NCBI RefSeq assembly: GCF_001279695.1
Contig: NZ_LGDD01000234.1
Location: 124,001 to 188,000, forward strand
Reading direction: 5' to 3'
Length of the DNA stretch: 64,000 bases
Source of the DNA: Streptomyces sp. WM6378
Lineage (GTDB): Bacteria > Actinomycetota > Actinomycetes > Streptomycetales > Streptomycetaceae
The position numbers were made by a program, and so were the translations under genes. Shown piece by piece: positions 1-64,000 of the stretch (position 1 is its first letter; each line of letters starts with the position of its first letter). The notes beneath the pieces are model-generated. The model was given only the letters and a program-made list of their open reading frames with translations, was not told where the DNA came from and made no database searches.

Positions 1-531
1 GACCATCAGATCCCGTACGAAGTCGATCTCCATCACCGTCCAGTGGAGGGGCTCGCCCAGGCGCCGCGCCAGGTCGGCTCGCAGGGCGGCGGGATCGGTG
101 TGGACGGTGTCGAGGGTGATGACGGTGCGCCGGGCGCGGGCGAACAGGCGCGGGTGGTCGGCCGCGTAGACGACAAGCAGCAGAACGGCACTCAACGCGG
201 CGGCCAGGGCGAACCTGAGGTGCGGCAGACCGCAGATGAGGCCGAGGACGAGCGTGGTGAAGTAGTAGGCCACTTCCTCGTGTTGGACCGCGTCGGAGCG
301 CAGCCGGATGATCGAGAGGACGCCGAACAGCCCGAAGCCGAGCGCCATCCCGCCGCTGCCGCCCACTTCGGCGAGCGCCGCGACGATGGTGAACAGGGCG
401 ACGTTCAGGGCGAGATACGCCGGCACGAGGTCGCGCCGCCGGTGCCTCGGATAGTAGATCGCGAACGTGAGCAGGCAGATGGCGGTGAGGTCGAGCCCCA
501 GATGGGCAGCGAGGTGACGTAACGAATCCAT
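1..531 (-). CDS. DUF4956-type membrane protein, C-terminus off the left edge
   Basis: The frame opens at the ATG at 529-531 and stays open to base 1, so only the first 177 residues are seen. It reads MDSLRHLAAHLGLDLTAICL, then several hydrophobic helices, including MALGFGLFGVLSIIRLRS and a second block before a basic YAADHPRLFARARR stretch, followed by a soluble tail. This helix pattern and the GxFGVLSIIRLR motif are typical of DUF4956 proteins. In many actinobacteria these sit beside a VTC-type polyphosphate polymerase; that partner would lie outside the window, so the link is inference. Biochemical role unknown. Confidence 0.75.
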   Translation of the reverse strand, partial: MDSLRHLAAHLGLDLTAICLLTFAIYYPRHRRRDLVPAYLALNVALFTIVAALAEVGGSGGMALGFGLFGVLSIIRLRSDAVQHEEVAYYFTTLVLGLICGLPHLRFALAAALSAVLLLVVYAADHPRLFARARRTVITLDTVHTDPAALRADLARRLGEPLHWTVMEIDFVRDLMV

Positions 532-862
532 GGCTCCGCTCCCTGTGTGTGTACGAGTCCGTACGTGTGCGTACGGGAAGAGAACCCAGACTCTAGGAGG
601 CCACAGAGTGAACGTTCGCCAACTTGTCAGTAAATCCAACGGATCATTGATGTATCCGGGTGGTCAATGACCAATACGGCACCACGGCTGTCCCGTTCGG
701 CCCTCTTGCGAGCTCCTCGCCGGGGATGATTCCTCTCCGTGTTCGGGACCTTGGGCATCCGTCCCGCGACCGCCCTCAACAGGCGCCATAGGCAGATCGC
801 TATGGCCGTCTTCGCGCGAAGCCTCTTGGACGGCGGCGGTCCGTGCCTGTTCTGCTGGAGCC
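532..862. other. Divergent intergenic region before the beta-lactamase
   Basis: No convincing gene. It separates the DUF4956 gene (minus) from the beta-lactamase (plus). Bases 547-587 carry closely spaced GTACG/CGTAC inverted motifs that could be an operator for the left gene. TTGTCA near 623, followed about 17 bases later by TTGATG, is a possible promoter for the right gene; this is weak evidence. Confidence 0.3.
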
Positions 863-1867
863 ATGCGAGACAAAACGACACGACTTGCCTCCTTGAACCG
901 CTCCCGTGCGCATTCCCGTACGAAGTGGCCTGCCGCGCTGCTCGCCCTCGCGGTCCTCACGACCGGTACCGCGTCCACGGCGCGGGCGGCCGAGGCGCAG
1001 GACCGGACTTCCATCACAACCCCGTCGGTGCCGGCGCCACTCCATGTGGGCGGCGCACATGACGTGGCGGACGAGCTGAGCCGCCTTGAGCGGACACACC
1101 ACGTACGGATCGGCGCGTACGCCCTCGACACCGCCACCGGACGGACCGTCACCTACCGGGGCAACGAGAAGTTCCCTTCCCTGTCCACGTTCAAAGCCAT
1201 GGTGTGCGCCGCCGTCCTCGACAAGGCTCGGCGCTCGGAGCCGGGACTGATGGACAAGGTCATCCACTGGAAGAAGAGCGACGAGGTTCCCAATTCCCCG
1301 GCCACCGCGGGCCAGGGCGACAAGGGAATGACGGTGGCCGATCTCTGTCATGCGGCCATCACGCGAAGCGACAACACGGCGGGCAACCTGCTGCTCGGCC
1401 GCATCGGCGGCCCCCAGGGGCTGACCCACTACTACCGGTCCCTCGGTGACCCGGTCTCCCGACTGGACCGCTGGGAACCCGACTTGAACGTCTGGAAGCC
1501 GGGCGAGCGGCGCGACACCACGACCCCCGCGGCCATGGGCCGCAACCTCGCAAGGACCTCACTCGGCAGCGGCCTGGCGCCCGCGGACCGGGACCGGTTG
1601 AACGGCTGGCTCCGCGCCACCGTCACGGGCGACGAGCGCATCCGCGCCGGGCTGCCCAATGACTGGACCGTCGGCGACAAGACCGGCACCAGCGACGCCT
1701 ACGGCTCCGCCAACGACATCGCCGTCGCCTGGCCGAAGGGGGGTCACCCGGTGATCATCGCGATCTACACCAACCACGCGACCGCCGACGCCGCCGCGGA
1801 CAACGCGGTGATCGCGAGCACGGCCTCGACGCTGGTACGTGGCCTCGGCGTGCAGCAGACCCACTGA
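863..1867 (+). CDS. bla: Secreted class A beta-lactamase
   Basis: A 334-residue serine beta-lactamase, expected to hydrolyse beta-lactams outside the membrane. A basic N-terminus and a hydrophobic segment (about residues 22-40, ending ASTARA) form a Sec-type signal; there is no twin-arginine motif. All class A landmarks are present: STFK (108-111, nucleophile serine), SDN (169-171), RWEPDLN omega loop (203-209, general base Glu205) and KTG (273-275). The length is normal plus a slightly long N-terminus. The ATG at 863 has only a short GGAG just upstream, so the exact start is not certain. No LysR-type regulator or second resistance gene is adjacent. Confidence 0.95.
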   Translation: MRDKTTRLASLNRSRAHSRTKWPAALLALAVLTTGTASTARAAEAQDRTSITTPSVPAPLHVGGAHDVADELSRLERTHHVRIGAYALDTATGRTVTYRGNEKFPSLSTFKAMVCAAVLDKARRSEPGLMDKVIHWKKSDEVPNSPATAGQGDKGMTVADLCHAAITRSDNTAGNLLLGRIGGPQGLTHYYRSLGDPVSRLDRWEPDLNVWKPGERRDTTTPAAMGRNLARTSLGSGLAPADRDRLNGWLRATVTGDERIRAGLPNDWTVGDKTGTSDAYGSANDIAVAWPKGGHPVIIAIYTNHATADAAADNAVIASTASTLVRGLGVQQTH

Positions 1868-1871
1868 TGGG

Positions 1872-2432
1872 TCAACTGCCATGGACGGCAGCCCTCTTGG
1901 TGATGGCTGACCACACTTCCCGGGCCAAGACAGGTGGCTCCAGGGTGGCGTCGACGACCAGGTCGCAGGAGTGGCGCAGCGGCTCGACGTGGCGTGCGTG
2001 GGCGTCCCGGCGGCGCTCGATGTAGTTCCGCAGGAGCACGTCGAGGGGGAAGCCCTCGCTCAGGCATTTGCGCCGGATCTTGCGCGCCAGGCGGAGGTCG
2101 GCCGGCAGGTCGACGAACACATCGAAGCGGACGTGTGCGGTCTCCGGGGCTATGTGGTGGGCAAACATGCCGTCGACGATGACGTATGCGGCGGTTGCCA
2201 GGGCGGCGTCGGCGTCGCGGCCGAGACGCTCGGCGTCCATCGAGCGGGGATCGCCGACGTCCAGGCGCGGCGTCCCCGCCTCGTCGGGTTCCCACACCCC
2301 GCGGTCCGGGGTGGAGAAGTAGTAGTCGTCGCCGTGCAGGACCTGTACAGGAGCGCGGGGCGCGGTCTCTGCCAGCGCCGCGGCCAGCGTCGTCTTGCCC
2401 GCGCCCGCACCGCCGGTCAACGTCAGCAGCAT
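1872..2432 (-). CDS. Uridine-kinase-like P-loop kinase
   Basis: A 186-residue soluble P-loop NTPase. The N-terminus MLLTLTGGAGAGKTT holds the Walker A motif (G7-T14), followed by HGDDYYF and a DVGDPRSMDAERL segment, as in uridine kinase/phosphoribulokinase-like proteins. A lid-like Arg-rich region (RKIRRKC, YIERRRDAHARHVEP) lies near the C-terminus. The start at 2432 is preceded by a GGGGAGG ribosome site; the frame is open further upstream but without supporting signals. It ends 4 bases from the beta-lactamase stop and is convergent with it. The substrate cannot be told from the sequence; nucleoside or small sugar phosphorylation is an inference. Confidence 0.85.
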   Translation of the reverse strand: MLLTLTGGAGAGKTTLAAALAETAPRAPVQVLHGDDYYFSTPDRGVWEPDEAGTPRLDVGDPRSMDAERLGRDADAALATAAYVIVDGMFAHHIAPETAHVRFDVFVDLPADLRLARKIRRKCLSEGFPLDVLLRNYIERRRDAHARHVEPLRHSCDLVVDATLEPPVLAREVWSAITKRAAVHGS

Positions 2433-2687
2433 CCGACCTCCCCGTTCGTCACCAGGGCCGACAGCATCCGGCCCTCCCCGACCATCGCGACGGCCGATGA
2501 TCGCACGAGGACGCGACGCGTCGGGCGGGCGGCAAGCACGCCCCCGGTGGCGGCACCCCGAGCCGCCTTCCGGCGCGTCCCGGGGTGCCGCCGACCACGG
2601 TTCTGCCAGGGTCGGCCTGGTACGCACCCCCGTGGCGCGGCACCCCTCACAAGCGGCACCCTTCGCACAAGGAAGTGGGAGCAAGGC

Positions 2688-3017
2688 ATGGAGAAGTTCT
2701 CCCTGGAAGCAATCGCCCGCGCTCAGCTGAAGGCGGCCCGGGACGCCGGGGCCGGGCGCAGTGCGTCCACCGTGATCGGCGGCCACGAGCGTGTACTGCG
2801 GCAGACCGTCATGGCTCTGACCGCGGGCAGCACGCTCGGCGAACACGGGCTTGGGGGAGAGGCGACGCTCCTGGTGTGGTCGGGCCGGATCCGGCTCGTC
2901 GCCGGCGCGGACACCTGGGAGGGCCGGGACGGCGACCTGCTGGCGGTGCCCGGCACGGCACACACCGTGGAGGCACTGGAGGACTCGACGTTCCTGCTGA
3001 CCGTGGCGATGACCTGA
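2688..3017 (+). CDS. Small cupin-domain protein
   Basis: A 109-residue single-domain cupin. The sequence TLGEHGLGGEATLLVWSGR and GDLLAVPGTAHTVEALEDS corresponds to the two cupin motifs, giving a small beta-barrel. The first motif keeps only one His and the second one His, so metal binding is doubtful. A GGGAG site lies 6 bases before the ATG. Proteins of this type are often stress- or detoxification-related, but no catalytic role can be assigned. Confidence 0.85.
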   Translation: MEKFSLEAIARAQLKAARDAGAGRSASTVIGGHERVLRQTVMALTAGSTLGEHGLGGEATLLVWSGRIRLVAGADTWEGRDGDLLAVPGTAHTVEALEDSTFLLTVAMT

Positions 3018-3281
3018 CACCACGTAAATCCGCCCCTATGTGTGTGCCCCGCGTACACGTCCCGGCACGCGCCGCCGTCGTGCGCGTCAGCGGCGTATCA
3101 GAACCGCGTGGGTGACGGTCGCGGAGCTGGTCGGTTCCGCGACCCGGTAGCCGTCGACCCCGTCGCCCGGATTGTCGAGCAGGCGCTCGCGACGGGCTCG
3201 TCGCTCCGGTGGCCGCGCCGGCGAAGCCCGGGGCCAGTGCTCGCCGACCGGTGCCGCATCGCCCTCGGCTAGAGTCGCCCG

Positions 3282-3935
3282 ATGACCGAGCCTGCCTACC
3301 TCGCCGCCGTCCGGGAGTCGTACGACAGCGTCGCCGACGTCTACGTCGAACGCGTCATCACCCCGGCCGAGCTGGACCCGCTGTCACGCGCGATGCTGAC
3401 GGCGTTCGCCGAGCTCGTGCGGGACGCCGGTCGCGGTCCCGTCGCGGACCTGGGGTGCGGGCCCGGCCGGGTGACGGCGCATCTGTCCCTGCTCGGGCTC
3501 TCCGCGTTCGGGGTGGACCTGTCGCCGAGGATGGTCGTGCTGGCCCGGGAGGCCCATCCGGAGCTGCGGTTCACGGAGGGCTCGATGACCGCGCTGGACA
3601 TCGCCGACAATGAGCTCGGGGGGATCCTCGCCTATTACTCCACACATCACACACCGCCCGAGCGGCTGCCGTCGGTGTTCGCCGAGTTCCACCGCACCCT
3701 CGCACCCGGCGGCCACCTCATGTGGGGGGACTACACAGGCGCCTACGAGCACATGTGTCCGACGCAGGCCTACGACCGACCGGTGTCGTACGAGTCCTAC
3801 TTCCTGCCACTGGACCGTACGGCCGAGCTGCTGCGCGGTGCCGGGTTCAACGTCACCGCGCGCATGGAGCAGGAGCCGGACGGCCGGGTGAAGAGGCGCC
3901 ACGCCTGCCTCTTGGCCCGCAAGCCGGAAGCGTGA
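3282..3935 (+). CDS. SAM-dependent class I methyltransferase
   Basis: A 217-residue Rossmann-fold methyltransferase. Motif I (VADLGCGPG, residues 54-62) binds SAM, followed by an acidic GVDLSPRMV end of strand 2 and a GGHLMWGDYTG motif in the later part. The length is that of small-molecule or tRNA-type methyltransferases of the Methyltransf_11/25 group. It stands alone between a cupin gene and a convergent ADP-ribosyltransferase. The substrate is unknown. Confidence 0.85.
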   Translation: MTEPAYLAAVRESYDSVADVYVERVITPAELDPLSRAMLTAFAELVRDAGRGPVADLGCGPGRVTAHLSLLGLSAFGVDLSPRMVVLAREAHPELRFTEGSMTALDIADNELGGILAYYSTHHTPPERLPSVFAEFHRTLAPGGHLMWGDYTGAYEHMCPTQAYDRPVSYESYFLPLDRTAELLRGAGFNVTARMEQEPDGRVKRRHACLLARKPEA

Positions 3936-3955
3936 TGTCCGGGGGACGGCGGGGC

Positions 3956-3974
3956 GGCGGGCTTCGCGCCCGCC
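3956..3974. terminator. Hairpin between convergent genes
   Basis: Perfect 7-bp stem GGCGGGC/GCCCGCC with loop TTCGC, placed 20 bases after the methyltransferase stop and before the convergent ADP-ribosyltransferase stop. No U-run follows, as is common for Streptomyces terminators. Confidence 0.6.
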
Positions 3975-4034
3975 ACCCGGCCGGGGGAGTTCAGGAGTTC
4001 TGCCGGGTGACGGCCCGGCACACCTTCGGCGTGC

Positions 4035-4748
4035 TCAGAGTGCGGCAGCCAAGGCGGGTGCGAACTGGCGGTTGGTCTGGCAGCCCAGGTTCTCGTATGT
4101 GTTGACCTTGGTGTCCGGATCGGTCTTCAGAAGCCGGTACTTGCAGGCTTCCTTGATGTAACGCCCCTGGATTCCGCCGGGAAAGTCGATCTCCTTGTTC
4201 CACAGGTACGGGGACTGGTACCCGTTGAGGTGGGCGGTGGCGTTCACGTCGACGCCGCCGGGGGCCTCGATCTCGTAGACCCAACCTGTCTTCGCCGCGC
4301 CATATGTGGCGAACTTCTGCGCCACCCACTTCTCGCAACTCGTGCTGACATGCGCCGTGTTCTGGCCACCGCCCTTGACGATGTACTCGGCGAGCGGGGT
4401 GACCGTCTCGCCTCGCGGGGTGAAGCCGGCGTCGAAGAGCTGCTGCACGTTGTCCCGGGTGTCGCCCCGCCAGAGGGTGTTGACGTCGTCGCGCCACTGC
4501 CAGTTCTCGTCCGCCGCCGCATGCCGGATGGCCGGGGCGATGGACGGGGAGGTGGTGGTGCGCCACCAGTCCGAGGAACGGAACTGCCCGACCGGCCCAC
4601 AGGGGCCGGTGTCGGGGCCTTGGGACCGTACCGTCGTGGCGCGCTGGACGGTCGCGTCAGCGGGAGCGGCGACGGTCAGCGAGGCGGCGGCCAGGGATGT
4701 GGCGGCGAGGACGCGCAGAGCGGTCTTCAACATGCTGGAACAGCCCAT
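4035..4748 (-). CDS. Secreted scabin/pierisin-type ADP-ribosyltransferase
   Basis: A 237-residue secreted protein. Residues 1-32 form a Sec signal ending near APADAT. The catalytic core matches the pierisin/scabin group of mono-ADP-ribosyltransferases: LWRGDTR with NAD-binding Arg94, FTPRGETV, an HVSTS motif (Ser-Thr-Ser 135-137) and a YLWNKEIDFPGGI turn with the predicted catalytic Glu186. Family members modify guanine in DNA or nucleosides. The residue two before Glu186 is Asn, where Gln or Glu is usual. Cysteines at 50, 138, 202 and 223 may form disulphides. Weak ribosome site; a start at 4733 is an alternative. A perfect inverted repeat lies just upstream of the start. Confidence 0.85.
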   Translation of the reverse strand: MGCSSMLKTALRVLAATSLAAASLTVAAPADATVQRATTVRSQGPDTGPCGPVGQFRSSDWWRTTTSPSIAPAIRHAAADENWQWRDDVNTLWRGDTRDNVQQLFDAGFTPRGETVTPLAEYIVKGGGQNTAHVSTSCEKWVAQKFATYGAAKTGWVYEIEAPGGVDVNATAHLNGYQSPYLWNKEIDFPGGIQGRYIKEACKYRLLKTDPDTKVNTYENLGCQTNRQFAPALAAAL

Positions 4749-4762
4749 CTGTTGGTCAACAG
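4749..4762. promoter_or_regulatory. Palindrome CTGTTG-GT-CAACAG at the toxin-like gene start
   Basis: A perfect 6+2+6 inverted repeat directly abuts the start codon of the ADP-ribosyltransferase. Its position fits an operator or a start-proximal control site. No binding protein can be named. Confidence 0.45.
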
Positions 4763-5096
4763 GACGGGCCCTTTCTAACGGGCACGGATCATGAATCAGG
4801 GGGAATGGGCGTCGCGGTCACCCCCAGGAGGGAAACAGTCATACCGATCCCGCGCCGCCCCGCCGGCTCCCTGATGCAGGGACCGGATCCGGGCTCCCTT
4901 ACGGGGCGGCCCTCACCGGTCCCTGAGGCCGCGCCGGCCGGGCTTCGTTCGCGGGGGCGATGGATGGGCGGCGGGCGGCATGGACCCTGGGATTGATGGT
5001 GGGAGGGCGCGCATGGCGTACCGCGAAGGCGCGGCACCCGTAGCCCCGGCCGCCACACAACACCAGGGACCAGCCATTGACAGAGAAGGGACCGTC

Positions 5097-5549
5097 ATGA
5101 ACGTCGCCCGGAGCTCGCACGCCGCAGCCGCCCCCGTTTCCGCGGAACACCTCGACCATCCGCGCAGCCTGGCGGCCTTCCGCAGCACGAAACTTCTCGT
5201 CGGGGGATACCTCGGCATCAGCGTGCTCACGCTGGTGGTCATCGTGCTCCTGCGCAACGACTCCGCGGACGTGAACGCGGCCGTATGGGTGCGCGGAGCC
5301 ATCGTTGTCGCCAGTGCGTTGGTCACTTACGTGTGTGCCGTGCGAGCGGCGCGCGGCTCGCGCTCGGCGTATCGCCGGCTCAGGGTCATCTCCGGCGTCA
5401 TGATCGTGGCCATCGCGGCGATCATCGCGCTCCCGGGCGCGTTCCCGGTGTGGATGAAGGCCGAACAAGCCGTCTGCGGCGTCCTGTTGATCGCCGTGGC
5501 GGCGCTGGTCAACGGCAAGTACCTGCGGTCGTTGTTCGCCGCGAAGTAG
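5097..5549 (+). CDS. Small four-helix membrane protein
   Basis: A 150-residue predicted integral membrane protein. After a polar N-terminus (about 28 residues) come four hydrophobic segments: LLVGGYLGISVLTLVVIVLL, the region around AIVVASALVTYVCAV, VISGVMIVAIAAIIALPGA and AVCGVLLIAVAALVN, with a short basic tail. An AAGGGA-type site precedes the ATG. No known enzymatic motif is visible; function unknown. A hairpin terminator follows. Confidence 0.8.
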   Translation: MNVARSSHAAAAPVSAEHLDHPRSLAAFRSTKLLVGGYLGISVLTLVVIVLLRNDSADVNAAVWVRGAIVVASALVTYVCAVRAARGSRSAYRRLRVISGVMIVAIAAIIALPGAFPVWMKAEQAVCGVLLIAVAALVNGKYLRSLFAAK

Positions 5550-5621
5550 GCGTGGGTGAACGGCGACGGGGCAACCGCCACCGCACCGCGGGGTGAACAG
5601 GCCAACTGTTCGGGGGCTAGG

Positions 5622-5640
5622 GCCCGCAAGGGGCGCGGGC
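5622..5640 (+). terminator. Hairpin with T-tract after the small membrane protein
   Basis: GCCCGC/GCGGGC 6-bp stem with a 7-base loop, followed at once by TTT. It lies 72 bases after the upstream stop and 24 bases before the next reading frame opens. Confidence 0.6.
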
Positions 5641-5678
5641 TTTCGCCCTGAGCGTGACCGGTTGTGGCCGGGGGCGAG

Positions 5679-6482
5679 ATGGTGAACCGTGCGGAGATGA
5701 CCCCGGCCGTCGCTCATCTCAGTGATCCGCACATCACGGCCGGCGCGCTGGGCGCCGCCCCGGCCGAGGCGCTGAGCCGTGCCCTCGGCCGTGCCCTCGC
5801 TCTCGATCCGCAGCCGGACGCCGTGGTCATCACGGGCGATCTCGTCGACCGGGGCCGCCCGGAGGAGTACGCGGTCCTGCGGGAAGTCATCGGCGGGTTC
5901 CCGTTGCCGCTGCATCTCGTCGCGGGCAATCACGATGACCCGGAGGCCCTGCGGGACGCCTTCGGCGGCACCGCGTTCCTGGGCGACACGCACTACGTGG
6001 TGGAGCACCCCGCCTTCACCGTCGTCGTGATGGACTCCAAAGTGCCCGGATCACCCGGTGGCCACCTGGGATCGGCCCAACTGACCTGGCTGGACACGGC
6101 ACTTGCTCGCCGACCCGACGTCCCGGCCCTGGTCTGCCTGCACCATCCGCCGATCCCGGTCGGGATCCCCTTCCTGGACGGGATGCGGCTGGCTGACGGT
6201 GAGCGCCTGGCCGAAGTGGTCGGACGGCATCCACAGGTCGTGCGGGTCCTCGCGGGCCACGTCCACCGCTCCGTCACCGCCACCTTCGGGGGCACCACCC
6301 TGGCCGTGGCCCCCAGCACCCGGCTCCAGAGCGGCCTTGCTCTGCGCGGCGAGATCCCCAACTACCTTGCCGAGCCCACGACTTTCCTTCTCCATATGTG
6401 TGTCGGACCCATGTGGGTCACCCACACCGTCCCCGTCAGTCATACGGCCGCCCCCGTGGCCACATGGTCCTTCGGCCCATGA
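5679..6482 (+). CDS. CpdA-like metallophosphoesterase
   Basis: A 267-residue calcineurin-like phosphoesterase resembling bacterial CpdA/class III cyclic nucleotide phosphodiesterases. The metal-binding motifs run in order: HLSDPHI (D-x-H), [11 protein letters not shown] (GD-x-x-D), [10 protein letters not shown] (GNH-D), LVCLHHPP and LAGHVHRS (GH-x-H). Two metal ions would be bound. The ATG at 5679 follows a GGGGGCGAG stretch; GTG 5664 and ATG 5697 are alternatives. It is a single gene, convergent with the following lipoprotein. Confidence 0.9.
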
Positions 6483-6519
6483 CGGGGAACTGCGGTCCCG
6501 GTCCCGTGAGACGGCCGCG

Positions 6520-7587
6520 TCAGGCAGTGAAGCCCACATGGACATGGTCGTGATGGGTGTCGTCCGAGAAGAACTGGTTCGCCGTGTCGCCGCCCGCCAA
6601 CTGCACCGGGCCGCCGACGTTGTACGAACCGGCCGCCGCCGCGGCCCGCATGAAGGCGGTGATCAGGGTGCGGGAGGTCGCCGGATCGACGACGGGGTGG
6701 CCGTCGATGCGCCACACGTCGAAGGCCCGGCCAAGTGGATGGTCGCTGGGACGATCGGTGCCGAACACGTCCAGTGGGTGCCCGGAGCGTACGACGCTGA
6801 CCGACAGCCGGTAGGCGCCCGCAAGTTGGAGCATCGCGCGCAGCACGCTGTCGTGCACGGCACCGCTGCGAATGTCGGCGGCCGAGGCGGGCGGCAGCTC
6901 GATCCGTGACTGGCCGAGCACCTCCCGCGCCGCCGGGTCCAGCGCCTTGGCCGGGCCGGGCGTCGCGGGGTGCAGGGCGGTGACGCGCCAGTCGGCTGAG
7001 CCGCGGCTGAGCCGTACGTCGACCGTGGTTCCGCCGGGCCGGACGGTGGTCCCGGTCAGGGTGGGCTGCTCGCACACGACCAGAACGCTCGCCGTGTCGG
7101 ACAGGATCCCGCCGTACTGGGCGTCGATCACTCGGACGACCGCCGCATCCCCGGATGGCATCAACGACCCTGCCTGGGCGGCCAGTTGAGATGCCGACGA
7201 GGCCGGGATGCCCAGGGCGGCGGCCCGCCCTGCCGCCGCTTGCTCGCTGCCCTGCCCGGCAGGCCACGTACCCAGCGCCTCGATCAGCTCGACGGCGGCG
7301 AGCTTGGCCGCGGGCTCGATCTCCCCGGGCCCCGGCCGCCACGGGACGGCCCGGGGCAGCCCGGCGCCGCGGCTCTCGGAGACGGACGGTGAGCTGGACA
7401 CGGGGGAGTCGGCGGCGGACGGCGTGTGCGAGCCGGTCGCGGGCGAACCGGTGGAGGCGGCCGACGACGTCTTCGCCCCGCCCGAGCAAGCGGCGGCACT
7501 CACACACCAGGCCGCCGTGCCGAGCAGTACCGAACGGCGGGCGAGGGTGCCGGGCGGATGCGGGCAGGGCGGGGGAGACAGGACCAT
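6520..7587 (-). CDS. Tat-exported lipoprotein with M15-like zinc motif
   Basis: A 355-residue lipoprotein. The N-terminus has twin arginines (LARRSVLLGTAAW) and a lipobox ending AAAC, so Tat export and lipidation are likely. A Ser/Thr/Pro-rich linker follows, then a mid-domain of unknown fold. The C-terminal third carries DHPLGRAFDVWRIDG and HHDHVHVGF, matching the H-x-x-G-x-A-x-D … H-x-H zinc-ligand layout of M15-type D-Ala-D-Ala peptidases. It may therefore bind zinc and act on the cell wall, which is inference. The ATG at 7587 has a GAGGAG site 7 bases upstream. Confidence 0.8.
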   Translation of the reverse strand: MVLSPPPCPHPPGTLARRSVLLGTAAWCVSAAACSGGAKTSSAASTGSPATGSHTPSAADSPVSSSPSVSESRGAGLPRAVPWRPGPGEIEPAAKLAAVELIEALGTWPAGQGSEQAAAGRAAALGIPASSASQLAAQAGSLMPSGDAAVVRVIDAQYGGILSDTASVLVVCEQPTLTGTTVRPGGTTVDVRLSRGSADWRVTALHPATPGPAKALDPAAREVLGQSRIELPPASAADIRSGAVHDSVLRAMLQLAGAYRLSVSVVRSGHPLDVFGTDRPSDHPLGRAFDVWRIDGHPVVDPATSRTLITAFMRAAAAAGSYNVGGPVQLAGGDTANQFFSDDTHHDHVHVGFTA

Positions 7588-7819
7588 GACCGGCTCCTCG
7601 GACGCGCGGCGTACGGAAATGCCGCCAGTATCCGCCCGCGCGCCCGTCCGGCGGGGCGCCTCGCCGGGCAACCGACCGGAACTGTGCCGGTGGGCCGAAT
7701 CTCCCGGCGGCCGGCCGGCACGGACCACCTGCACACCGCATACGGACCACATCGGGCTGTGCCCCACACCGGTCCTGTCCGGTGTGGGCCACAGCCCCAT
7801 GAAAAGGGCCTGGCGTGCG

Positions 7820-8482
7820 TTACTTCCAGTAGATGCCCTGGCCGAGGGTGTACGGGTCGCCCCAGTACTCGGCCGAGGTCACCTTCGTCGCGGCCGACGG
7901 CGCCAGGGCGACCGCGCAGCCGGTCTGGGTGTGGCCGTTGGTGAAGCCCTTCGACAGCGAGTCGCTGGGGCACTTGTCGAACGTACCGATGACCATCAGG
8001 TCCTGCGCCTCGGTGCCGTCCCCGAGGAGCCCCTTGATGTGGCCCACCGACGCATAGGCGAGGTCCGTGGTGCCGGTGTTCTTGATCGAGTACCGGATGT
8101 AGTAGGGGACCTTCCCCTTCACCTGGTCACCCATCTTGAGCGGGGCCAGGTCGCCGGGCTGCCCCTGGTCGATCGAGGTGACGGTGAGTGCGATCGTGCC
8201 CTTGGTGGTGGATCCGTAGCTGAACGGTATCTGCGCCGCCTCGCCGATCTTGAAGCTCTGTCCCGCCTTCGCCGTGCCGCCGCCGGCCGGGGCGGGTGCG
8301 TTGGGCGGTGCGGAGTGGGTGGGGGCGGTGGACCCGGTGGCAGGAGGGGTGGACGCTTTTCCGCTCGCGCCGTTGTCGTCGCCGTTCTGGCAGCCGGTCA
8401 GGGCCAGTGCCCCGGTGACCGCCAGACCGATCGCACCGTAGGCGGTCCGCCGCACGCCGAAACTGCTCACTGTTTCCCCCAT
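7820..8482 (-). CDS. Secreted lipoprotein of unknown function
   Basis: About 220 residues. After a short signal (AYGAIGLAVTGALALTGC) the lipobox LTGC is followed by a low-complexity Ala/Pro/Thr linker and an immunoglobulin-like beta domain with FKIGEAAQIPFSYG and YYIRYSIKNTGTTDLAYA, of the DUF4352-like kind seen in many Streptomyces lipoproteins. Two later cysteines (in DKCPSD and TGCAVAL) may form a disulphide. The start at 8482 (ATG) has poor signals; GTG 8470, with GGGGGA ahead of it, is as likely. Confidence 0.75.
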   Translation of the reverse strand: MGETVSSFGVRRTAYGAIGLAVTGALALTGCQNGDDNGASGKASTPPATGSTAPTHSAPPNAPAPAGGGTAKAGQSFKIGEAAQIPFSYGSTTKGTIALTVTSIDQGQPGDLAPLKMGDQVKGKVPYYIRYSIKNTGTTDLAYASVGHIKGLLGDGTEAQDLMVIGTFDKCPSDSLSKGFTNGHTQTGCAVALAPSAATKVTSAEYWGDPYTLGQGIYWK

Positions 8483-8766
8483 ACATGACTGTGGACCGTC
8501 AAACACGGTCTCTGTGATCACACTTCTTAGTACGGGAACGTGGGCTTCCACCAGGTTCGTCACCGTTCCATGACCTGCTCAATACGCAAGCGGAACGTGT
8601 TCATCGCCGCAGGTGGGATGCGCAGGAGCGGGTGCCGGGCCGTCGCCCGCCGACGGGGCGCCGGGCAGGGCGCGCGGGTTGCGCGGGTGATGATGGGTGC
8701 CGCGGTACCGATGCCGGTGCTGATCGCAGTACCGACCGGAGTACTGCTCGGAACACGAGGAGTGCC

Positions 8767-9105
8767 ATGGCCCGCAGGGTCCACCAACCGCTGGAGAACC
8801 AGGAGTTCGACTTCATTCTCGGCATGACCGATGGCCCGGTGCTCGCCTACTTCTGCGGGACCTGGCCCAAGGCCGTCAAGGCGTGCAAGGCCATGGACGA
8901 GGTCGTCGGCGAGGCCGCCGAGGAGTACGCGGGGCGCCTGACTGCCGTCAAGGTCGACATGACGCGCTGCCCGGGGCCCGTGCAGCGGTACGGAGTCACC
9001 GGTGCGCCCACCGTCGTTCTGCTCAAGGGCGGCGAGGCGACGGCCACGGAGACCGGCCCGATGGACGGGCCCGCGTTGAGGGAATTCCTGGACGGCAATC
9101 TCTGA
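8767..9105 (+). CDS. Thioredoxin-fold protein lacking the CxxC active site
   Basis: A 112-residue protein with thioredoxin layout: PVLAYFCGTWPKAVKAC in the active-site region, VKVDMTRCPGPVQRYGVTGAPTVVLL with the conserved cis-Pro, and a closing helix. Where thioredoxin has WCGPC, this protein reads WPKAV, so both catalytic cysteines are missing; Cys30 and Cys40 flank the site instead. A conventional disulphide reductase role is unlikely. A GAGGAG site precedes the ATG by 5 bases. It is divergent from the lipoprotein gene. Confidence 0.8.
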   Translation: MARRVHQPLENQEFDFILGMTDGPVLAYFCGTWPKAVKACKAMDEVVGEAAEEYAGRLTAVKVDMTRCPGPVQRYGVTGAPTVVLLKGGEATATETGPMDGPALREFLDGNL

Positions 9106-9147
9106 GGAGTGGGAGGCGGCCCGGCTCAGGCCCTGGTGGCGACGCTT

Positions 9148-9312
9148 GCCGAGCCGCAAGGAGGCGTGCTCGATGCCGATGCCCGCCGGGTCTTTGGTCA
9201 GCGGGACGAGCGGGGCGCCGGGCCGCAGCGGCCGGTGGATCTCGCCGAACACGCCGAGGACGGTCTGCTCGTCGGGCAGCGACGCCAGGACGTGGTTGCA
9301 CATCGCGGCGTC
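9148..9312 (-). pseudogene. Fragment of a class I methyltransferase gene
   Basis: Minus-strand residues DAAMCNHVLASLPDEQTV and GEIHRPLRPGAPLVPLTKD, then GIGIEHASLRLG, read as the middle of a SAM-dependent methyltransferase (post-motif IV region). No start, no motif I and no proper C-terminus surround it; the frame runs on into antisense of the thioredoxin-like gene. It is a decayed remnant, not an expressed gene, as far as can be seen. Confidence 0.5.
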
Positions 9313-9412
9313 CGCCCGGACCGGGCCCGCTCGCCCGCTGGTTCCTGCGGCGCATGGCCTGGTCCCGCCTCTCGGGTGCGTACAGTGCACAGGTTTCTCC
9401 ATCGTCGAGTCC

Positions 9413-10585
9413 CTACGGGTGGGGCGCACTCCGCTCGGCAGGTGAACGGAGCCGTTCGATGGCCACCATCGCGGCGTCGTCGCCCAGGGTCCGGGTGGGT
9501 GTGTGGGCGAGGAGGTCGTCGCGGAGGTGGCTCAGCAGGGCGCGGGGTCCGGTGCCGTGCCATGCGGCCGCGCGTTCCGCGAGCGGGTAGAACGCGCCCG
9601 CCTCGTCGCGGGCTTCGAGGACGCCGTCGGTGTAGAGGAGCAGGATGTCGCCGGCCTCGAACGGGAAGTCCTGCGCGGCGAGTTGGGACTCCGCGAGGTC
9701 GGACAGGCCCAGCGGCGGCGCCGGCTGGTCCACCTCCAGGGGGATGACGCGGTTGCCGCGCAGGAGGAGCGGCGGGGGATGGCCGCAGTTCACGAGCTGG
9801 AGGCCCTGGCCGAGGTCGGGGATGTCGAGCAGGGCCGCGGTGATGAACGCCTCGCTGTGTTCGTCGGAGGGGGAGTGGGGCTGCGGGTCGGTGTCGAGGC
9901 CGACTCCCGGGGCTTGGTCCAGGTCCGGCGCGACCGCCCGTTCGAGGTAGTCGACGAGCCCAGGGAGGTCGGCCTCCTGGTGGGCGGCGGCCCGGAACGC
10001 GCCGAGGACGAGAGCCGCGTCCCCGACCGCCTCAAGCCCCTTGCCCCGTACGTCGCCGATGATGAGCCGGGTGCCGTGGGCGGTGCGGGCGGCGGCGTAC
10101 AGGTCGCCGCCGATCTGCGCGTCGGCCGCCGCGGCCAGGTACACGCTCGCGATGCGCAGCGGCCCGAGCCGCTCGCGCAGGGGCCGCAGCACGACCTGCT
10201 GCGCGGCCTCGGCGACCGAGCGCAACTGCACCAGCTCCTTCTCGTGGACCTCGCGCAGATGGGCGAACAGCGTCACGAACACCGAGATCAGAAGCAGCGT
10301 GATGATCTGGAAGGTGTGGTTGAGGTCGGTGACACTGCCACGCACCATCGCGACGATCACCTGCGCCGCGACGGCGACCGCTCCGACGAACCCGGTGGCC
10401 CGGGGCCCGGCGAACGAGGCCGTGACGGCGGGAGCCGCGGCCAGGAACGGGCCGAGGTGCACGTCGGGCGGGGCGAGGACGTCCCCCACCGTGACGACCG
10501 CGATCATCGCGAACGGCACCACGAAGAGGGCGTGACGCGTCGCCGGGGAGCGGGGCCGGGCCGCGCGCAGTGCCTGAAGATCCAT
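9413..10585 (-). CDS. Membrane-bound SpoIIE/RsbU-type PP2C phosphatase
   Basis: A 390-residue protein with an N-terminal membrane part (about residues 20-110, four to five helices) and a C-terminal PPM/SpoIIE domain. Metal-binding and catalytic signatures are seen at QIGGDLYAAARTAHGTRLIIGDVRGKG, LVNCGHPPP, LLLYTDGVLEARD and TLGDDAAMVAIE (quoted in parts). Such enzymes dephosphorylate anti-sigma-factor antagonists and tune alternative sigma factors. No kinase or antagonist partner is adjacent. The ATG at 10585 follows AGGAG by 3 bases. Confidence 0.9.
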   Translation of the reverse strand: MDLQALRAARPRSPATRHALFVVPFAMIAVVTVGDVLAPPDVHLGPFLAAAPAVTASFAGPRATGFVGAVAVAAQVIVAMVRGSVTDLNHTFQIITLLLISVFVTLFAHLREVHEKELVQLRSVAEAAQQVVLRPLRERLGPLRIASVYLAAAADAQIGGDLYAAARTAHGTRLIIGDVRGKGLEAVGDAALVLGAFRAAAHQEADLPGLVDYLERAVAPDLDQAPGVGLDTDPQPHSPSDEHSEAFITAALLDIPDLGQGLQLVNCGHPPPLLLRGNRVIPLEVDQPAPPLGLSDLAESQLAAQDFPFEAGDILLLYTDGVLEARDEAGAFYPLAERAAAWHGTGPRALLSHLRDDLLAHTPTRTLGDDAAMVAIERLRSPAERSAPHP

Positions 10586-10791
10586 CACTCCTGAATACAC
10601 CGCACCGCCGTTCACACACAGGACGCCTGGCCGAATGTGCTGCGACCACACCGCCCAGAGGTGACCCGAGTCCGCAGGGACACCGGCCGCGGAGCAGACT
10701 GGACTCCGACAGTCCGAGCAAGAGCCTCCGGGACGCGGGAGGCGACCCGGGCTGTCGGACCGTGGAACCACAAGGGAAAAGGTGCAGCCAC

Positions 10792-11604
10792 ATGGACAGC
10801 GGCATGGACAGGGACAGGTCACTCGATTCGCGCTGGGTTTCCTCGCCCGCGGCCCACCGCGAGGCGGTGATGACGGAGACCGCCAGGTTCGTGGCGGTCG
10901 TCGAGCCGGCGGACCTGACGACGCCGGTGCCTAGCTGCCCCGGCTGGACGCTGGTCGACCTGATCAGGCACGCCGGAAGCGTGCAGCGCATGTTCTCCGG
11001 GCTGCTGCGGCAGCGCGTCCAGGAACGGCCTCTCACCCGCGAGACGCAACTGGACCTGCCGGCCGACGACGCCGGCTACCCCGGCTGGCTGACGGCGAGC
11101 TCGCAGGTGGCGGCCCGAGCGTTCGCCGACACCGACCCGGATGCCCCGATGTGGGTGTGGGGCGCCGATCCCCATGCCCGGTTCTGGATGCGGCGGATGC
11201 TGTTCGAGACACTGGTGCACCGTGTCGACGCGGAACTCGCCGTGGGCCTGCGGCCCGTCATCGACCCGGCTCTCGCGGCCGACGGGGTGGACGAGTTCCT
11301 GGTCAATCTGCCGTTCGCCGCGTCCTTCGCGCCCAAGACCGCGCACCTGCGTGGCCAGGAGGAAACCGTTCGCTTCCGCTGCACCGACCGGGCCGGCGAC
11401 TGGCTGGTGCGGCTGCGCCCCGACGGCTTCGGGCTCGACCCCGCGGACGCCGAGGCCGCGCACCCGGCGGACGCCACTGTCGAGGGGGCCGCCGCAGATC
11501 TGCTCCTGCTCATGTACGGCCGCCTCGACCGGACCTCGGACGCCTTCGAGACGTCCGGCGACGACGAGCTGCTCGCGCGCTGGGTTGCCAACTCCGAGTT
11601 CTGA
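10792..11604 (+). CDS. Maleylpyruvate isomerase/mycothiol S-transferase-like protein
   Basis: A 270-residue protein of the DinB-related, mycothiol-dependent family. The N-terminal domain carries the family motif VPSCPGWTLVDLIRHAGSVQ with a metal-ligand-type His, and MLFETLVHRVDAELA later supplies the second His region; a smaller C-terminal domain follows. Family members use mycothiol in isomerisation or detoxification; the substrate here is unknown. Start at 10792; ATG 10804 is possible. Divergent from the phosphatase gene. Confidence 0.8.
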   Translation: MDSGMDRDRSLDSRWVSSPAAHREAVMTETARFVAVVEPADLTTPVPSCPGWTLVDLIRHAGSVQRMFSGLLRQRVQERPLTRETQLDLPADDAGYPGWLTASSQVAARAFADTDPDAPMWVWGADPHARFWMRRMLFETLVHRVDAELAVGLRPVIDPALAADGVDEFLVNLPFAASFAPKTAHLRGQEETVRFRCTDRAGDWLVRLRPDGFGLDPADAEAAHPADATVEGAAADLLLLMYGRLDRTSDAFETSGDDELLARWVANSEF

Positions 11605-11687
11605 GGGCGCCGAGGGGTTCCGAGAGCGACCGGGACACGACGGCCGTGGCCGCGGCGGGGACGGATCGGGAAGGGAAGGAGTGGCTC

Positions 11688-12116
11688 GTGCCGACATGGG
11701 GGCTGATCGTCGAGATGACGGTGGGTACGGGGGATCGCAAGCATGTGGAGGCGTACGTGCTGACGCATGTGGAGGGCTCGCGCGACGAAGCCCTCGCGGA
11801 GTTGGAGGGCCGGGCCCGGCGCTTCACGCCCGAGCATCCGCGGAACCCGAAACGGCGCCGGCTCTTCCGGGCCGGCGACGGCTTCGTGCTGGTCATCGAC
11901 GGCTCCTGGCAGTCCTACAGCGCCCGGTTCACCGTCGCCGAGCTGCTGGACGACACCGCCGCGCCCGTACCGAAACGCGAGCCCGAACCACAGCCGGAAC
12001 CCGCCGACGCGGTGCCACCCCGGATACCCCCGATGCCGACCGCTCCGCCGGAGCCGCGGTATCCGGACGGCGTCCCGGTGAAGCCCGCGTGGCTGGGCCG
12101 CTCGGACCTGTCCTGA
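11688..12116 (+). CDS. Conserved Streptomyces protein of unknown function
   Basis: A 142-residue soluble protein starting at GTG 11688, 6 bases after AAGGAG. The N-terminal part (PTWGLIVEMTVGTGDRKH through FVLVIDGSWQSYSARFTV) is a compact alpha/beta domain. The last 40 residues are Pro/Glu-rich and probably unstructured. It looks like a conserved family in streptomycetes but gives no enzymatic motif. It follows the mycothiol-type protein with an 83-base gap, possibly in the same transcript. Confidence 0.7.
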   Translation: MPTWGLIVEMTVGTGDRKHVEAYVLTHVEGSRDEALAELEGRARRFTPEHPRNPKRRRLFRAGDGFVLVIDGSWQSYSARFTVAELLDDTAAPVPKREPEPQPEPADAVPPRIPPMPTAPPEPRYPDGVPVKPAWLGRSDLS

Positions 12117-12183
12117 CGGACGGCTTGCAGCCACACCCGTCAACTCGGGCCACGGCCAAGGGCATTGGGCTTGACGGGTGCCT

Positions 12184-13404
12184 CTATGAGGGCTCCGGCC
12201 ACGAGACCTTCCTCATGTGGTGGGCCCACACCACGAGCACCATCAGCACGGCCGCCACGCTCCCCGTCGTCATGACCGTCGAAGCCGAGAAACGGTCGAC
12301 GACGACACCGCCGACCAGCGCCCCGGTGGCGAACGTGGCCTGGAACGACGAGGTGAACAGGACTGAGGACGCCTCCGGCGCCTCGGGGGAGGCCTTCGAG
12401 AACCAGGTCTGCGAGCAGACGGGCACGGCACCGTAGCCGACGCCCCACACGATCAGCAGAGACACCGCGCCCAGCTCCCACCGGCCGAGCACCGGGAGCA
12501 GCAGGGTCGCTCCGGCGATCATCGCGGCTGCCGTCGCGAAGCTGGCTCGCGGACGACGCGCGACTGACGACCCGCCGAGGAAGTTGCCGGCGATGCCCGC
12601 AACTCCGTAGATGAGCAAGAAGACCGTGATGTGGCCGGAGCCCACATGTGTCACACGCTCCAGGAAGGGCGCCACATAGGTGTAGGTGCCGAAGTGTGCG
12701 AGGACGACGAGGAACGTAGTCCCCAGCGCGAACCGGGTGTTGACGTTCCGGAACATGCCGCCGAGCACGTGCAACCGGGTCGTCCGCCCGGCCGGGAGCG
12801 GAGGGATCACCACGAGCAGCAGCACAAGCACCCCGACGGTGAAGAGCCCCATGACGAGGAACGCCGTCCGCCAGCCCGCGAGGTCGCCGATCAACGTGCC
12901 CAGCGGCACTCCGAGCACCGAGCCGAGGGGGACCGCCGCGAAGATCACCGAGGTGGCGCGGGCCGCAGACTCCGCCGGTACCAGACGGCCGGCCAGACCG
13001 GCGCCGATGGACCAGAACCCACCGATGGTGATCCCGACCATCACGCGGGAGACCAGGACCAGCCAGTAGCTCGACGCGATCGCGGCAAGGAAGTTGGCCA
13101 GCGCCAGCAGGAGGACGAACGCGCCCAGCATCAGCCGGCGGTCGATGCGCCCGGTCGCCACGGTGACCAGCGGCGCCGAAAGCGCGGCCAGGAAGCCCGG
13201 CATGGTCATCATCAGGCCGGCCATGCCGTCCGAGATGGTGAAGCTCGATCCGATCGACGTCAGCAGGCCGATGGGAAGGATCTCGGTGGTGACGATCGAG
13301 AAGATCCCCAACATCACCGACAGTACGGCCAGCCAGGACATGAGTGCCGATCGAGTCGGTGGCGCGGAGACTTCGTCGGACGTGGTGATGGCGGTGGAGG
13401 ACAT
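12184..13404 (-). CDS. MFS drug/sugar efflux transporter (DHA1 type)
   Basis: A 406-residue transporter with 12 predicted membrane helices. The first helix carries FSIVTTEILPIGLLTSI, a signature of the AraJ/chloramphenicol-efflux branch of DHA1 transporters. The loop GRIDRRLM after helix 2 matches MFS motif A, and SRVMVGITIGGFWS is in helix 4-5. It probably exports a small hydrophobic compound by proton antiport. No regulator is fused; the 219-base upstream gap separates it from a divergent acetyltransferase. Confidence 0.9.
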   Translation of the reverse strand: MSSTAITTSDEVSAPPTRSALMSWLAVLSVMLGIFSIVTTEILPIGLLTSIGSSFTISDGMAGLMMTMPGFLAALSAPLVTVATGRIDRRLMLGAFVLLLALANFLAAIASSYWLVLVSRVMVGITIGGFWSIGAGLAGRLVPAESAARATSVIFAAVPLGSVLGVPLGTLIGDLAGWRTAFLVMGLFTVGVLVLLLVVIPPLPAGRTTRLHVLGGMFRNVNTRFALGTTFLVVLAHFGTYTYVAPFLERVTHVGSGHITVFLLIYGVAGIAGNFLGGSSVARRPRASFATAAAMIAGATLLLPVLGRWELGAVSLLIVWGVGYGAVPVCSQTWFSKASPEAPEASSVLFTSSFQATFATGALVGGVVVDRFSASTVMTTGSVAAVLMVLVVWAHHMRKVSWPEPS

Positions 13405-13623
13405 GGCTCCCGTCCTGTGTGTGGAGGCACCACATGGCGTGGCCAGGGGTAGGTGTGGCCACTACTTCAACAGGAAGGGAAAGCAGCTTCTGGCAGCTCC
13501 GCGACACCACCCATGGGGGCGCGGGGTGATGTCGTGTTCTCGCGAGGCGCGCGCGACTACACAGTGACCGTAGGGTCTGGCCGACGGCGCTGTGGGCGCA
13601 CGTCGAGACCGTGGAGGGCATGG

Positions 13624-14193
13624 ATGTACGTGATATCCCTGGGCGAGGACGGCGCCGAGCTGCGCCCGCTCGAACCCTGGCAGGCCGAGGAGTTCCTGAA
13701 CCATGTGGATCGGGGGCGGGAGTTCATCGGGCGGTACAACGGGCTGCCCGACGTCGTGACCGACCTGGAGTCGAGCCGGGCGTTCCTCCAGACGTACGCG
13801 GACAGGACGGCGGCCGACACCGGGCGGCTCTGCGGCATCCGAACCGACGGCAAACTCGTCGGCGCCGTGCTGTTCCGCAGGCTCGACACCGCGCAGGGCA
13901 TCGCCGAGGCGGGCTGCTGGCTGGAACCGTCGGCGGTGGGCAAGGGACTGGTGACCCGGGCCGTGCGCGCGATCATCGACTGGGCCGTGGAGGAGCGCGG
14001 CATCCACCGCGTGGAGTGGTGGGTCTCGGCAGCCAACGGACCGAGCATTGCCGTGGCCCGGCGCCTGGGCATGACGAAGGAAGGCGTGCTGCGGGAGAGC
14101 TACCTGTACCGCGGCACCCGGCACGACGAGGAGATCTGGGCGGTACTCGCGCCGGAGTGGCGGGCGGCCAGGAACGTGTCCCGACCGGCATGA
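13624..14193 (+). CDS. GNAT acetyltransferase (RimJ/RimL type)
   Basis: A 189-residue N-acetyltransferase. The acetyl-CoA-binding region reads GCWLEPSAVGKGLVTRAVR, then IIDWAVEERGIHRVEWWV, ANGPSIAVARRLGMTKEGVLRES and YRGTRHDEEIWAVL, the typical C-terminus of RimJ/RimL-like enzymes acting on N-terminal amines or small molecules. A GGAGGG site lies 6 bases before the ATG. Tandem degenerate repeats follow the gene. Confidence 0.9.
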   Translation: MYVISLGEDGAELRPLEPWQAEEFLNHVDRGREFIGRYNGLPDVVTDLESSRAFLQTYADRTAADTGRLCGIRTDGKLVGAVLFRRLDTAQGIAEAGCWLEPSAVGKGLVTRAVRAIIDWAVEERGIHRVEWWVSAANGPSIAVARRLGMTKEGVLRESYLYRGTRHDEEIWAVLAPEWRAARNVSRPA

Positions 14194-14224
14194 AGACGCG
14201 GTAGAAGTCGCCAACACGCCTGTT

Positions 14225-14329
14225 CTGGCGCCCAGTTGTGAAGCACACACCTTGTGAAGCACACCTGGTCCGTCGCCCGGTTGTGAAGCACGCCGGATCC
14301 GTCGCCCAGTTGAGGAACAAGGCGGATCC
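14225..14329. repeat. Degenerate tandem repeats, about 29 bp
   Basis: Two adjacent 29-base units (14272-14300 and 14301-14329) start GTCGCCC and end GGATCC, with GGTTGTGAAGCA versus AGTTGAGGAACA inside. A further partial unit CGCCCAGTTGTGAAGCA at 14229-14245 and an extra TTGTGAAGCACACC lie just before. The block sits between a gene stop and the next convergent stop. The 14-mer GTGAAGCACACACC (14238-14251) recurs at 19035. Confidence 0.7.
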
Positions 14330-14356
14330 GGCGGCTGGACGTGGCGCTGTGCGCGG

Positions 14357-14524
14357 CTAGTTGTGGCCGAACTTCCGCGGCTGCTTGTGGGAGACCTCTG
14401 GCGTGGTGTGCGTCGTTTCCGGCGCGGCAGGGGTCTTCACCTGCTCCTTGATCTCGGAGGTGGCGCTCCGGTCATGGCCGCCGGTGCGTGCTCCCCGGTT
14501 CTGGCGGGTCTGCTTCTTGCTCAT
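14357..14524 (-). CDS. Small basic hydrophilic protein
   Basis: A 55-residue highly charged protein starting MSKKQTRQNRGARTGGHD and ending QPRKFGHN, with no hydrophobic core, so probably disordered. An AGGGGG stretch lies about 8 bases before the ATG. Codon third positions are G/C-rich as in real genes here. Role unknown. Confidence 0.6.
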   Translation of the reverse strand: MSKKQTRQNRGARTGGHDRSATSEIKEQVKTPAAPETTHTTPEVSHKQPRKFGHN

Positions 14525-14767
14525 GGTGGTCGCCCCCTGCTGGGCAGGTCGGAGGTAGAGCCACTTCCACGCTTGCACGCACCCCCGTAGATCGCATTCT
14601 GGGTGTGGCCCGCCCCGGAGGGCCGGGTTCGTCGGCGTAAGGGGCGTGTTGGCGGGTGCGGGATTCACCTCCGTACGCCTGTGACGAGACGTAGTCATGC
14701 ACATACGGTGAGTCGCGCCAGTGGGTCGTTTGAGAGTGCGGCCCGCGGTGACGGAAGGGGCAAGTAC

Positions 14768-15064
14768 ATGGTGCGACGCACGATGACGGCGCTCGGTGTG
14801 TGTGCGGCGGCCGCGACACTCGCGCTCGCGGTCGCGAATTCCGCGCATGCGGCCGAGGGGGTATTGATCATCGACGGTGTGGCCCATGAACATCCGAGCG
14901 GCTGCTTCCCCCTCGGGGACTTCGCGCCACCTGTGGTGACCAATCACACGGACGCGGTCGCCGAGGTGCACTCCGGCCCCAACTGCACCGGACAGGTCAC
15001 CTGGTTGATCTATCCCGGCGAGACCTACCGCCCGAACGGCAGCCGGAGCGTGTTCGTCCTCTGA
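14768..15064 (+). CDS. Small secreted protein
   Basis: A 98-residue exported protein: signal peptide to about residue 29 (MTALGVCAAAATLALAV … SAHAA), then a 69-residue mature domain with two cysteines (SGCFPLG and PNCTGQ) likely forming one disulphide, and ending PNGSRSVFVL. It resembles small beta-rich extracellular proteins common in Streptomyces. A GAAGGGG site lies 7 bases before the ATG. Convergent with the GlxA-type regulator. Confidence 0.75.
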   Translation: MVRRTMTALGVCAAAATLALAVANSAHAAEGVLIIDGVAHEHPSGCFPLGDFAPPVVTNHTDAVAEVHSGPNCTGQVTWLIYPGETYRPNGSRSVFVL

Positions 15065-15105
15065 ACCCGGCGTCCCCTCGGTCAGGTGCTCGGCCCGAGG
15101 GGATG

Positions 15106-16071
15106 TCAGCGTATGCCGAAAGTGCGCCGGTACGCCTCGGGCGGCAGGCCCGTGACGCGGGCGAAGTGGCGGCGCAGGGTCGCGGACGTCCCCATGCCTG
15201 TGCGCGCCGCGATGTGCTCGACGCTGTCGTCGCCCGACTCCAGGAGTTCCTGCGCAAGGCGTACGCGCTGGCTCAGTAGCCAGCGCAGCGGCGAGGTCCC
15301 AGTGACGGCATGGAAGTGCCGGGCCAGGTTGCGGCTGCTCATGGCCGCCTGCCGGGCCAGATCCTCCACCGTGAGCGGCTGGTCGAGGCGGTCGAGGGCC
15401 CAGGGCAGCAGGTCGGCGAGCGGGTGGTCGCGCCCGTGGGTCACCGGCGCGGGGATGAACTGGGCCTGGCCGCCGTCCCGGTGCGGCGGTACGACGAGGT
15501 GCCGGGCCAGTGCGTTGGCCACCGTCGCGCCGTGGTCGCTGCGGACGATGTGCAGGCAGAGGTCCATCCCGGCGGCCTTGCCCGCCGAGGTGAGCACGTC
15601 GGCCTCGTCGGTGAAGAGCACCCCGGCATCGACCGTCACCCTCGGATACCGCGCCGCGAGCAACTCTGCGTGGGCCCAGTGCGTGGTGGCGCGGCGGCCG
15701 TCCAGGAGCCCCGCCGCGGCCAGTACGAACGCCCCTGTGCAGAGCGAGACCATACGGGCGCCGGCCGCGTGCGCGGCGCGGACCGCGTCGATCAGCTCAC
15801 CCGGCGGGTCGCCCTCGATGTCGTCCTGCGCCGGGACGATCACCGTGTGCGCGGACACGAGGGCGTCCAGACCATGGGTGGTGTCGGCACGGAGCCAGCC
15901 CCCGACACGGGCCTGCCGTGAGCCGCATACCCGGAACGAGTACCAGGGATCGACCAGCTCGGAGTGGTCGGTGCCGAACACCTCACAGGCCGCCGCGGCC
16001 TCGAAGAGCATGCTCCCCTCGGCGACGGCGAGCGCCACGGTCCGGCCGTCCGAAGTCGCAGATGTACTCAT
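15106..16071 (-). CDS. GlxA/FtrA-type AraC-family regulator
   Basis: A 321-residue regulator. Residues about 10-190 form a DJ-1/PfpI-like domain (VALAVAEGSMLFEAAAACEV, MVSLCTGAFVLAAAGLLDG with the nucleophile-elbow Cys). Residues about 215-318 hold two helix-turn-helix motifs of the AraC type (TVEDLARQAAMSSRNLARHF and VEHIAARTGMGTSATLRRHF), ending LPPEAYRRTF. It is divergent from the NAD(P)-binding protein at 16179 with a 107-base shared promoter region and probably controls it. Confidence 0.92.
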   Translation of the reverse strand: MSTSATSDGRTVALAVAEGSMLFEAAAACEVFGTDHSELVDPWYSFRVCGSRQARVGGWLRADTTHGLDALVSAHTVIVPAQDDIEGDPPGELIDAVRAAHAAGARMVSLCTGAFVLAAAGLLDGRRATTHWAHAELLAARYPRVTVDAGVLFTDEADVLTSAGKAAGMDLCLHIVRSDHGATVANALARHLVVPPHRDGGQAQFIPAPVTHGRDHPLADLLPWALDRLDQPLTVEDLARQAAMSSRNLARHFHAVTGTSPLRWLLSQRVRLAQELLESGDDSVEHIAARTGMGTSATLRRHFARVTGLPPEAYRRTFGIR

Positions 16072-16178
16072 GTCCGAAACTGTACGCCCCTCGTCATTCC
16101 GGCCGCTGGTGCGTGGGGGTCCGGGGCCCGCACTATGGCGTCACACCACATACCACCTGCAGAAACCGGGAGCCAACG

Positions 16179-17252
16179 ATGAGTTCCGCCCTTTCCCCAC
16201 TGTCTGTTCCGCACACCGTTACCTGGCCCGACGAGCGGTCCGTCGCCGTCGTCGGAGCCGCGGGCCACACGGGCCGCTTCGTCGTGCGGGAGCTCCTGAA
16301 CCGCGGTGCGCGCGTCGTGCTCGTCGGCCGCGACCGGGCGAAGCTCGACGGGCTCGGCGAGCTCGCCCCCGACGCGCCGGTGCGCGTCGTGTCGACCGGG
16401 GACGCGGCGTCCCTCGACCACGCTCTGGAGGGCGCGTCGGCGGTCGTCAACTGCGCGGGACCGTTCCTCGCGACCGCGCTCCCCGTCGCCCAGGCGGCAC
16501 TGCGCGCCCGCCTTCCCTACCTGGACGTCGCCGCCGAACAGGCCGTCACGGCCGCGCTGTTCGACACGTACGACGCACGGGCGAAGGAGGCGGGGATCGT
16601 CCTCGCCCCCTCGGTCGCGTTCTACGGCGCGGTCGGCGATCTGCTGGCCACCGCGGCGCTGGGTGACTGGACGGAGGTGGACGAGGTGGTCCTCGCGTAC
16701 GCCCTCGACAGCTGGCTGCCCACCCTCGGCAGCCGGCTCACCGGCAAGAGCAATGCCGGGCAGCAACTCACCTACACCGAAGGCAAGTTGAGGCCCTTCG
16801 ACTATACGCCGCAGGAATTCCCGTGGGAGTTCCCCGAGCCGTTCGGGACGCAGGACGCAGCCCCGTTCGCGACGGCCGACCAGGTGACCATCTCGCGCCA
16901 TGTGCGCACGCCCGAGGTGCGTGCCGTCATGAACCTCGCGCCGCTGCGGGACGTACGGGATGCGACCACGCCCGAACCCGTCCCCGCCGACAGCAGCGGA
17001 CGCTCCGCGCAGACCTTCCTCGTCGAGGCGGCCGTCCGCAGGGGCGGCGAGACGCGCCGGGCGGTCGCCGGCGGCCGTGACATCTACGCGGTCACGGCGC
17101 CACTCGTCGTCGAGGCCCTCGCGCGCATCCTCGACGGACGCTCCCGCGCGACGGGCGTGGTCGCCGCCGGGGCGGCCTTCGACGCGGCGGACTTCCTGCG
17201 CGCGCTCGCGCCCGAACACTTCACGCGGCTGGATCTGCCGGAGCCGGTGTAG
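16179..17252 (+). CDS. Saccharopine-dehydrogenase-like NAD(P)-binding protein
   Basis: A 357-residue oxidoreductase-like protein. The N-terminal Rossmann motif is VAVVGAAGHTGRFVVRELL (about residues 22-40), followed by ARVVLVGRDRAKLDGL and AVVNCAGPFL, as in saccharopine dehydrogenase and trans-acting enoyl reductase families. The remainder is an alpha/beta domain. Substrate unknown. GGGAG precedes the ATG by 7 bases. The divergent GlxA-type activator is its likely regulator. Confidence 0.85.
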   Translation: MSSALSPLSVPHTVTWPDERSVAVVGAAGHTGRFVVRELLNRGARVVLVGRDRAKLDGLGELAPDAPVRVVSTGDAASLDHALEGASAVVNCAGPFLATALPVAQAALRARLPYLDVAAEQAVTAALFDTYDARAKEAGIVLAPSVAFYGAVGDLLATAALGDWTEVDEVVLAYALDSWLPTLGSRLTGKSNAGQQLTYTEGKLRPFDYTPQEFPWEFPEPFGTQDAAPFATADQVTISRHVRTPEVRAVMNLAPLRDVRDATTPEPVPADSSGRSAQTFLVEAAVRRGGETRRAVAGGRDIYAVTAPLVVEALARILDGRSRATGVVAAGAAFDAADFLRALAPEHFTRLDLPEPV

Positions 17253-17261
17253 GCCCCGGAG

Positions 17262-17666
17262 TCACCTCCGCGGTACGTGTGTGCGGCGCGGCGGGGCGCC
17301 GTCGTCCATGAGCGCCTCCATGACCAGCCGGACGCCCCGGGCCAGGCGGCCCAGCTGTTCGAGCTCCATCGCGTACATCCGGATGGTGTTCTCGATGACG
17401 GCCGGGGCCACACCGAGGGTGGGCAGTTCGGCGCGGCTGGTCTGGAGGGCGACGCGCACTGCGCGTATCTCGTGCTGGACCTGGATCTGGGCGTGCCGCG
17501 CGAGCAGGACGTGGTGGCGGATGAGGGGTGAGTAGCCGGCGTAGCGGGCCGGCAGCAGGTCGCGCAGCCAACGGGTGGCGGTGCGTTCCCAGTCACGACT
17601 TCCCGGCGATTTGACCTGGCAGGGCCAGTCCGGGCTGAGCGTGGTGGTGGGGGCCGTAGGGGACAT
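17262..17666 (-). CDS. Conserved hypothetical helical protein
   Basis: A 134-residue mostly helical protein (WERTATRWLRDLLPARYAGY, HHVLLARHAQIQVQHEIRAV, IRMYAMELEQLGRLARGVRL). No motif is recognised. The pattern of a conserved Trp/Leu-rich N-terminal half and long helices suggests a small protein-binding or scaffold protein seen in streptomycetes. Its stop lies 9 bases from the convergent stop at 17252. Confidence 0.65.
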   Translation of the reverse strand: MSPTAPTTTLSPDWPCQVKSPGSRDWERTATRWLRDLLPARYAGYSPLIRHHVLLARHAQIQVQHEIRAVRVALQTSRAELPTLGVAPAVIENTIRMYAMELEQLGRLARGVRLVMEALMDDGAPPRRTHVPRR

Positions 17667-18023
17667 TCTCGTCGCTTCCGATGGTTGTCGAACTCTGATC
17701 GAGAGAGGGGGGCGGCCCCGGCTCAGGGGTTAGCCGAGGCCGCCACGGGCGTGCCACCGGATCCAACAGCCTGGATCGGACATCCAGCGCGACGTGAGGA
17801 GGAGGGGGAGAGCGTCACGCTGGTCGTCCGTTCAGAGGGACTGGGTGGGGTCGCTCTCCTTGGCAGGAAGAGATCGGCGGCCGCCACGGCTCAGTAAACA
17901 TATATACCGTTGAGTACACAAGGGTATGAAAAAATTCATGCGCCCGCAGGGTGTGAAGATCTTGCGCAGTGACCTGGGCGAATCGGGCCCAGGGGGAAGA
18001 AACGGAAGGGCGGGCCGGTCGGC
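17667..18023. other. Intergenic region with an AT-rich patch
   Basis: No convincing gene in 357 bases. An AT-rich stretch at about 17895-17945 (AAACATATATACCG and GAAAAAATTCATG) stands out in this GC-rich DNA and may be the promoter region of the minus-strand gene at 17666 or a protein-binding site. Confidence 0.3.
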
Positions 18024-18941
18024 CTAGAGGAAGAAGCCGTGCTTGTCGGCGGCCTGTTCGTACTCTTCGAGCCGCGCCTGTGTCCGCTCGGGATCGGCGT
18101 CGGCCATCGCCTGGAGGATGGCCGCGGCGAGCACGCCCGGCGCCGCGTACGAGTCGAACACCAGCCGTGAGCCGGTGCCGGCGGTCAGCGCCACATCGGC
18201 CTCGTCGACGAGCGGGCCCAGCGTGGTGTCCGTGACCAGCGCGACGCGCAGCCCGGCGCTGCGGGCCGCCCGCATCGCGGAGAGGGTCTCCTTGGCGTGC
18301 CGGGGCATCGCGAAGGCGAGCACCCAGGTCCCGCCCGCCGAGCGGGACTGCAGCAGCGCGTCGTAGGCGACGCTGCCGCCTCGCGTCACCAGCCGCACAT
18401 CGGGGTGGATGCGACGGGCCGCGTACGCGAAGTACTCCGCGAGGGACACGGAGATCCTCAGGCCGAGGACCGTCAGCGGCACCGAGAGGGCGAGCTCGCG
18501 GCCGATCTCCAGGAGCTGGGTGGTGTTGGCGACCAGGCGGCGCACGTTCTCCAGGTTCTCGATCTCGGCGTCAACCGCCGCTTGGAGCTCGTTGTGACGG
18601 CTCTCCTCGCGGCCCTCGGGGGTGCCGGCGACCGCGCTCAGGGCGATCGGCTGGAGTACTTCCCGCAGTGCGGGATAGCCGCTGTAGCCGAGGGACGAGG
18701 CGAAGCGGGTCACGGACGGCTGGCTCACACCGACCCGCTCCGCGAGCTCGGTGATCGACAGGAACGCGGCGTCGGTGAGGTGATCGATGAGGTACTGGGC
18801 GATGCGCCGCTGCCCGGGGGAGAGGCGGTGGCCGTCGAACAGTGCGCGGACCCGGTCCGCCGGGGCGCGCTCATGGTCCGAGGGCTCCCCGCTCGGCGTG
18901 ATCGCGGCCGACTGGGCGCGTACCTGCTGCCCCGATGACAC
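18024..18941 (-). CDS. RpiR/MurR-family regulator
   Basis: A 305-residue regulator with an N-terminal HTH_6 domain (FLSITELAERVGVSQPSVTR, FASSLGYSGYPALREVL) and a C-terminal SIS sugar-phosphate-binding domain (about residues 130-280; LTVLGLRISVSLAEYFAYA, GGTWVLAFAMPRHAKETL, VALVTDTTLGPL). Such proteins sense phosphosugars or related ligands. The GTG start at 18941 follows AGGAGG by 7 bases. It has no adjacent catabolic gene. The upstream region holds GTGAAGCACACACC and related GTG(A)AA(G)CAC motifs. Confidence 0.9.
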   Translation of the reverse strand: MSSGQQVRAQSAAITPSGEPSDHERAPADRVRALFDGHRLSPGQRRIAQYLIDHLTDAAFLSITELAERVGVSQPSVTRFASSLGYSGYPALREVLQPIALSAVAGTPEGREESRHNELQAAVDAEIENLENVRRLVANTTQLLEIGRELALSVPLTVLGLRISVSLAEYFAYAARRIHPDVRLVTRGGSVAYDALLQSRSAGGTWVLAFAMPRHAKETLSAMRAARSAGLRVALVTDTTLGPLVDEADVALTAGTGSRLVFDSYAAPGVLAAAILQAMADADPERTQARLEEYEQAADKHGFFL

Positions 18942-19034
18942 CGGCGGGCCTCCTTCTCATGCCATGTGTGCTCAAAACATAGCTCACCCTTGTGGCGGAC
19001 CAGCCCAAATTCCACCACTGACCTGGCTACTTCG

Positions 19035-19080
19035 GTGAAGCACACACCCTGCGGAGCCCGAGCGGGTGTGGTGAAACACC
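19035..19080. promoter_or_regulatory. GTGAAGCACACACC motif upstream of the RpiR gene
   Basis: GTGAAGCACACACC (19035-19048) is followed by a related GTGGTGAAACACC at 19068-19080, in the divergent region between the RpiR regulator and the DUF6153 gene. The same 14-mer occurs at 14238. A repeated regulatory motif is one reading; chance similarity is possible. Confidence 0.35.
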
Positions 19081-19183
19081 ATTCGCGCACACCAGGGTGG
19101 GGAGTGCCCCGCACAAACCCGGTGGGGGTATCGTCGGGCCCGAGCGCAGGAGTCGTACGAGCGAGAGAAGGCCGAGGAAAGCC

Positions 19184-19603
19184 ATGGACCGCGGACGGAC
19201 GCGTGGGGCGGGGCTGTCCCGGCTGCTCGTGCTGTGTGCCGTCCTGTTCGGCCTCTTCGCCATGCACGGGGCTCCGGCGAACGCAGCCGCGGGCTGCCAC
19301 GGCGAGATGGCGGAGCCAGCCCCCGTGACCGTGCCCATGAAGCCCATGAATACGGGCCATGCGGACGTGCGCGGGCAGCAACACGCCGCCCCCGTCGTCT
19401 CGGGGATGAGCGGCGAGCTCTGCGTGTCCACCCCCGCCCGCGAGCGCCTGCCGCTGGCCGCGGCCGGCTTGCTCGCCGTGCTCGGGCTGGTGGTCCTCGT
19501 CGTCTCGGGACTGCGCCGTACGGGGCTGTTCGCCGAGGCGCGGCGTGGGCCGCCGCTCAGCGGCAGAGGTCTGCTCCTTCAGGTGTGCGTCGCGCGGACG
19601 TGA
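19184..19603 (+). CDS. DUF6153-like membrane protein
   Basis: A 139-residue protein: hydrophobic segment LLVLCAVLFGLFAMHGAP, then an extracytoplasmic His/Met-rich stretch (CHGEMAEPAPV, PMKPMNTGHADV), a second membrane helix (LAAAGLLAVLGLVVLVVSGL) and a short basic cytoplasmic tail. The layout matches DUF6153 proteins, often found with DUF305 genes. His/Met residues suggest copper or similar metal contact. GAGGAAA precedes the ATG. First gene of a likely operon with 19704 and 20610. Confidence 0.75.
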   Translation: MDRGRTRGAGLSRLLVLCAVLFGLFAMHGAPANAAAGCHGEMAEPAPVTVPMKPMNTGHADVRGQQHAAPVVSGMSGELCVSTPARERLPLAAAGLLAVLGLVVLVVSGLRRTGLFAEARRGPPLSGRGLLLQVCVART

Positions 19604-19703
19604 CAGGCGCTGCCCGGCCTCGGCCCCGGTCGGACCGGCGAAGTGCCCTGCCCGTTCACCCGCGCCCCAGCATGGGCGCGGCCACCTGGAAAGAACCCTT
19701 TTG

Positions 19704-20381
19704 ATGTCCGTTTCCCGTTCCTCCGCCGCCCGTCGCCGCATGCTCGCGGCCGCCGGCACCGTCGCCGCCCTCGCCCTGGCGCTGGCCGCCTGCGGCTCCT
19801 CCGACAGCTCCAAGCCCGACCGTTCGGCCACGCCCGGGATGAACCACGGGGGCGGCGGCGTCCCGTCCTCCGGTATCTCGTCCCCGGGCGGCGCCTTCAA
19901 CGACGCGGACGTGACGTTCGCTCAGCAGATGATCCCGCACCACCAGCAGGCCATCGAGATGGCTCGGCTCGCCGACGGCCGCGCCGCCGACTCCGAGGTC
20001 AAGAGCCTGGCCTCCGCGATCGAGAAGGCTCAGGATCCCGAGATCAACACGATGAAGGGCTGGCTGAAGGCGTGGGGCAAGCCGCTGCCCTCGGCCTCGT
20101 CGTCGATGGGGGACATGCCCGGGATGAACCACGGCTCGTCCGGCATGCCCGGGATGATGTCCGACCAGGACATGAGTGACCTCAAGTCCGCCAAGGGCAG
20201 GGACTTCGACAAGAAGTTCGCCCAGCTGATGATCGGCCACCACCAGGGCGCGGTCACCATGGCCAAGGACGAGCAGAAGAACGGCGGCAACCCCGAAGCG
20301 AAGAGGCTCGCGGGCAACGTCATCGCTGCCCAGAACGCGGAGATCGAGCAGATGAACAAGATCGTCGGCCGGCTCAAGTAG
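19704..20381 (+). CDS. DUF305 lipoprotein, probable metal-binding
   Basis: A 225-residue lipoprotein with lipobox LAAC after a short signal. The DUF305 domain contains two ferritin-like helical repeats marked by FAQQMIPHHQQAIEMA and FAQLMIGHHQGAVTMA, whose paired His residues are the hallmark of the family. Met/His-rich loops (GMNHGG, GDMPGMNHGSSGMPGMM) lie between them. A copper-related periplasmic-side role is inferred from the family and from the neighbours. The ATG at 19704 has GGAAAG rather far upstream. Confidence 0.88.
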   Translation: MSVSRSSAARRRMLAAAGTVAALALALAACGSSDSSKPDRSATPGMNHGGGGVPSSGISSPGGAFNDADVTFAQQMIPHHQQAIEMARLADGRAADSEVKSLASAIEKAQDPEINTMKGWLKAWGKPLPSASSSMGDMPGMNHGSSGMPGMMSDQDMSDLKSAKGRDFDKKFAQLMIGHHQGAVTMAKDEQKNGGNPEAKRLAGNVIAAQNAEIEQMNKIVGRLK

Positions 20382-20397
20382 TGGCGTACGGCCGCCA

Positions 20398-20490
20398 GTT
20401 GTCGGCTGTCGGAGGTCAGCCGTCGGTTATCGGCCGACGACTGACAGATAGCGGACAACAGACGGCAGATAACAGATATCAGATAGCCAC
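20398..20490. repeat. Inverted and CAGATA repeats after the DUF305 gene
   Basis: GTTGTC at 20398 and GACAAC at 20454 bracket nested GTCGGC/GCCGAC arms. CAGATA then occurs four times (20445, 20466, 20473, 20480). The block may be a terminator or protein-binding region between the DUF305 and permease genes. Its AT-rich repeats contrast with neighbouring DNA. Confidence 0.5.
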
Positions 20491-20609
20491 CAACGGATAA
20501 CAGCGAATCGGGTTCCGGGTCTTCGTCCCGGCGAGGGCCCGGAACCCCAACTCTCCCGTACGCCGCGCGACCCACCTGGCCCACGCCCCTCCTCGCGGAA
20601 GGCACGCCC

Positions 20610-21746
20610 ATGGATGCCGTACTGCACGCCCTGCGCATCGCCGGCTCCATGACCTGGGAGATCACCTGGGCCCTGGTCCTGGGCTTCGCCCTGTCCGCCG
20701 TCGTGCAGGCGGTGGTGCGCCGGTCCACCGTCGTCGCACTGCTCGGCGACGACCGGCCGCGCACCCTCGCGCTTGCGGCCGGGCTCGGCGCGGCCTCGTC
20801 CTCCTGCTCGTACGCCGCCGTCGCGCTCGCCCGCTCGCTGTTCCGCAAGGGCGCTCACTTCACCGCGGCGATGGCCTTCGAGATCGCCTCGACCAACCTC
20901 GTCGTCGAACTCGGGGTAATTCTGGCCCTGTTGATGGGCTGGCAGTTCACGGCGGCCGAGTTCGTCGGCGGCCCCCTCATGATCGTGCTGCTCGCGGCGC
21001 TGTTCCGCCTCTTTTTGCGGGAGGGGCTGCTGAGCCGGGCCAGGGAACAGGCCGAGCGCGGTCTGGCCGGCTCGATGGAGGGGCATGCCGCGATGGACAT
21101 GTCCGTACAGAAGGAGGGCTCGTTCGCCGGGCGGCTGTTCTCGGCCGAGGGGTTCACGGCCACCGCGCACGTCTTCGTCATGGAGTGGGCGGCGATCCTG
21201 CGCGATCTCGTCGTCGGCCTGGTCGTCGCGGGCGCGATCGCCGCATGGGTGCCGGACGCCTTCTGGCGTACGTTCTTCTTCGACGGGCATCCGCTGGCGG
21301 CCAGGATCTGGGGGCCGCTGATCGGCCCGCTCGTCGCCATCGCCTCGTTCGTGTGCTCCATCGGCAACGTGCCGCTGGCGGTGGTCCTCTGGAAGGGCGG
21401 GATCAGTTTCGGCGGGGTGGTCGCGTTCATCTTCGCGGACCTGTTGATCCTGCCGATCCTCACCATCTACCGGAAGTACTACGGCGCCCGCATGGCCGTC
21501 TTCCTCCTCGGCACGTTCTATCTGGCGATGGTCGTCGCCGGGTACGTCGTGGAGTTCACCTTCGGCGGCCTCGGCCTCGTACCCGACCGGCGCTCGGCCA
21601 CCATCCCCATGGCGGGCGTCGCCTGGAACTACACGACCTGGCTCAACCTCGTGTTCCTCGTGCTTGCGGCCGCCCTGGTCGTACGTTTCTTCCGGACCGG
21701 AGGGATGGGGATGCTCAGGATGATGGGCGGGGCGCCCAGCGACTAG
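20610..21746 (+). CDS. YraQ/ArsP-like permease (UPF0718/DUF318)
   Basis: A 378-residue membrane protein with about eight to ten helices in two halves. The motif AAGLGAASSSCSYAAVALAR and the second-half counterpart FVCSIGNVPLAVVLWKGGIS are the paired conserved loops of the DUF318 permease family, which includes ArsP-type exporters of organoarsenicals. A His/Met-containing loop (GHAAMDMSVQKEG) lies between the halves. It follows the DUF305 gene by 228 bases. Export of a metal or metalloid is inference. Confidence 0.85.
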   Translation: MDAVLHALRIAGSMTWEITWALVLGFALSAVVQAVVRRSTVVALLGDDRPRTLALAAGLGAASSSCSYAAVALARSLFRKGAHFTAAMAFEIASTNLVVELGVILALLMGWQFTAAEFVGGPLMIVLLAALFRLFLREGLLSRAREQAERGLAGSMEGHAAMDMSVQKEGSFAGRLFSAEGFTATAHVFVMEWAAILRDLVVGLVVAGAIAAWVPDAFWRTFFFDGHPLAARIWGPLIGPLVAIASFVCSIGNVPLAVVLWKGGISFGGVVAFIFADLLILPILTIYRKYYGARMAVFLLGTFYLAMVVAGYVVEFTFGGLGLVPDRRSATIPMAGVAWNYTTWLNLVFLVLAAALVVRFFRTGGMGMLRMMGGAPSD

Positions 21747-22384
21747 GCGCTCTCCGGGCGACGCAGGAGGCTGGGCCAGCTGCGTCGCCAGCCGTCTGCG
21801 CGCAGCTCAAGCGCCCACGCGACTCCGAAATGACCGATCACGACGGAGCGTGCCGCCGCCAGCCCGGGAACGTCAGCGTGTCAGGCCGCTGGACTGCTCC
21901 CCGACGACCCAACCCAGTGACCCAACCCGGCGCATCGAGCGCATCGGCCAGGGCGAACACCTTGTCAGGTGCTGTGACTGGGAAGGTTCACCGGGTTGGC
22001 GTCCGCTTCTGAGGTTCCGGACGGGTGGCTCTCGGCTGAGACGGCCGACTGTCGTCGGCAGTACGGGATGTCGGCGGTCTGCCGGTGCGATGTCGGTGGA
22101 CTGGAAGGCGGTTGCCTAGTCCGCGAAGACGATCTGGGCGCACAGAAGTTCTAGGGAGAGCACGGAGCCGTCGGTCATCTTCACCCTGAAGGATCACCTT
22201 GCCAGATCATTCGCGGAGCAGGGCGTGACGGGCGATCGACTGCAGGTGTACTCCGTGGTCGCTGCGACTCTCTTTGCTTCGCGGCTGAATGCACGGTGAC
22301 GGTAAATGCACGGTGACGGTAACGGGGCCGCCGGCTCAGGGTTACCCGGTATGGGCGTTACCGGCATCGGGGTTGAGTTCGACC
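21747..22384. other. Degenerate intergenic region
   Basis: No intact gene in 638 bases. On the minus strand two short protein-like tails end in stops: VVIGHFGVAWALELRADGW… ending at about 21744-21750, and KMTDGSVLSLELLCAQIVFAD ending at about 22118. Neither has a start with ribosome site. They look like remnants of lost genes. A 17-bp tandem duplication lies at 22289-22322. Confidence 0.35.
22289..22322. repeat. Perfect 17-bp tandem duplication
   Basis: ATGCACGGTGACGGTAA occurs twice head to tail (22289-22305, 22306-22322), followed by a third partial echo, GTTACCCGGTATGGGCG, nearby. It lies upstream of no gene on the plus strand and downstream of the immunity-like gene on the minus strand. 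Confidence 0.8.
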
Positions 22385-22615
22385 TCACAAAGCGATTGGC
22401 CGATACGCCAGGGCCTGGTGGACTACTTCATCAGCCGAGAGCTCCCGCTCCGGCGGCCAGAAGATCAAATCGCTCACATGGCCGGACGGGCACGCCAGGG
22501 CTCGGTCGAGCCTGTTCAGCCAGCCGTCTACCTCGTCGTCTGAGGTGTAGTCCGCTTGCATGATCCGCTGCACGAGCGCCACCGCCTCCGCGCGACTCAT
22601 CTCCAGTGCGCTCAT
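22385..22615 (-). CDS. Colicin E9 immunity-like (Im9 family) protein
   Basis: A 76-residue acidic protein. Its body, SRAEAVALVQRIMQADYTSD, DDEVDGWLNRLDRAL and CPSGHVSDLIFWPPERELS, lines up with the four-helix Im7/Im9 colicin-immunity fold, including the hallmark HPSGSDLIYYP-like segment that contacts the DNase toxin. In the Im proteins it neutralises a cognate nuclease bacteriocin. No HNH toxin gene is seen on either side. GGAGG lies 6 bases before the ATG. The next gene upstream is a TetR regulator. Confidence 0.8.
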   Translation of the reverse strand: MSALEMSRAEAVALVQRIMQADYTSDDEVDGWLNRLDRALACPSGHVSDLIFWPPERELSADEVVHQALAYRPIAL

Positions 22616-22667
22616 CGAGTCCTCCGTCGAGTCACCCCGGCGGGGCGTGTGATCGGCATGACAGGTC

Positions 22668-23315
22668 CTAGTCGGCCTTGTTCGGCCGGCTCGCGGCCGG
22701 GCTCAGGACCAGTGGGAGGTACACGTCGTCGACGATGTCCACGATGACCTCGTCCGCCACGGGCGTGCCGAACAGCAGGAAATGGTTGCGCAGCAGATCC
22801 GTCGCCACCGTGGCCCGGCGGGAGGAGAGGACCCACGGCTCGACCTCGCCGCGCTCGACGGCCCGTTCCAGGATGACGCCGACCGCCAACGGGCGGACGG
22901 TGTGGATCCGCTCCCGGATCAGCTCGGCCAGCTCGGGATCGCGGGTCATCTCCCCGAGGAGCCCGCGCATGATCCCGCCGAGCGGGCTGGACATCGTGGC
23001 CGCCATCTGCCGCAGCAGGGCCAGCGCGTCGCCGCGGATTCCGCCGGTGTCGGGCAGGTCGACTTCGGAGATCTTGCCCAACTTGCAGGCGTCCAGGACC
23101 AGTTGGGCCCGGCTCGGCCAGCGGCGGTAGACGGCCGCCTTGCCCGTGCGGGCCCGTACGGCGACCCGCTCCATGGTCAGCGCGGAGTAACCCACCTCGG
23201 CGAGCTCGTCCAAGGTGGCCCGCAAAATGGCGCTTTCCAGTTCCTCGCCGCGGCGGCGCGGCCCTTTGCGGTGGTCAGCGGATGGTTCGGTGGCCGGGCC
23301 GGTGCTGCTGGGCAC
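22668..23315 (-). CDS. TetR-family regulator of the first P450 module
   Basis: A 215-residue TetR protein. The N-terminal HTH reads AILRATLDELAEVGYSALTM, ERVAVRARTGKAAVYRRWPS, a well-formed TetR DNA-binding domain; the C-terminal part matches the TetR_C ligand domain (GLLGEMTRDPELAELIRERI). The GTG start at 23315 follows GGGAGG by 5 bases. It is divergent from the P450 gene; the 113-base gap carries three related half-sites. It probably represses the P450–ferredoxin pair and itself. Confidence 0.88.
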   Translation of the reverse strand: MPSSTGPATEPSADHRKGPRRRGEELESAILRATLDELAEVGYSALTMERVAVRARTGKAAVYRRWPSRAQLVLDACKLGKISEVDLPDTGGIRGDALALLRQMAATMSSPLGGIMRGLLGEMTRDPELAELIRERIHTVRPLAVGVILERAVERGEVEPWVLSSRRATVATDLLRNHFLLFGTPVADEVIVDIVDDVYLPLVLSPAASRPNKAD

Positions 23316-23351
23316 CCATGCCTCCCGGGTGTGTCCGATAGGGGCCGTTGC

Positions 23352-23406
23352 GTTCTCTAAGGGGGACAGCTTAGCCTCGCAGTTAGAGAACTGTCCGTTC
23401 TTTAAC
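23352..23406. promoter_or_regulatory. TetR operator half-sites
   Basis: GTTCTCTAA (23352-23360), GTTAGAGAAC (23382-23391) and GTTCTTTAAC (23397-23406) are one motif in alternating orientation. The last two form a 10+5+10 imperfect palindrome with one mismatch. The first and second arms also form a 9-bp perfect inverted repeat. The site lies between the divergent TetR and P450 starts. Confidence 0.7.
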
Positions 23407-23428
23407 GTCTGAGGTTTCGAGGGATTCG

Positions 23429-24658
23429 ATGACCGACATGACCGAGACCGCCGCAGCGATCCAGACACGCGAGGCCCCAGCTTTCCCGGCCGACCGTACG
23501 TGCCCCTACCAACTGCCCGAGTCCTACCGCCAGTTACGGGACGAGCCCGACGCGCTGAACGCCGTGACCCTCTTCGACGGCCGCAGGGCCTGGGTGGTCA
23601 CCAAGCACGAGACGGCGCGGAAGCTGCTCGCCGACCCCCGCCTTTCCTCGGACCGCACCCGCGACGAATTCCCCGCCACATCCCCGCGTTTCCAGGCCAT
23701 CCGGGAGGTCCGCCCGGCCTTCATCGGTCTGGATCCGCCCGAACACGGGCCGCGCCGACGGATGACGATCAGCGAGTTCACCGTCAAGCGCATCAAGGGC
23801 ATGCGGCCGGACGTCGAGCGCATCGTGCACGGCTTCCTCGACCAGATGCTCGCCGCGGGACCGCCCGCCGACCTGGTCAGCCAGTTCGCGCTGCCCGTTC
23901 CGTCCATGGTGATCTGCGAGTTGCTCGGCGTGCCCTACGCCGACCACGACTTCTTCCAGGACGCGAGTCGACGTCTCGTGCAGGCGACGGACGCGGCCGG
24001 TGCGATCGCCGCACGCCAGGACTTCGAGCACTACCTGGACGGGCTGATCACCACGATGCAGGCCAAGCCCGGCCCCGGCCTGCTGCACAACCTGGTGACA
24101 CGCCAGTTGGCGGCGGGCGAGATCGACCGCGAGGAGCTGATCTCGACCGCGCTGCTGCTGCTCGTCGCCGGTCACGAGACCACGGCCTCGATGACCTCCC
24201 TCAGCGTGATCACCCTGCTCGAACACCCCGACCAGCACGCCGCCCTGCGTGCCGACCCCACCCTGCTGCCCGGCGCGGTCGAGGAACTGCTGCGCTACCT
24301 CGCCATCGCGGACATCGCGGGCGGCCGCGTGGCCACGGCCGACATCGAGATCGACGGGCAGCTCATCCGGGAGGGCGAGGGCGTCATCGTCACCAACTCC
24401 ATTGCCAACCGCGACAGTTCGGTGTTCGAGAACCCGGACGCCTTCGATGTGCACCGCTCGGCCCGCCATCACCTGTCCTTCGGGTACGGGGTGCACCAGT
24501 GCCTCGGCCAGAACCTGGCCCGCCTCGAACTCGAAGTCATCCTGACCGCGCTGTTCGAGCGCATTCCCACCCTGCGCCTGGCCGTGCCCGTGGATCAGCT
24601 GACGCTGCGCCCGGGCACGACCATCCAGGGCGTCAACGAACTCCCGGTCACCTGGTGA
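23429..24658 (+). CDS. Cytochrome P450, CYP105-like
   Basis: A 409-residue soluble bacterial P450. The I-helix oxygen-binding motif is LLLVAGHETTAS, the K-helix E-x-x-R is EELLRY, and the haem loop is FGYGVHQCLG with axial Cys358. The N-terminal PADRTCPYQLPESYRQLR and the haem-loop sequence resemble CYP105 enzymes, broad-range monooxygenases. A ferredoxin gene follows by 20 bases, giving a class I electron supply. GAGGGA precedes the ATG. Substrate unknown; TetR control suggests it responds to a small molecule. Confidence 0.93.
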   Translation: MTDMTETAAAIQTREAPAFPADRTCPYQLPESYRQLRDEPDALNAVTLFDGRRAWVVTKHETARKLLADPRLSSDRTRDEFPATSPRFQAIREVRPAFIGLDPPEHGPRRRMTISEFTVKRIKGMRPDVERIVHGFLDQMLAAGPPADLVSQFALPVPSMVICELLGVPYADHDFFQDASRRLVQATDAAGAIAARQDFEHYLDGLITTMQAKPGPGLLHNLVTRQLAAGEIDREELISTALLLLVAGHETTASMTSLSVITLLEHPDQHAALRADPTLLPGAVEELLRYLAIADIAGGRVATADIEIDGQLIREGEGVIVTNSIANRDSSVFENPDAFDVHRSARHHLSFGYGVHQCLGQNLARLELEVILTALFERIPTLRLAVPVDQLTLRPGTTIQGVNELPVTW

Positions 24659-24678
24659 CCGGGGAGAAGGGAGCCCCC

Positions 24679-24870
24679 ATGCGAGTGTCCGCCGACCGGG
24701 ACGTCTGCGTCGGCGCCGGACTGTGCGCGCTGACCGCGCCCGGCGTCTTCGACCAGGACGACGACGGTCTCGTGGATGTGATCACGCCCGATCCCGATCG
24801 CGCCCAGCAGCCCGCCGCCCGCCAGGCGGGGAACCTCTGCCCCTCCGGCGCGGTCCGGATCAGCGAATAG
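24679..24870 (+). CDS. [3Fe-4S] ferredoxin of the first P450 module
   Basis: A 63-residue ferredoxin with three cluster cysteines: C10-x5-C16 (DVCVGAGLCALTAPGVF) and C54-P (LCPSGAVRI), the [3Fe-4S] pattern of P450 partners such as SuaB/SubB. AAGGGAG lies 5 bases before the ATG. Co-transcribed with the P450 at 23429, to which it should pass electrons. A strong hairpin follows. Confidence 0.92.
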   Translation: MRVSADRDVCVGAGLCALTAPGVFDQDDDGLVDVITPDPDRAQQPAARQAGNLCPSGAVRISE

Positions 24871-24880
24871 CCCTCGCCTC

Positions 24881-24919
24881 CGTCCGGACCGGGCCGCTCA
24901 AACGGCTCCGGTCCGGACG
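24881..24919 (+). terminator. Strong hairpin after the ferredoxin
   Basis: Perfect 12-bp stem CGTCCGGACCGG/CCGGTCCGGACG plus an inner GCCG/CGGC stem and loop CTCAAA, with one bulged T. It begins 11 bases after the ferredoxin stop. Confidence 0.75.
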
Positions 24920-25082
24920 AGCGCCGTCTTCCTCCGCTGCCCGCTCCTGCCCCCTCCCGCCCGCGGTACGTGCGTGGATCCCGCGGTGTCGGTGGTGGCC
25001 CGTCGGTGCGACCCGGGTGACGATGGGCTTCCCCACCCCGTCAGCGCGACCCGGGGGCTTTCCAGTCTGCGAGGAGCGGCGC

Positions 25083-25784
25083 ATGACGACGTACGTACTC
25101 ATCCCCGGCGCGGACGGCCGCGCCTGGTACTGGCACTTGGTCGTCCCCGAACTGCGCGGACGCGGACACGAGGCCGTGACGCTGGATCTGCCGCACGACT
25201 CGGCGGCAGGTCTCGCCGAACATGTCGACGCCGTCGTACGGGCGATCGGCGAACACGACCAGGACCAGGGCCGCTGCGGGACTTCGCCCGAGCTGGTCCT
25301 CGTCGCGCAGTCGCTGGCCGGGTTCTTCGCACCGCTCGTGTGCGAACGCGTCCCTGTCGACGGGCTGATTCTGGTCAATGCCATGATTCCGGCGCCCGGT
25401 GAGACCGCGGGCGACTGGTGGGCCAATACCGGCCAGGCCGAGGCGCGTTCGGCGTTCGCCGTGCGGCAGGGCCGCGACCCGGCGGCGGAGTTCGACCTGC
25501 TGACCGACTTCTTCCACGACGTGCCGCCCGCCGTGACCGAAGAGGCGATGGCCGCGGGTCCGGCCGGTCCCGCGGAGGCCCTCTTCACCCAGCCCTGGCC
25601 GCTGAACGCCTGGCCGGATGTCCCGACCCGCTTCGTGCAGGGACGCGACGACCGGTTCTTCCCCCTGGACTTCCAGCGACGCAACGCCGAGGAGCGCCTC
25701 GGCATCGACATCGAGCCGATGCCCGGCGGACACCTCCTCGCGCTGAGCCGTCCCGCGGAGCTCGCCGACCTCATCTGCCGTTAG
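25083..25784 (+). CDS. Alpha/beta hydrolase
   Basis: A 233-residue alpha/beta hydrolase. Features are the oxyanion-forming LIPGADGRAWYWHLVVPEL, nucleophile elbow VLVAQSLAGFFAP (Ser), the acid in FVQGRDDRFFP and the His in MPGGHLLALSRP. It resembles small esterase/haloperoxidase-like proteins. GAGGAGCGGCGC precedes the ATG. It lies between the two P450 modules, after the terminator at 24881, so it is probably transcribed on its own. Confidence 0.85.
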   Translation: MTTYVLIPGADGRAWYWHLVVPELRGRGHEAVTLDLPHDSAAGLAEHVDAVVRAIGEHDQDQGRCGTSPELVLVAQSLAGFFAPLVCERVPVDGLILVNAMIPAPGETAGDWWANTGQAEARSAFAVRQGRDPAAEFDLLTDFFHDVPPAVTEEAMAAGPAGPAEALFTQPWPLNAWPDVPTRFVQGRDDRFFPLDFQRRNAEERLGIDIEPMPGGHLLALSRPAELADLICR

Positions 25785-25804
25785 AACCTGGCCATTTGGT
25801 GGAG

Positions 25805-26431
25805 CTAGGGCGTCTCGCTGTCCGGTGCGGACCAGAGGTGGTCGAGGGTGTCGACCACCAGGCGGCAGACGGTGTCCGGGTCCGCGCTGGCCAGTGGTTC
25901 GCGCGCCACGACCGTCCGCATGAGCCCGATGCCGAGCAGCCAGGCCATGGCCAGATCCGCGCGCAGGGCACCGTCCTTGGCCCCGGAGAGCGCGGCCAGC
26001 GCGCTCTGGTACTGCTCGCCGAGCTCCCTCAACGTCCCGGTCGCCTCGTCTCCGCGCCCCATGGAGCGCAGGTAGACCTCCAGGGACCGATCGGCCGACC
26101 CCGACGCGCTGCTGGTCAGCATCGAACGCAGCGCGGTCTCGAAGAGCTCCTCGGGCGGTGTGGCGCGCAACTGCTCCAGGCCACCCTGCGCGACGACCTC
26201 CGTGAGCAGTCCCTGCTTGGACCCGAAGTAGCGGAACAGCAACGCCTGGTTGGCGCCCGCCCGTTCGGCGATCTCGCGGACCGTCGCCCCTTCGTAGCCC
26301 CGTTCCGCGAACAGGTCCCGGGCGGCGTCGAGCAGCCGGCGGCGGGTGGCCCCGGCGTCGCGGCGGCGCTCACCAGCGGGCGAGTCAGGCGCGGGCGGGT
26401 CGGGGGCCATCGATTCGGGGGCTTCTTCCAC
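25805..26431 (-). CDS. TetR-family regulator of the second P450 module
   Basis: A 208-residue TetR protein: HTH region RRRLLDAARDLFAERGYEGA, TVREIAERAGANQALLFRYF, GSKQGLLTEVV, then a helical ligand-binding domain. The start is GTG 26431 with GAGAGGA about 8 bases upstream; ATG 26410 is possible. It is divergent from the P450 at 26544, and a perfect 18-bp palindrome lies between. It most likely represses both. Confidence 0.9.
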   Translation of the reverse strand: MEEAPESMAPDPPAPDSPAGERRRDAGATRRRLLDAARDLFAERGYEGATVREIAERAGANQALLFRYFGSKQGLLTEVVAQGGLEQLRATPPEELFETALRSMLTSSASGSADRSLEVYLRSMGRGDEATGTLRELGEQYQSALAALSGAKDGALRADLAMAWLLGIGLMRTVVAREPLASADPDTVCRLVVDTLDHLWSAPDSETP

Positions 26432-26511
26432 GGGACAGGTCCTCTCAGACGGCCCGTCAGGATAACGGCCACAATGCGCCGTTGACCGCCCCCAAGAGGC
26501 ACCCCTACCGT

Positions 26512-26529
26512 TGTAAGCAGCTGCTTACA
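26512..26529. promoter_or_regulatory. Perfect 18-bp palindromic operator
   Basis: TGTAAGCAGCTGCTTACA is a perfect palindrome 14 bases before the GTG of the second P450 and 80 bases from the divergent TetR start. TetR operators typically have this size and symmetry. Its closeness to the start codon suggests it overlaps the transcription start. Confidence 0.8.
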
Positions 26530-26543
26530 TCCGGGAGGCCGCA

Positions 26544-27734
26544 GTGACGACAGCCGAAACCACACCCCTCGCCTATCCCTTCAACACCTCCGACGGACTC
26601 CAGCTCGCCGAGGAGTACGAGCGCGTACGCGAACTGCCGGGCCTGTTACGCGTACAGCTGCCGTACGGCGAGTCCGCCTGGCTCGTCACCCGTTATGCGG
26701 ATGCCCGGCTCGTCCTCGGCGACCAGCGTTTCAGCCGGGCCGAAGGCGCCTCGCACGACGAGCCCCGCCAGTCCGAGGGTCGCAACGACAGCGGGATTCT
26801 CGGCATGGACCCGCCGGATCACACCCGGCTGCGCTCGCTGGTGGCGCGGGCGTTCACCGTCCGCCAGGTCGAGAAGCTGCGCCCACAGGTCCGCGAACTC
26901 ACCGCGAGCCTGCTCGACGACCTGGAAGCGGCCGGGCCGCCCGCCGACCTCGTGGACATGTATGCGCTGCCCCTGCCGGTCGCCGTGATCTGCCGCATGC
27001 TCGGCGTGCCCACCGAGGACCGCCCGCGCTTCAGGGTATGGAGCGACGCGGCGCTGTCCACCAGCTCGCTCACCGCCGCCGAGTTCGAGGCCAACCGTGA
27101 GGAACTCCGCGCCTACATGAGCGAGTTGATCGAGGTGCACCGGCGCGATCCGCAGGACGACCTGATGACCGCGCTCATCGAGGCCCGCGACGGCGGCGAC
27201 CGCCTGACCGAGCTCGAACTCGTCGACCTGTGCGTGGCGGTCCTGGTGGCCGGACACGAGACCACCGCGTCCCAGATCCCCAACTTCACCCTGACGTTGC
27301 TGGAAAACCCCGACCAGCTGGCGCAGCTCAGGGCCCGGCCCGAGCTCATCGCGGGCGCGGTGGAGGAACTGCTGCGCTTCGTACCGCTGGGCAGCGGGGC
27401 CGGCCAGGCCCGGTACGCCACCGAGGACGTCGAGGTGGGCGGCACGCTGGTGCGGGCCGGCACCCCGGTCCTGGTCGCGATGGGCGCCGCCAACCGCGAC
27501 GCGCTCCGCTTCACCGCCCCCGGTGTGCTCGACATCGCCCGCGAAGGCAACCAGCACCTCGGTTTCGGCCACGGAGTCCACCACTGCCTGGGCGCCCCGC
27601 TGGCCCGACTGGAACTCCAGGAAGCCCTGAGCGCCCTCGTCACCCGCTTCCCCGGGCTGAAACTGGCCGGCGACGTGACGTGGAAGTCCGAGATGCTGGT
27701 CCGCGGCCCGCGCGTCATGCCGGTCGCGTGGTGA
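26544..27734 (+). CDS. Cytochrome P450, CYP107-like
   Basis: A 396-residue bacterial P450 with I-helix VLVAGHETTAS, K-helix EELLRF and haem loop FGHGVHHCLG (axial Cys348), all intact. MDPPDHTRLRSLVARAFT is the usual C-helix region of CYP107-type enzymes. GTG start after GGGAGG. Its stop overlaps the ferredoxin start (GTGA), so the two are translationally coupled. Substrate unknown; the module repeats the TetR–P450–ferredoxin plan of 22668-24870. Confidence 0.93.
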   Translation: MTTAETTPLAYPFNTSDGLQLAEEYERVRELPGLLRVQLPYGESAWLVTRYADARLVLGDQRFSRAEGASHDEPRQSEGRNDSGILGMDPPDHTRLRSLVARAFTVRQVEKLRPQVRELTASLLDDLEAAGPPADLVDMYALPLPVAVICRMLGVPTEDRPRFRVWSDAALSTSSLTAAEFEANREELRAYMSELIEVHRRDPQDDLMTALIEARDGGDRLTELELVDLCVAVLVAGHETTASQIPNFTLTLLENPDQLAQLRARPELIAGAVEELLRFVPLGSGAGQARYATEDVEVGGTLVRAGTPVLVAMGAANRDALRFTAPGVLDIAREGNQHLGFGHGVHHCLGAPLARLELQEALSALVTRFPGLKLAGDVTWKSEMLVRGPRVMPVAW

Positions 27735-27958
27735 CCGCCATGACCTGGACCGTACGCGTGGACCCGCAGCTCTGCCTGGCCTCGGGCATGTGCGCCGGAG
27801 CGGCCCCCGACGTGTTCGCGCTGGACGGCGAGCACGCGCGAGTGCTGCCGGAGGGGATCGAGCCGGACGAACGCATCCTGGACGTCGCCGACGCCTGCCC
27901 CGCCCAGGCGATCACGGTGCACGACGGCAGCGGCGTCATCGGGCCACGCCGCGACTGA
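27731..27958 (+). CDS. [3Fe-4S] ferredoxin of the second P450 module
   Basis: A 75-residue ferredoxin if read from GTG 27731, which overlaps the P450 stop as GTGA; ATG 27740 gives 72 residues. Cluster cysteines are in LCLASGMCAGAAPDVF and ACPAQAITV, three in total, as expected for a [3Fe-4S] cluster. It should donate electrons to the P450 at 26544. Confidence 0.9.
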   Translation: MTAMTWTVRVDPQLCLASGMCAGAAPDVFALDGEHARVLPEGIEPDERILDVADACPAQAITVHDGSGVIGPRRD

Positions 27959-27996
27959 TCGACGCCGCGGTGCGACGAGCGCCCGGGCGCGGGAGA

Positions 27997-28617
27997 CTAC
28001 TCGAAGCGCGAGGTGTCGCCCGCTCCCCGGCGTACGATTTCGAGCTCGCCGTTCGAGAAGTCGATCACCGTGGTCGGCTCGGTGCCGCAGTCCCCGGAGT
28101 CGAGGACCGCGTCCACCACGTGATCGAGGCGCTCCTTGATCTCCCAGCCCTGCGTCATCGGCTCGTCCTCGTCGGGCAGGAGGAGAGTGCTGGACAGCAG
28201 AGGTTCGCCGAGGTCGGCGAGGAGGGCCTGAGCGACGGCGTGGTCGGGGATCCGCACCCCGACCGTCTTCTTCTTCGGATGCAGCAGCTGGCGCGGTACC
28301 TCCCTCGTCGCGGGCAGGATGAAGGTGTAACTGCCGGGCGTCGCCGCCTTGATGGCGCGGAACACGTCGTTGTCGATCTGCACGAACTGGCCCAGCTGCG
28401 CAAAGTTCTGGCACACCAGGGTGAAGTGGTGGCGGTCGTCCAGCTCGCGGATCGACCGGATCCGGTTGATGCCGTCACGACTGCCCAGCTGGCACCCCAG
28501 TGCGTAGCAGGAGTCCGTCGGGTACGCGACGAGCGCGCCGGAACGGATGCTGTCCGCCACACTGCTGATGGTGCGCCGCTGAGGGTTCTCGGGGTGCACG
28601 TCGAAGTACTTTGCCAT
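27997..28617 (-). CDS. YciO/YrdC/Sua5-family protein
   Basis: A 206-residue protein with the YrdC-type fold: SGALVAYPTDSCYALGCQLG, ELDDRHHFTLVCQNF, GSYTFILPATREVPRQLL, HPKKKTVGVRIPDHAVAQAL. The family either makes threonylcarbamoyl-AMP for tRNA t6A (Sua5/YrdC) or has an unclear RNA-linked role (YciO). The KKKTVG region and its length are closest to YciO. It ends 38 bases from the convergent ferredoxin. The gene upstream on the same strand is an AlaRS homologue, but a terminator separates them. Confidence 0.85.
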   Translation of the reverse strand: MAKYFDVHPENPQRRTISSVADSIRSGALVAYPTDSCYALGCQLGSRDGINRIRSIRELDDRHHFTLVCQNFAQLGQFVQIDNDVFRAIKAATPGSYTFILPATREVPRQLLHPKKKTVGVRIPDHAVAQALLADLGEPLLSSTLLLPDEDEPMTQGWEIKERLDHVVDAVLDSGDCGTEPTTVIDFSNGELEIVRRGAGDTSRFE

Positions 28618-28682
28618 CCGCCGAGTCTAAGGTCCGGGCGCCCAGGCGCCCGGCCGCCCGGTTCCGGCGGTTTCGAGGTGTC

Positions 28683-28714
28683 GGCGCGGGGCCGTTCCCC
28701 AACGGCCCCGCGCC
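28683..28714 (-). terminator. Perfect 14-bp hairpin after the AlaRS-like gene
   Basis: GGCGCGGGGCCGTT/AACGGCCCCGCGCC with loop CCCC, 6 bases beyond the AlaRS-like stop. It isolates this gene from the YciO-like gene downstream. Confidence 0.75.
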
Positions 28715-28719
28715 AAGGG

Positions 28720-29904
28720 TCATCCCGGCGTGCCGCCCCGGAGGCCGCGTACGAGGTCGCGGGGCAGGCCGTGGGTGTCGTGGAGGTGGCTGTAGTCGTC
28801 CTCGGTGAGGGGTCCGGAGTAACGGGGCCGGGACAGGACGCGGCGGCCCCGTTCGAGGAGCCGGGTGAAGCGCCGCTCCTCGTCGAGGAGTACGTCGCGG
28901 ACCGAGCCGGTGTGCCCGGGCTGCCCGAAGTGGTCCAGCGTGTGCCGGACCGGTTCCTCGGGCAGGTCGCCGAGCGTTCGGGACGGATCGACCCGCCACA
29001 GCGTGGTGAGCACCCGCCGGATCAGACGCCGCAGGACGTATCCGCGCCCGGTGTTGGACGGCAGGACACCGTCGCCGATCACGACGATGCTCGACCGCAG
29101 ATGGTCGCAGACCAGCCGCAGTGACCGCTCCTCCAGCTGCCAGAGCGAAGGCGCCGAGCCCCGCCACGGCTCGAACAGGTCGGTCTCGAAGACCGATCCC
29201 TTGCCCTGGAGGACGGCGACGAGCCGTTCGAGGCCGAGCCCGGTGTCGACGTTCGGCCGGGGCAACAGGTCGAGGGTGCCGTCGCCGCGCCGCCGGTAGC
29301 GCATCATCACGTGGTTCCACACCTCCACCCATCGTTCGTCTCCGGTCGGTGTGGATCGCGGCGGTGTGTCTCCCGTCCAGATGAAGATCTCCGAGTCCGG
29401 ACCGCAGGGACCGGTGGGGCCGTTGGACCACCAGTTCTCCTCGGTGGTCAGCTCGACCGGCACCCCGAGCTCCTCCCATGTGCGTAGCGATTCGGTGTCC
29501 GGGCCCGAGTGCTCGTCGTCGCCGAAGACCGTGGCGTACAGCAGTCCCTGATCAATGCCGAAGCCGTTGACCAGCAGGTCGTGGCCCCAGCCGAGGCTCT
29601 GCGAGCTTCCGTAGTCGCCGAGGGACCAGGTGCCGAGCATTTCGAAGACGGTCAGGTGGGTGTCGTCGCCGACCTCCTCCAGGTCGGTGGTGCGCAGGCA
29701 GCGCTGGACATTGACCAGGCGCCGGCCGAGCGGATGGGGCCGGCCCTCCAGATAGGGGGTCAGCGGATGCATGCCCGAGGTGGTGAACAGCACGGGGTCA
29801 CCGGGCGGCGGCAGCAGGGACGACCCCGTGATGCGCCGGTGGCCCCGGTCCTCGAAGTACTCGACGAAGGTGCGGACTACGTGCTCGGTGTTCATGGTGC
29901 TCAT
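28720..29904 (-). CDS. Alanyl-tRNA synthetase homologue, catalytic domain only
   Basis: A 394-residue class II aminoacyl-tRNA synthetase core. It matches the N-terminal half of AlaRS: motif 1 region DPVLFTTSGMHPLTPYLEG, motif 2 VNVQRCLRTTDLEEVGDD, HLTVFEMLGTWSLGDY, NWWSNGPTGPCGPDSE, and motif 3 DTGLGLERLVAVLQG. It ends with HDTHGLPRDLV, where full AlaRS (about 880 residues) continues into the editing and C-Ala domains; these are absent, and the stop is clean. The adenylation core looks intact, so it may activate alanine without proofreading. Start at 29904, or 29895. A leader ORF and hairpins lie upstream. Confidence 0.88.
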   Translation of the reverse strand: MSTMNTEHVVRTFVEYFEDRGHRRITGSSLLPPPGDPVLFTTSGMHPLTPYLEGRPHPLGRRLVNVQRCLRTTDLEEVGDDTHLTVFEMLGTWSLGDYGSSQSLGWGHDLLVNGFGIDQGLLYATVFGDDEHSGPDTESLRTWEELGVPVELTTEENWWSNGPTGPCGPDSEIFIWTGDTPPRSTPTGDERWVEVWNHVMMRYRRRGDGTLDLLPRPNVDTGLGLERLVAVLQGKGSVFETDLFEPWRGSAPSLWQLEERSLRLVCDHLRSSIVVIGDGVLPSNTGRGYVLRRLIRRVLTTLWRVDPSRTLGDLPEEPVRHTLDHFGQPGHTGSVRDVLLDEERRFTRLLERGRRVLSRPRYSGPLTEDDYSHLHDTHGLPRDLVRGLRGGTPG

Positions 29905-29964
29905 GGCTGCGGGTCCTTGGCTGTGGGGCAGCCGGAAAGGGACCGCGGACACGGGACGCGACAG

Positions 29965-30012
29965 AAATTTCAGAGGCAGGAATCCAGGACTGGGATTCCG
30001 GACCATGAATCC
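29965..30012 (-). promoter_or_regulatory. Mutually exclusive hairpins in the AlaRS-like leader
   Basis: On the transcript strand GGATTC, GGAATCC and GGATTCC follow one another. The middle arm can pair with the first (6 bp, loop ATGGTCCG) or the last (7 bp, loop CAGTCCT), but not both. The block lies between the stop of a 22-codon leader ORF and the synthetase-like start. This is the geometry of an attenuator; function is inferred. Confidence 0.4.
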
Positions 30013-30063
30013 GACGATCCACCGGCGGGCCGTTTCCGGTCGCCGGGGGAGTGGGGAATGAGG

Positions 30064-30132
30064 TCAGGCGGCGGCAACCGGCGAGCTGGTCGCTCGCGCG
30101 GTCGCGCTGTCGATACGGCTGATGACCTTCAT
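30064..30132 (-). CDS. Putative 22-aa Ala-rich leader peptide
   Basis: A short frame starting MKVISRIDSATARATS and ending with Val and three Ala codons before TGA, 159 bases upstream of the AlaRS-like gene on the same strand. Six of its last 13 residues are Ala. The start has a weak GGACGG ahead. The next 100 bases of leader can fold into alternative hairpins. A leader peptide sensing Ala-tRNA supply would fit; a short RiPP-like peptide or a chance ORF are the alternatives. Confidence 0.4.
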   Translation of the reverse strand: MKVISRIDSATARATSSPVAAA

Positions 30133-30199
30133 ACCGTCCACAGTAACGGGCGGATGGGTGGCCTGCACACGAATTCCTGTGAGGGGGGTGGCGGTCGCG

Positions 30200-30399
30200 A
30201 TGGTGGTCAGTTGTGGGGGTCGGATGTGGTGGTCGGAGGCGGTCAACGGTCTGCCGCTCCTTGGCGTCTGCCGGCGGGGCCGACCGGGTGGGCGGCCGCC
30301 CTCAACGACCCGGCCATCACGGCCGCGCTGCAGGCCATGCACGAGCGGGAGCATGGAGTGGCGCCCGGCCGGTACCGCCAGCGGGTGAGCACGACCTGA
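30200..30399 (+). pseudogene. AraC-family regulator remnant with the HTH deleted
   Basis: Two pieces in different frames resemble cupin_6 AraC regulators. VVSCGGRMWWSEAVNGLPLL (frame of 30203) looks like the end of the cupin domain. AAALNDPAITAALQAMHE (from 30289) looks like the linker just before the DNA-binding domain. The second piece runs straight into GVAPGRYRQR, the usual last residues of such regulators, so about 85 residues of HTH are missing. Frameshift plus internal deletion imply a dead gene. Confidence 0.5.
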
Positions 30400-30801
30400 T
30401 CCAGCGAAGGCGGCAAGGCGGGCCCGGCGAGTGAGGGGCTCGCCTGGTGGGGGGAGTACCAGGGAACCGCCGTCCCACTCGCCGGGCGCCTTCCCGGTGG
30501 TGGCACAGGCGGCCTGGAACTCCCGCGACGGCTGCCCTGCCAGTGGTGGTGCGCACCGGGAGCGGGTGGTGGTGCGTTCGGGGCCGAGCGGCCGGGACCG
30601 CTCATGCTGCCAGGAAGAGACCGGTCTCTCGCTTCTGCCCTCACCATGGCAGCGGGCAGGTGTCCTGTACAGGTCGATTCTGGACGGGGACGGGCAGAGC
30701 TCCGTTCATCCCGAAGGTCCTCAACTCCCTTATGTCATAAGGTTATTGAGCGTGGCTTACACCTGCTCTCGTGGCCCGGCTGTCGCAGGGCGACTGTGCT
30801 C
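30400..30801. other. Intergenic region with a long inverted repeat
   Basis: No convincing gene. GCCCGGCGAGTG (30422-30433) and CACTCGCCGGGC (30476-30487) are perfect 12-base inverted arms around a 42-base spacer, possibly a terminator-like structure. The remainder, up to the gene ending at 30802, shows nothing recognisable. Confidence 0.35.
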
Positions 30802-31302
30802 TCAAGCCTTCTCGGTGTTCTGCGCCGCCCGCTCGGCGGCCTCGACCTGGGCGGTGAACTCCTTGGCGGACAGGCGTTGCAGGGTGCCGTCGTGGCGCCG
30901 GGCCAGTTCGTCGGCGGGCTCCTGCGCGGACTCGTGCAGATCGAGGACCAGCATGGCCGTGCCGTCCTCGACCCTGCTGCTCAGCACGATGAGGCCGGCG
31001 CCGTCCTCCAGGAGCTGACGGTTCTCCGCCGCGTTGGCCAGCGTGGCTCCTGCCGCGCTGCCCAGCAGCACGCCGATCGGTCCGCCGAGCAGCCCCACGA
31101 GACCGCCCACAAGGCCGCCGCCCACCGTGGGCACCCCGGCGCCGCGCACATGGTTGTCCGGCACGTCGAGCAAGCCCTCGGCCGAGCGCTCCAGAATGGC
31201 GGCCTGGCGCAGGCCCGGCAGGGAGACGGCCTCCGCGAAGGCCGACCGGCAGCGCGCAGGATCGGTGAACGAGATCAGCAGAACATGGTGGGTGTCCGCC
31301 AT
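30802..31302 (-). CDS. DUF1269-like protein with glycine-rich membrane segment
   Basis: A 166-residue protein. An alpha/beta N-terminal domain (HHVLLISFTDPARCRSAFAE) leads to a Gly-rich hydrophobic segment (GGGLVGGLVGLLGGPIGVLL) and then a charged domain with DGTAMLVLDLHESAQEPAD. This matches the DUF1269 plan, proteins thought to associate with membranes under stress. The start at 31302 has GGGAG about 11 bases upstream. Role unknown. Confidence 0.75.
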   Translation of the reverse strand: MADTHHVLLISFTDPARCRSAFAEAVSLPGLRQAAILERSAEGLLDVPDNHVRGAGVPTVGGGLVGGLVGLLGGPIGVLLGSAAGATLANAAENRQLLEDGAGLIVLSSRVEDGTAMLVLDLHESAQEPADELARRHDGTLQRLSAKEFTAQVEAAERAAQNTEKA

Positions 31303-31466
31303 TGCGGGTGTACTCCCTCGTCGGATGACGCACGGCTGTCGGCCCTCCCAGTGGAACGCCCGCCCGACCGCCCCGCCAGGCGGGCACGTCCGTCGGAGGA
31401 CCGGGTTGCTCCCCGCGGGCCTGCTCGCCAGGCCTGAGGCCGAGCCGACGGGTCCGCAGCGTGCCG

Positions 31467-33194
31467 CTACTTGCCCGGGTGGGCCAGGACCAGCTCGGTG
31501 TTGTGGTCGGCGGAGGAGCCGAGTTTGGCGGCCGGAGTGGCATACGGGTCGTTGTACGACAGCTCGCGGTACAGGGCCGCCAGGCCCCGGTCGGAGGTGT
31601 CCGCGAAGTCCGTCGTGTAGGGCGCGGCGGACTCGATGAGGGTGGTGAACAGCGACAGCGTGCCGTCGCCGTTGTCGGCTATCTCGATGATCCGGGCGTG
31701 CTGCGGATAGTCGACGTGGGACGCGGTGTTGATCTCCCAGAAGGCGCGCTCCGGAACCGCGTGGCCGTGCGGGGTGATGCGGTTCTCGTGGGTGTGGCCG
31801 TTGACCCAGGCCACCACGTTCGGATAGCGCTGGAGCAGCGCGACCAGGGCATTGCCGTCGTGGCGCCCCTCGAAGGGGTGGTACGGGTCGGGCAGCAGGT
31901 TGCCCATGGTGGTGCTGGTGTGGTGGCTGAACAGGACGATGAGCGAGTCGCTCGACCCGCCGCGCACCACGTGCCCGTCGGTGTCGTACCAGCGGCTGCT
32001 GTGCGACTTCAGCACCGATTCGAGCCAGTTGAGCTGCGCCGTGCCGAGTGAACCGTCCGCGAAACCGGCCCTGTTGGTGGTGTCCAGGCTGATGCCGAGC
32101 ACGCCGCCCGCGAGCGGGAACGTGTAGTACAGGTGCCCGCTGCTCGCCGCGTCCGAGGTGAAGCCGTGGCCGACCGGCCCGGCGCCGGTGTACGCCGGGT
32201 TCAGGTGCGCCTTGGCGAACTCGGCCGGGGTGAAGGGGCGACGGCGCTCGTCGGGGGTGACCTTGCGTATCGCACCGCCGTTGCCGAGCAACTTGCCCAG
32301 CAGGATTACGGCTTGGGCCGGGTCGTGCTGCAGGGCGTAGGCGAGCTTGGCTGCGGTGGCGTCGTCGCAGCCCTCGATCTTCCGGTCGCCGGTGTACAGG
32401 TCGTTCAGCAGACCGAGGTCCGGCAGGCTGCCCTCGATGCTGTCGTCGTGGTTGCCGACGGTCGTGTACCAGGGCACGCTCAGGCCGGGTGCGTCGAAGG
32501 GGCGGCCCGCGCCCGACAGGAAGCCGGGGATCTGCGGGAGCCCCTTGGCCTTGTAGTTGTCCTGGAACGACAGCTCCGGGTTCCAGTAGTCCGCGTTCCC
32601 GGAGTTCTGCACGCCCTCGTAGCGCGAGGGGTCGCCGCTGCTCGGGGTGATCCGGCCACCGCTCATGACGGACAGGTACCAGTCGAGCTCGATGAGTTCG
32701 TGGTTGTCGGTGTTGTCGCCGGTGGCCATCACCATGCCGAACGGCAGCCCCGTGTACGGGCCTTGGCGCACCGCGTTGACCCGCTCGACCAGTGACGAGG
32801 CGCCGCGCACCGTCAGGGCTTCCTGCGGGCGGTACGCGCTGTCGTTGAACTGAGCCAGGTACTCGAACCGCACCGGCGACTCGGTGTCCGCCAGGTGCAG
32901 GTCGGTGAACTGGACGAAGGAGGCGAGCCCGGTCCGGCGGTCGTCCCGACCGGAACCGGCCGCGGCCAGGTCGCCGCGGACCACCAGCGGCCAGCCCGGT
33001 CCGGCCACGAGGCGCTTGTACGCGCCGCTGCCGACCGGCATCGCGGCCTGTTCCAGCGTGGTCCCGCCGATCCGTACCGCCCGCGCGGCCGTGGCCGCCA
33101 GTGCCCGGTCCTGCGCCGTCGCCGACCACAGGGCGGCCCCTGCGGCAGCGGCGGACATCCTGGAAACGAACTGACGGCGGCTCATCCCGCGCAT
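31467..33194 (-). CDS. Tat-exported metallophosphoesterase (PPA1498-like)
   Basis: A 575-residue exported phosphoesterase. The N-terminus MRGMSRRQFVSRMSAAAAG is a textbook twin-arginine signal. Calcineurin-like metal motifs are spread through the long domain: FVQFTDLHLADTES, VMATGDNTDN, TVGNHDDSIEG, LIVLFSHHTSTTM and WVNGHTHENRI. The length and inserts fit the large PPA1498-type metallophosphoesterase family. AGGGGG lies 6 bases before ATG 33194. Substrate unknown; extracellular phosphate scavenging is plausible. Confidence 0.88.
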   Translation of the reverse strand: MRGMSRRQFVSRMSAAAAGAALWSATAQDRALAATAARAVRIGGTTLEQAAMPVGSGAYKRLVAGPGWPLVVRGDLAAAGSGRDDRRTGLASFVQFTDLHLADTESPVRFEYLAQFNDSAYRPQEALTVRGASSLVERVNAVRQGPYTGLPFGMVMATGDNTDNHELIELDWYLSVMSGGRITPSSGDPSRYEGVQNSGNADYWNPELSFQDNYKAKGLPQIPGFLSGAGRPFDAPGLSVPWYTTVGNHDDSIEGSLPDLGLLNDLYTGDRKIEGCDDATAAKLAYALQHDPAQAVILLGKLLGNGGAIRKVTPDERRRPFTPAEFAKAHLNPAYTGAGPVGHGFTSDAASSGHLYYTFPLAGGVLGISLDTTNRAGFADGSLGTAQLNWLESVLKSHSSRWYDTDGHVVRGGSSDSLIVLFSHHTSTTMGNLLPDPYHPFEGRHDGNALVALLQRYPNVVAWVNGHTHENRITPHGHAVPERAFWEINTASHVDYPQHARIIEIADNGDGTLSLFTTLIESAAPYTTDFADTSDRGLAALYRELSYNDPYATPAAKLGSSADHNTELVLAHPGK

Positions 33195-33441
33195 GGGTAT
33201 CCCCCTGGTGGCACTGACAGTTGAGGGCACGGCAGCTTTCGGCCACGACCGTGCGGCCACACACTACTGGCGGGTAGCTGTATGTACAGGTGCTGGGAGG
33301 AAACTTGAGGGAAACAAATGAGGAGCGTGCTACTGGAGCGGCGGGCAGCCCGGAGCCCGCCACGATGCCCGTCGTACGCCACGCAGCCCGTCCGGCTACG
33401 GGACAGCACGGCGCCGATCGTGGGGGTGCGGGCCGCTTCCG

Positions 33442-34140
33442 TCACCTCCCCGCTTCGCCGAGGAGGATGTCTGCCAGCTCGGCCGGCTGGGAGAACATCG
33501 GCCAGTGGCCGGTGTCCATTTCGGCCAGGCGCCAATGCCTGCTGGTCAGCAGCTCGGCCACGTCGTCGTTCGGCTTCGTGCCATCGAGCAGGCACTTGAG
33601 GTAGGTCGCCGGGAGTCCGCCGAGCGGGCGGCTGAGCACCGCCGGTTCGGTCAGCGTGGCGCCCGGGTGCGGTGTCGAGCCGCGTACGATCCGGGCGATC
33701 TGCTCGGTGCTCAGCCCCTGTGCCTCGAACTCGGGCGCGGTGAGCGGCGCCCAGAAGCCGCCGTTCTCGGCTATGGACGCCTCCACTGCGGCCTGCCAGT
33801 CAAGACCGCCGGACACGAACGAGTCGCCGTCGGCCGGGACATTGGAGTCGACGAAGACGACACGCGCCAAGCGGTCCCCTATGCGCTCGGCGGCCTGACC
33901 GACCGGAATCCCCGCATAGCTGTGCCCGACCAGGACCACATCGCGCAGATCGAGACGCTCGACCTCATCGACGATGTCCTGGACATGGGTCTGCTGCCCG
34001 GCCGGAACGCCCTGCTTCTCGGCGAGGCCGGACAGCGTCAACGGGTGGACGCCGTGGCCGCTGGCACGCAGCGGGACCACCACCTCGTCCCAAGCCCACG
34101 ACCCGAGCCACGCTCCCGCAACCAGCACGAAATTCGTCAT
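33442..34140 (-). CDS. Alpha/beta hydrolase, salicylate/haloalkane-esterase-like
   Basis: A 232-residue alpha/beta hydrolase: FVLVAGAWLGSWAWDEVVVP at the N-terminus, nucleophile elbow VLVGHSYAGIPV (Ser), and MDTGHWPMFSQPAELADILL with the catalytic His and the usual last helix. It resembles plant-type methylesterase-like hydrolases common in Streptomyces. GGTGGAG precedes the ATG. It lies just downstream of a MerR regulator gene on the same strand with a 35-base gap, so the regulator may lie in the same operon. Confidence 0.87.
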   Translation of the reverse strand: MTNFVLVAGAWLGSWAWDEVVVPLRASGHGVHPLTLSGLAEKQGVPAGQQTHVQDIVDEVERLDLRDVVLVGHSYAGIPVGQAAERIGDRLARVVFVDSNVPADGDSFVSGGLDWQAAVEASIAENGGFWAPLTAPEFEAQGLSTEQIARIVRGSTPHPGATLTEPAVLSRPLGGLPATYLKCLLDGTKPNDDVAELLTSRHWRLAEMDTGHWPMFSQPAELADILLGEAGR

Positions 34141-34175
34141 GGCTCCACCGTAAGGGGAGGGTCTGACAACCGGTC

Positions 34176-34583
34176 CTACGCCGGCTCCTGGGCCCTCTCC
34201 CGCATGGCGGCCGACGCGGGATCCGCCGAGGCCAGGGCCCCTTCCGCGGCAGCGATGGTCCGCACGAGGGTCTCTCGCGCGGAGGCGATCCGAGCCGACC
34301 GTTCGTCCAGCGCGCTCAACTGCCCGCGCAGGGCGTCCAGTACGCCGGGACACGGCAGCACCGAGGCGTTCTCGGCCGTACAGGGGAGGACTTGGCGAAT
34401 GACGCGGGTCGGCAGTCCGGCGGCGAGCAGCGCTCGGATCCGGACCACGGATTCCTCGGCGCAACGATCGTAGAACCGGTAGCCGTTGGGCCGGCGCTGC
34501 GGGCTGAGCAGACCCATCCGTTCGTAGTAGCGCAGCAGACGCTCGCTGGTCCCGGTCCGCTCGGCCAACTCACCGATGAGCAC
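34176..34583 (-). CDS. MerR-family regulator
   Basis: A 135-residue MerR protein. The N-terminal winged HTH reads LIGELAERTGTSERLLRYYE, RMGLLSPQRRPNGYRFYD, followed by a dimerisation coiled coil (DALRGQLSALDERSARIASA). One Cys pair (LPCTAENASVLPCPG) sits at the effector end. GTG start at 34583. It is divergent from the amidohydrolase at 34683, and a spaced inverted repeat of MerR-operator size lies between. Confidence 0.87.
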   Translation of the reverse strand: MLIGELAERTGTSERLLRYYERMGLLSPQRRPNGYRFYDRCAEESVVRIRALLAAGLPTRVIRQVLPCTAENASVLPCPGVLDALRGQLSALDERSARIASARETLVRTIAAAEGALASADPASAAMRERAQEPA

Positions 34584-34602
34584 GCCCGCCCGTCCTTCCA
34601 CG

Positions 34603-34625
34603 CTTGACCTTCCAACAGTGTCAAG
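34603..34625. promoter_or_regulatory. MerR-type operator in the divergent promoter
   Basis: CTTGAC and GTCAAG arms 11 bases apart. TTGACC could be the -35 box of the plus-strand promoter, and the following AACAGT about 20 bases on its -10, the long spacing typical of MerR-controlled promoters. Confidence 0.5.
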
Positions 34626-34682
34626 GAGCAACAGTGGGCCTGTAGGTCGCATTCCCGCGGCCCGTCGCCGAGAGGACGAACA

Positions 34683-35471
34683 GTGATCATCGGCGCCCAT
34701 GGCCATGTCCACGATCCGGTGGAGGCCCATCTGCGCCTCCTGGACGAGGCAGGCGTGGACCGTGCCGTGCTCTTCGGGACCCGGCCCCACCCCGAACGCG
34801 CCACCGACCTGCCGTCCCTGCGCCACGAGATGGGCGCCCTGGACCGGGCCCTGAGCGGAAAGGGCGACCGTGACGACGGATACCGCACCGCGCGCCGGGA
34901 ACTGGACGCGGCGCTGGCCGCCCACCCGGAACGCTTCATCGGGTTCGGTTCCGTGCGCCTGGACCTGCCCGCGGAGCAGATCGCGGCGGCGGTCGAGCGG
35001 GACATCGTCCAAGGCCGGCTGCACGGCATCGGAGAACTGACCCCACCGCCCGGAGAGGCCGACCGACTCGCCCCGGTGATGGAGGCCGCGCACGACCACG
35101 GCGGACTGCCCGTCGTCGTGCACGGCTTCGCGCCGACCACCGCCGAGGACCTCCACACCCTGTCCGAGCTCGCCACGCGCCATCCGAAAGTGCCGCTGAT
35201 CGTGAGCCAGCTCGGCGGGCTCAACTGGATGACCGCCATCGAACTGGCCCGGGACACACCGAACATGTACCTGGAACTCTCCACCGCCAACATCGTCTTC
35301 GCGGTGAAGCTGGCCATCCAGGAACTCCCGGGGCGTACCCTCTTCGGCTCGGACGCGCCCTACGGCGACCCCCTGCTCGCCCGCACGACCGTCGAGCGCG
35401 TCACCCCGCCCGGGGAACTGCGCGACCTCGTCCTCGGGGGAACCCTGGGACGGCTGCTCGGAATCCTCTGA
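34683..35471 (+). CDS. Amidohydrolase-2 family protein
   Basis: A 262-residue TIM-barrel metal-dependent hydrolase of the amidohydrolase_2 group. It starts MIIGAHGHVHDPVEAHLRLL with the H-x-H metal motif, continues PERFIGFGSVRLDLP, and has VVVHGFAPTTAED, PLIVSQLGGLNW and LFGSDAPYGDPLL with the metal Asp. Hydrolysis or decarboxylation of a cyclic or aromatic acid is possible; the substrate is unknown. GTG start, with GAGAGGACG ahead. Probably controlled by the divergent MerR. Confidence 0.85.
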   Translation: MIIGAHGHVHDPVEAHLRLLDEAGVDRAVLFGTRPHPERATDLPSLRHEMGALDRALSGKGDRDDGYRTARRELDAALAAHPERFIGFGSVRLDLPAEQIAAAVERDIVQGRLHGIGELTPPPGEADRLAPVMEAAHDHGGLPVVVHGFAPTTAEDLHTLSELATRHPKVPLIVSQLGGLNWMTAIELARDTPNMYLELSTANIVFAVKLAIQELPGRTLFGSDAPYGDPLLARTTVERVTPPGELRDLVLGGTLGRLLGIL

Positions 35472-35551
35472 TCAGGGGCCGCCGTCAGGGCGCTCGCCCG
35501 GCTCGTCACCGCCAACCGGCCGAAGTGGCCCGATGCCGACCGCTCAACGCG

Positions 35552-36148
35552 TCAACTGGCCGTGGATTCCGGGGAGTTGGACTCCCACTCGGCTCCGATC
35601 GACCGGATCAGCGCCGGGTACACCCCGATGTGCCGGAAGGGCTTGATGGCTGCCATGTACAGGGTGCCGAAGAGCCCGTTCGGCTTCACCAGGACGGCCA
35701 TCTGGCCGTGGTAGCCGCCGGATCCGTCCGGGACCCAGCCGATGTGCAGCACCGCCTGCACCGTCTTGTTGGCCATCTCGGCCGCCCACTCGTCGTGCGT
35801 CTGGTAGACGGAAGTGAACGGTACCGAGCGGAACGCCGGTCCCCGCGGCCCCTCGCGGAGGTCCGCCGGAAGCCGGTCGCGCAGCGTGGGCACCCGGGTG
35901 CCCACGCCCTCGCCGGGCTTGTCCCAGCCGAGCAGTCCCCCGAGCTTCCAGCGGACCGCGAAGAGGAAGCGCTGCACGGGCGAGGAGGCGCTTGCGTCGT
36001 TGCCCTGAGCGAGCTGGCGTACCAGACGGTCGAGTTCGTCCGGACCACCCGGTGTCGGCAGCGCCCACACGTCCTCAAGCGTGAAGTCGGCCGCGATCTC
36101 GTGGATCCGCCAGGGGCGGGACGTGTGCGCGGTTGCGGGGAGTTTCAT
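35552..36148 (-). CDS. DUF2867 protein
   Basis: A 198-residue protein of the DUF2867 family, seen from LFAVRWKLGGLLGWDKPG, PFTSVYQTHDEWAAEMANKT and GQMAVLVKPNGLFGTLYMA. No catalytic motif is known for the family. It is divergent from a TetR gene, and two palindromic sites lie between, so it is probably the target of that repressor. Confidence 0.82.
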   Translation of the reverse strand: MKLPATAHTSRPWRIHEIAADFTLEDVWALPTPGGPDELDRLVRQLAQGNDASASSPVQRFLFAVRWKLGGLLGWDKPGEGVGTRVPTLRDRLPADLREGPRGPAFRSVPFTSVYQTHDEWAAEMANKTVQAVLHIGWVPDGSGGYHGQMAVLVKPNGLFGTLYMAAIKPFRHIGVYPALIRSIGAEWESNSPESTAS

Positions 36149-36162
36149 GAACGGACCCCTGT

Positions 36163-36214
36163 CTATACGATGCCGTATAGATCGATGCTAGCACCGGATA
36201 TACGGGACCGTATA
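36163..36214. promoter_or_regulatory. Two TATACG palindromes, TetR operator pair
   Basis: CTATACG-ATGC-CGTATAG (36163-36180) and TATACGG-GA-CCGTATA (36199-36214) are two copies of one palindromic motif in the 96-base divergent region. They look like paired binding sites for the TetR protein at 36245. Confidence 0.8.
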
Positions 36215-36244
36215 GATGGCGGGCGGCGTGAGGGGAGACACAGC

Positions 36245-36802
36245 ATGGGCGCGACTCGCACGCCGCGTGGCAAGTGGATCGAAGAGGGACTGCGGGCGCT
36301 GTCCGCCGGCGGCCCGGAGGCGGTCCGGATCGAGTCCCTGGCGCAGGCCCTCGGGGTGAGCAAGGGCGGCTTCTACGGCTACTTCAAGAACCGGGGCGCC
36401 CTGCTCACCGAGATGCTCGACACCTGGGAGCGCGAGGTGGCCGAAGCCGTGATCGAGCGGGTCGAGAGTGGCGGGGGAGACGCCAGGGCCAAGCTGGAGC
36501 GGCTGTTCGCCATCGCCGTGGCGGGCCGGGGGCCCACGATGGGGGTCGCGGCCGAGCTCGCCATCCGGGACTGGGCCCGGCGCGACGACGACGTCGCCCG
36601 GCGACTGAGACGCGTCGACAACCGGCGGATGGAGTACCTGCGCTCGCTGTTCGGTGCCCTCTGTTCCGACGAGGGCGAGGTCGAGGCCCGCTCGATGCTC
36701 GCCTTCTCGCTGCGGATCGGCGAGCACTTCATCGCCGCCGACCACGCGGGTCGCAGTCGCGCGGAGGTGATGGAGCTGACCAGGCGATGGCTCCTGAGGT
36801 AG
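36245..36802 (+). CDS. TetR-family regulator
   Basis: A 185-residue TetR protein. The HTH is RIESLAQALGVSKGGFYGYF with KNRGALLTEMLDTWE, and the C-terminal domain is helical, with a conserved IAVAGRGPTMGVAAELAIRD region. It is divergent from the DUF2867 gene; the operator pair at 36163-36214 lies immediately upstream, suggesting autoregulation. Confidence 0.9.
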   Translation: MGATRTPRGKWIEEGLRALSAGGPEAVRIESLAQALGVSKGGFYGYFKNRGALLTEMLDTWEREVAEAVIERVESGGGDARAKLERLFAIAVAGRGPTMGVAAELAIRDWARRDDDVARRLRRVDNRRMEYLRSLFGALCSDEGEVEARSMLAFSLRIGEHFIAADHAGRSRAEVMELTRRWLLR

Positions 36803-36859
36803 CCGCCCGCTGAGGTCCGGTGCCTGATCCGGGCCGGGTCGGGCACAGGCCCTCACATG

Positions 36860-36904
36860 GCGGAGCGCCAACAGCCGCTGGTCGTGCGGCTGTTGGCGCT
36901 CCGC
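36860..36904. terminator. Perfect 19-bp bidirectional hairpin
   Basis: GCGGAGCGCCAACAGCCGC pairs perfectly with GCGGCTGTTGGCGCTCCGC around loop TGGTCGT. It lies between the convergent TetR and SH3-protein genes. Confidence 0.85.
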
Positions 36905-36910
36905 GTCAGC

Positions 36911-37303
36911 TCAGTTGCAGTACGGCACGCGGCTGAGGTTCTGCACGTAGCGTGCCGAGACCCAGCCCTCCTTGCCCGCTCCGAGCTTGTACCAGATCCT
37001 GTTGCCACCCACGCTCTGGCCGATCTTCTTGCACTTCGGCGCGGTGGCCATGCCCATGGGCAGCAGGCCGAGCCGCTTGGAGGTGGTGTTCGCTTCCTGG
37101 TGGATCCACACCCCGCCATTGGCGACGACCTTGCTCATGGGCTGGGCCGCCGGTGCGGCGGCGGGCGCCTGCTGAGCCGAGCCGCCGGGCTGCGGCCCCG
37201 GATTCGCCGCCGCGGCCCCGCCCGCGCTGAGCAGGATTCCCGATCCGGCGAGTGCCGCCACCGCGCTCGCGGTGGCGATCCAGCGCATTCCAGATGCGTA
37301 CAC
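36911..37303 (-). CDS. Secreted SH3-like domain protein
   Basis: A 130-residue exported protein. The signal is RWIATASAVAALAGSGILLS to about residue 33, then an Ala/Pro/Gln-rich linker, then a bacterial SH3-type domain (GVWIHQEANTTSKRLGLLPM, WYKLGAGKEGWVSARYV) with cysteines near PKCKK and the C-terminal YCN. SH3b domains usually bind cell-wall peptides. GTG start at 37303 after a GGGG stretch; ATG 37288 is an alternative. Confidence 0.85.
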   Translation of the reverse strand: MYASGMRWIATASAVAALAGSGILLSAGGAAAANPGPQPGGSAQQAPAAAPAAQPMSKVVANGGVWIHQEANTTSKRLGLLPMGMATAPKCKKIGQSVGGNRIWYKLGAGKEGWVSARYVQNLSRVPYCN

Positions 37304-37500
37304 GCTTTTCCCCTTTCGTTCCTTTTTGGGATGGTACGCCCCGAAGGGCCGTCAATGGTGGCGACCCGTCCCACCGGGACCAAAGAACTTCCTTAATGTG
37401 TAGGTCGGTTGATGTGTCAATCGGGGTTTCCCGTGGTCTCCCGGGGTGGAAGGGATGATGCGGCCATGTCACGCTCGTCCCTTCGGAAGGAAGCCCCTCA

Positions 37501-38187
37501 GTGCTCCGCAGACAAGGCGCGTTGCTTGCCGCAGTCGTTCTGATCCCGCTCGCCACGGCAACGCAGGCCGGCGCCGCCACGGCAACACGGGCCGGCGCCG
37601 CCGCACCGGCGCAGCCGGCCGCCGCCTGTGCCTACACGCCGGCCGTCCCCGCCGACAACTACAAGGGGATACCGGACTTCGACCCGGTCAAGGCCGCCCG
37701 CCCGTTCAACGCGACCCTGCGCACGAGCCAGGGCGCCATCACCTTCAAGGCGCTGACCGACAAGGCTCCGTGCACCACCAACTCCTTCCGGTTCCTCGCC
37801 GAGAAGCGCTACTTCAACGGCTCGCACTGCCACCGGCTCACCACCGCGCGGCTGTACGTGCTGCAGTGCGGCGACCCGACCGGCACGGGCAGCGGCGGCC
37901 CGGGATACTCCTTCCCGGACGAGAACCTCACCGGCGCCACCTATCCGGCGGGCACGGTGGCGATGGCCAATGCCGGGCCGAACACCAACGGCAGCCAGTT
38001 CTTCTTCGTCTGGAAGGACACCAAGCTCTCGCCCGCCTATACGCCGTTCGGGCAGGTCACCTCCGGGCTCGACGTCCTGCAGAAGATCGCGGCGGGCGGC
38101 GAGGACGACCAGAACGGGCCGGGCGACGGGTACCCCACGCTGCCGGTGAACATCAAACGCGTCGAGATCAAGCGGGGCAACCACTGA
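37501..38187 (+). CDS. Secreted cyclophilin-type peptidyl-prolyl isomerase
   Basis: A 228-residue exported cyclophilin. Signal peptide to about residue 25 (LLAAVVLIPLATATQAGA), an Ala/Pro linker, then the CLD domain: NSFRFLAEKRYFNGSHCHRL, LQCGDPTGTGSGGPGYSFPD, GTVAMANAGPNTNGSQFFF, TPFGQVTSGLDVLQKI. The QCGDPTG and GSQFF motifs are the active site, but the usual catalytic Arg-Phe-His order at YFNGSHCHRL is slightly changed. GTG start with AAGGAAG about 9 bases upstream. It folds secreted proteins by proline isomerisation. Confidence 0.92.
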   Translation: MLRRQGALLAAVVLIPLATATQAGAATATRAGAAAPAQPAAACAYTPAVPADNYKGIPDFDPVKAARPFNATLRTSQGAITFKALTDKAPCTTNSFRFLAEKRYFNGSHCHRLTTARLYVLQCGDPTGTGSGGPGYSFPDENLTGATYPAGTVAMANAGPNTNGSQFFFVWKDTKLSPAYTPFGQVTSGLDVLQKIAAGGEDDQNGPGDGYPTLPVNIKRVEIKRGNH

Positions 38188-38281
38188 TCGGGCCCCCGAC
38201 CGGTAGGCCAAGCGATTGCCATTGTGGTTCCGCTGGCGGGGGAGCGCGGGGTGAGGCGGGGGGCGAGGCTACTCTCCGCCC

Positions 38282-38545
38282 ATGACGGACACCTATGACC
38301 ACACCCCGCAGGTATGGACAGCAGGCCGCTTGCGGGAAGCCCTCGCCGGCCTGTCCGACGACACCCCCATCCACATCGCCGTCGCGGACGGGCCCGGCGA
38401 CTTCGAGGGCTACAGCGAGTACGCCCTCGTCGACCTGGAGCCCGTCGAGAAGGACTTCGGAGAGGACGAGACGGCCAGGACCGAAGTCGAGTACACACTG
38501 TTCGCCGACTACAAGGCCGGCCAGTACCACGTCGACCTGGTCTGA
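38282..38545 (+). CDS. DUF6225 protein
   Basis: An 87-residue acidic soluble protein beginning MTDTYDHTPQVWTAGRLREA, then ALAGLSDDTPIHIAVADGPG and TARTEVEYTLFADYKAGQYH. This matches the small DUF6225 family of streptomycetes. No function is known. Confidence 0.8.
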   Translation: MTDTYDHTPQVWTAGRLREALAGLSDDTPIHIAVADGPGDFEGYSEYALVDLEPVEKDFGEDETARTEVEYTLFADYKAGQYHVDLV

Positions 38546-38668
38546 CCCGCCCCCGCCGCGCACGGGCCGGGCGGCAGGCGGCTTCCCCGCCCCTGTTGCC
38601 CGGCCCCGGTACGGCTCAGGAGTAGAAGTCGCGCTCCCGCCGCACGACCCGGCCGACGTTCCGGGAGC

Positions 38669-39781
38669 TCAGTCCGCGGCGAGGCGGGCGCTCAGCCATT
38701 CCAGGGAGGGCGGGATCTCCCGGAGCCAGGTGTTGAAGTTGTGGCCGCCGGAATCGAGCGTGATCGACGAGACGTGTGCGGGCTTCTTGACCTTGGCGAT
38801 GAACTTCTGGGTCTCCTTGAGGTTGCTCTCGCCCTGCTTCGACGTGGTGACCAGGAACGACGAGTTGCCCTGGGGCAGATGGTCGAGGCTCCACAGGAGA
38901 TCGGACCGCTTCTCCTCGTGCTTGTTCCCGTGGAAGAGGTCACCGGAGTCCGTGTCCACCTCGGGCTGGTAGTCCGCGGACAGGCCGGCTCCGGCCGCGT
39001 ACGCCTCCGGGTGGTGCAGGGCGATCTTCAGTGCGCAGTAGCCGCCCGTCGAGTCGCCGATGAAGCCCCAGTTCTTCGGCTTCGTACCGACGCGATACGT
39101 ACCGGAGATCGCCTTGCGCACGTCGTCGGCGAAGAACGTCTCCGTCTGGGGGCCGCCCGGGATGTCGATGCACTGGGTGTTGCGCGGCGGAGCGACGGTG
39201 GGCCGCATCATCACCAGGATCATCGGCTGCGTCTTCTTCTCCTTGGACAGCGTCCACGCCGTCTTCGGGTAGTGCAGGCCCTTGATGAGGTTCTCGGCGG
39301 TCCCGGGGAAGCCGGTCAGCACCACGGTGGCGGGGAAGGACTTCTTCTCGTACCCCTTCTGGAAGTACTCCGGCGGCAGATACACATAGGCCGGGGTGAC
39401 TATCCGGGACCGCTCACCCTGCACCGTGACCCGCTGCACCTCGCCGCCGATGCTCGGCTTTCCCGCGCCGGGAACGTCCACCTTCTGCTTCCCGTCGACC
39501 TTCACACCCGGACTGGCGACCGTCCGCGCATCGAGGACGCCCACGCCGTCCTGCCGGCCGAACAGGTCCGCCCACGAGCCGTAGAAGAGGAACGACTTGT
39601 TGGCCGCGAGACCCACGGAGGAGAAGAGCAGCAGCTGAACCGCGCACATCAGGCCCACCCGCGCCACGACCGGCCGCCATCCCTGCCTCGCCAGCCGCGG
39701 CCACAGCCACACGACGACGAGGGACAGCAGCACCGTGCAGAGCACGGCCAATGCCAGAACGGTGGTACTTGTCAGCCCCAT
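38669..39781 (-). CDS. Membrane-anchored esterase of the antigen-85/PHB esterase type
   Basis: A 370-residue protein. The N-terminus holds three hydrophobic helices (VLALAVLCTVLLSLVVVWLW and VGLMCAVQLLLFSSVGL among them), placing the catalytic domain outside. That domain is an alpha/beta hydrolase: VYLPPEYFQKGYEKKSFPAT, nucleophile elbow NWGFIGDSTGGYCALKIAL with Ser, an acid in the SADYQPEVDTDSGD region and SGGHNFNTWLREIPP with the His. Similar to putative esterase/mycolyltransferase-like proteins. Substrate unknown. Confidence 0.85.
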   Translation of the reverse strand: MGLTSTTVLALAVLCTVLLSLVVVWLWPRLARQGWRPVVARVGLMCAVQLLLFSSVGLAANKSFLFYGSWADLFGRQDGVGVLDARTVASPGVKVDGKQKVDVPGAGKPSIGGEVQRVTVQGERSRIVTPAYVYLPPEYFQKGYEKKSFPATVVLTGFPGTAENLIKGLHYPKTAWTLSKEKKTQPMILVMMRPTVAPPRNTQCIDIPGGPQTETFFADDVRKAISGTYRVGTKPKNWGFIGDSTGGYCALKIALHHPEAYAAGAGLSADYQPEVDTDSGDLFHGNKHEEKRSDLLWSLDHLPQGNSSFLVTTSKQGESNLKETQKFIAKVKKPAHVSSITLDSGGHNFNTWLREIPPSLEWLSARLAAD

Positions 39782-39985
39782 GGATCAAGAACACTCTCTG
39801 CACGAGATCGTCCTGGACGCGGCGCCCGGCGGCCACCGTCCAGCCGCACCGACTCGGGGGTGCGCACCGAACTAGACCGGGATCCGGCGTGATCCGTTGC
39901 CTCGTGATCGCCAACCTTTCGGACGCGTGCGGTATGTGGCGAAATTAGTGCGCCATTCAGGTGTCCGGATGACGCGCGATGCTCG

Positions 39986-40423
39986 CTAGGGCGTCGAGCG
40001 GGCCGCGGTGCGGGATGACTCCTCGGCGTTCCAGCGGCGCGCCGCCACCTCCCTCTCGTCGGCGGCCGACAGCCAGAAGTAGAGCGGCGGCAGGGCGAGT
40101 TCGATGCCCATCAGAACCAGCTGGAACCAGTTCGGGCGGCCGAGCGCGGCCCACGACAGGAGCCTGCCGGCGCCGCCCAGGAAGAAGATCCCGGCGAGCA
40201 GACGCACGATCCTCGACGGGATCGGTGACTGCCGCGCCACCCAGATCCAGGCAAGCCCGTACCCGAGGAAGATCGCGCCGAAGAACCGCATGAGGCTGTC
40301 GACGGTCGGGCCCGGCGAGCCCGCGCCGGGTACCGCGTCCATGCCGGTGGCGAGGTGAACGGCGCCGATCAGTACGTCGGCGATGCCCATCGCCCACGAA
40401 AGCCACTTGAGGAGCCTGGCCAT
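39986..40423 (-). CDS. DUF4345-type membrane protein
   Basis: A 145-residue protein with four membrane helices (LLKWLSWAMGIADVLIGAVH, LMRFFGAIFLGYGLAWIWVA, IVRLLAGIFFLGGAGRLLSW, FQLVLMGIELALPPLYFWL) and a charged tail, the DUF4345 layout. An AAGGGGGA site precedes ATG 40423. It is divergent from a TetR gene and its promoter holds the TetR-type palindrome, so it is the likely regulated gene. Confidence 0.82.
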   Translation of the reverse strand: MARLLKWLSWAMGIADVLIGAVHLATGMDAVPGAGSPGPTVDSLMRFFGAIFLGYGLAWIWVARQSPIPSRIVRLLAGIFFLGGAGRLLSWAALGRPNWFQLVLMGIELALPPLYFWLSAADEREVAARRWNAEESSRTAARSTP

Positions 40424-40453
40424 GGTGGTCCCCCTTCGCCCTACTGGACGTGT

Positions 40454-40487
40454 GTCTACTAAGGCGACCATAGGTTCGCTAGTAGAC
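40454..40487. promoter_or_regulatory. GTCTACTA/TAGTAGAC inverted repeat
   Basis: 8-bp perfect arms (40454-40461 and 40480-40487) with an 18-base spacer, in the 87-base divergent promoter between the DUF4345 and TetR genes. The likely binding site of the TetR protein. Confidence 0.7.
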
Positions 40488-40510
40488 ATGCGTCAAGTAG
40501 CCTGGGTGCC

Positions 40511-41116
40511 ATGACCGCGCGCCGCAGGCTGAGCCCCGACGAGCGCCGCAAGGAGTTGCTCGACGTCGGAGCCCACCTGTTCGCGGCGAAGCCCTACCAC
40601 GACGTGCTCATGGAGGACGTGGCCGAACAGGCCGGTGTCTCAAGGGCGTTGCTCTACCGCTACTTCCCCAACAAGAGCGCCCTGTTCGCCGGCATCTTCC
40701 AGCAGGCGTCGGACCGGCTGCTCGACGGAACGCCCATCGACCCGGCACAGTCGCTGCTCGACCAGCTGTCCGCCGGGCTCGATGTCCACTTCGACTACTT
40801 CGCCGCGAACAAGAACACGGTGCTCGCCGCGAACAGGGTGCTCGCGGGCGACCCGGTGATCCAGGCGATCATCAACGACGAGCTGGCCGAGCTGAGCCGG
40901 CGCGTACTCGACGCGACCGGACTCGAAGGCTCCGCCAGGGACACGGTCTCCGCTCTCCTGACGAGCTGGCTGGTGTTCGTCCGCGCGCTGTGCGTGGACT
41001 GGCTGACCGACGAGGCGTTCTCGCGGACCGAGCTGCACGACATGTCGGTGGGCGCTTTGCTCGGCGCGTTGGGCGCCGTCACCGATGTCGACCAACTCCT
41101 CGGCGCCGACGGCTGA
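40511..41116 (+). CDS. TetR-family regulator
   Basis: A 201-residue TetR protein. HTH: LLDVGAHLFAAKPYHDVLME, DVAEQAGVSRALLYRYFPNK; C-terminal domain typical for the family (ARDTVSALLTSWLVFVRALC). The divergent DUF4345 membrane protein gene and the palindrome at 40454 suggest a small regulator–target pair. Confidence 0.9.
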   Translation: MTARRRLSPDERRKELLDVGAHLFAAKPYHDVLMEDVAEQAGVSRALLYRYFPNKSALFAGIFQQASDRLLDGTPIDPAQSLLDQLSAGLDVHFDYFAANKNTVLAANRVLAGDPVIQAIINDELAELSRRVLDATGLEGSARDTVSALLTSWLVFVRALCVDWLTDEAFSRTELHDMSVGALLGALGAVTDVDQLLGADG

Positions 41117-41143
41117 CTGCCCCGGCGCCCACGGCCCGTCCGG

Positions 41144-43027
41144 TCAGCCGAGCGCGGGTGCGCCACCGGGTCGCTCGAACTGGGTGCGGTACAACTCCTC
41201 GTAGCGGCCGCCGAGTTCGAGGAGTTCGTCGTGCGTGCCGCGCTCCACGATCCGGCCGGCCTCGACGACCAGGATCAGATCGGCGGAGCGCACGGTGGAG
41301 AGGCGGTGCGCGATCACCACGGCGGTACGGCCCTCCAGCGCCTCGCCGAGTGCTTCCTGCACCGCCGCCTCGGACGTGTTGTCGAGGTGGGCGGTGGCCT
41401 CGTCGAGGATGACCACACGCTGGCGGGCGAGGAGCAGCCGGGCGATCGTCAGACGCTGGCGCTCACCGCCGGAGAGCCGGTAGCCGCGCTCGCCGACCAC
41501 CGTGTCGAGCCCGTCGGGCAGCGAGGCGACCAGGCCGTCCAGACGGGCCCGGCGCAGCGCATCCCACAGGTGCTCCTCGTCGGCGTCGGGGCGGGCCAGC
41601 AGCAGGTTGGCGCGGACCGACTCGTGGAAGAGATGGCCGTCCTGGGTGACCATGCCGATGGTGTCCCGGATCGAGTCGGCGGTCAGATCCCGTACGTCGA
41701 TGCCGCCGAGCCGCACCGTGCCCCCGTCCGCGTCGTACAGCCGCGGAAGCAGCTGGGCGACCGTCGACTTGCCGGCGCCCGACGACCCGACCAGGGCCAC
41801 CATCTGGCCCGGCTCGGCCCGGAAGGAGACGCCGTGCAGCACCTCGGTGCCGCCCCGGGTGTCCAGGCTGGACACCTCTTCGAGCGAGGCGAGGGAGACC
41901 TTGTCGGCGGACGGGTAGCCGAAGCGCACCTCGTGGAACTCCACCGACACCGGGCCCGGCGGCACCTCCCGGGCCTCGGGCTTCTCCGCGATGAGCGGCT
42001 TCAGGTCGAGCACCTCGAAGACCCGCTCGAAGCTGACCAGCGCGCTCATCACCTCGACGCGCGCCCCGGCCAGTGAGGTGAGCGGCGCGTACAGCCGGGT
42101 CAGGAGCAGGGCGAGCGAGACGACCGCGCCCGCTTCGAGGGTGCCGTGCAGCGCGTAGTAGCCGCCGAGCCCGTAGACGAGCGCGAGCGCGAGGGCCGAT
42201 ACGAGGGTGAGGGCGGTGATGAACGCGGACTGGGCCATCGCCGTACGCACCCCGATGTCGCGCACCCGGCCGGCCCTGGCGGCGAACTCGGCGGACTCGT
42301 CGGCGGGCCGCCCGAACAGCTTGACCAGGGTCGCGCCGGGGGCCGAGAAACGCTCGGTCATCCGGGTGCCCATCGCCGCGTTGTGCTCGGCGGCCTCCCG
42401 CTGGAGCCGGGCCATCCGGGTGCCCATGCGGCGCGCGGGCAGCACGAACACGGGCAGCAGGACCAGCGCGAGCAGCGTGATCTGCCAGGAGATGCCGAGC
42501 ATCACGGCGAGCGTGAGGAGCAGCGTGACCAGGTTGCTGACCACGCCGGACAGTGTGTTGCTGAAGGCCCGCTGGGCGCCGATGACGTCGTTGTTGAGGC
42601 GGCTCACGAGCGCGCCGGTGCGGGTCCGCGTGAAGAACGCGACCGGCATCCGCTGCACGTGGTCGAAGACGGCCGTGCGCAGATCGAGGATCAGCCCCTC
42701 GCCCAGCGTGGACGACAGCCACCGGCTCACGATGCCGAGGGCCGCCTCGGCGACGGCGATCGCGGCGATGAACAGCGCGAGCCGGATGACGGTCCCGCTC
42801 TCCTTCCCGCCGACGATCGCATCCACGACCCGCCCGGCGAGCAGGGGGGTGGCCACCGCGAGCAGCGCCGTGGCCACGCTCAGGACCAGAAAGAGGGCGA
42901 TGCGGCGCCGGTGCGGGCGGGCGAAGGCGGCGATGCGGCGCAGTGTCGCCCGGTTGAGAGGCCGCTTGTCCTGCTGGGCGTTCATGACGTTGTGGAGCTG
43001 CGTCCACGCCGTGGCTTCCATACTCAT
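41144..43027 (-). CDS. ABC transporter, fused permease and ATPase
   Basis: A 627-residue half-transporter working as a dimer. Residues about 40-330 form the six-helix membrane domain. Residues about 360-610 form the ATPase: Walker A GSSGAGKST, Q-loop MVTQDGHLFHESV, signature YRLSGGERQRL, Walker B RVVILDEAT, switch IAHRLST. It is of the exporter (MsbA/LmrA-like) type, for drugs, lipids or peptides. It is divergent from the JmjC gene of the lanthipeptide locus and the only exporter nearby, so a role in exporting that peptide is possible. No peptidase domain is fused. Confidence 0.92.
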   Translation of the reverse strand: MSMEATAWTQLHNVMNAQQDKRPLNRATLRRIAAFARPHRRRIALFLVLSVATALLAVATPLLAGRVVDAIVGGKESGTVIRLALFIAAIAVAEAALGIVSRWLSSTLGEGLILDLRTAVFDHVQRMPVAFFTRTRTGALVSRLNNDVIGAQRAFSNTLSGVVSNLVTLLLTLAVMLGISWQITLLALVLLPVFVLPARRMGTRMARLQREAAEHNAAMGTRMTERFSAPGATLVKLFGRPADESAEFAARAGRVRDIGVRTAMAQSAFITALTLVSALALALVYGLGGYYALHGTLEAGAVVSLALLLTRLYAPLTSLAGARVEVMSALVSFERVFEVLDLKPLIAEKPEAREVPPGPVSVEFHEVRFGYPSADKVSLASLEEVSSLDTRGGTEVLHGVSFRAEPGQMVALVGSSGAGKSTVAQLLPRLYDADGGTVRLGGIDVRDLTADSIRDTIGMVTQDGHLFHESVRANLLLARPDADEEHLWDALRRARLDGLVASLPDGLDTVVGERGYRLSGGERQRLTIARLLLARQRVVILDEATAHLDNTSEAAVQEALGEALEGRTAVVIAHRLSTVRSADLILVVEAGRIVERGTHDELLELGGRYEELYRTQFERPGGAPALG

Positions 43028-43084
43028 GCGAGGAACGTACGACCTCGACCGAACTTGAGGTCAACGAATCCCGAGACTGTGATC

Positions 43085-43108
43085 GGCGATCTGGCGATCT
43101 GGCGATTC
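43085..43108. repeat. Three tandem 8-bp units GGCGATCT
   Basis: GGCGATCT twice and GGCGATTC once, head to tail, in the 241-base divergent region between the ABC transporter and the JmjC gene. Could be a regulator-binding array or a small slippage repeat. Confidence 0.6.
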
Positions 43109-43268
43109 GGTGGAACGCGGCCGCCGGGAGCCGTCGACGGGTCAATGATCTCCCGGGCAGCTTCGTCGGCCCCCACGGTGCCCGGCCGTCCAGGGGCACA
43201 CCCCCGGGGACGTCCCGTAGGTTCGGCTTCGGGCGGCGCCGGACCGCCCCCGTACCTGGGGAGAGACG

Positions 43269-44168
43269 ATGAGCTGGGGAGTGCTTGACCGGCTGGTGGG
43301 GGAGCCCGAGCTGTTCTTCGACCGGTGCCGAGGCGGCCGGCCGCACGTGTTCACGCCGCCGAGCCTGCCCCAAGAGGCGCCCAAGACAAGGGAGTTGGCC
43401 GAGGCGCTGAGTGGCGGCCTGATGCGCGCGCCGTACGTCGAGATGGTGCGGGAGGGGAAGGTCGTGCCGGCCGCGGAGTTCAGCACGGCCAGAGTCGTCG
43501 CCGGGCGGCCGGAGGAGGGCTTCGCCGACCCGGAGCGGATCATGCGCCTGCTCGCCGAGGGCGCGACCCTGCTGCTGCCCCAACTCGACCAGTGGAACGC
43601 CTCGGTGGGCGCCCTGACCGCCCTGCTCTCACAGGACCTGGGCCGCACGACGGAGGCGTTCTGCTTCGCCACCCTGGCGGGCCGGCGGGGCCTCGACGTG
43701 CACCGGGACGACGCCGACGTGCTCGTCGTGCAGCTCGCCGGCCGCAAGGAGTGGACGGTGTACGACGCCCCGGCCGACGGCCACTGGCACCCGGGCCCGG
43801 TGCCGCACCCGGGCGAACCCGCCCTGCGCACGGTCATCGGCGCGGGGGACGTCCTGTACGTGCCGCGCGGCGCCCCGCACACCGCGACCGGCAACGAAGG
43901 CCTCTCCGTCCACCTCGCCCTCACCATCCGCGAAGCCACCACGAACCGCCTGCGCCAGACGCTCGCCGAGCTCCTGACCGAGACGAGCGAGGGCCTCGCG
44001 CCACGGCCTCTGACACACCTTCAACTCATGGACTCTGTAAGAGAGTTGATCGAGGCGGCGCGAAAGAGGCTGGACGCGGTCACCCCCGAGGAACTGCTCG
44101 CGCGGGGTCGTGGACCGCTGCCCTCGCTGCCGCGCGCCACACCGGTGGACTGGCCGACGGTCAATTGA
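43269..44168 (+). CDS. JmjC/cupin-type Fe(II)/2-oxoglutarate oxygenase
   Basis: A 299-residue protein of the ribosomal-oxygenase-like JmjC group. The iron-binding triad is seen as H145-x-D147 (GLDVHRDDADVLVVQL) and H204 (VLYVPRGAPHTATG); Lys160 (AGRKEWTVYD) is the probable 2-oxoglutarate contact. Relatives hydroxylate Arg or His side chains in proteins. It ends 96 bases from the stop of the convergent lanthipeptide precursor and is flanked by the ABC exporter. Hydroxylation of the precursor peptide is inferred from position alone. Confidence 0.88.
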   Translation: MSWGVLDRLVGEPELFFDRCRGGRPHVFTPPSLPQEAPKTRELAEALSGGLMRAPYVEMVREGKVVPAAEFSTARVVAGRPEEGFADPERIMRLLAEGATLLLPQLDQWNASVGALTALLSQDLGRTTEAFCFATLAGRRGLDVHRDDADVLVVQLAGRKEWTVYDAPADGHWHPGPVPHPGEPALRTVIGAGDVLYVPRGAPHTATGNEGLSVHLALTIREATTNRLRQTLAELLTETSEGLAPRPLTHLQLMDSVRELIEAARKRLDAVTPEELLARGRGPLPSLPRATPVDWPTVN

Positions 44169-44190
44169 CCGGAGTCCAAGGAACGCACCG

Positions 44191-44224
44191 CGGCTGCGGA
44201 GAACCCTGTAGTTCTCCGCAGCCG
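44191..44224. terminator. Bidirectional 14-bp hairpin between the oxygenase and the precursor gene
   Basis: CGGCTGCGGAGAAC pairs perfectly with GTTCTCCGCAGCCG around loop CCTGTA. It serves both the JmjC gene and the precursor gene, which are convergent. Confidence 0.85.
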
Positions 44225-44237
44225 CCACTGACACAGG

Positions 44238-44273
44238 GTCAGAAATAAATGCAGTGTCAGAAATCAGATGCAG
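44238..44273. repeat. Tandem duplication of the precursor 3' end
   Basis: GTCAGAAATAAATGCAG (44238-44254) and GTCAGAAATCAGATGCAG (44256-44273) are near-identical neighbours, differing by a short indel and one base. The second copy holds the last Cys-Ile codons and stop of the precursor peptide gene; the first lies just beyond the stop. Confidence 0.75.
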
Positions 44274-44395
44274 TAAGGACGGTGGCAGGACCCCTCGCAG
44301 GAGATGCTGATGCCGGCGCTGTTCTGGGCCTCACCCTCGGCCAGCACCTCGCGCACGTCGAGGTCGAACAGGTCCTGAGTCGTCTCGTTGGTCAT
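44264..44395 (-). CDS. FxLD-type class I lanthipeptide precursor
   Basis: A 43-residue peptide. The leader MTNETTQDLFDLDVREVL carries the F10-D-L-D13 motif that marks FxLD-family leaders recognised by LanB. The C-terminal core region reads SAGISISCEGSCHRPYCI, with Ser30, Ser32, Ser36 and Cys33, Cys37, Cys42; there is no Thr. Up to three thioether rings could form after LanB dehydration and LanC cyclisation. His38 and Arg39 are the only such residues in the core and sit next to Cys37. GAGGAG lies 6 bases before ATG 44395. Divergent from LanB. Confidence 0.92.
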   Translation of the reverse strand: MTNETTQDLFDLDVREVLAEGEAQNSAGISISCEGSCHRPYCI

Positions 44396-44599
44396 GAGGA
44401 ACTCCTCTCGTTTCGGCTGCGGATCTCGCAGCGAACGAATGGACGGTAGGCCGCGGGCGACCGGCCTCGTCAATGACTGTGAACAAAAGGGAAAGGGGTT
44501 CTGCATCATCGGGCACATTGCCTGCTCGACCTGGTCACAATTCCCCGAACCTCCGCTAGACAGGGGCGGATTACGGCATTCGTACGGCGAAGGGGAACT
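44396..44599. promoter_or_regulatory. Divergent promoter region of precursor and LanB genes
   Basis: The 204-base region between the precursor start (minus) and the LanB start (plus) must drive both. No clear operator palindrome is seen. A relatively AT-rich patch (GTGAACAAAAGGGAAAGGGG near 44481) stands out. Confidence 0.4.
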
Positions 44600-47500
44600 G
44601 TGGGCGGACAGCGCGCGGCACGAGAGGAAAGGCTGTTCACGGCCGCTGAACCGGTACTTCTGCGGGCCCCCGCCCGGCCCGTACCCGAGCACCCCGACAC
44701 CCCGGCGGGTCCGGCGGACGCCGACCTCGCCGCCTATGTCGCCGAGGCCGCGGCCGACCCGTTGTTCCGGGAGGCGATCGAGGTGTCCAGCCCCTCGCTG
44801 GCCCAGGTGCTCGCCCGGGACGCGCCGCCGACGGGAGACGCGCTGCGCCGCGCCGCGACCGCGGTCGGCCGCTACCGGCTGCGGATGACGACCCGGCCGA
44901 CCCCCTTCGGACTGCTCGCCGGCGTCGCGCTCGCCCGGTTCGGCGACAGCGCCTCGGCCCGCTGGGGCGAGCGGCACCGCGCCGCCGTACGCCCCGATCT
45001 CGGCTGGCTCGCCTCGGTCGTGGACCGGTTGCACCAGGACCCCGCGGTCCTGCCCGGCCTGCTCCTCGTCGCCGACCAGCAGCACGTCGTCCGCGGCTCG
45101 CGCGTGACGCTGCCGTACGTTCCCACCGGCTCGGGCGACGCCAGGCGGGAGGTGAGCCTGCGTCATACGGCCGTGGTTGCCGAGGTGTTGAAGCAGGCCA
45201 CAGAGCCCGTCTCCTTCTCCGAGCTGATCCGGGGCGTGGGTGTCGCGTTCCCGGCCGCACCCGTCGCGGCCGTGACCCACCTCGTGCACACCCTCGTACT
45301 GCGGGGCTTCCTGCACACGGACCTGATGCCGCCCCCGGACGCCGGCGATCCGCTCGGCCATGTCGTCGCGCGGCTTCCTGGCGATTTGCCCCTGCGGTCC
45401 GAACTCGACGGAGTGCGGGGCGAGTTGGAGCTGTGCGAGGAACTGGCCGCCGGTGTCGAGAGGCTGAAGGCCCTGCGCTCGGTGCGGGAGCGCATGACCG
45501 GCGTGTGCCCCGCCGACCACGTCCTCCAGGTGGATCTCGCGCTGGACGCGGACGTGGTGCTGTCGCCGGACGTGCGCGAGGAGTTCGAGCGGGCGGCCAC
45601 CGTGCTGTGGCGCCTCTCGCCGCCGCGCACCGCGCCCGCGCATCTGCGCGCCTACCACCAGGCGTTCGTGGAGCGCTACGGGACCGAGCGAGCGGTGCCG
45701 GTCGCCGAACTCCTCGACGTGGAAACGGGGTTGGGGCCACCGCAAGGCTATGAGTATCCGAGGGGCGGCGCGGTCCCGTCCTTCCCGGCCGGGTCCGAGG
45801 AGAACGACGCGGGGCGCGGCAGGCTGCTCGCGGAACTGGCGTCCGGAGCCCTCGCCGACCGTGAACCCGGCCGACCGCTGCCCGAAGTGGTGCTCGACGA
45901 GGTGCTGCTCGACCGGCTGACCGGACCGGATCCGTCCTCGGATGCGGACGGCGAACGCGCCGCCCACCGCGTTCCCGACTCGTTCGAGCTCTACGGCGAA
46001 CTCGTCGGCCAGGGCGCTGAGTTGAGGATGGTGCTCTCGCCGGTCGTGGGCAGCGATGTGGCCGGGGCGACGTTCGGCCGGTTCGCCGGACTCCTCGGCG
46101 GTGCCGGACTCATGTCGCAAGTGGCTGGAACCGGGGAAGGCGACTCGGTGCCGGTCCATCTGGAGTTCAGCCCGGCGCGGCCCCGGTACGCCAACATCAC
46201 CCGCACCCCGCGCTGGCTCGGCCACCGGGTCGTCGTCAGCGCGTTCCCCGACGTCGAGGGTCCGCAAGTCCTGCCGCTGGACGACCTGTTGGTCACCGCC
46301 GACCTGGAGCGGCTGACCGTGCGCTCCCGCAGTCTCGGCCGGCCGGTCGAGGTCAGGGCCCACCACGTACTCAACCAGCGCACCGGCGCCCCGAACGCCG
46401 CCCGCTTCCTCCACGAGGTGTCCCTGACCGGGCACCGGCCCTGGCAGCCCTGGGACTGGGGCGCGGCCAACGCCCTGCCCGCGCTGCCCCGGGTGCGGTG
46501 CGGGCGCACGGTCCTGGCCCCCGCGACGTGGCGGCTGACCGTACCGACGGACGACTTCGAGCGGTGGTGCGCCGGGCTTGCGAGCTGGCGGCGGCGCTGG
46601 AGCGTGCCGAGCGAAGTCCGGCTCGTCACCGGGGACCAGCGCATCAGCCTCGACCTCGAACTCCCCTGGCATCAAAGGCTGTTGTACGCGCACGCGCGCG
46701 GCACCGAGCACGCGATCCTCCAGGAGGAACCGGGCGCCGCGGGGGACAGCCGGCGGCGCGGGCCCGGCGGGTCCCGCACCGTCGAACTCGTCGTCGCCCT
46801 GCACGCCGTCCGACAGCCGGCCGGCCGACGCCGCACGGTGTCGGCGAGGCCGGTCCACCGACCGGCGGGGAGGGCCGTCCTGCCCGGCGGCAACTGGCTC
46901 TACGCACGCCTGGACGCGGCCGAGATCCGGCACGACACCCTCCTCGAAGAGCATCTGCCCCAGCTGCTCGCGGCACTCCCCGGCTATGTGGACCGCTGGT
47001 TCTTCATCCGCTACCGCGACCCCGCGCCCCACCTCAGGATCCGCTTCCACGGCGACGAGCCGGGGCCGGTCGCGGCGCTGCTGCCGCTCGTCCGCGACTG
47101 GGCCGCCGACCTGCGCCGGGCGAACCTCGCGGCCGGGCTGCGCCTGGAAGCGTACGACCCGGAATTGGAACGCTACGGCGGCCCCGAGGCGATGGCCGCC
47201 GCCGAGCGGGTCTTCCAGGCGGACAGCCTCGCGGCGATCGCCGGCATCGGGGCACTGCACGGGCGCACCGGCCCCGAACGCGACCTGCTCGCCGCCGTCA
47301 ACTCGGCAGACCTGGCGCGGCACTTCCTGGACGGCGCGGACGGACCCGCGCCCGGCGTCTGGTTCCCGGCCGCCTTCGCCAAGTCCGAGCGCGACCACCG
47401 CGCCTTCCGCGACCACCGCGCCGCCGTACTCGGCGCGATCGGCCCGGACGGCCCCGCACCGGACGCGGCCGACCCCGCCCTGCGGCACGTGTGGGAAGAG

Positions 47501-47719
47501 CGTGCCGCCCGCCTCGCCGAGTACGGTCAGCTCCTCGCCGACCTGTACGCGAGCGGCCCCGACCGGCGGCCGCCCGCCTCCGTCGCCGCCAGCCTGATCC
47601 ACATGAGCCACAACCGGCTCATCGGCATCGACCCAGAAGCGGAACGCCGCGCGCACGCCCTGGCCAGGGGCGCCTTCGAAGCCCACGGTGCCCGCGCCCG
47701 AGCCCAGGAGTCCAGGTGA
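44600..47719 (+). CDS. lanB: Lanthipeptide dehydratase LanB, full length
   Basis: A 1039-residue class I dehydratase. The N-terminal glutamylation domain (about residues 20-740) uses Glu-tRNA to activate Ser/Thr; recognisable parts are FGLLAGVALARFG, YGELVGQGAELRMVLSPVV and TRTPRWLGHRVVVSAFPD. The C-terminal elimination (SpaB_C/thiopeptide-type) domain starts near 760 with NWLYARLDAAEIRHDTLLEE and contains WFFIRYRDPAPHLRIRFHG, then ASLIHMSHNRLIGID. Both domains are in one protein, unlike the split dehydratases of many thiopeptide loci. GTG start after AAGGGGA. Its stop overlaps the LanC start (GTGA). It should dehydrate the Ser residues of the divergent precursor. Confidence 0.93.
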   Translation: MGGQRAAREERLFTAAEPVLLRAPARPVPEHPDTPAGPADADLAAYVAEAAADPLFREAIEVSSPSLAQVLARDAPPTGDALRRAATAVGRYRLRMTTRPTPFGLLAGVALARFGDSASARWGERHRAAVRPDLGWLASVVDRLHQDPAVLPGLLLVADQQHVVRGSRVTLPYVPTGSGDARREVSLRHTAVVAEVLKQATEPVSFSELIRGVGVAFPAAPVAAVTHLVHTLVLRGFLHTDLMPPPDAGDPLGHVVARLPGDLPLRSELDGVRGELELCEELAAGVERLKALRSVRERMTGVCPADHVLQVDLALDADVVLSPDVREEFERAATVLWRLSPPRTAPAHLRAYHQAFVERYGTERAVPVAELLDVETGLGPPQGYEYPRGGAVPSFPAGSEENDAGRGRLLAELASGALADREPGRPLPEVVLDEVLLDRLTGPDPSSDADGERAAHRVPDSFELYGELVGQGAELRMVLSPVVGSDVAGATFGRFAGLLGGAGLMSQVAGTGEGDSVPVHLEFSPARPRYANITRTPRWLGHRVVVSAFPDVEGPQVLPLDDLLVTADLERLTVRSRSLGRPVEVRAHHVLNQRTGAPNAARFLHEVSLTGHRPWQPWDWGAANALPALPRVRCGRTVLAPATWRLTVPTDDFERWCAGLASWRRRWSVPSEVRLVTGDQRISLDLELPWHQRLLYAHARGTEHAILQEEPGAAGDSRRRGPGGSRTVELVVALHAVRQPAGRRRTVSARPVHRPAGRAVLPGGNWLYARLDAAEIRHDTLLEEHLPQLLAALPGYVDRWFFIRYRDPAPHLRIRFHGDEPGPVAALLPLVRDWAADLRRANLAAGLRLEAYDPELERYGGPEAMAAAERVFQADSLAAIAGIGALHGRTGPERDLLAAVNSADLARHFLDGADGPAPGVWFPAAFAKSERDHRAFRDHRAAVLGAIGPDGPAPDAADPALRHVWEERAARLAEYGQLLADLYASGPDRRPPASVAASLIHMSHNRLIGIDPEAERRAHALARGAFEAHGARARAQESR

Positions 47720-48966
47720 AGGAAGGCCTTTCCAAGGAGCGGGCCCGTGACGTGCTCGACTCGGTCGCCGCCCGGCTCCGTACGCCGCAGGCACTCCAAA
47801 CGGCCCGGGTCGACTCGCTGGCCGTCGGGTACCCGGGCATCGCCCTGCTCTTCACGACGCTGGCGGCGGACGGGGACACAGGGGCCCGCTCCGTCGCCCA
47901 CGCCCACCTCGCCGCCGCGATCCGGCCGGCGGGCGGACTGCGGGCCGCCGGGCTGTACGGCGGGACGGCGGCCGTCGCGTTCGCCGCGCGCGTCGCCGCG
48001 ACCGGCCCCGACACCTATCGCTCGCTCCTCGACTCCGTCACGCCGCGCGTGGCCGAAGCCGCCGTGGAGCGGGCGCGCGCCCTGCGTGCCGGACGGTCCC
48101 AGGGCACGGGCGCGCCGTCCCACCTGTACGACGCGGTGTCCGGCGCGTCGGGCCTGGCCCGGCTGCTCCTCGCCCTCGACCCGCACGGCCCGGCACTGCG
48201 CGCATGCCTGGAAGCCCTGGTCGACCTCGCCGAACCGGCCGTGACCGCGCACGGAACCCTGCCCGGCTGGTGGACGGAGGGCGGTCCCGGGGTCCAGGGG
48301 CCGAATCCGGACTTCCCGCGCGGCCACCTCAACCTGGGCCTGGCGCACGGCATTCCGGGCCCGCTCGCGCTCCTGTCACTCGCACATGAGCAGGGCGTGC
48401 GCGTGCGGGGCCACGAGGAGGCGATCGGCCGGTTCGCCGGGTGGCTGGCCGGGCGGGCGCACGGGGACGGATACGGACCGTACTGGCCGCTGACCGTACG
48501 CGCCGAGGACGAGCTCAGCGGCGAACGGCCCCCGAACCCGCCGACGCGGGCCGCCTGGTGCTACGGCACCCCGGGCGCCGCCCGCGCCCTGTTCCTGGCC
48601 GGACGGGCGCTGGAGGAGAAGGGGTGGCGGGAGCTGGCCGGCCGTGCGATGCGCGCGGCGCTGGCGCGGCCCGCCGCCACGCGGGCGCTGGAGGGACCGG
48701 GCCTGTGCCATGGCACGGGCGGGCTGCTGCAGATCGCCGCGCGGATGGCGTACGACCTGGATGACGCCGAGCTCAGCGCTCAACTGCCGTGTCTGGCACG
48801 GCAGTTGGTGGAGGAGATGGTGGAGGTCGACGGGGTCGGTTTCCTGGAAGGGGCGGCCGGGGCGGCCTTGGCCCTCCACACGTATGTGGAGGGCGTCCCG
48901 TCCCCAGGGGTTGGCTCGCCCAGTCCCGAACTGCTCGGCTGGGATGCGGCGTTGCTCCTCGGGTAG
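47716..48966 (+). CDS. lanC: Lanthipeptide cyclase LanC
   Basis: A 416-residue LanC-type cyclase. The zinc ligands are present: Cys282 in WCYGTPG, Cys331 and His332 in LCHGTGG. GHLNLGLAHGIPGPLALL and EGPGLCHGTGGLLQIAARM mark the double alpha-barrel with its Gly-rich repeats. It starts at GTG 47716 and overlaps the LanB stop; AGGAG lies 6 bases ahead, showing translational coupling. It should join Cys thiols to dehydroalanines in the precursor to form lanthionine rings. Confidence 0.94.
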   Translation: MKEGLSKERARDVLDSVAARLRTPQALQTARVDSLAVGYPGIALLFTTLAADGDTGARSVAHAHLAAAIRPAGGLRAAGLYGGTAAVAFAARVAATGPDTYRSLLDSVTPRVAEAAVERARALRAGRSQGTGAPSHLYDAVSGASGLARLLLALDPHGPALRACLEALVDLAEPAVTAHGTLPGWWTEGGPGVQGPNPDFPRGHLNLGLAHGIPGPLALLSLAHEQGVRVRGHEEAIGRFAGWLAGRAHGDGYGPYWPLTVRAEDELSGERPPNPPTRAAWCYGTPGAARALFLAGRALEEKGWRELAGRAMRAALARPAATRALEGPGLCHGTGGLLQIAARMAYDLDDAELSAQLPCLARQLVEEMVEVDGVGFLEGAAGAALALHTYVEGVPSPGVGSPSPELLGWDAALLLG

Positions 48967-49075
48967 CGGGCGTGGGATCCGGCGGAGGGACGCCCGACCG
49001 TCCGAGGAAGGCCGTGGTGGTGGCCATGAACCTCCGGTCCGGTCAGGGCGCCCGCCCCGCGACCTTCGATCACAC

Positions 49076-49375
49076 TCAGTGGTCGTCCCAGTGACCGTCG
49101 TGGTCCGCATGACGGTGGCCGTCGTGGATGTAGTCGACATGGTCGCCGTGCGGTACGGCTACGTGTCCGCACCCCACATCGTGGCGGTGACTGTGGTTCT
49201 CGTGCACGGTGTGCGCGGGCGGCTCGCACTCGTCGGTGTGGCCGTCGTGGTCGCGATGGAGGTGGCCGTCGTGCACGTAGTCGACATGGTCGGCATGGGG
49301 CACGGCCACATGGCCGCAGCCGGTGCCGTGCTCATGGGTGTGCTCGGTGTGCTCGGTGTGGGTGGCAGTCGACAT
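49076..49375 (-). CDS. His-rich protein with two 27-residue repeats
   Basis: A 99-residue protein with 27 His. Residues 20-46 and 69-95 are near-identical repeats starting CGHVAVPHADHVDYVHDGH and CGHVAVPHGDHVDYIHDGH, each followed by H-x-DHDGH. The N-terminus is Thr/His-rich (HTEHTEHTHEHGTGCGH), with extra His in the linker (HTVHENHSHRHD). Such a layout strongly suggests zinc, nickel or copper storage or delivery. No signal peptide. An AAAAGGA site lies about 10 bases ahead of ATG 49375. Convergent with LanC. Confidence 0.85.
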   Translation of the reverse strand: MSTATHTEHTEHTHEHGTGCGHVAVPHADHVDYVHDGHLHRDHDGHTDECEPPAHTVHENHSHRHDVGCGHVAVPHGDHVDYIHDGHRHADHDGHWDDH

Positions 49376-49482
49376 GACGTGGCAATCCTTTTCGCTCTGA
49401 TCCTCGCTGTCCCCCCTCGCGAGGGCGAGTCTGCTCCGGACGGGGCGCGGATGCACGTCTGACGCGGGTCGGGCGTGGGAAT

Positions 49483-49513
49483 CGCCCCGGAACCGGAGTG
49501 CGGTTTCGGGGCG
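49483..49513 (-). terminator. Hairpin after the chaplin gene
   Basis: Arms CGCCCCGGAACCG and CGGTTTCGGGGCG (13 bp, one mismatch) with loop GAGTG, just beyond the chaplin stop. Confidence 0.7.
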
Positions 49514-49537
49514 AAGCCGTTTGGCGGGCCCGGCGGA

Positions 49538-49777
49538 TCAGTGGTTCGTGCAGGTGTTGCCGGAGGCCGGGTTGAGCAGCCCGATGACGTCGATGCTGTT
49601 GCCACACACGTTGATCGGGATGTGGATGGGAACCTGGATCACGTCGCCGGACAGGACACCGGGGGAGTGGTCGGCCTGACCGGTCGGCGGCTGGTCGTCG
49701 GCGGCTGCGGCACCGGCCATGCCTATCACTGCGGTGACGGCCAGGGCGGATGCTGCGAGTGCGGTACGGATACGCAC
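49538..49777 (-). CDS. Short chaplin
   Basis: A 79-residue secreted chaplin. Signal RTALAASALAVTAVIGMAGA, then the single chaplin domain: SPGVLSGDVIQVPIHIPINV, CGNSIDVIGLLNPASGNTC, TNH. The two Cys place it with the disulphide-forming short chaplins. Chaplins assemble as amyloid on aerial hyphae and at air–water interfaces. GTG start; AGGAGG 6 bases upstream is very strong. The gene strongly supports Streptomyces as source. Confidence 0.93.
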   Translation of the reverse strand: MRIRTALAASALAVTAVIGMAGAAAADDQPPTGQADHSPGVLSGDVIQVPIHIPINVCGNSIDVIGLLNPASGNTCTNH

Positions 49778-50049
49778 GATTTTCCTCCTACGGGTGAGGG
49801 GCGTTCTCCCTCGAAGCCTCTCCGCGCTCGGGCTCCTGGGAAAGCCGCGTGGTCCGATCGAGTGAACGCAGCGATCCGGAGGGTGGGTGCCCCGGGGCCA
49901 CGGGAGCCGTGGTGGCGGCCCGGGCCCCCTGTGCCACGGCCTGCCCCCTGGGACGCTCACCCAATGGCCGCGTTTATCCGGCCGCCTCGCGCCCACTCGT
50001 ACGGGAGCGGCCCGGAGTGCGGGGCCGTACACCGACGGGAAGGCAGCCC

Positions 50050-50685
50050 ATGTCCAGTGGTGTCGTCATCATCCTTGCAGCGGTCGCGGTGATCGTTGTC
50101 GTGGCGGTGGTTCTCGGCATGTTCGTCGCGCGCCGCGGCGGCCATGGCCTGCGCCGCCGGTTCGGGCCCGAGTACGAGCCGACCGTGGCCCAGCACAACG
50201 GCGATGTGAAGGCCGCCGAGAAGGACCTGGACGAGCGGGTCCGCCGGTACGGCGACCTCAAGCTCCAGCCTCCGACGGCCGAGGCGCGGGGCCGGTACTC
50301 CGCCGAATGGGCCCGAGTCCAGGAGGAGTTCGTGGACTCGCCCACGCGCGCGGTCGCCGAGGCCGAGGCGCTGCTCGGCCGTCTCGCGCAGGAACGCGGC
50401 TTCCCGGACGGCTCGTCCGAGGAGCGACTGGCGGCCCTCTCCGTGCACCACCCCCAGCACCTCGACGGCTACCGCCGGATCCGGGGCGCGGCCCAGGGCG
50501 CCGACGGGCGTCGCGTCAGTACGGAAGAGCTGCGCGAGACCCTCGTACAGGCCCATGAGTTCTTCGTGGTTCTGGCCGGCGAACGCCGCGGGAACAAGGC
50601 CGGGCGCCCGGCGGCCCGCGGTGGCCGGCACGCGTCCAGGGGTGGCCTGCGACACCATGACATCGCCCGAGGGAGCCAGTCATGA
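50050..50685 (+). CDS. Membrane-anchored protein with helical cytoplasmic domain
   Basis: A 211-residue protein: one N-terminal membrane helix (VVIILAAVAVIVVVAVVLGM), then a charged helical region (EYEPTVAQHNGDVKAAEKDL, VQEEFVDSPTRAVAEAEALL) and a basic Gly/Arg-rich tail. GGGAAGG precedes the ATG. Its stop overlaps the next start (ATGA). The trio 50050-51458 appears to be one operon of small stress-type proteins. Function unknown. Confidence 0.8.
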   Translation: MSSGVVIILAAVAVIVVVAVVLGMFVARRGGHGLRRRFGPEYEPTVAQHNGDVKAAEKDLDERVRRYGDLKLQPPTAEARGRYSAEWARVQEEFVDSPTRAVAEAEALLGRLAQERGFPDGSSEERLAALSVHHPQHLDGYRRIRGAAQGADGRRVSTEELRETLVQAHEFFVVLAGERRGNKAGRPAARGGRHASRGGLRHHDIARGSQS

Positions 50686-51071
50686 ACGAGGCCGAGGACC
50701 CGGGCCCTGAGCAGTCCGTGCCCGATCAGCCCGTGCCCGATCAGCACGGCCCTGAGGACCCTGACCAGCCCCTGCGGGAGCCCAGTGCTGCTGCGGAAGC
50801 CGACACGTTGCTGCCGTCGGACGAGCGGGACAAGGCGCAGCTCAGGATCCAGCATGCGGTCGCCGGCTTCGTCGACGATCCCCGTTCGGCGGTCGAGGAG
50901 GCCGCCTCGGCGGTCGACGCCCTGGCCGAGCGGGTCATGGAGACCCTCGGGCAGCGTCGCGGCACGCTGCGGGCGTCCTGGCAGGACGCGTCAGGCGGTG
51001 CGGCCACGGAGGACCAGCGCATGGCCCTGCGTGCGTACCGCCGCCTCGCGGAGCGCCTGCTCAGCCTATGA
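50682..51071 (+). CDS. Acidic helical protein, partner of the preceding gene
   Basis: A 129-residue soluble protein: a Pro/Glu/Asp-rich N-terminus (about 40 residues), then helices (AQLRIQHAVAGFVDDPRSAV, EEAASAVDALAERVMETLGQ). VDDPRSAVEEA echoes VDSPTRAVAEA of the preceding protein, so the two share a repeated domain. Overlaps the preceding gene by 4 bases. No known function. Confidence 0.78.
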   Translation: MNEAEDPGPEQSVPDQPVPDQHGPEDPDQPLREPSAAAEADTLLPSDERDKAQLRIQHAVAGFVDDPRSAVEEAASAVDALAERVMETLGQRRGTLRASWQDASGGAATEDQRMALRAYRRLAERLLSL

Positions 51072-51170
51072 ATCCCGGCGCACTCCCGGCCCCCGGCGGC
51101 ACTTCGGAACGGTCGTACGCGGCCAGATCGGCCGCCCCGTCAACCCCCCTGTAGAAACAAGGAGTTGAAC

Positions 51171-51458
51171 ATGTCCAGGCGCTATGGCGGCAATCCCGCG
51201 GCGACCGGCATCCTCATCATCGCGGACATCACGGCACTGATCCTGATCCTCTGGATCGCCTTCTTCCTGGTCAACGCCAACACGGCCAACGACGTCGTCT
51301 CGTGGGTCCGGAACGCCGCGGACTGGCTCTCCGGCTGGTCGCGCGACATGTTCAACATCGAGTCCGACACCTGGCGCACGGTGGTCAACTACGGTCTGCC
51401 CGCAGCGGTCTACCTGTTGATCGGCCATGCGGTGGCAGGCCGGGTCAACCGCTCCTGA
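51171..51458 (+). CDS. Small two-helix membrane protein
   Basis: A 95-residue protein with membrane helices GILIIADITALILILWIAFF and VVNYGLPAAVYLLIGHAVAG around a polar loop rich in Trp and Asp. AAGGAG precedes the ATG by 6 bases. Last gene of the 50050-51458 group. Its 3' end overlaps the Nudix gene on the other strand by 49 bases. Confidence 0.8.
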   Translation: MSRRYGGNPAATGILIIADITALILILWIAFFLVNANTANDVVSWVRNAADWLSGWSRDMFNIESDTWRTVVNYGLPAAVYLLIGHAVAGRVNRS

Positions 51459-52000
51459 CTCGACGGACCGACGGAACCACGCGAACAGGGCGGCCCCGAC
51501 TCCTGGCCCATGCCCATGGCGAGATAGCGGTCATAGGCGTCCCGGCTGTCCGAGACGAACGGCCAGCTCGCCATGGCCGTCCTCAATTCGTCTCCGGTCA
51601 GCCAGCCGTGCCAGGCGACTTCGGACGCGTCCGGTGCGACGTCCCCATCTTCCACGACGGTCTCGTACACCGAGAACCAGTAGGGGCTGAGCTCGCCGTC
51701 GCACAGGAACTTGAACAGTGGGCGCACCTCGGCGTCCACGCCCAGCTCTTCACGCAGCTCGCGGCGCGCCGCGTTCTCGTAGGGCTCGCCCACACCCACG
51801 GCTCCGGCCACCAGCCAGCTGTACTCGCCCGGGAACCGAGAGCTGTTCTCCGGGCGCCGGTGCACCAGGTAGCGGCCGCTCGCATCGCGGCACAGCACCA
51901 TGGCCATCCGGTACAGCCATCCCTGCCGTACGGCCTCGCCCCGATCGGCCACGCCGACGACGTGGTCCTGCTCGTCCACACGCTCCACCAGTTCACCCAT
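51410..52000 (-). CDS. Nudix hydrolase
   Basis: A 196-residue Nudix protein. The Nudix box is GAVGVGEPYENAARRELREE followed by LGV, intact with the metal-binding Glu residues. It hydrolyses nucleoside-diphosphate-linked compounds; the E-D-D-V type N-terminus (ELVERVDEQDHVVGVADRGE) resembles isopentenyl-diphosphate-isomerase-like or coenzyme-type Nudix proteins. The start at 52000 has GGAGG 8 bases ahead; 52015 is an alternative. The C-terminus overlaps the opposite-strand gene, so the last 15 or so residues may be an extension. Confidence 0.88.
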   Translation of the reverse strand: MGELVERVDEQDHVVGVADRGEAVRQGWLYRMAMVLCRDASGRYLVHRRPENSSRFPGEYSWLVAGAVGVGEPYENAARRELREELGVDAEVRPLFKFLCDGELSPYWFSVYETVVEDGDVAPDASEVAWHGWLTGDELRTAMASWPFVSDSRDAYDRYLAMGMGQESGPPCSRGSVGPSSQERLTRPATAWPINR

Positions 52001-52015
52001 GGGTAGATCCTCCAT

Positions 52016-52466
52016 GACCGGCTCCCGCCGACATGGGGCGCCCCCACGTGTGGGGGTTGGCGACGCTCACTCCTTCGGACAGGCCCCTGAAGGGCATCGC
52101 CTCCACGGTCAAAGGGCGCGATGCCGCAGGCCAGGCCGCCGTCCGGGGCGTGATGGCGCGCGGGTCGGCGCATGCGACCCGATGGGGTGGTTCTGCGTGC
52201 CCGGGGGCGCTCGTCCCGCGTTGGTCACCGCATGACCGTAATTCCTGAGCTGCGGTGTGCGGCCCCCGCTCCCCGCCCGAGAGCGCCGCGAACGGGCGTC
52301 CTGGCACGGGGCGTTGGGGCGGACGTACACAAGGGTCGGCCACTCAACCTCCTCGATCCGCCTTGTCCCACAAGGGAGTTGGCCAAGTGGGCGCGGGAGG
52401 GGCCTCCAGCTCCTTCGGCCTGCTGCCCGACCGTGTTCCCCGACAGCGTGTGAATGGAAGACTCCC
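52016..52466. other. Divergent intergenic region
   Basis: No convincing gene in about 450 bases between the Nudix and condensation-domain genes. CCCCCAC-GT-GTGGGGG (52041-52056) is a compact palindrome near the Nudix start. Nothing else recognised. Confidence 0.3.
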
Positions 52467-53942
52467 GTGCGAATTACCGACATTCACGGCTGCGAGGTCC
52501 GTCCCGGACGGCTGGTCGAGTGGAGTCTGGACCCCGTCATGGTCGAGGCCGCGACCAGTCAGCCCGATGACGCCAGGCCTCCCGCCTATGTGCAGGAATC
52601 ACATATCCGGACGGCCCGGTCGGTGCGCCGGGACGGCCTGTTCGTCCCGACCTGGCTGGGTGCCGCGTTCGACATCCCGGGCCCCGTCGACCTCGACGTC
52701 CTGGAAGAGGCGCTGCGGACCTGGACGCTCCGGCACGAAACACTGCGCAGCGGCTTCCGCTGGGTCGGCGACGAGATGCGCCGGTTCACCGCGGCACCCG
52801 ACGTCGTCGCACTGCGGCGGGAAGTCGTGGGCGACTTCACCGACGGGGAGGGGCTGAGCCACCACCTCCAGGACCGTTTCGATGTGGCGGCGGACGCGCT
52901 TGGCTGGCCGAACTTCCTGTACACGGCGGTGGTCAGGGACGAGTCGACCAGCGTTTACATGGCTTTCGACCACAGCAACGTCGACGCGTACTCGATCCAG
53001 CGCATCCCTTCCGAGGTCCACGAGCTCTACGCGGCGCGGGCCGAAGGCCGCGGCCGGGAAGCGGCCCCGGCCGGCAGCTATGTCGACTTCTGCGAGATCG
53101 AGCGGGCCAGCGCTGACCAGGTCGACGACACCCACGCGATCATCGCGCGCTGGCGGGAGTTCATCACCCGCTGCGACGGCAGGCTGCCCGCCTTCCCGGT
53201 GGACCTCGGCCTCGAACCCGGCGGCGGGCTGCCCGAGCAGAAGCTGCTGTACGAGATGCTCGTGGACGACGCGGACGCCGCCGCCTTCTCGACGTACTGC
53301 CGGCCGTTCGGCGGCGGGCAGGTGGGCATCCTGGCGGCCACCGGCCTCATCGTCCACGACATCGGCGGTGAACCCGTCTACCGCACTGTGGTGCCGCTCC
53401 ACACCCGGGCGAAGTCCCGGTGGGCGGACTCCGTGGGGTGGTACGTCGGCGGTGCGCCGATCGAGATTCCGGTGGCGCGGGCGCTGGGCTTCGACGACGC
53501 GCTGGCGATGGTCCACGCCGCGCTGCGGGCCAACAAGTCCCTCGCACACCTGCCGATCGCCCGCGTGCTGCGCCTGCTCGGCTCGGACTTCCGCCCCACG
53601 TCCCCCGACCTCTACTCGATCGTGTCGTTCGTCGACGCGCGGGACATCCCGGGGGCCCGCCAGTGGGACGAGCAGAAGGCGTACGCCATGCTCCGGGTGT
53701 CCTACGGCGACCAGGTGTGCGCGTGGTTCACCCGGCTGCACGGCGGCCTGCAACTGGCCATCCGCTACCCGGACACGGCGATCGCCCACAAGAACATCCA
53801 TCGCTATGTGGAACAACTCCGGGAGCTCATCACCTCGGTAGCCCGCAGCGCTTCGGAGCGGCCCGCGCCCCCGAGGCCGCGAGGCGAGCACGCGTTTCCG
53901 GCACCGAGGCCGAGTACCGACGCAACCCGCTTGTCGTCCTGA
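52467..53942 (+). CDS. Stand-alone NRPS-type condensation-domain protein
   Basis: A 491-residue protein made of one condensation domain. The N-lobe has DLDVLEEALRTWTLRHETLR, and the active-site motif reads FDHSNVDAYSIQRI: the catalytic second His of HHxxxD and the Asp are kept, while the first His is Asp. GWYVGGAPIEIPVA corresponds to the later conserved motif. No adenylation or carrier domain is attached or nearby. It may transfer an acyl or aminoacyl group like PapA-type acyltransferases. GTG start with GGAAG 6 bases ahead. Confidence 0.85.
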   Translation: MRITDIHGCEVRPGRLVEWSLDPVMVEAATSQPDDARPPAYVQESHIRTARSVRRDGLFVPTWLGAAFDIPGPVDLDVLEEALRTWTLRHETLRSGFRWVGDEMRRFTAAPDVVALRREVVGDFTDGEGLSHHLQDRFDVAADALGWPNFLYTAVVRDESTSVYMAFDHSNVDAYSIQRIPSEVHELYAARAEGRGREAAPAGSYVDFCEIERASADQVDDTHAIIARWREFITRCDGRLPAFPVDLGLEPGGGLPEQKLLYEMLVDDADAAAFSTYCRPFGGGQVGILAATGLIVHDIGGEPVYRTVVPLHTRAKSRWADSVGWYVGGAPIEIPVARALGFDDALAMVHAALRANKSLAHLPIARVLRLLGSDFRPTSPDLYSIVSFVDARDIPGARQWDEQKAYAMLRVSYGDQVCAWFTRLHGGLQLAIRYPDTAIAHKNIHRYVEQLRELITSVARSASERPAPPRPRGEHAFPAPRPSTDATRLSS

Positions 53943-54002
53943 TCCGATCCTCGGGAGAGTTCCGGAGGCGTATCCACCTGCGGTGCGGCGCTCTATGGGG
54001 GC

Positions 54003-54033
54003 GGCCCACACGTGGTGAACCCACATGTGGGCC
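54003..54033 (+). terminator. Hairpin after the condensation-domain gene
   Basis: GGCCCACACGTGG and CCACATGTGGGCC (13 bp, one G·U-type mismatch) with loop TGAAC, 61 bases after the stop. Confidence 0.65.
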
Positions 54034-54144
54034 GGGAGCGCCTCTCGCGCAGGATGGGGTACGGCTGGTAAACCGTTGGAGCCGACGTTCGCCGGACGGT
54101 TCGGTGTTTCCAGGAGAGCCCGGGGCTCACATAAAGGGGTCGGG

Positions 54145-55134
54145 ATGCGTCGCGTACCGGTCGTCACCGTCGTTGGCACGGTCCTGCTCGCCCTGCTGGC
54201 CAGCGCCTTCACCGTGGGCACGGGCAACGCGCAGGAACGGCCCGTACGCGCCGACGACGGAGCGCGGGTCGTCGCCGAGCGACACGTGGGGCCCCGTCAG
54301 CTGGACCTCACCATCGACTCCCCGGCCCTGGGCACGACCGCCCACGTACGCCTGCTCACCCCGGACGGCTGGTCGCCGGGGAGACACGACTGGCCGGCGC
54401 TGTGGCTGCTGCACGGCTGCTGCGGAGGCTACGCCGACTGGACGAAGTACACCGACGTGGCCCAACTCCCGGAACTGCGGCGGACGTTGGTCGTGATGCC
54501 GGAGGCCGGCGCGGCGGGCTGGTACAGCAACTGGTGGAACTACGGCAAGGGCGGCGCGCCCCGCTGGGAGACGTTCCACCTCACCGAGGTCAAGCAGATC
54601 ACCGAACGCGGCTACGGCGCGGGCGGCCGGCGCGTCGCCGCGGGCCTGTCGATGGGGGGCTTCGGCGCGCTGTCGTACGCGGCGCACCATCCGGGGTTCT
54701 TCCGGGCCGTCGCGTCGTACAGCGGCACCGTGCACCCACTGCTCCAGGTGCCCGGCGGATTCGGCCCCGACTGGTTCCTGAACCTCGACCGGCAGGTGGG
54801 CGCCGACCCGTACGCGATCTGGGGTGATCCGGTGCGCCAGCGCGCGGTGTGGGCCGCGCACGACCCCACCGTCCAGGCGAGCTCACTGCGGGGGCTGCCC
54901 GTCTTCCTGTCCTGCGGGAACGGCAAGCCGGGCGGCCCGCACGATCCGCCCGGCACGAAGGACCCGAACGAGGCCTACTTCGAGCAGCAGAACCGGGCCC
55001 TCGCCGCCCGGCTGCGTGCTCTGGGCAGCCCGGCCGTCACCGACTTCTATGGGCCCGGCATCCATGAATGGCCTTACTGGCAGAGGGAGTTGCACCGCTC
55101 CCTGCCGCTGCTGCTGACCGCGCTGGGTGCGTGA
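54145..55134 (+). CDS. Secreted esterase, esterase-D/antigen-85-like
   Basis: A 329-residue exported alpha/beta hydrolase. Signal VVTVVGTVLLALLASAFTVG; oxyanion region PALWLLHGCCGGYADWTKYT; nucleophile elbow VAAGLSMGGFGALSYAAHHP with Ser; later FYGPGIHEWPYWQRELHRSL with the His. It is of the putative-esterase family. AAGGGG lies 7 bases before the ATG. Substrate unknown; probably acts on extracellular esters or lipids. Confidence 0.9.
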   Translation: MRRVPVVTVVGTVLLALLASAFTVGTGNAQERPVRADDGARVVAERHVGPRQLDLTIDSPALGTTAHVRLLTPDGWSPGRHDWPALWLLHGCCGGYADWTKYTDVAQLPELRRTLVVMPEAGAAGWYSNWWNYGKGGAPRWETFHLTEVKQITERGYGAGGRRVAAGLSMGGFGALSYAAHHPGFFRAVASYSGTVHPLLQVPGGFGPDWFLNLDRQVGADPYAIWGDPVRQRAVWAAHDPTVQASSLRGLPVFLSCGNGKPGGPHDPPGTKDPNEAYFEQQNRALAARLRALGSPAVTDFYGPGIHEWPYWQRELHRSLPLLLTALGA

Positions 55135-55434
55135 CACACGGCCAGACGCCTTTGGTGTGGCTGACAGCTTTGCGGCCAGCGCCTCGCCCTGGGCGTCGAC
55201 CCCGTCCGCCGCGACGAGGAGGGCGACCACGACGACGAGCCACACGCCGGGAAGCGCGGAGCGATATGAGTCCTTCGCCTGGATCATGATCGCGCCGGCC
55301 AGCGCCGCCATCCCGGCGGCCCTCACCTCGCGACCACGTGCCCGGCGTTCAGCTTCCGTCCGAGAAGCGGCTGTTCAGTGCTGACGTTCACGATTCCCCC
55401 GAACACGTCGGCCGAGTCGAGGCGTGCGCACGGT
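55135..55434. other. Intergenic region with a possible minus-strand fragment
   Basis: On the minus strand, roughly 55370 down to 55137, a frame reads GMAALAGAIMIQAKDSYRS then GVWLVVVVALLVAADGVDAQ, protein-like with a membrane helix. It then runs into antisense of the esterase gene without a stop. No good start site. It may be a truncated membrane-protein remnant; otherwise nothing seen. Confidence 0.25.
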
Positions 55435-55824
55435 CTAGTGGAAGAAGGAGCTCATGCCGTCCACGTCGGACAGGTAGCTGTCGATCGCGGCGACCTTGCC
55501 GTCGCGGATGGTGAGCACGGTCGCCAGGTGCTCGTCGAGCTTGCGGCCGTCGGGAGCCTCCGCCGTGTTGTGCAGGGACAGGGTGACGCCGTTCTCGCCG
55601 GTCAGGACGTGGAGCAGCTCGGTGTTGACGCCGCGGCCGACGATTTCCCGGAGCCGGCTGATGGCCGCGTCGACGCCGTGGATCGTGCCGGAGATGGTTC
55701 CCGTGCCGGGCATGCTCCAGGCCAGCTCCGGTGCCAGGACCGTACGCATGGCGTCCCAGTCGTGTGCGCCGAACGCGCCGAGGAATCGTTCGGCCACCGT
55801 CACATCGGCTCTGTTGCTCGGCAT
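55435..55824 (-). CDS. SnoaL-like (NTF2-fold) protein
   Basis: A 129-residue cone-shaped-fold protein: VTVAERFLGAFGAHDWDAMR, TVLAPELAWSMPGTGTISGT, HNTAEAPDGRKLDEHLATVL and IRDGKVAAIDSYLSDVDGM. The pattern matches SnoaL-like/ketosteroid-isomerase-like proteins, which act as cyclases, hydroxylases or isomerases or have no known activity. ATG 55824 has AGGAG about 11 bases ahead. No polyketide genes are adjacent. Confidence 0.82.
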   Translation of the reverse strand: MPSNRADVTVAERFLGAFGAHDWDAMRTVLAPELAWSMPGTGTISGTIHGVDAAISRLREIVGRGVNTELLHVLTGENGVTLSLHNTAEAPDGRKLDEHLATVLTIRDGKVAAIDSYLSDVDGMSSFFH

Positions 55825-55962
55825 GTCGTCGCACACTCCTGAGTCTGGGTCCGCCCGACCCGTTGATCGTCCGGCAGCCGCGGGCATGGGTTCGCCCCGA
55901 CGATAGAGGGTCCGGCCGGCGCCCGTGCGCCCGGAGCCCGGTGGAGCCGCTACCGGGATGTC

Positions 55963-56217
55963 TCACAGCAGGAACAGGACGAGGACGACCAGTGCGATCA
56001 CCGCCCAGGCGAGCAGGCTGAGACGGCTGCCCCGTCCGCGCGGCCGGCCCTGGTTCCACTCCGGCCGCGACTTGAGCTCGCGCAGCCGTTCGCGCCGCTC
56101 GATGCGCCTCGCTCGTTCCTCGCGGCTCAGTGGACAACCGGGCGAAGGCGCGCTGTCGGCGGCGGCCGGACCTCCCCGGCAGGGGAAGGTCCGGGACGAG
56201 CAGACCGGGCAGCTCAC
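55963..56217 (-). CDS. Small tail-anchored protein with Cys pairs
   Basis: An 84-residue protein starting at GTG 56217 (GAGG about 8 bases ahead): MSCPVCSSRTFPCRGG with a CPxC pair, a very basic helix (REERARRIERRERLRELKSR), then a C-terminal membrane helix (LSLLAWAVIALVVLVLFLL) and stop. It looks like a small tail-anchored membrane protein, possibly zinc-binding at its N-terminus. Function unknown. Confidence 0.6.
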   Translation of the reverse strand: MSCPVCSSRTFPCRGGPAAADSAPSPGCPLSREERARRIERRERLRELKSRPEWNQGRPRGRGSRLSLLAWAVIALVVLVLFLL

Positions 56218-56567
56218 TGGGTGACCTCACTCGTGCGTCAGGGCCTCGCGGGAACGGAACTTCAGCGTACCCATTTCCTTCCTAGCAGCCCGAGCGCAGG
56301 CGTCGAAAGGTATTCACGGGCAATCACCCATGGCCGTTCGGGCACTGTTCTCGGCGTCGTCACAATGAATGTTTGAAGAGGTCGCGCATGAACTCAAGGA
56401 CTCACAGGAACGAAGAAATGCGGAAGCATTGACAACGCTTGTCGCGGCCCGCTTCACTTCCCCTCAACGGTCGGTGGCGGCAATTCAACTTCCTCCCAGG
56501 TGAGTGAATTGGCGTGCCCGGTCCTGCAGTTCACATCCGGTAAATGCGTGAGAGGAAGGGATTAACG
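56218..56567. promoter_or_regulatory. Upstream region of the AWYFWY peptide gene
   Basis: About 350 bases that must hold the promoter of the RiPP cluster. TTGACA at 56429-56434 is a good -35 candidate, with only a weak -10 (TTCACT near 56453). It overlaps a perfect palindrome GACAA-CGC-TTGTC (56431-56443), a possible operator. A 14-codon ORF (MNSRTHRNEEMRKH, 56388-56432) ends in the same place. The region is AT-richer than its surroundings. Confidence 0.45.
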
Positions 56568-56675
56568 ATGGCGAAGATTATTGCTGCCTTGCGTGCCCGC
56601 GGTCCGATCTGCCTGCCCCAGGTCAAGAAGAGCGAGCCGAGCCTGAAGCAGGCCGCCTGGTACTTCTGGTACTAA
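56568..56675 (+). CDS. Atropopeptide-type (tryptorubin-like) RiPP precursor, core AWYFWY
   Basis: A 35-residue peptide, too short for routine gene finding. It begins MAKIIAALRARGPICLPQ and has a basic/polar middle (KKSEPSLKQA). It ends at residues 30-35 with AWYFWY before TAA. Tryptorubin A, an atropopeptide, derives from the C-terminal hexapeptide AWYIWY of a similar small precursor, modified by a P450 encoded next door that joins the aromatic rings. Here Ile is Phe. The next genes are two P450s. A strong GAGGAAGGG site lies 8 bases before the ATG. Peptidases that free the core are not in the cluster. Confidence 0.9.
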   Translation: MAKIIAALRARGPICLPQVKKSEPSLKQAAWYFWY

Positions 56676-56691
56676 GCCGAAGGCCAATCCC

Positions 56692-56745
56692 GGGCCCGCA
56701 CACAACGCAGGCCGACTGAATTTCGGTCAGCGCGTGTGCGGGCCC
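56692..56745 (+). terminator. Hairpin between precursor and P450 genes
   Basis: GGGCCCGCACAC (56692-56703) pairs perfectly with GTGTGCGGGCCC (56734-56745), with a further small stem in the loop and a T-rich stretch (ATTTTATTT) after it. It begins 16 bases after the precursor stop. It should end most transcripts or protect the precursor mRNA, giving much more peptide than enzyme. Confidence 0.75.
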
Positions 56746-56773
56746 TCCGCATTTTATTTCCGGAGCTCTTCGT

Positions 56774-57844
56774 ATGCCACCCGTCATGACCCGCCCCAGT
56801 CCACGCACCACGGTTTTCGCGCCACGCCTGCAGGCTTTGCTGGACGAACACCTCGGCAAGGACCTCGTACGCCTCGAACCCGACACCATCGGCATCGCCG
56901 GGGCGGAACTCTCCGACCGCATCCTGGCCGCACGGCGGGCGACGGAGACCGAACGCCCCACCTTCAAGCCGCTGCACGGCCGGTCGATCTCCAAGGCGGA
57001 GGCCTCGTCGGTGATGCGTACGGTCGGCAAGGACGTACGCGCCGCGCTGGAGCAGCCGAATCCGCTGCCCGAGTGGACGGATCTGTCGGGCCCCTGGCCG
57101 ATCACCGGGCACCGCTTCCTGAGCGACCTCGTCCTGCGCGACGACCCGTACCGGCTGCGCATCCTCATGTCCCGCACGCTGGAGATCGACCCCAAACTCA
57201 CCTGGACCACCATCGTCGCGGGCGCCGCCCTGCCCCGGCGGCCGGCGCCGGGACCCCAACTGACCCATCTGGCCAACCTGTTCGCCGAGGCACGCGGCTA
57301 CCACGACCGGCGCTACGCGATGGGCATCTACCGCCGTGCGGCCGCCCCGGTCTGCTTCACCGTCTCCACCCTCGTCGCGAACGCCCTGTGGCTCGGTTCG
57401 CCCTTCGGCGACGACGTCTCCAACCGCAACATCCTGTACGAGGCGATGCGCCTGCTCCCTCCGTCCTGGAACCTCCTGCGCAACCGGTCGCCCGAATACC
57501 CGGCCGTCGACGAGCGCATCGGGCCCGGCGACGACCTCCTGATGCTGCCGCTCCTCACCCACCGCGACCCCGCCCTGTGGGAGGCGCCGAACGAGTTCCG
57601 GCCGGAGCGGTGGGACGGCCTCGACCCGGACGACACGCCCGGATACATGCCGTTCGGGCACGTCTCGGAACGGTGCTGGGGGCGCCACATGGTCATGCCG
57701 CTCGCCGAACTCCTCCTCGACCACATCCGCCGCACCGGCCTCGTCGTCGCCCCGGGCCAGCGGTCCGCCGACGTACCGCTGGTGGGACTCCTGGGTGTGA
57801 AGACCGTCCACGTCGGTCACCGGAACAAGGTGCGCCATGTCTGA
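56774..57844 (+). CDS. Divergent P450, candidate AWYFWY cross-linking enzyme
   Basis: A 356-residue P450, short for the family. The K-helix motif YEAMRLLPPSWNLLR and EFRPERWDGLD region are clear, and the haem loop reads MPFGHVSERCWGRHM with axial Cys301. This loop lacks the usual Gly of FGxGxHxCxG (Val297 instead) and has Glu299 for the common Arg/His. The I-helix lacks the AGxxT motif (VSTLVANALWLGSPF). These changes suit a radical ring-coupling role rather than simple hydroxylation. Start at 56774 (GGAG 8 bases ahead) or 56786. Overlaps the next gene. Confidence 0.85.
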   Translation: MPPVMTRPSPRTTVFAPRLQALLDEHLGKDLVRLEPDTIGIAGAELSDRILAARRATETERPTFKPLHGRSISKAEASSVMRTVGKDVRAALEQPNPLPEWTDLSGPWPITGHRFLSDLVLRDDPYRLRILMSRTLEIDPKLTWTTIVAGAALPRRPAPGPQLTHLANLFAEARGYHDRRYAMGIYRRAAAPVCFTVSTLVANALWLGSPFGDDVSNRNILYEAMRLLPPSWNLLRNRSPEYPAVDERIGPGDDLLMLPLLTHRDPALWEAPNEFRPERWDGLDPDDTPGYMPFGHVSERCWGRHMVMPLAELLLDHIRRTGLVVAPGQRSADVPLVGLLGVKTVHVGHRNKVRHV

Positions 57845-59036
57845 CATCGAGATTCTCGGTCCGTCGTTCTTCGAGCACGCCCACGCCACCTACCGGCGAT
57901 GGCGTGAGGAAGGCGGGATCCGCCACGCCCGGTATCCGGGGCCGACCCCGGTCGAGGGGTGGGTCGTCACCTCCTATGCCGAGGCGAAGGAACTGCTCGC
58001 CGACCCGAGGCTCTCCAAGAACGGGGCGGTGGAGAGGTTCGGCCGCCACGTCGGACTCACCCAGGGCCCGGGCAGCGCCTTGTTCGCCCACATGCTCAAC
58101 TCGGACCCGCCGGACCACACCCGGCTGCGCAAGCTCGTCCAGCAGGCGTTCACCGCCCGGCGCACCGCGGCGCTGCGGCCGATGATCGAAGCCCATGTGA
58201 CCGGACTGATCGACGCGTGGGAAGGGCGCGACGAGGTCGAGTTGATCAGCGAGTTCGCGCTGCCGCTGCCGGTGGCCGTCGTGTTCGATCTCTTCGGCGC
58301 GTCCGACGCCGACCACGAGACGCTCCAGGTGCGCGGCAACACCCTCGACGGGGGCCAGGGTGACGGCGAGGTGTCGGTGTTCACCGCCGAATCGATGCTC
58401 GCCTACCTGCGGGCGCTCATCGCCCTCAAACGCGAACACCCCGACGACGGGCTGCTGTCCGCGCTGCTCCAGGCCCGCGAGGAGGGCGAGGAAGCGCTCA
58501 CCGAGGACGAGATCACCTCGATGGCCTTCCTCCTGTTCGTCGCCGGCCACCAGACCACGGTCAACCTGATCGCCAACGGCATCTGCACGCTGCTCACCCA
58601 CCCCGATCAACTCGCCGCGCTCCAGGCCGACTTGACGCTCATGTCGGGCGCCGTCGAGGAGATCCTGCGCTACGAATCCCCTTCGGGCCTCGCCTCGTTC
58701 CGCTACACCACCGAACCGGTCACGGCCGGGGGAGTGACCGTGGACGAGGGCGAGTTCGTGCAGATCTCGCTGCTCGGCGCCAACCGCGATCCGAGGGTGT
58801 TCGCCGACCCCGACCGGTTCGACATCAGCAGGGCGGACGCCGCCAAGCACATCGCGTTCGGCCACGGCATCCACCACTGCCTGGGCGCCCCGCTCGCCCG
58901 CCTCCAGGCCGAGATCGCCTTCACCCACCTGCTCACCCGCCACCCCGACCTGCGCCTGAGCGAGGCCCACGAGGCGCGGTGGCAGGCCAACCCCCGCCAC
59001 CGCGGCCTTCTCTCCGTGCCCCTGCGGCTGAAGTAG
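57837..59036 (+). CDS. Second P450 of the AWYFWY cluster, CYP107-like
   Basis: A 399-residue standard P450: I-helix LLFVAGHQTTVNL, K-helix EEILRY, haem loop FGHGIHHCLG with axial Cys348. It starts inside the last codons of the preceding P450 (8-base overlap), so the pair is translationally coupled. Typical tryptorubin-type clusters are described with one P450; a second one implies an extra oxidation or tailoring of the product. No ferredoxin gene follows, so electrons must come from elsewhere. Confidence 0.92.
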   Translation: MSDIEILGPSFFEHAHATYRRWREEGGIRHARYPGPTPVEGWVVTSYAEAKELLADPRLSKNGAVERFGRHVGLTQGPGSALFAHMLNSDPPDHTRLRKLVQQAFTARRTAALRPMIEAHVTGLIDAWEGRDEVELISEFALPLPVAVVFDLFGASDADHETLQVRGNTLDGGQGDGEVSVFTAESMLAYLRALIALKREHPDDGLLSALLQAREEGEEALTEDEITSMAFLLFVAGHQTTVNLIANGICTLLTHPDQLAALQADLTLMSGAVEEILRYESPSGLASFRYTTEPVTAGGVTVDEGEFVQISLLGANRDPRVFADPDRFDISRADAAKHIAFGHGIHHCLGAPLARLQAEIAFTHLLTRHPDLRLSEAHEARWQANPRHRGLLSVPLRLK

Positions 59037-59069
59037 GCACGGGCGCGCGGCCGGTTACTGCTTCGCCGG

Positions 59070-59720
59070 CTACTGCTTGGCGGCGCAGATCACGTCGTAG
59101 GGCCGGCCGATCGCCATGGTCAGCCGCATCGGTTCGGTGGTGCCCGCCGGGCACTGCGACGTCTCCTTCGTGAGGCCGAGCACCTTGTACGTGTCCGAAC
59201 CTCCGGAGGCGCAGGGGACTTCCTTCGCCGTGGACGTGACGCAGTCGCCCTTGACCAACTGGCCGCCACCGGCGCCGGCGTCCCCGGGGTGGTCGCCGGA
59301 CAGGTTGCGCCCGCACACCGTCTTGGTGGGGATGCCGCCGCCCTTGCTCTTCGAGGAGCCGTAACTGACGCTCACCTGGATGATGAGATCCGTGCCCGCC
59401 GGGCACTGGATGGAGTCGGGCATGAAACTGGCGGCCTGGATGTCGAGGGCCTTGAAGGTCGCGCCCGAATCGCCGCAGCCGAACGCCTTGTAGCCGTTCG
59501 GCTTGTCATCGGGGTCGGGGCCTCCGCAGTCACCCACCTTCCACTCCCCGCTGTCGTGAGAGCCGGACGAGGACGACGAGGACTTTCCGCTGTCGTGCCC
59601 GAAGAGCTTGGACGCGCCGAACCCGAGACCCAGGAGCACCACGAGAACCACCAGTGAGGGGAGACATCCCCCTTTTCTGCGGCGCTGGTTGGGCGGGAGC
59701 GTGCTGCCCGGGTCGACCAT
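59070..59720 (-). CDS. Membrane-anchored Cys-rich extracytoplasmic protein
   Basis: A 216-residue protein. A basic N-terminus is followed by one membrane helix (LPSLVVLVVLLGLGFGASKL), a Ser/Gly linker and two related half-domains, each with GDC…C…C spacing (WKVGDCGGPDPDD and LVKGDCVTSTAKEVPCASGG). The pattern resembles LppU/SCO3897-type proteins. ATG 59720 with AGGAGGGG 7 bases ahead. Convergent with the P450 at 59036 with a 33-base gap. Function unknown. Confidence 0.78.
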   Translation of the reverse strand: MVDPGSTLPPNQRRRKGGCLPSLVVLVVLLGLGFGASKLFGHDSGKSSSSSSGSHDSGEWKVGDCGGPDPDDKPNGYKAFGCGDSGATFKALDIQAASFMPDSIQCPAGTDLIIQVSVSYGSSKSKGGGIPTKTVCGRNLSGDHPGDAGAGGGQLVKGDCVTSTAKEVPCASGGSDTYKVLGLTKETSQCPAGTTEPMRLTMAIGRPYDVICAAKQ

Positions 59721-59811
59721 GGTGTTTCCCCTCCTGGGAACGGCGGATGACGTGATCACAGGTGTGGACGCGACATGAACACCTCATGGTTCCGACCCGG
59801 CGCGGGGCAGC

Positions 59812-61296
59812 TCACCCCGCCCTCGAAACCGCTCTGCGCCCACGGGAGTTCGAGCGGCCGGAGGAGCCGTGCCCGGAAGCCGGCTCGTGACGGCGCTGCG
59901 CACTGTCGCTGATCCGGATCAACAGGGCCACCATCAGCCAGTTGGCCACCATCGACGATCCGCCCTTCGCGAGGAAGGGCAGCGCCTTTCCGGTGAGCGG
60001 GATCAGCCCCATGACACCACCCGTCACCACGAACACCTGGAGCACCAGGGCGCCTGCCATGCCCGTGGCGAGCAGCTTGCCGAAGGGGTCGCGGGCCAGC
60101 ATCCCGACGTGGAGGCCGCGCTGGGCGAGCAGCCCGTACACGAGCAGGACCGCCATCACCCCGGCCAGGCCGAGCTCTTCGCCGACGGTGGTGAGGATGA
60201 AGTCGCTGTTCCCGGCGAAGCGGATGAGTTCCGGGTGGCCCTGGCCGAGGCCGGTCCCGGTGATGCCGCCGCTGCCGAAGCTGAAGAGGGCCTGGCCCAA
60301 CTGCTCGGATATGCCCGCCTTCTTGCCCTCCGGGGTGAAGGCGGCCATCGGGTTCAGCCATGCCTCGACCCGGCCGTGGACGTGCGGCTCCAGCGAACCG
60401 ACCACCCCGGCGCCGACCACGGCCATCAGCAGACCGCACACCACCCAGCTGGTCCGCTCCGTGGCCATGTACAGCATGATCACGAACAGGCCGAAGAAGA
60501 TCAGGGACGTACCGAGGTCGCGCTCGAAGATGAGTACCAGGAGGCTGAGCGCCCAGATCGTTGCGATCGGGCCGAGCTGGCGGCCGGGCGGCAGCCGCAT
60601 CCCGAGCAGTCGGCGGCCGGACAGGGCCAGCGCATCGCGGTTCACGGTGAGATAGCCCGCGAAGAACACCGCGATCATGATCTTCACGAATTCGCCGGGC
60701 TGTACGGACAGCGACCCCATCATGATCCAGCGCTTGGCGCCGAACTGGTCCGCGCTGGAGAACGCGGGGGCCATCAGGAGCACCAGGGCGACGGCCATCA
60801 TCAGGTAGAGGTAGCGCTGGAGCAGGCGGTGGTCGCGCAGGACGATCAGCAGGCCGACGCAGACGGCCACGCCGATGACCGTCCACACCAGCTGTCCGTT
60901 GCCCACGGGGGCGATCTTCAGGCGGGGTTCGGCCACGTACGTGATGTCCAGGCGGTGCAGGAGGACCAGGCCGAGGCCCGTGAGCAGCAGGGCGAGCGGC
61001 AGCAGCAGCGGATCGGCCCGTGCGGCCCAGCGCCGTACGGCCAGGTGCGGGACCAGCGCGAGCAGGAAGACGGCGACGGCGAACCCGGTGAACCCCGCGG
61101 GCAGCCGGCCCTGCATCGACAGGCCGGTGCAGGCGTAGCCGCCGAGCGTGATCACGACGACGAAGCCCAGCAGCCAGGCTTCGGTCCGGCGCCTGTTCGG
61201 CGCCTCGGCCAGGGCCGCGAACGACATCGTGTGCCCGAAAGCGTCCTCCTCCGACGCGCCGGACCGTGACCGGGCCGCGTTGATCAGTCCCCGCAC
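59812..61296 (-). CDS. FtsW/RodA/SpoVE-type cell-wall polymerase paralogue
   Basis: A 494-residue SEDS protein with about ten membrane helices. Family motifs are clear: SVQPGEFVKIMIAVFFAGYL, LIFERDLGTSLIFFGLFVIM, GGITGTGLGQGHPELIRFAG and DFILTTVGEELGLAGVMAVL. SEDS proteins polymerise peptidoglycan with a class B PBP; no PBP gene is adjacent, so this is probably an accessory copy. GTG 61296 has GGAGG 8 bases ahead; ATG 61227 is an alternative start. Confidence 0.9.
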   Translation of the reverse strand: MRGLINAARSRSGASEEDAFGHTMSFAALAEAPNRRRTEAWLLGFVVVITLGGYACTGLSMQGRLPAGFTGFAVAVFLLALVPHLAVRRWAARADPLLLPLALLLTGLGLVLLHRLDITYVAEPRLKIAPVGNGQLVWTVIGVAVCVGLLIVLRDHRLLQRYLYLMMAVALVLLMAPAFSSADQFGAKRWIMMGSLSVQPGEFVKIMIAVFFAGYLTVNRDALALSGRRLLGMRLPPGRQLGPIATIWALSLLVLIFERDLGTSLIFFGLFVIMLYMATERTSWVVCGLLMAVVGAGVVGSLEPHVHGRVEAWLNPMAAFTPEGKKAGISEQLGQALFSFGSGGITGTGLGQGHPELIRFAGNSDFILTTVGEELGLAGVMAVLLVYGLLAQRGLHVGMLARDPFGKLLATGMAGALVLQVFVVTGGVMGLIPLTGKALPFLAKGGSSMVANWLMVALLIRISDSAQRRHEPASGHGSSGRSNSRGRRAVSRAG

Positions 61297-61484
61297 GCGC
61301 AACACCTCCAACCCGGAAAACCGCAGGTCCGGGATCCTCGCGCCGCCGCTGCTCGCGACGATCACACGCTGGAGGACGGCGAGGTCCCGGCGGTGGTTCC
61401 GATTCCGGTTCGCGGCGCCGACCGGTTGGTGGGGGCGTGTCCCTCGTCGGCTCAGCCGTCCACGCGGATGGTCGGCGGGCGGGG

Positions 61485-62843
61485 TCAGCCTTCCTCGGGC
61501 TTGCTCCGGGGTCGGCAGGTCATGTTCAACCGGCCCGGGCCGAGGGTGCCGCGGACCTGGATGGTCATGGTGGCGCCGGGGTCGGGGTGCAGGCTCCAGC
61601 GGGCGCAGACGGTGGCCAGCGCCAGCGTCATTTCGATGAGGGCGAACTGGTCGCCGATGCATTTGCGGTTGCCGCCGCCGAACGAGACGAAGGTGCCCCG
61701 GGGCAGGCTGTCGGTGTTCTGGCCGATCCAGCGGTCGGGGTCGAAGCGGTCGGGGTCGGGGAACAGCTCGGGGCGGTGCTGGAGGAGGTAGGCGCTGTAC
61801 AGGAGGGCCGTGCCCTTGGGCAGGTGGCGCCCGGCGAGCGTGGTGTCGGTGGTGGTGACGCGGGTGAAGAACCAGCCCGCCGGGTACATGCGCAGGACCT
61901 CGTTGATGACGCGCCGGGTGTAGGTGAGGCCGTCGAGGTCCTTCGTGGTGGCCGTACGGCCGGCCAGGGTCCTGTCGACCTCGGCGTGCACCCGCGCCTC
62001 GGCCTCGGGGTGCTGGCTGAGCAGCCACAGGGCGAACGCCAGGCTGTTGGCGGTGGTTTCGAACCCGGCGCCGATCATGACCATGAGCTGGTCACGGATG
62101 TCCACGTCGGTCATCGGCTCGCCGGTGTCGTCGTTGCGCGCGGCCAGCAGCATGGAGACCAGGTCGTCGCCGCCCGGGGACGACCGACGCTCGGCGATGA
62201 TGCCGTCGATGGCGCGGTGCAGCCGGTCGCAGGCGCGGCGGTAGCGGCGGTTGGCGGGGGTGGGCAGCCGGTAGAGCGGGCCCAGCGGCAGCATGACGCG
62301 CTGGTAGATGCCGTCGATCACGGTGTGCAGACTCTGCTGGACCTCGGCGACGGCCTCGTCCTGCGCTTCCGCGCCGAGCACGCTGCGGGTCACGATGCGC
62401 AGGGTCAGGGTGGTCAGCGCGTCGGTGACGTCCAGGCGTTGGCCCGGCCGCCAGCGGGAGGTCATGCGGTCGACCTCCTCGCCCATCACCACGGCGTACT
62501 TCTCGATCCGGTCGCTCTGGAAGGCGGGCTGCATCTGGCGGCGTTGCCATCGGTGCTCCTGCCAGCCCGCCATGGGCAGACTGCTGCCGAAGAGCACACG
62601 CGCCTTGTCGAAGAACGGGCCGCCCTTGTCGAAGGTGCGGGAGTCCGTGAGCATGCGCTGGGCCGCGTCCGGTTCGCAGACGACGTACGCCGGCCAGGGG
62701 CCCATTCCGATGAGTACGAGGTCTCCGTGTGCGGGGAGCGAGGACAGGAACTCCAGGGGGCGTGAGTGGAGTTGCCATGCGTGGCCGAGCAACGGCCAGG
62801 CCCCGGGGGCCTTTCCCGTACGCGAGGGAATCGTCGTGCTCAC
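61485..62843 (-). CDS. Cytochrome P450, CYP170/183-like
   Basis: A 452-residue P450 of the longer, fungal/CYP4-like bacterial type. I-helix VMIGAGFETTANSLAF, K-helix INEVLRMYPAGW, PERF-like DPDRFDPDRWIG and haem loop FVSFGGGNRKCIGD with axial Cys395. Relatives include sesquiterpene oxidases such as the albaflavenone and pentalenene enzymes; no terpene synthase is in the window. GTG start, GGAGG 9 bases ahead. It is the fifth P450 in the window. Confidence 0.9.
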   Translation of the reverse strand: MSTTIPSRTGKAPGAWPLLGHAWQLHSRPLEFLSSLPAHGDLVLIGMGPWPAYVVCEPDAAQRMLTDSRTFDKGGPFFDKARVLFGSSLPMAGWQEHRWQRRQMQPAFQSDRIEKYAVVMGEEVDRMTSRWRPGQRLDVTDALTTLTLRIVTRSVLGAEAQDEAVAEVQQSLHTVIDGIYQRVMLPLGPLYRLPTPANRRYRRACDRLHRAIDGIIAERRSSPGGDDLVSMLLAARNDDTGEPMTDVDIRDQLMVMIGAGFETTANSLAFALWLLSQHPEAEARVHAEVDRTLAGRTATTKDLDGLTYTRRVINEVLRMYPAGWFFTRVTTTDTTLAGRHLPKGTALLYSAYLLQHRPELFPDPDRFDPDRWIGQNTDSLPRGTFVSFGGGNRKCIGDQFALIEMTLALATVCARWSLHPDPGATMTIQVRGTLGPGRLNMTCRPRSKPEEG

Positions 62844-63101
62844 GGTGGGGCACCTCCGGAAGGAATCCGCCGACGCGGGGCTCGGATCGTCCCCGGATCC
62901 TGAATATCCTCCCCACCGGGATGGCGCGGAACCCGGCGCGAAGCAGCACGGACGGCGCGCGGTCGTGCGCCCCGGCGCCGTGTTGTGCCACCGTGCCGTG
63001 CGTGGGGCTCGTGCTTGTCTGGCCGCCCCGCTGTCGCGCTTTTGCCATACACCGAAGTCCCGCACTGTGCAGGAGTGTTGAGGGTGTGGGTAGGCGGCGC
63101 C

Positions 63102-64000
63102 TCAGGGACCGGTGGGCCTTGCGCCCTGGAGGCGTTCGAGGTCCGAGGGGCGTACCTGAATGGCGAGGAGGGCGATCAGCGCGGCCACCACCGCGAAGAT
63201 CGCGGCCACGATGAAGGCCGTGGACACCCCGGACGTGAGCACCTGGTCGCTCCACGGGCGCGGCAACTGTCCGGTGCGCCGGAACATCAGGCGCTGCGCC
63301 GGATCGGCCTGGGCCAGGAATTTCGGAACCTGGTCGGTCGCCTCGTTCCGGCTGGCCGTGCCGAACACCGTGACCAGGATGGACAGGCCCAGCGAACCGC
63401 CCACCTGCTGCATGGCGTTGAGCATGCCGGAGGCCGCGCCCGCCTCGTGCGGAGGGACACCGGAGACGGCCATGAGCGTCAGCGAGACGAAGTTCAGACC
63501 CATGCCCAGGCCGAAGACGAGGATCGGGCCGAGGATGCTCCCCGGATAGGTGGAGTGGATGTCCGTCTGCGTGAGCCACGACAACCCGGCCGCGGCCAGG
63601 ATCGCGCCCGTCACCATGAAGGGCTTGGGCCCGTATTTCGGCAGCAGTTGGGACGCCAGACCCGCACCCACCGCGATGATCGCGCTGACCGGCAGGAAGG
63701 CGAGACCGGCCCGGAGCGGGGTGAAGCCGAGCACGTCCTGCACGAACAGGGTGAGGAAGAAGAACATGCCGAAGATCGAGGCGGCCAGGCTCAGCATGAT
63801 GCCGTACGTGCCCGCACGGTTGCGGTCGGCGAACATGTGCAGCGGAGTGATCGGCTGCTGCGAGCGCCGCTCCACCAAGACGAAGGTGAAGAGGAGCACC
63901 ACGGCGGCGCCGAACGACCCCAGCGTGAACGGGTCGCGCCAGCCCTCCTGGGCAGCCCGGATGAAGCCGTAGACCAGCGCGACCATACCGAGCGTGGAGG
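63102..64000 (-). CDS. MFS exporter (EmrB/QacA type), N-terminus off the right edge
   Basis: The last 299 or so residues of a 14-helix MFS exporter. Helices include FTLGSFGAAVVLLFTFVLVE and LAASIFGMFFFLTLFVQDVL. The VPPHEAGAASGMLNAMQQVG segment is the well-conserved antiporter region of DHA2 (EmrB/QacA) drug exporters. The frame is open to base 64000, so the start is outside. It may export a compound made nearby. Downstream it is followed by the P450 at 62843 on the same strand. Confidence 0.9.
   Translation of the reverse strand, partial: STLGMVALVYGFIRAAQEGWRDPFTLGSFGAAVVLLFTFVLVERRSQQPITPLHMFADRNRAGTYGIMLSLAASIFGMFFFLTLFVQDVLGFTPLRAGLAFLPVSAIIAVGAGLASQLLPKYGPKPFMVTGAILAAAGLSWLTQTDIHSTYPGSILGPILVFGLGMGLNFVSLTLMAVSGVPPHEAGAASGMLNAMQQVGGSLGLSILVTVFGTASRNEATDQVPKFLAQADPAQRLMFRRTGQLPRPWSDQVLTSGVSTAFIVAAIFAVVAALIALLAIQVRPSDLERLQGARPTGP

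Follow-up and report, generated by a model that had tools for sequence, protein, structure and literature searches.

Tryptorubin A has Ile at position 4 of its core peptide. The cluster behind it, trp, combines a precursor gene with one family P450 only, and its hexapeptide is bridged between aromatic side chains (PMC11450843, in part). Atropopeptides as a class are defined by a homologue of this family P450, a nearby precursor of 10–40 aa with a C-terminal aromatic core, and atropospecific aromatic cross-links; the leader motifs described are KSLK, RSLK, ESLK, KSRK, KPLK and PSLK, and Trp is conserved at core position 2 (PMC11450843, in part). The two-P450 cluster of Streptomyces sp. MMG1121 was named as the lead to lau, the cluster for laurentirubin B in Streptomyces laurentii; in lau, LauB1 on its own yields tryptorubin B, and a Trp–Tyr aryl ether is introduced by the second P450 (PMC11450843, in part). 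The LauA core is WYIWY, with Ile at core position 4 (PMC12352619, in part), and thus the compared parts of these papers describe no characterised two-P450 product with an AWYFWY core. Liu et al. 2024 (doi 10.1002/anie.202314046) is cited in PMC11450843 (in part) for two further cases that depart from the one-P450 rule, and the compared parts of the same paper describe no second P450 for the amyxirubins and clavorubins.

Here we describe a locus in Streptomyces sp. WM6378 that resembles both two-P450 clusters. Within the window (the whole stretch of 64,000 nucleotides that was analysed), a precursor gene, a family P450 (P450-1) and a second P450 (P450-2) followed one another (Table 1), as they do in lau and MMG1121, with identities of 68–74% for P450-1 and 60–63% for P450-2. 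The MMG1121 cluster (locus L088) has the same AWYFWY core, whereas the LauA core is AWYIWY; relative to LauA, the leader here is also longer (35-aa precursor, with a PIC segment) and reads PSLK instead of KSLK. The locus shares a precursor and a family P450 with trp, which differs in having only the one P450. We consider it very probable, judging from these genes, that the locus is a laurentirubin-type atropopeptide RiPP cluster with two P450s, in which AWYFWY would be converted into a rigid, multiply bridged peptide with Phe replacing the Ile of laurentirubin.

Table 1. Features of the two-P450 locus, in positions of the window.
Feature	Position	Strand	Details
Ribosome-binding site GAGAGGAAGGG	56550..56560	+	Seven bases 5' of the precursor ATG; read from sequence
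Precursor peptide gene, 35 aa	56568..56675	+	ATG 56568, stop TAA 56673–56675; leader MAKIIAALRARGPICLPQV..., recognition-like motif PSLK, core AWYFWY
Stem-loop GGGCCCGCACAC ... GTGTGCGGGCCC, then T-rich stretch	56692..56745	+	Between precursor and P450-1 genes
P450-1, 356 aa	56774..57844	+	Atropopeptide P450 that defines the family; by homology, the cross-linking enzyme
P450-2, 399 aa	57837..59036	+	LauB2-type second P450, predicted further cross-link; homology, co-inheritance

A scan of named genomes for relatives of P450-1 found 88, of which 80 were kept, at identities of 55–94%. In 79 of these 80 loci, a short ORF with a Trp-containing core end lay directly upstream of the P450-1 relative, and the sole locus without such a precursor (L085) was a cut-off match. 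The preliminary description of this DNA had set the presence of a related short ORF beside P450-1 homologues as one half of its own test; this outcome, together with the homology of P450-1 and a match of the precursor to the NCBIfam family NF038372, bears out its assignment to an atropopeptide-like RiPP class. P450-1 was 74% identical to its counterpart in Streptomyces sp. MMG1121 (L088) and shared 68–70% identity with P450s in records under the names S. laurentii, S. jumonjinensis and S. clavuligerus, the last two of which represent the likeness to the amyxirubins and clavorubins, systems that also use a family P450. Membership of the family was established through the S. laurentii, S. jumonjinensis and MMG1121 relatives, not through the trp P450 WP_007820080.1 itself. 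Homologues of P450-1 at E ≤ 1e-60 were present in 47 of 392 genomes drawn from the host genus and 59 of 394 drawn from the host family, and both draws take in distant homologues of 38–40% identity, at nine places. At four of these nine (L187–L190), where the P450s share 38–39% identity with P450-1, a pattern search found no atropopeptide-like precursor upstream.

By sequence, P450-1 is remote from solved P450s (best E 5e-8), and its Pfam P450 match was limited to residues 219–317. The AlphaFold model predicted a P450 fold (mean pLDDT 75.7, pTM 0.81), with EryK entries among its best matches in the PDB (TM about 0.5–0.6). An unusual haem loop in one of the P450s had been remarked on in the preliminary description, and such a loop is indeed present in P450-1 (FGHVSERCWG, with no Gly at the usual place). 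However, the stretch ERCWGRHMV was the same in all 27 aligned members of the family, and thus the loop is a hallmark of the family and not a sign of novelty; this invariance ruled out a new kind of haem loop. Two further RiPP assignments were rejected. Against the aminopyruvatide P450 ApyO (NF050147), P450-1 scored 54 bits and P450-2 95.1, cf. a cut-off of 525, and the biarylitide type needs a five-residue precursor gene (PMC13417212, in part), cf. 35 aa here.

The precursor ORF translates as MAKIIAALRARGPICLPQVKKSEPSLKQAAWYFWY. A 35-aa ORF with a strong ribosome site and an AWYFWY end had been claimed for this position, and the coordinates, the TAA stop and GAGAGGAAGGG, all read directly, agreed with the claim. 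Its PSLK motif, one of those described for the family, sits in KKSEPSLKQ, Trp occupies core position 2 (A-W-Y-F-W-Y), and a precursor of 35 aa near the P450, with an aromatic core at its C-terminus, lies within the 10–40 aa range of the class. When compared with NCBIfam, the precursor had a sole match at E ≤ 1, to NF038372 (tryptorubin_fam; E 1.2e-5), and its 25.5 bits were below the curated cut-off of 33 bits. This score could be taken to mean that the 35-aa ORF is an open frame by chance and that the substrate of both P450s is a small molecule of other origin, and the codon differences also lean that way: over the last 16 precursor codons, the differences between 11 relatives and the window comprised 13 synonymous and 13 non-synonymous changes, a split that, taken by itself, does not demonstrate strong purifying selection. 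Nevertheless, core residues A, W, Y, W and Y were kept in all 11 relatives (the fourth residue was Val in L016 and Ile in L017), the WYxWY + TRR pattern occurred twice in the 9.49-Mb genome (361 contigs) with a stop codon in this copy only, like ORFs accompany all but one of the 80 relatives, and the ORF has a good ribosome site. With this evidence on the other side, we regard the chance frame as almost certainly wrong.

Two overlapping P450s downstream of the precursor had likewise been described, and the reading frames of P450-1 and P450-2 do overlap, by 8 bases. The two-P450 plan itself holds, and the second P450 has a published precedent in laurentirubin B (PMC11450843, in part). The haem loop of P450-2 is ordinary (FGHGIHHCLG), and the enzyme is CYP107-like, with 5cje and PikC among the closest solved structures listed. 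Its identity was 63% to P0178, the second P450 in the Streptomyces sp. MMG1121 locus (L088), and 60–62% to four P450s attributed to S. laurentii by record name. By orthology, then, a second P450 of the LauB2/MMG1121 type stands beside the family P450, as in the laurentirubin-type clusters, and it is by orthology only that we infer a second oxidation in this strain.

The haem Cys was present in 17 of 18 aligned relatives of P450-2. The other, P0203 from an S. lavendulae record (60% identical), has the haem loop FGHGIHHRLG, without the Cys ligand, and is possibly a dead enzyme, a misread sequence or a P450-like helper. When four candidates per genome were scored in the 392 genomes, with P450-1 called at E ≤ 1e-60, P450-2 relatives of at least 60% identity were found in seven genomes; six adjoined P450-1 and one, in G121, was in a genome without P450-1. 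The G121 relative (L213:3983–5149; about 56–60% identity) is solitary, lies near genes that resemble, by eye, those for ribosomal protein S1 and dephospho-CoA kinase, and is possibly a source or a repurposed copy of the second P450. Its occurrence apart from P450-1 counts against the laurentirubin-type reading. Two loci had P450-2 relatives in another arrangement, upstream of P450-1 and on the opposite strand: Kutzneria sp. 744 (L080, 4461–5635; 55–59% identity, with the unusual core AWALWY) and L081 (42% identity). Both were counted as lacking P450-2. The second P450s of L021 (Kitasatospora sp. MAA19) and L023 (Streptomyces sp. MJM8645) accompany Ile-core precursors, and a script did not find the AGxxTT I-helix motif in either; these enzymes may do different chemistry.

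Co-inheritance was assessed across 173 loci, which came down to 135 at a threshold of 98.5% ungapped identity and to 129 rows after six were dropped (L085, truncated; L186, with a broken P450-1 and no precursor found; L187–L190, with no precursor found). P450-2 was directly downstream of P450-1 in 29 of the 129 rows, absent in 97 and undecidable in 3. Its frame was longer than 340 aa in 27 of the 29 rows (that of L150 runs to the end of the locus), and the copies in L033 and L128 appeared broken, for which sequencing error is a possible cause; such an error was found by the authors for lau (PMC11450843, in part). Distances among P450-1 and among P450-2 sequences were strongly correlated over 27 of the 29 pairs (Mantel r 0.91, reached in 0 of 2000 permutations), to which shared species history contributes. 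If P450-2 stood outside the pathway, the product would be a plain tryptorubin-type Phe analogue (–4 H), and the relatives without P450-2 (L013, L018 and L121), as well as the two apparently broken copies, would fit such a reading. The 8-base overlap with P450-1, the adjacency of the two genes in 29 of 129 rows with matching distances, and the precedent of lau (PMC11450843, in part) all speak for a role in the pathway, and we consider an outside role very improbable.

The preliminary description had also singled out Phe in place of Ile in the core. Phe is present but is not unusual, as AWYFWY was found in 24 of the 129 rows, which rules out a unique Phe core. P450-2 was present in 22 of these 24 rows (2 of the 22 copies being broken); among the other 105 rows, 7 had P450-2, 95 lacked it and 3 were undecidable (7 of 102 decidable), and the seven P450-2 clusters concerned carry Ile or Val at core position 4. 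The window's clade comprises 14 rows, in which P450-2 was absent from L121 (AWYIWY), L018 (AWYHWY) and L013 (Phe kept), and was kept without Phe in L016 (AWYVWY) and L017 (AWYIWY). On a tree of the 82 rows with P450-1 identity of at least 66%, on which gain and loss of P450-2 are not distinguishable, P450-2 status changed 9 times and Phe-4 also changed 9 times. Of 7 independent pairs across supported branches, the two characters differed together in about 3.2 and apart in 0.1, with Phe undiffering in 3.7 (sign test, median p 0.25). The association of Phe-4 with P450-2 is thus a suggestive lead that is not significant once relatedness is counted.

These observations bear on what P450-2 does. 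Its identity to the LauB2-type enzymes is only 63% (MMG1121) and 60–62% (S. laurentii), which leaves room for another regiochemistry, and its presence in 22 of 24 Phe-core clusters would be sensible if Phe4 mattered to the enzyme. The cluster might therefore encode an atropopeptide on which P450-2 performs chemistry other than that of LauB2, such as ring hydroxylation or a Phe4 bridge, so that the product would not be a laurentirubin analogue. Against this, the kept gene order and the co-inheritance with P450-1 suggest one retained role, and because Ile or Val takes position 4 in seven of the clusters with P450-2, Phe is not the only substrate of P450-2; on balance, different chemistry appears rather unlikely. 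In a further reading, which we judge unlikely, Phe-4 and P450-2 would make up a co-evolved module, with P450-2 acting on or against the Phe ring to give a bridge or oxidation absent from laurentirubin B, and with clusters that lack P450-2 mostly lacking Phe. Clusters in which P450-2 is missing (L013, L018, L121) or apparently broken (L033, L128) provide a natural comparison set. Together with the Phe-4/P450-2 association, this set makes the role of the second P450 directly testable, and a system of only 2.5 kb lends itself to asking how a second P450 acts on a hexapeptide that is already caged.

Under the preferred laurentirubin-type reading, every chemical step of which we infer, the precursor would dock on P450-1 through its leader, made up of an N-terminal helix and PSLK. 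In the manner of LauB1, P450-1 would join Trp2 to Tyr3 and to Trp5 and close Trp5 on the backbone, giving three tryptorubin-type bonds with a net loss of 4 H. P450-2 would then add a Trp5–Tyr6 aryl ether, as LauB2 does, with a net loss of 2 H more, and a protease encoded elsewhere would remove the leader, possibly together with Ala1. A Phe-4 laurentirubin is the likely product, with a predicted [M+H]+ of 929.362, or 858.325 without Ala. The same –6 H arithmetic, when applied to laurentirubin, gave 895.377 and 824.340, cf. published values of 895.376 and 824.340 (PMC11450843, in part).

RiPP operons can have partial terminator or RNA-stability elements between their genes. The stem-loop between the precursor and P450-1 genes had a folding z of –4.7 relative to 200 shuffles. 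Within the window's clade (11 loci), 92.8% of cells paired, cf. 20–48% in slid controls, and both sides had changed in 7 of 19 pairs, in a structure derived from the same 11-locus alignment that was used for testing, which favours the hairpin. In 500 shuffles, neither the covariation score nor the percentage paired was ever reached; the number of both-side pair changes was reached 21 times and the number of further pair types 235 times. Family-wide, folding at z < –2 was seen in 86 of 127 intercistronic stretches, cf. 24 of 127 stretches that precede the precursor gene and 8 of 127 within P450-1. A simple terminator scan gave 1 site at the hairpin, cf. 1.4 expected by chance, and Rfam returned nothing over threshold on 56200–56900. 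The main text of PMC11450843 has no wording on a terminator, hairpin, stem-loop or intergenic element, and our literature search on RiPP intercistronic hairpins matched no paper with the terms used. We interpret the hairpin as a putative partial terminator or RNA-stability element that would lower P450 expression relative to the precursor and so hold the precursor above the enzyme.

The edges of the cluster were apparent from relatives with kilobases of flanking sequence. In seven of these (L013–L018 and L050), DNA shared with the window started at ~56.28–56.80 kb and ended at 57.84 or 59.03 kb, that is, at the three genes or a few hundred bases outside them; L121 and L148, with only ~1.5 kb of flank, agreed. 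No protease, transporter or regulator was found in the shared unit in the comparison with L013–L018 and L050, and published minimal atropopeptide clusters likewise have none in the unit. Four Streptomyces records (L009–L012) shared most of the 14 kb compared with the window. A SnoaL-like gene, an esterase and a third P450 were rejected as further cluster genes, as they lie in the neighbourhood common to close relatives among L009–L012. The third P450 (61485–63065, – strand; Pfam E 8.7e-77), 2.4 kb downstream, was placed outside the cluster because its DNA was common to L009, L011 and L012 only among the compared loci.

Taken as a prediction from its genes, the cluster is a well-supported addition to the known laurentirubin-type atropopeptides, and neither the Phe core nor the pair of P450s is unique to the window. 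In a search of the running text of papers, the string AWYFWY was not found, and WYFWY appeared in seven papers, all titled on other subjects. Since a published paper names the MMG1121 cluster, which also has the AWYFWY core, the combination of this core with two P450s may already stand in supplements, and products in Liu et al. 2024 and in PMC9826248, the first atropopeptide paper, may overlap with the product predicted here. What is added here is the Phe-4/P450-2 association, the covarying hairpin and the finding of subclade precursors under the NCBIfam cut-off. The nine precursor sequences scored for the window's subclade, that of the window plus eight more (10 of 14 rows), were all below the NF038372 cut-off, cf. 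two of two above it from outside the subclade, and annotation that relies on the cut-off would thus likely miss the subclade members.

Two loci elsewhere in the family had features of their own. Xanthomonas sp. GPE 39 (L087, 5511–5773) had two precursor ORFs before one P450, with the ends SWPHWY and AWEGYISY. L072, a record titled Burkholderia multivorans WS-FJ9, had an AWYLWY precursor and a P450-1 relative of 66% identity, and its Burkholderia label sets it apart from the other loci, which come mainly from Streptomyces and Xanthomonas.
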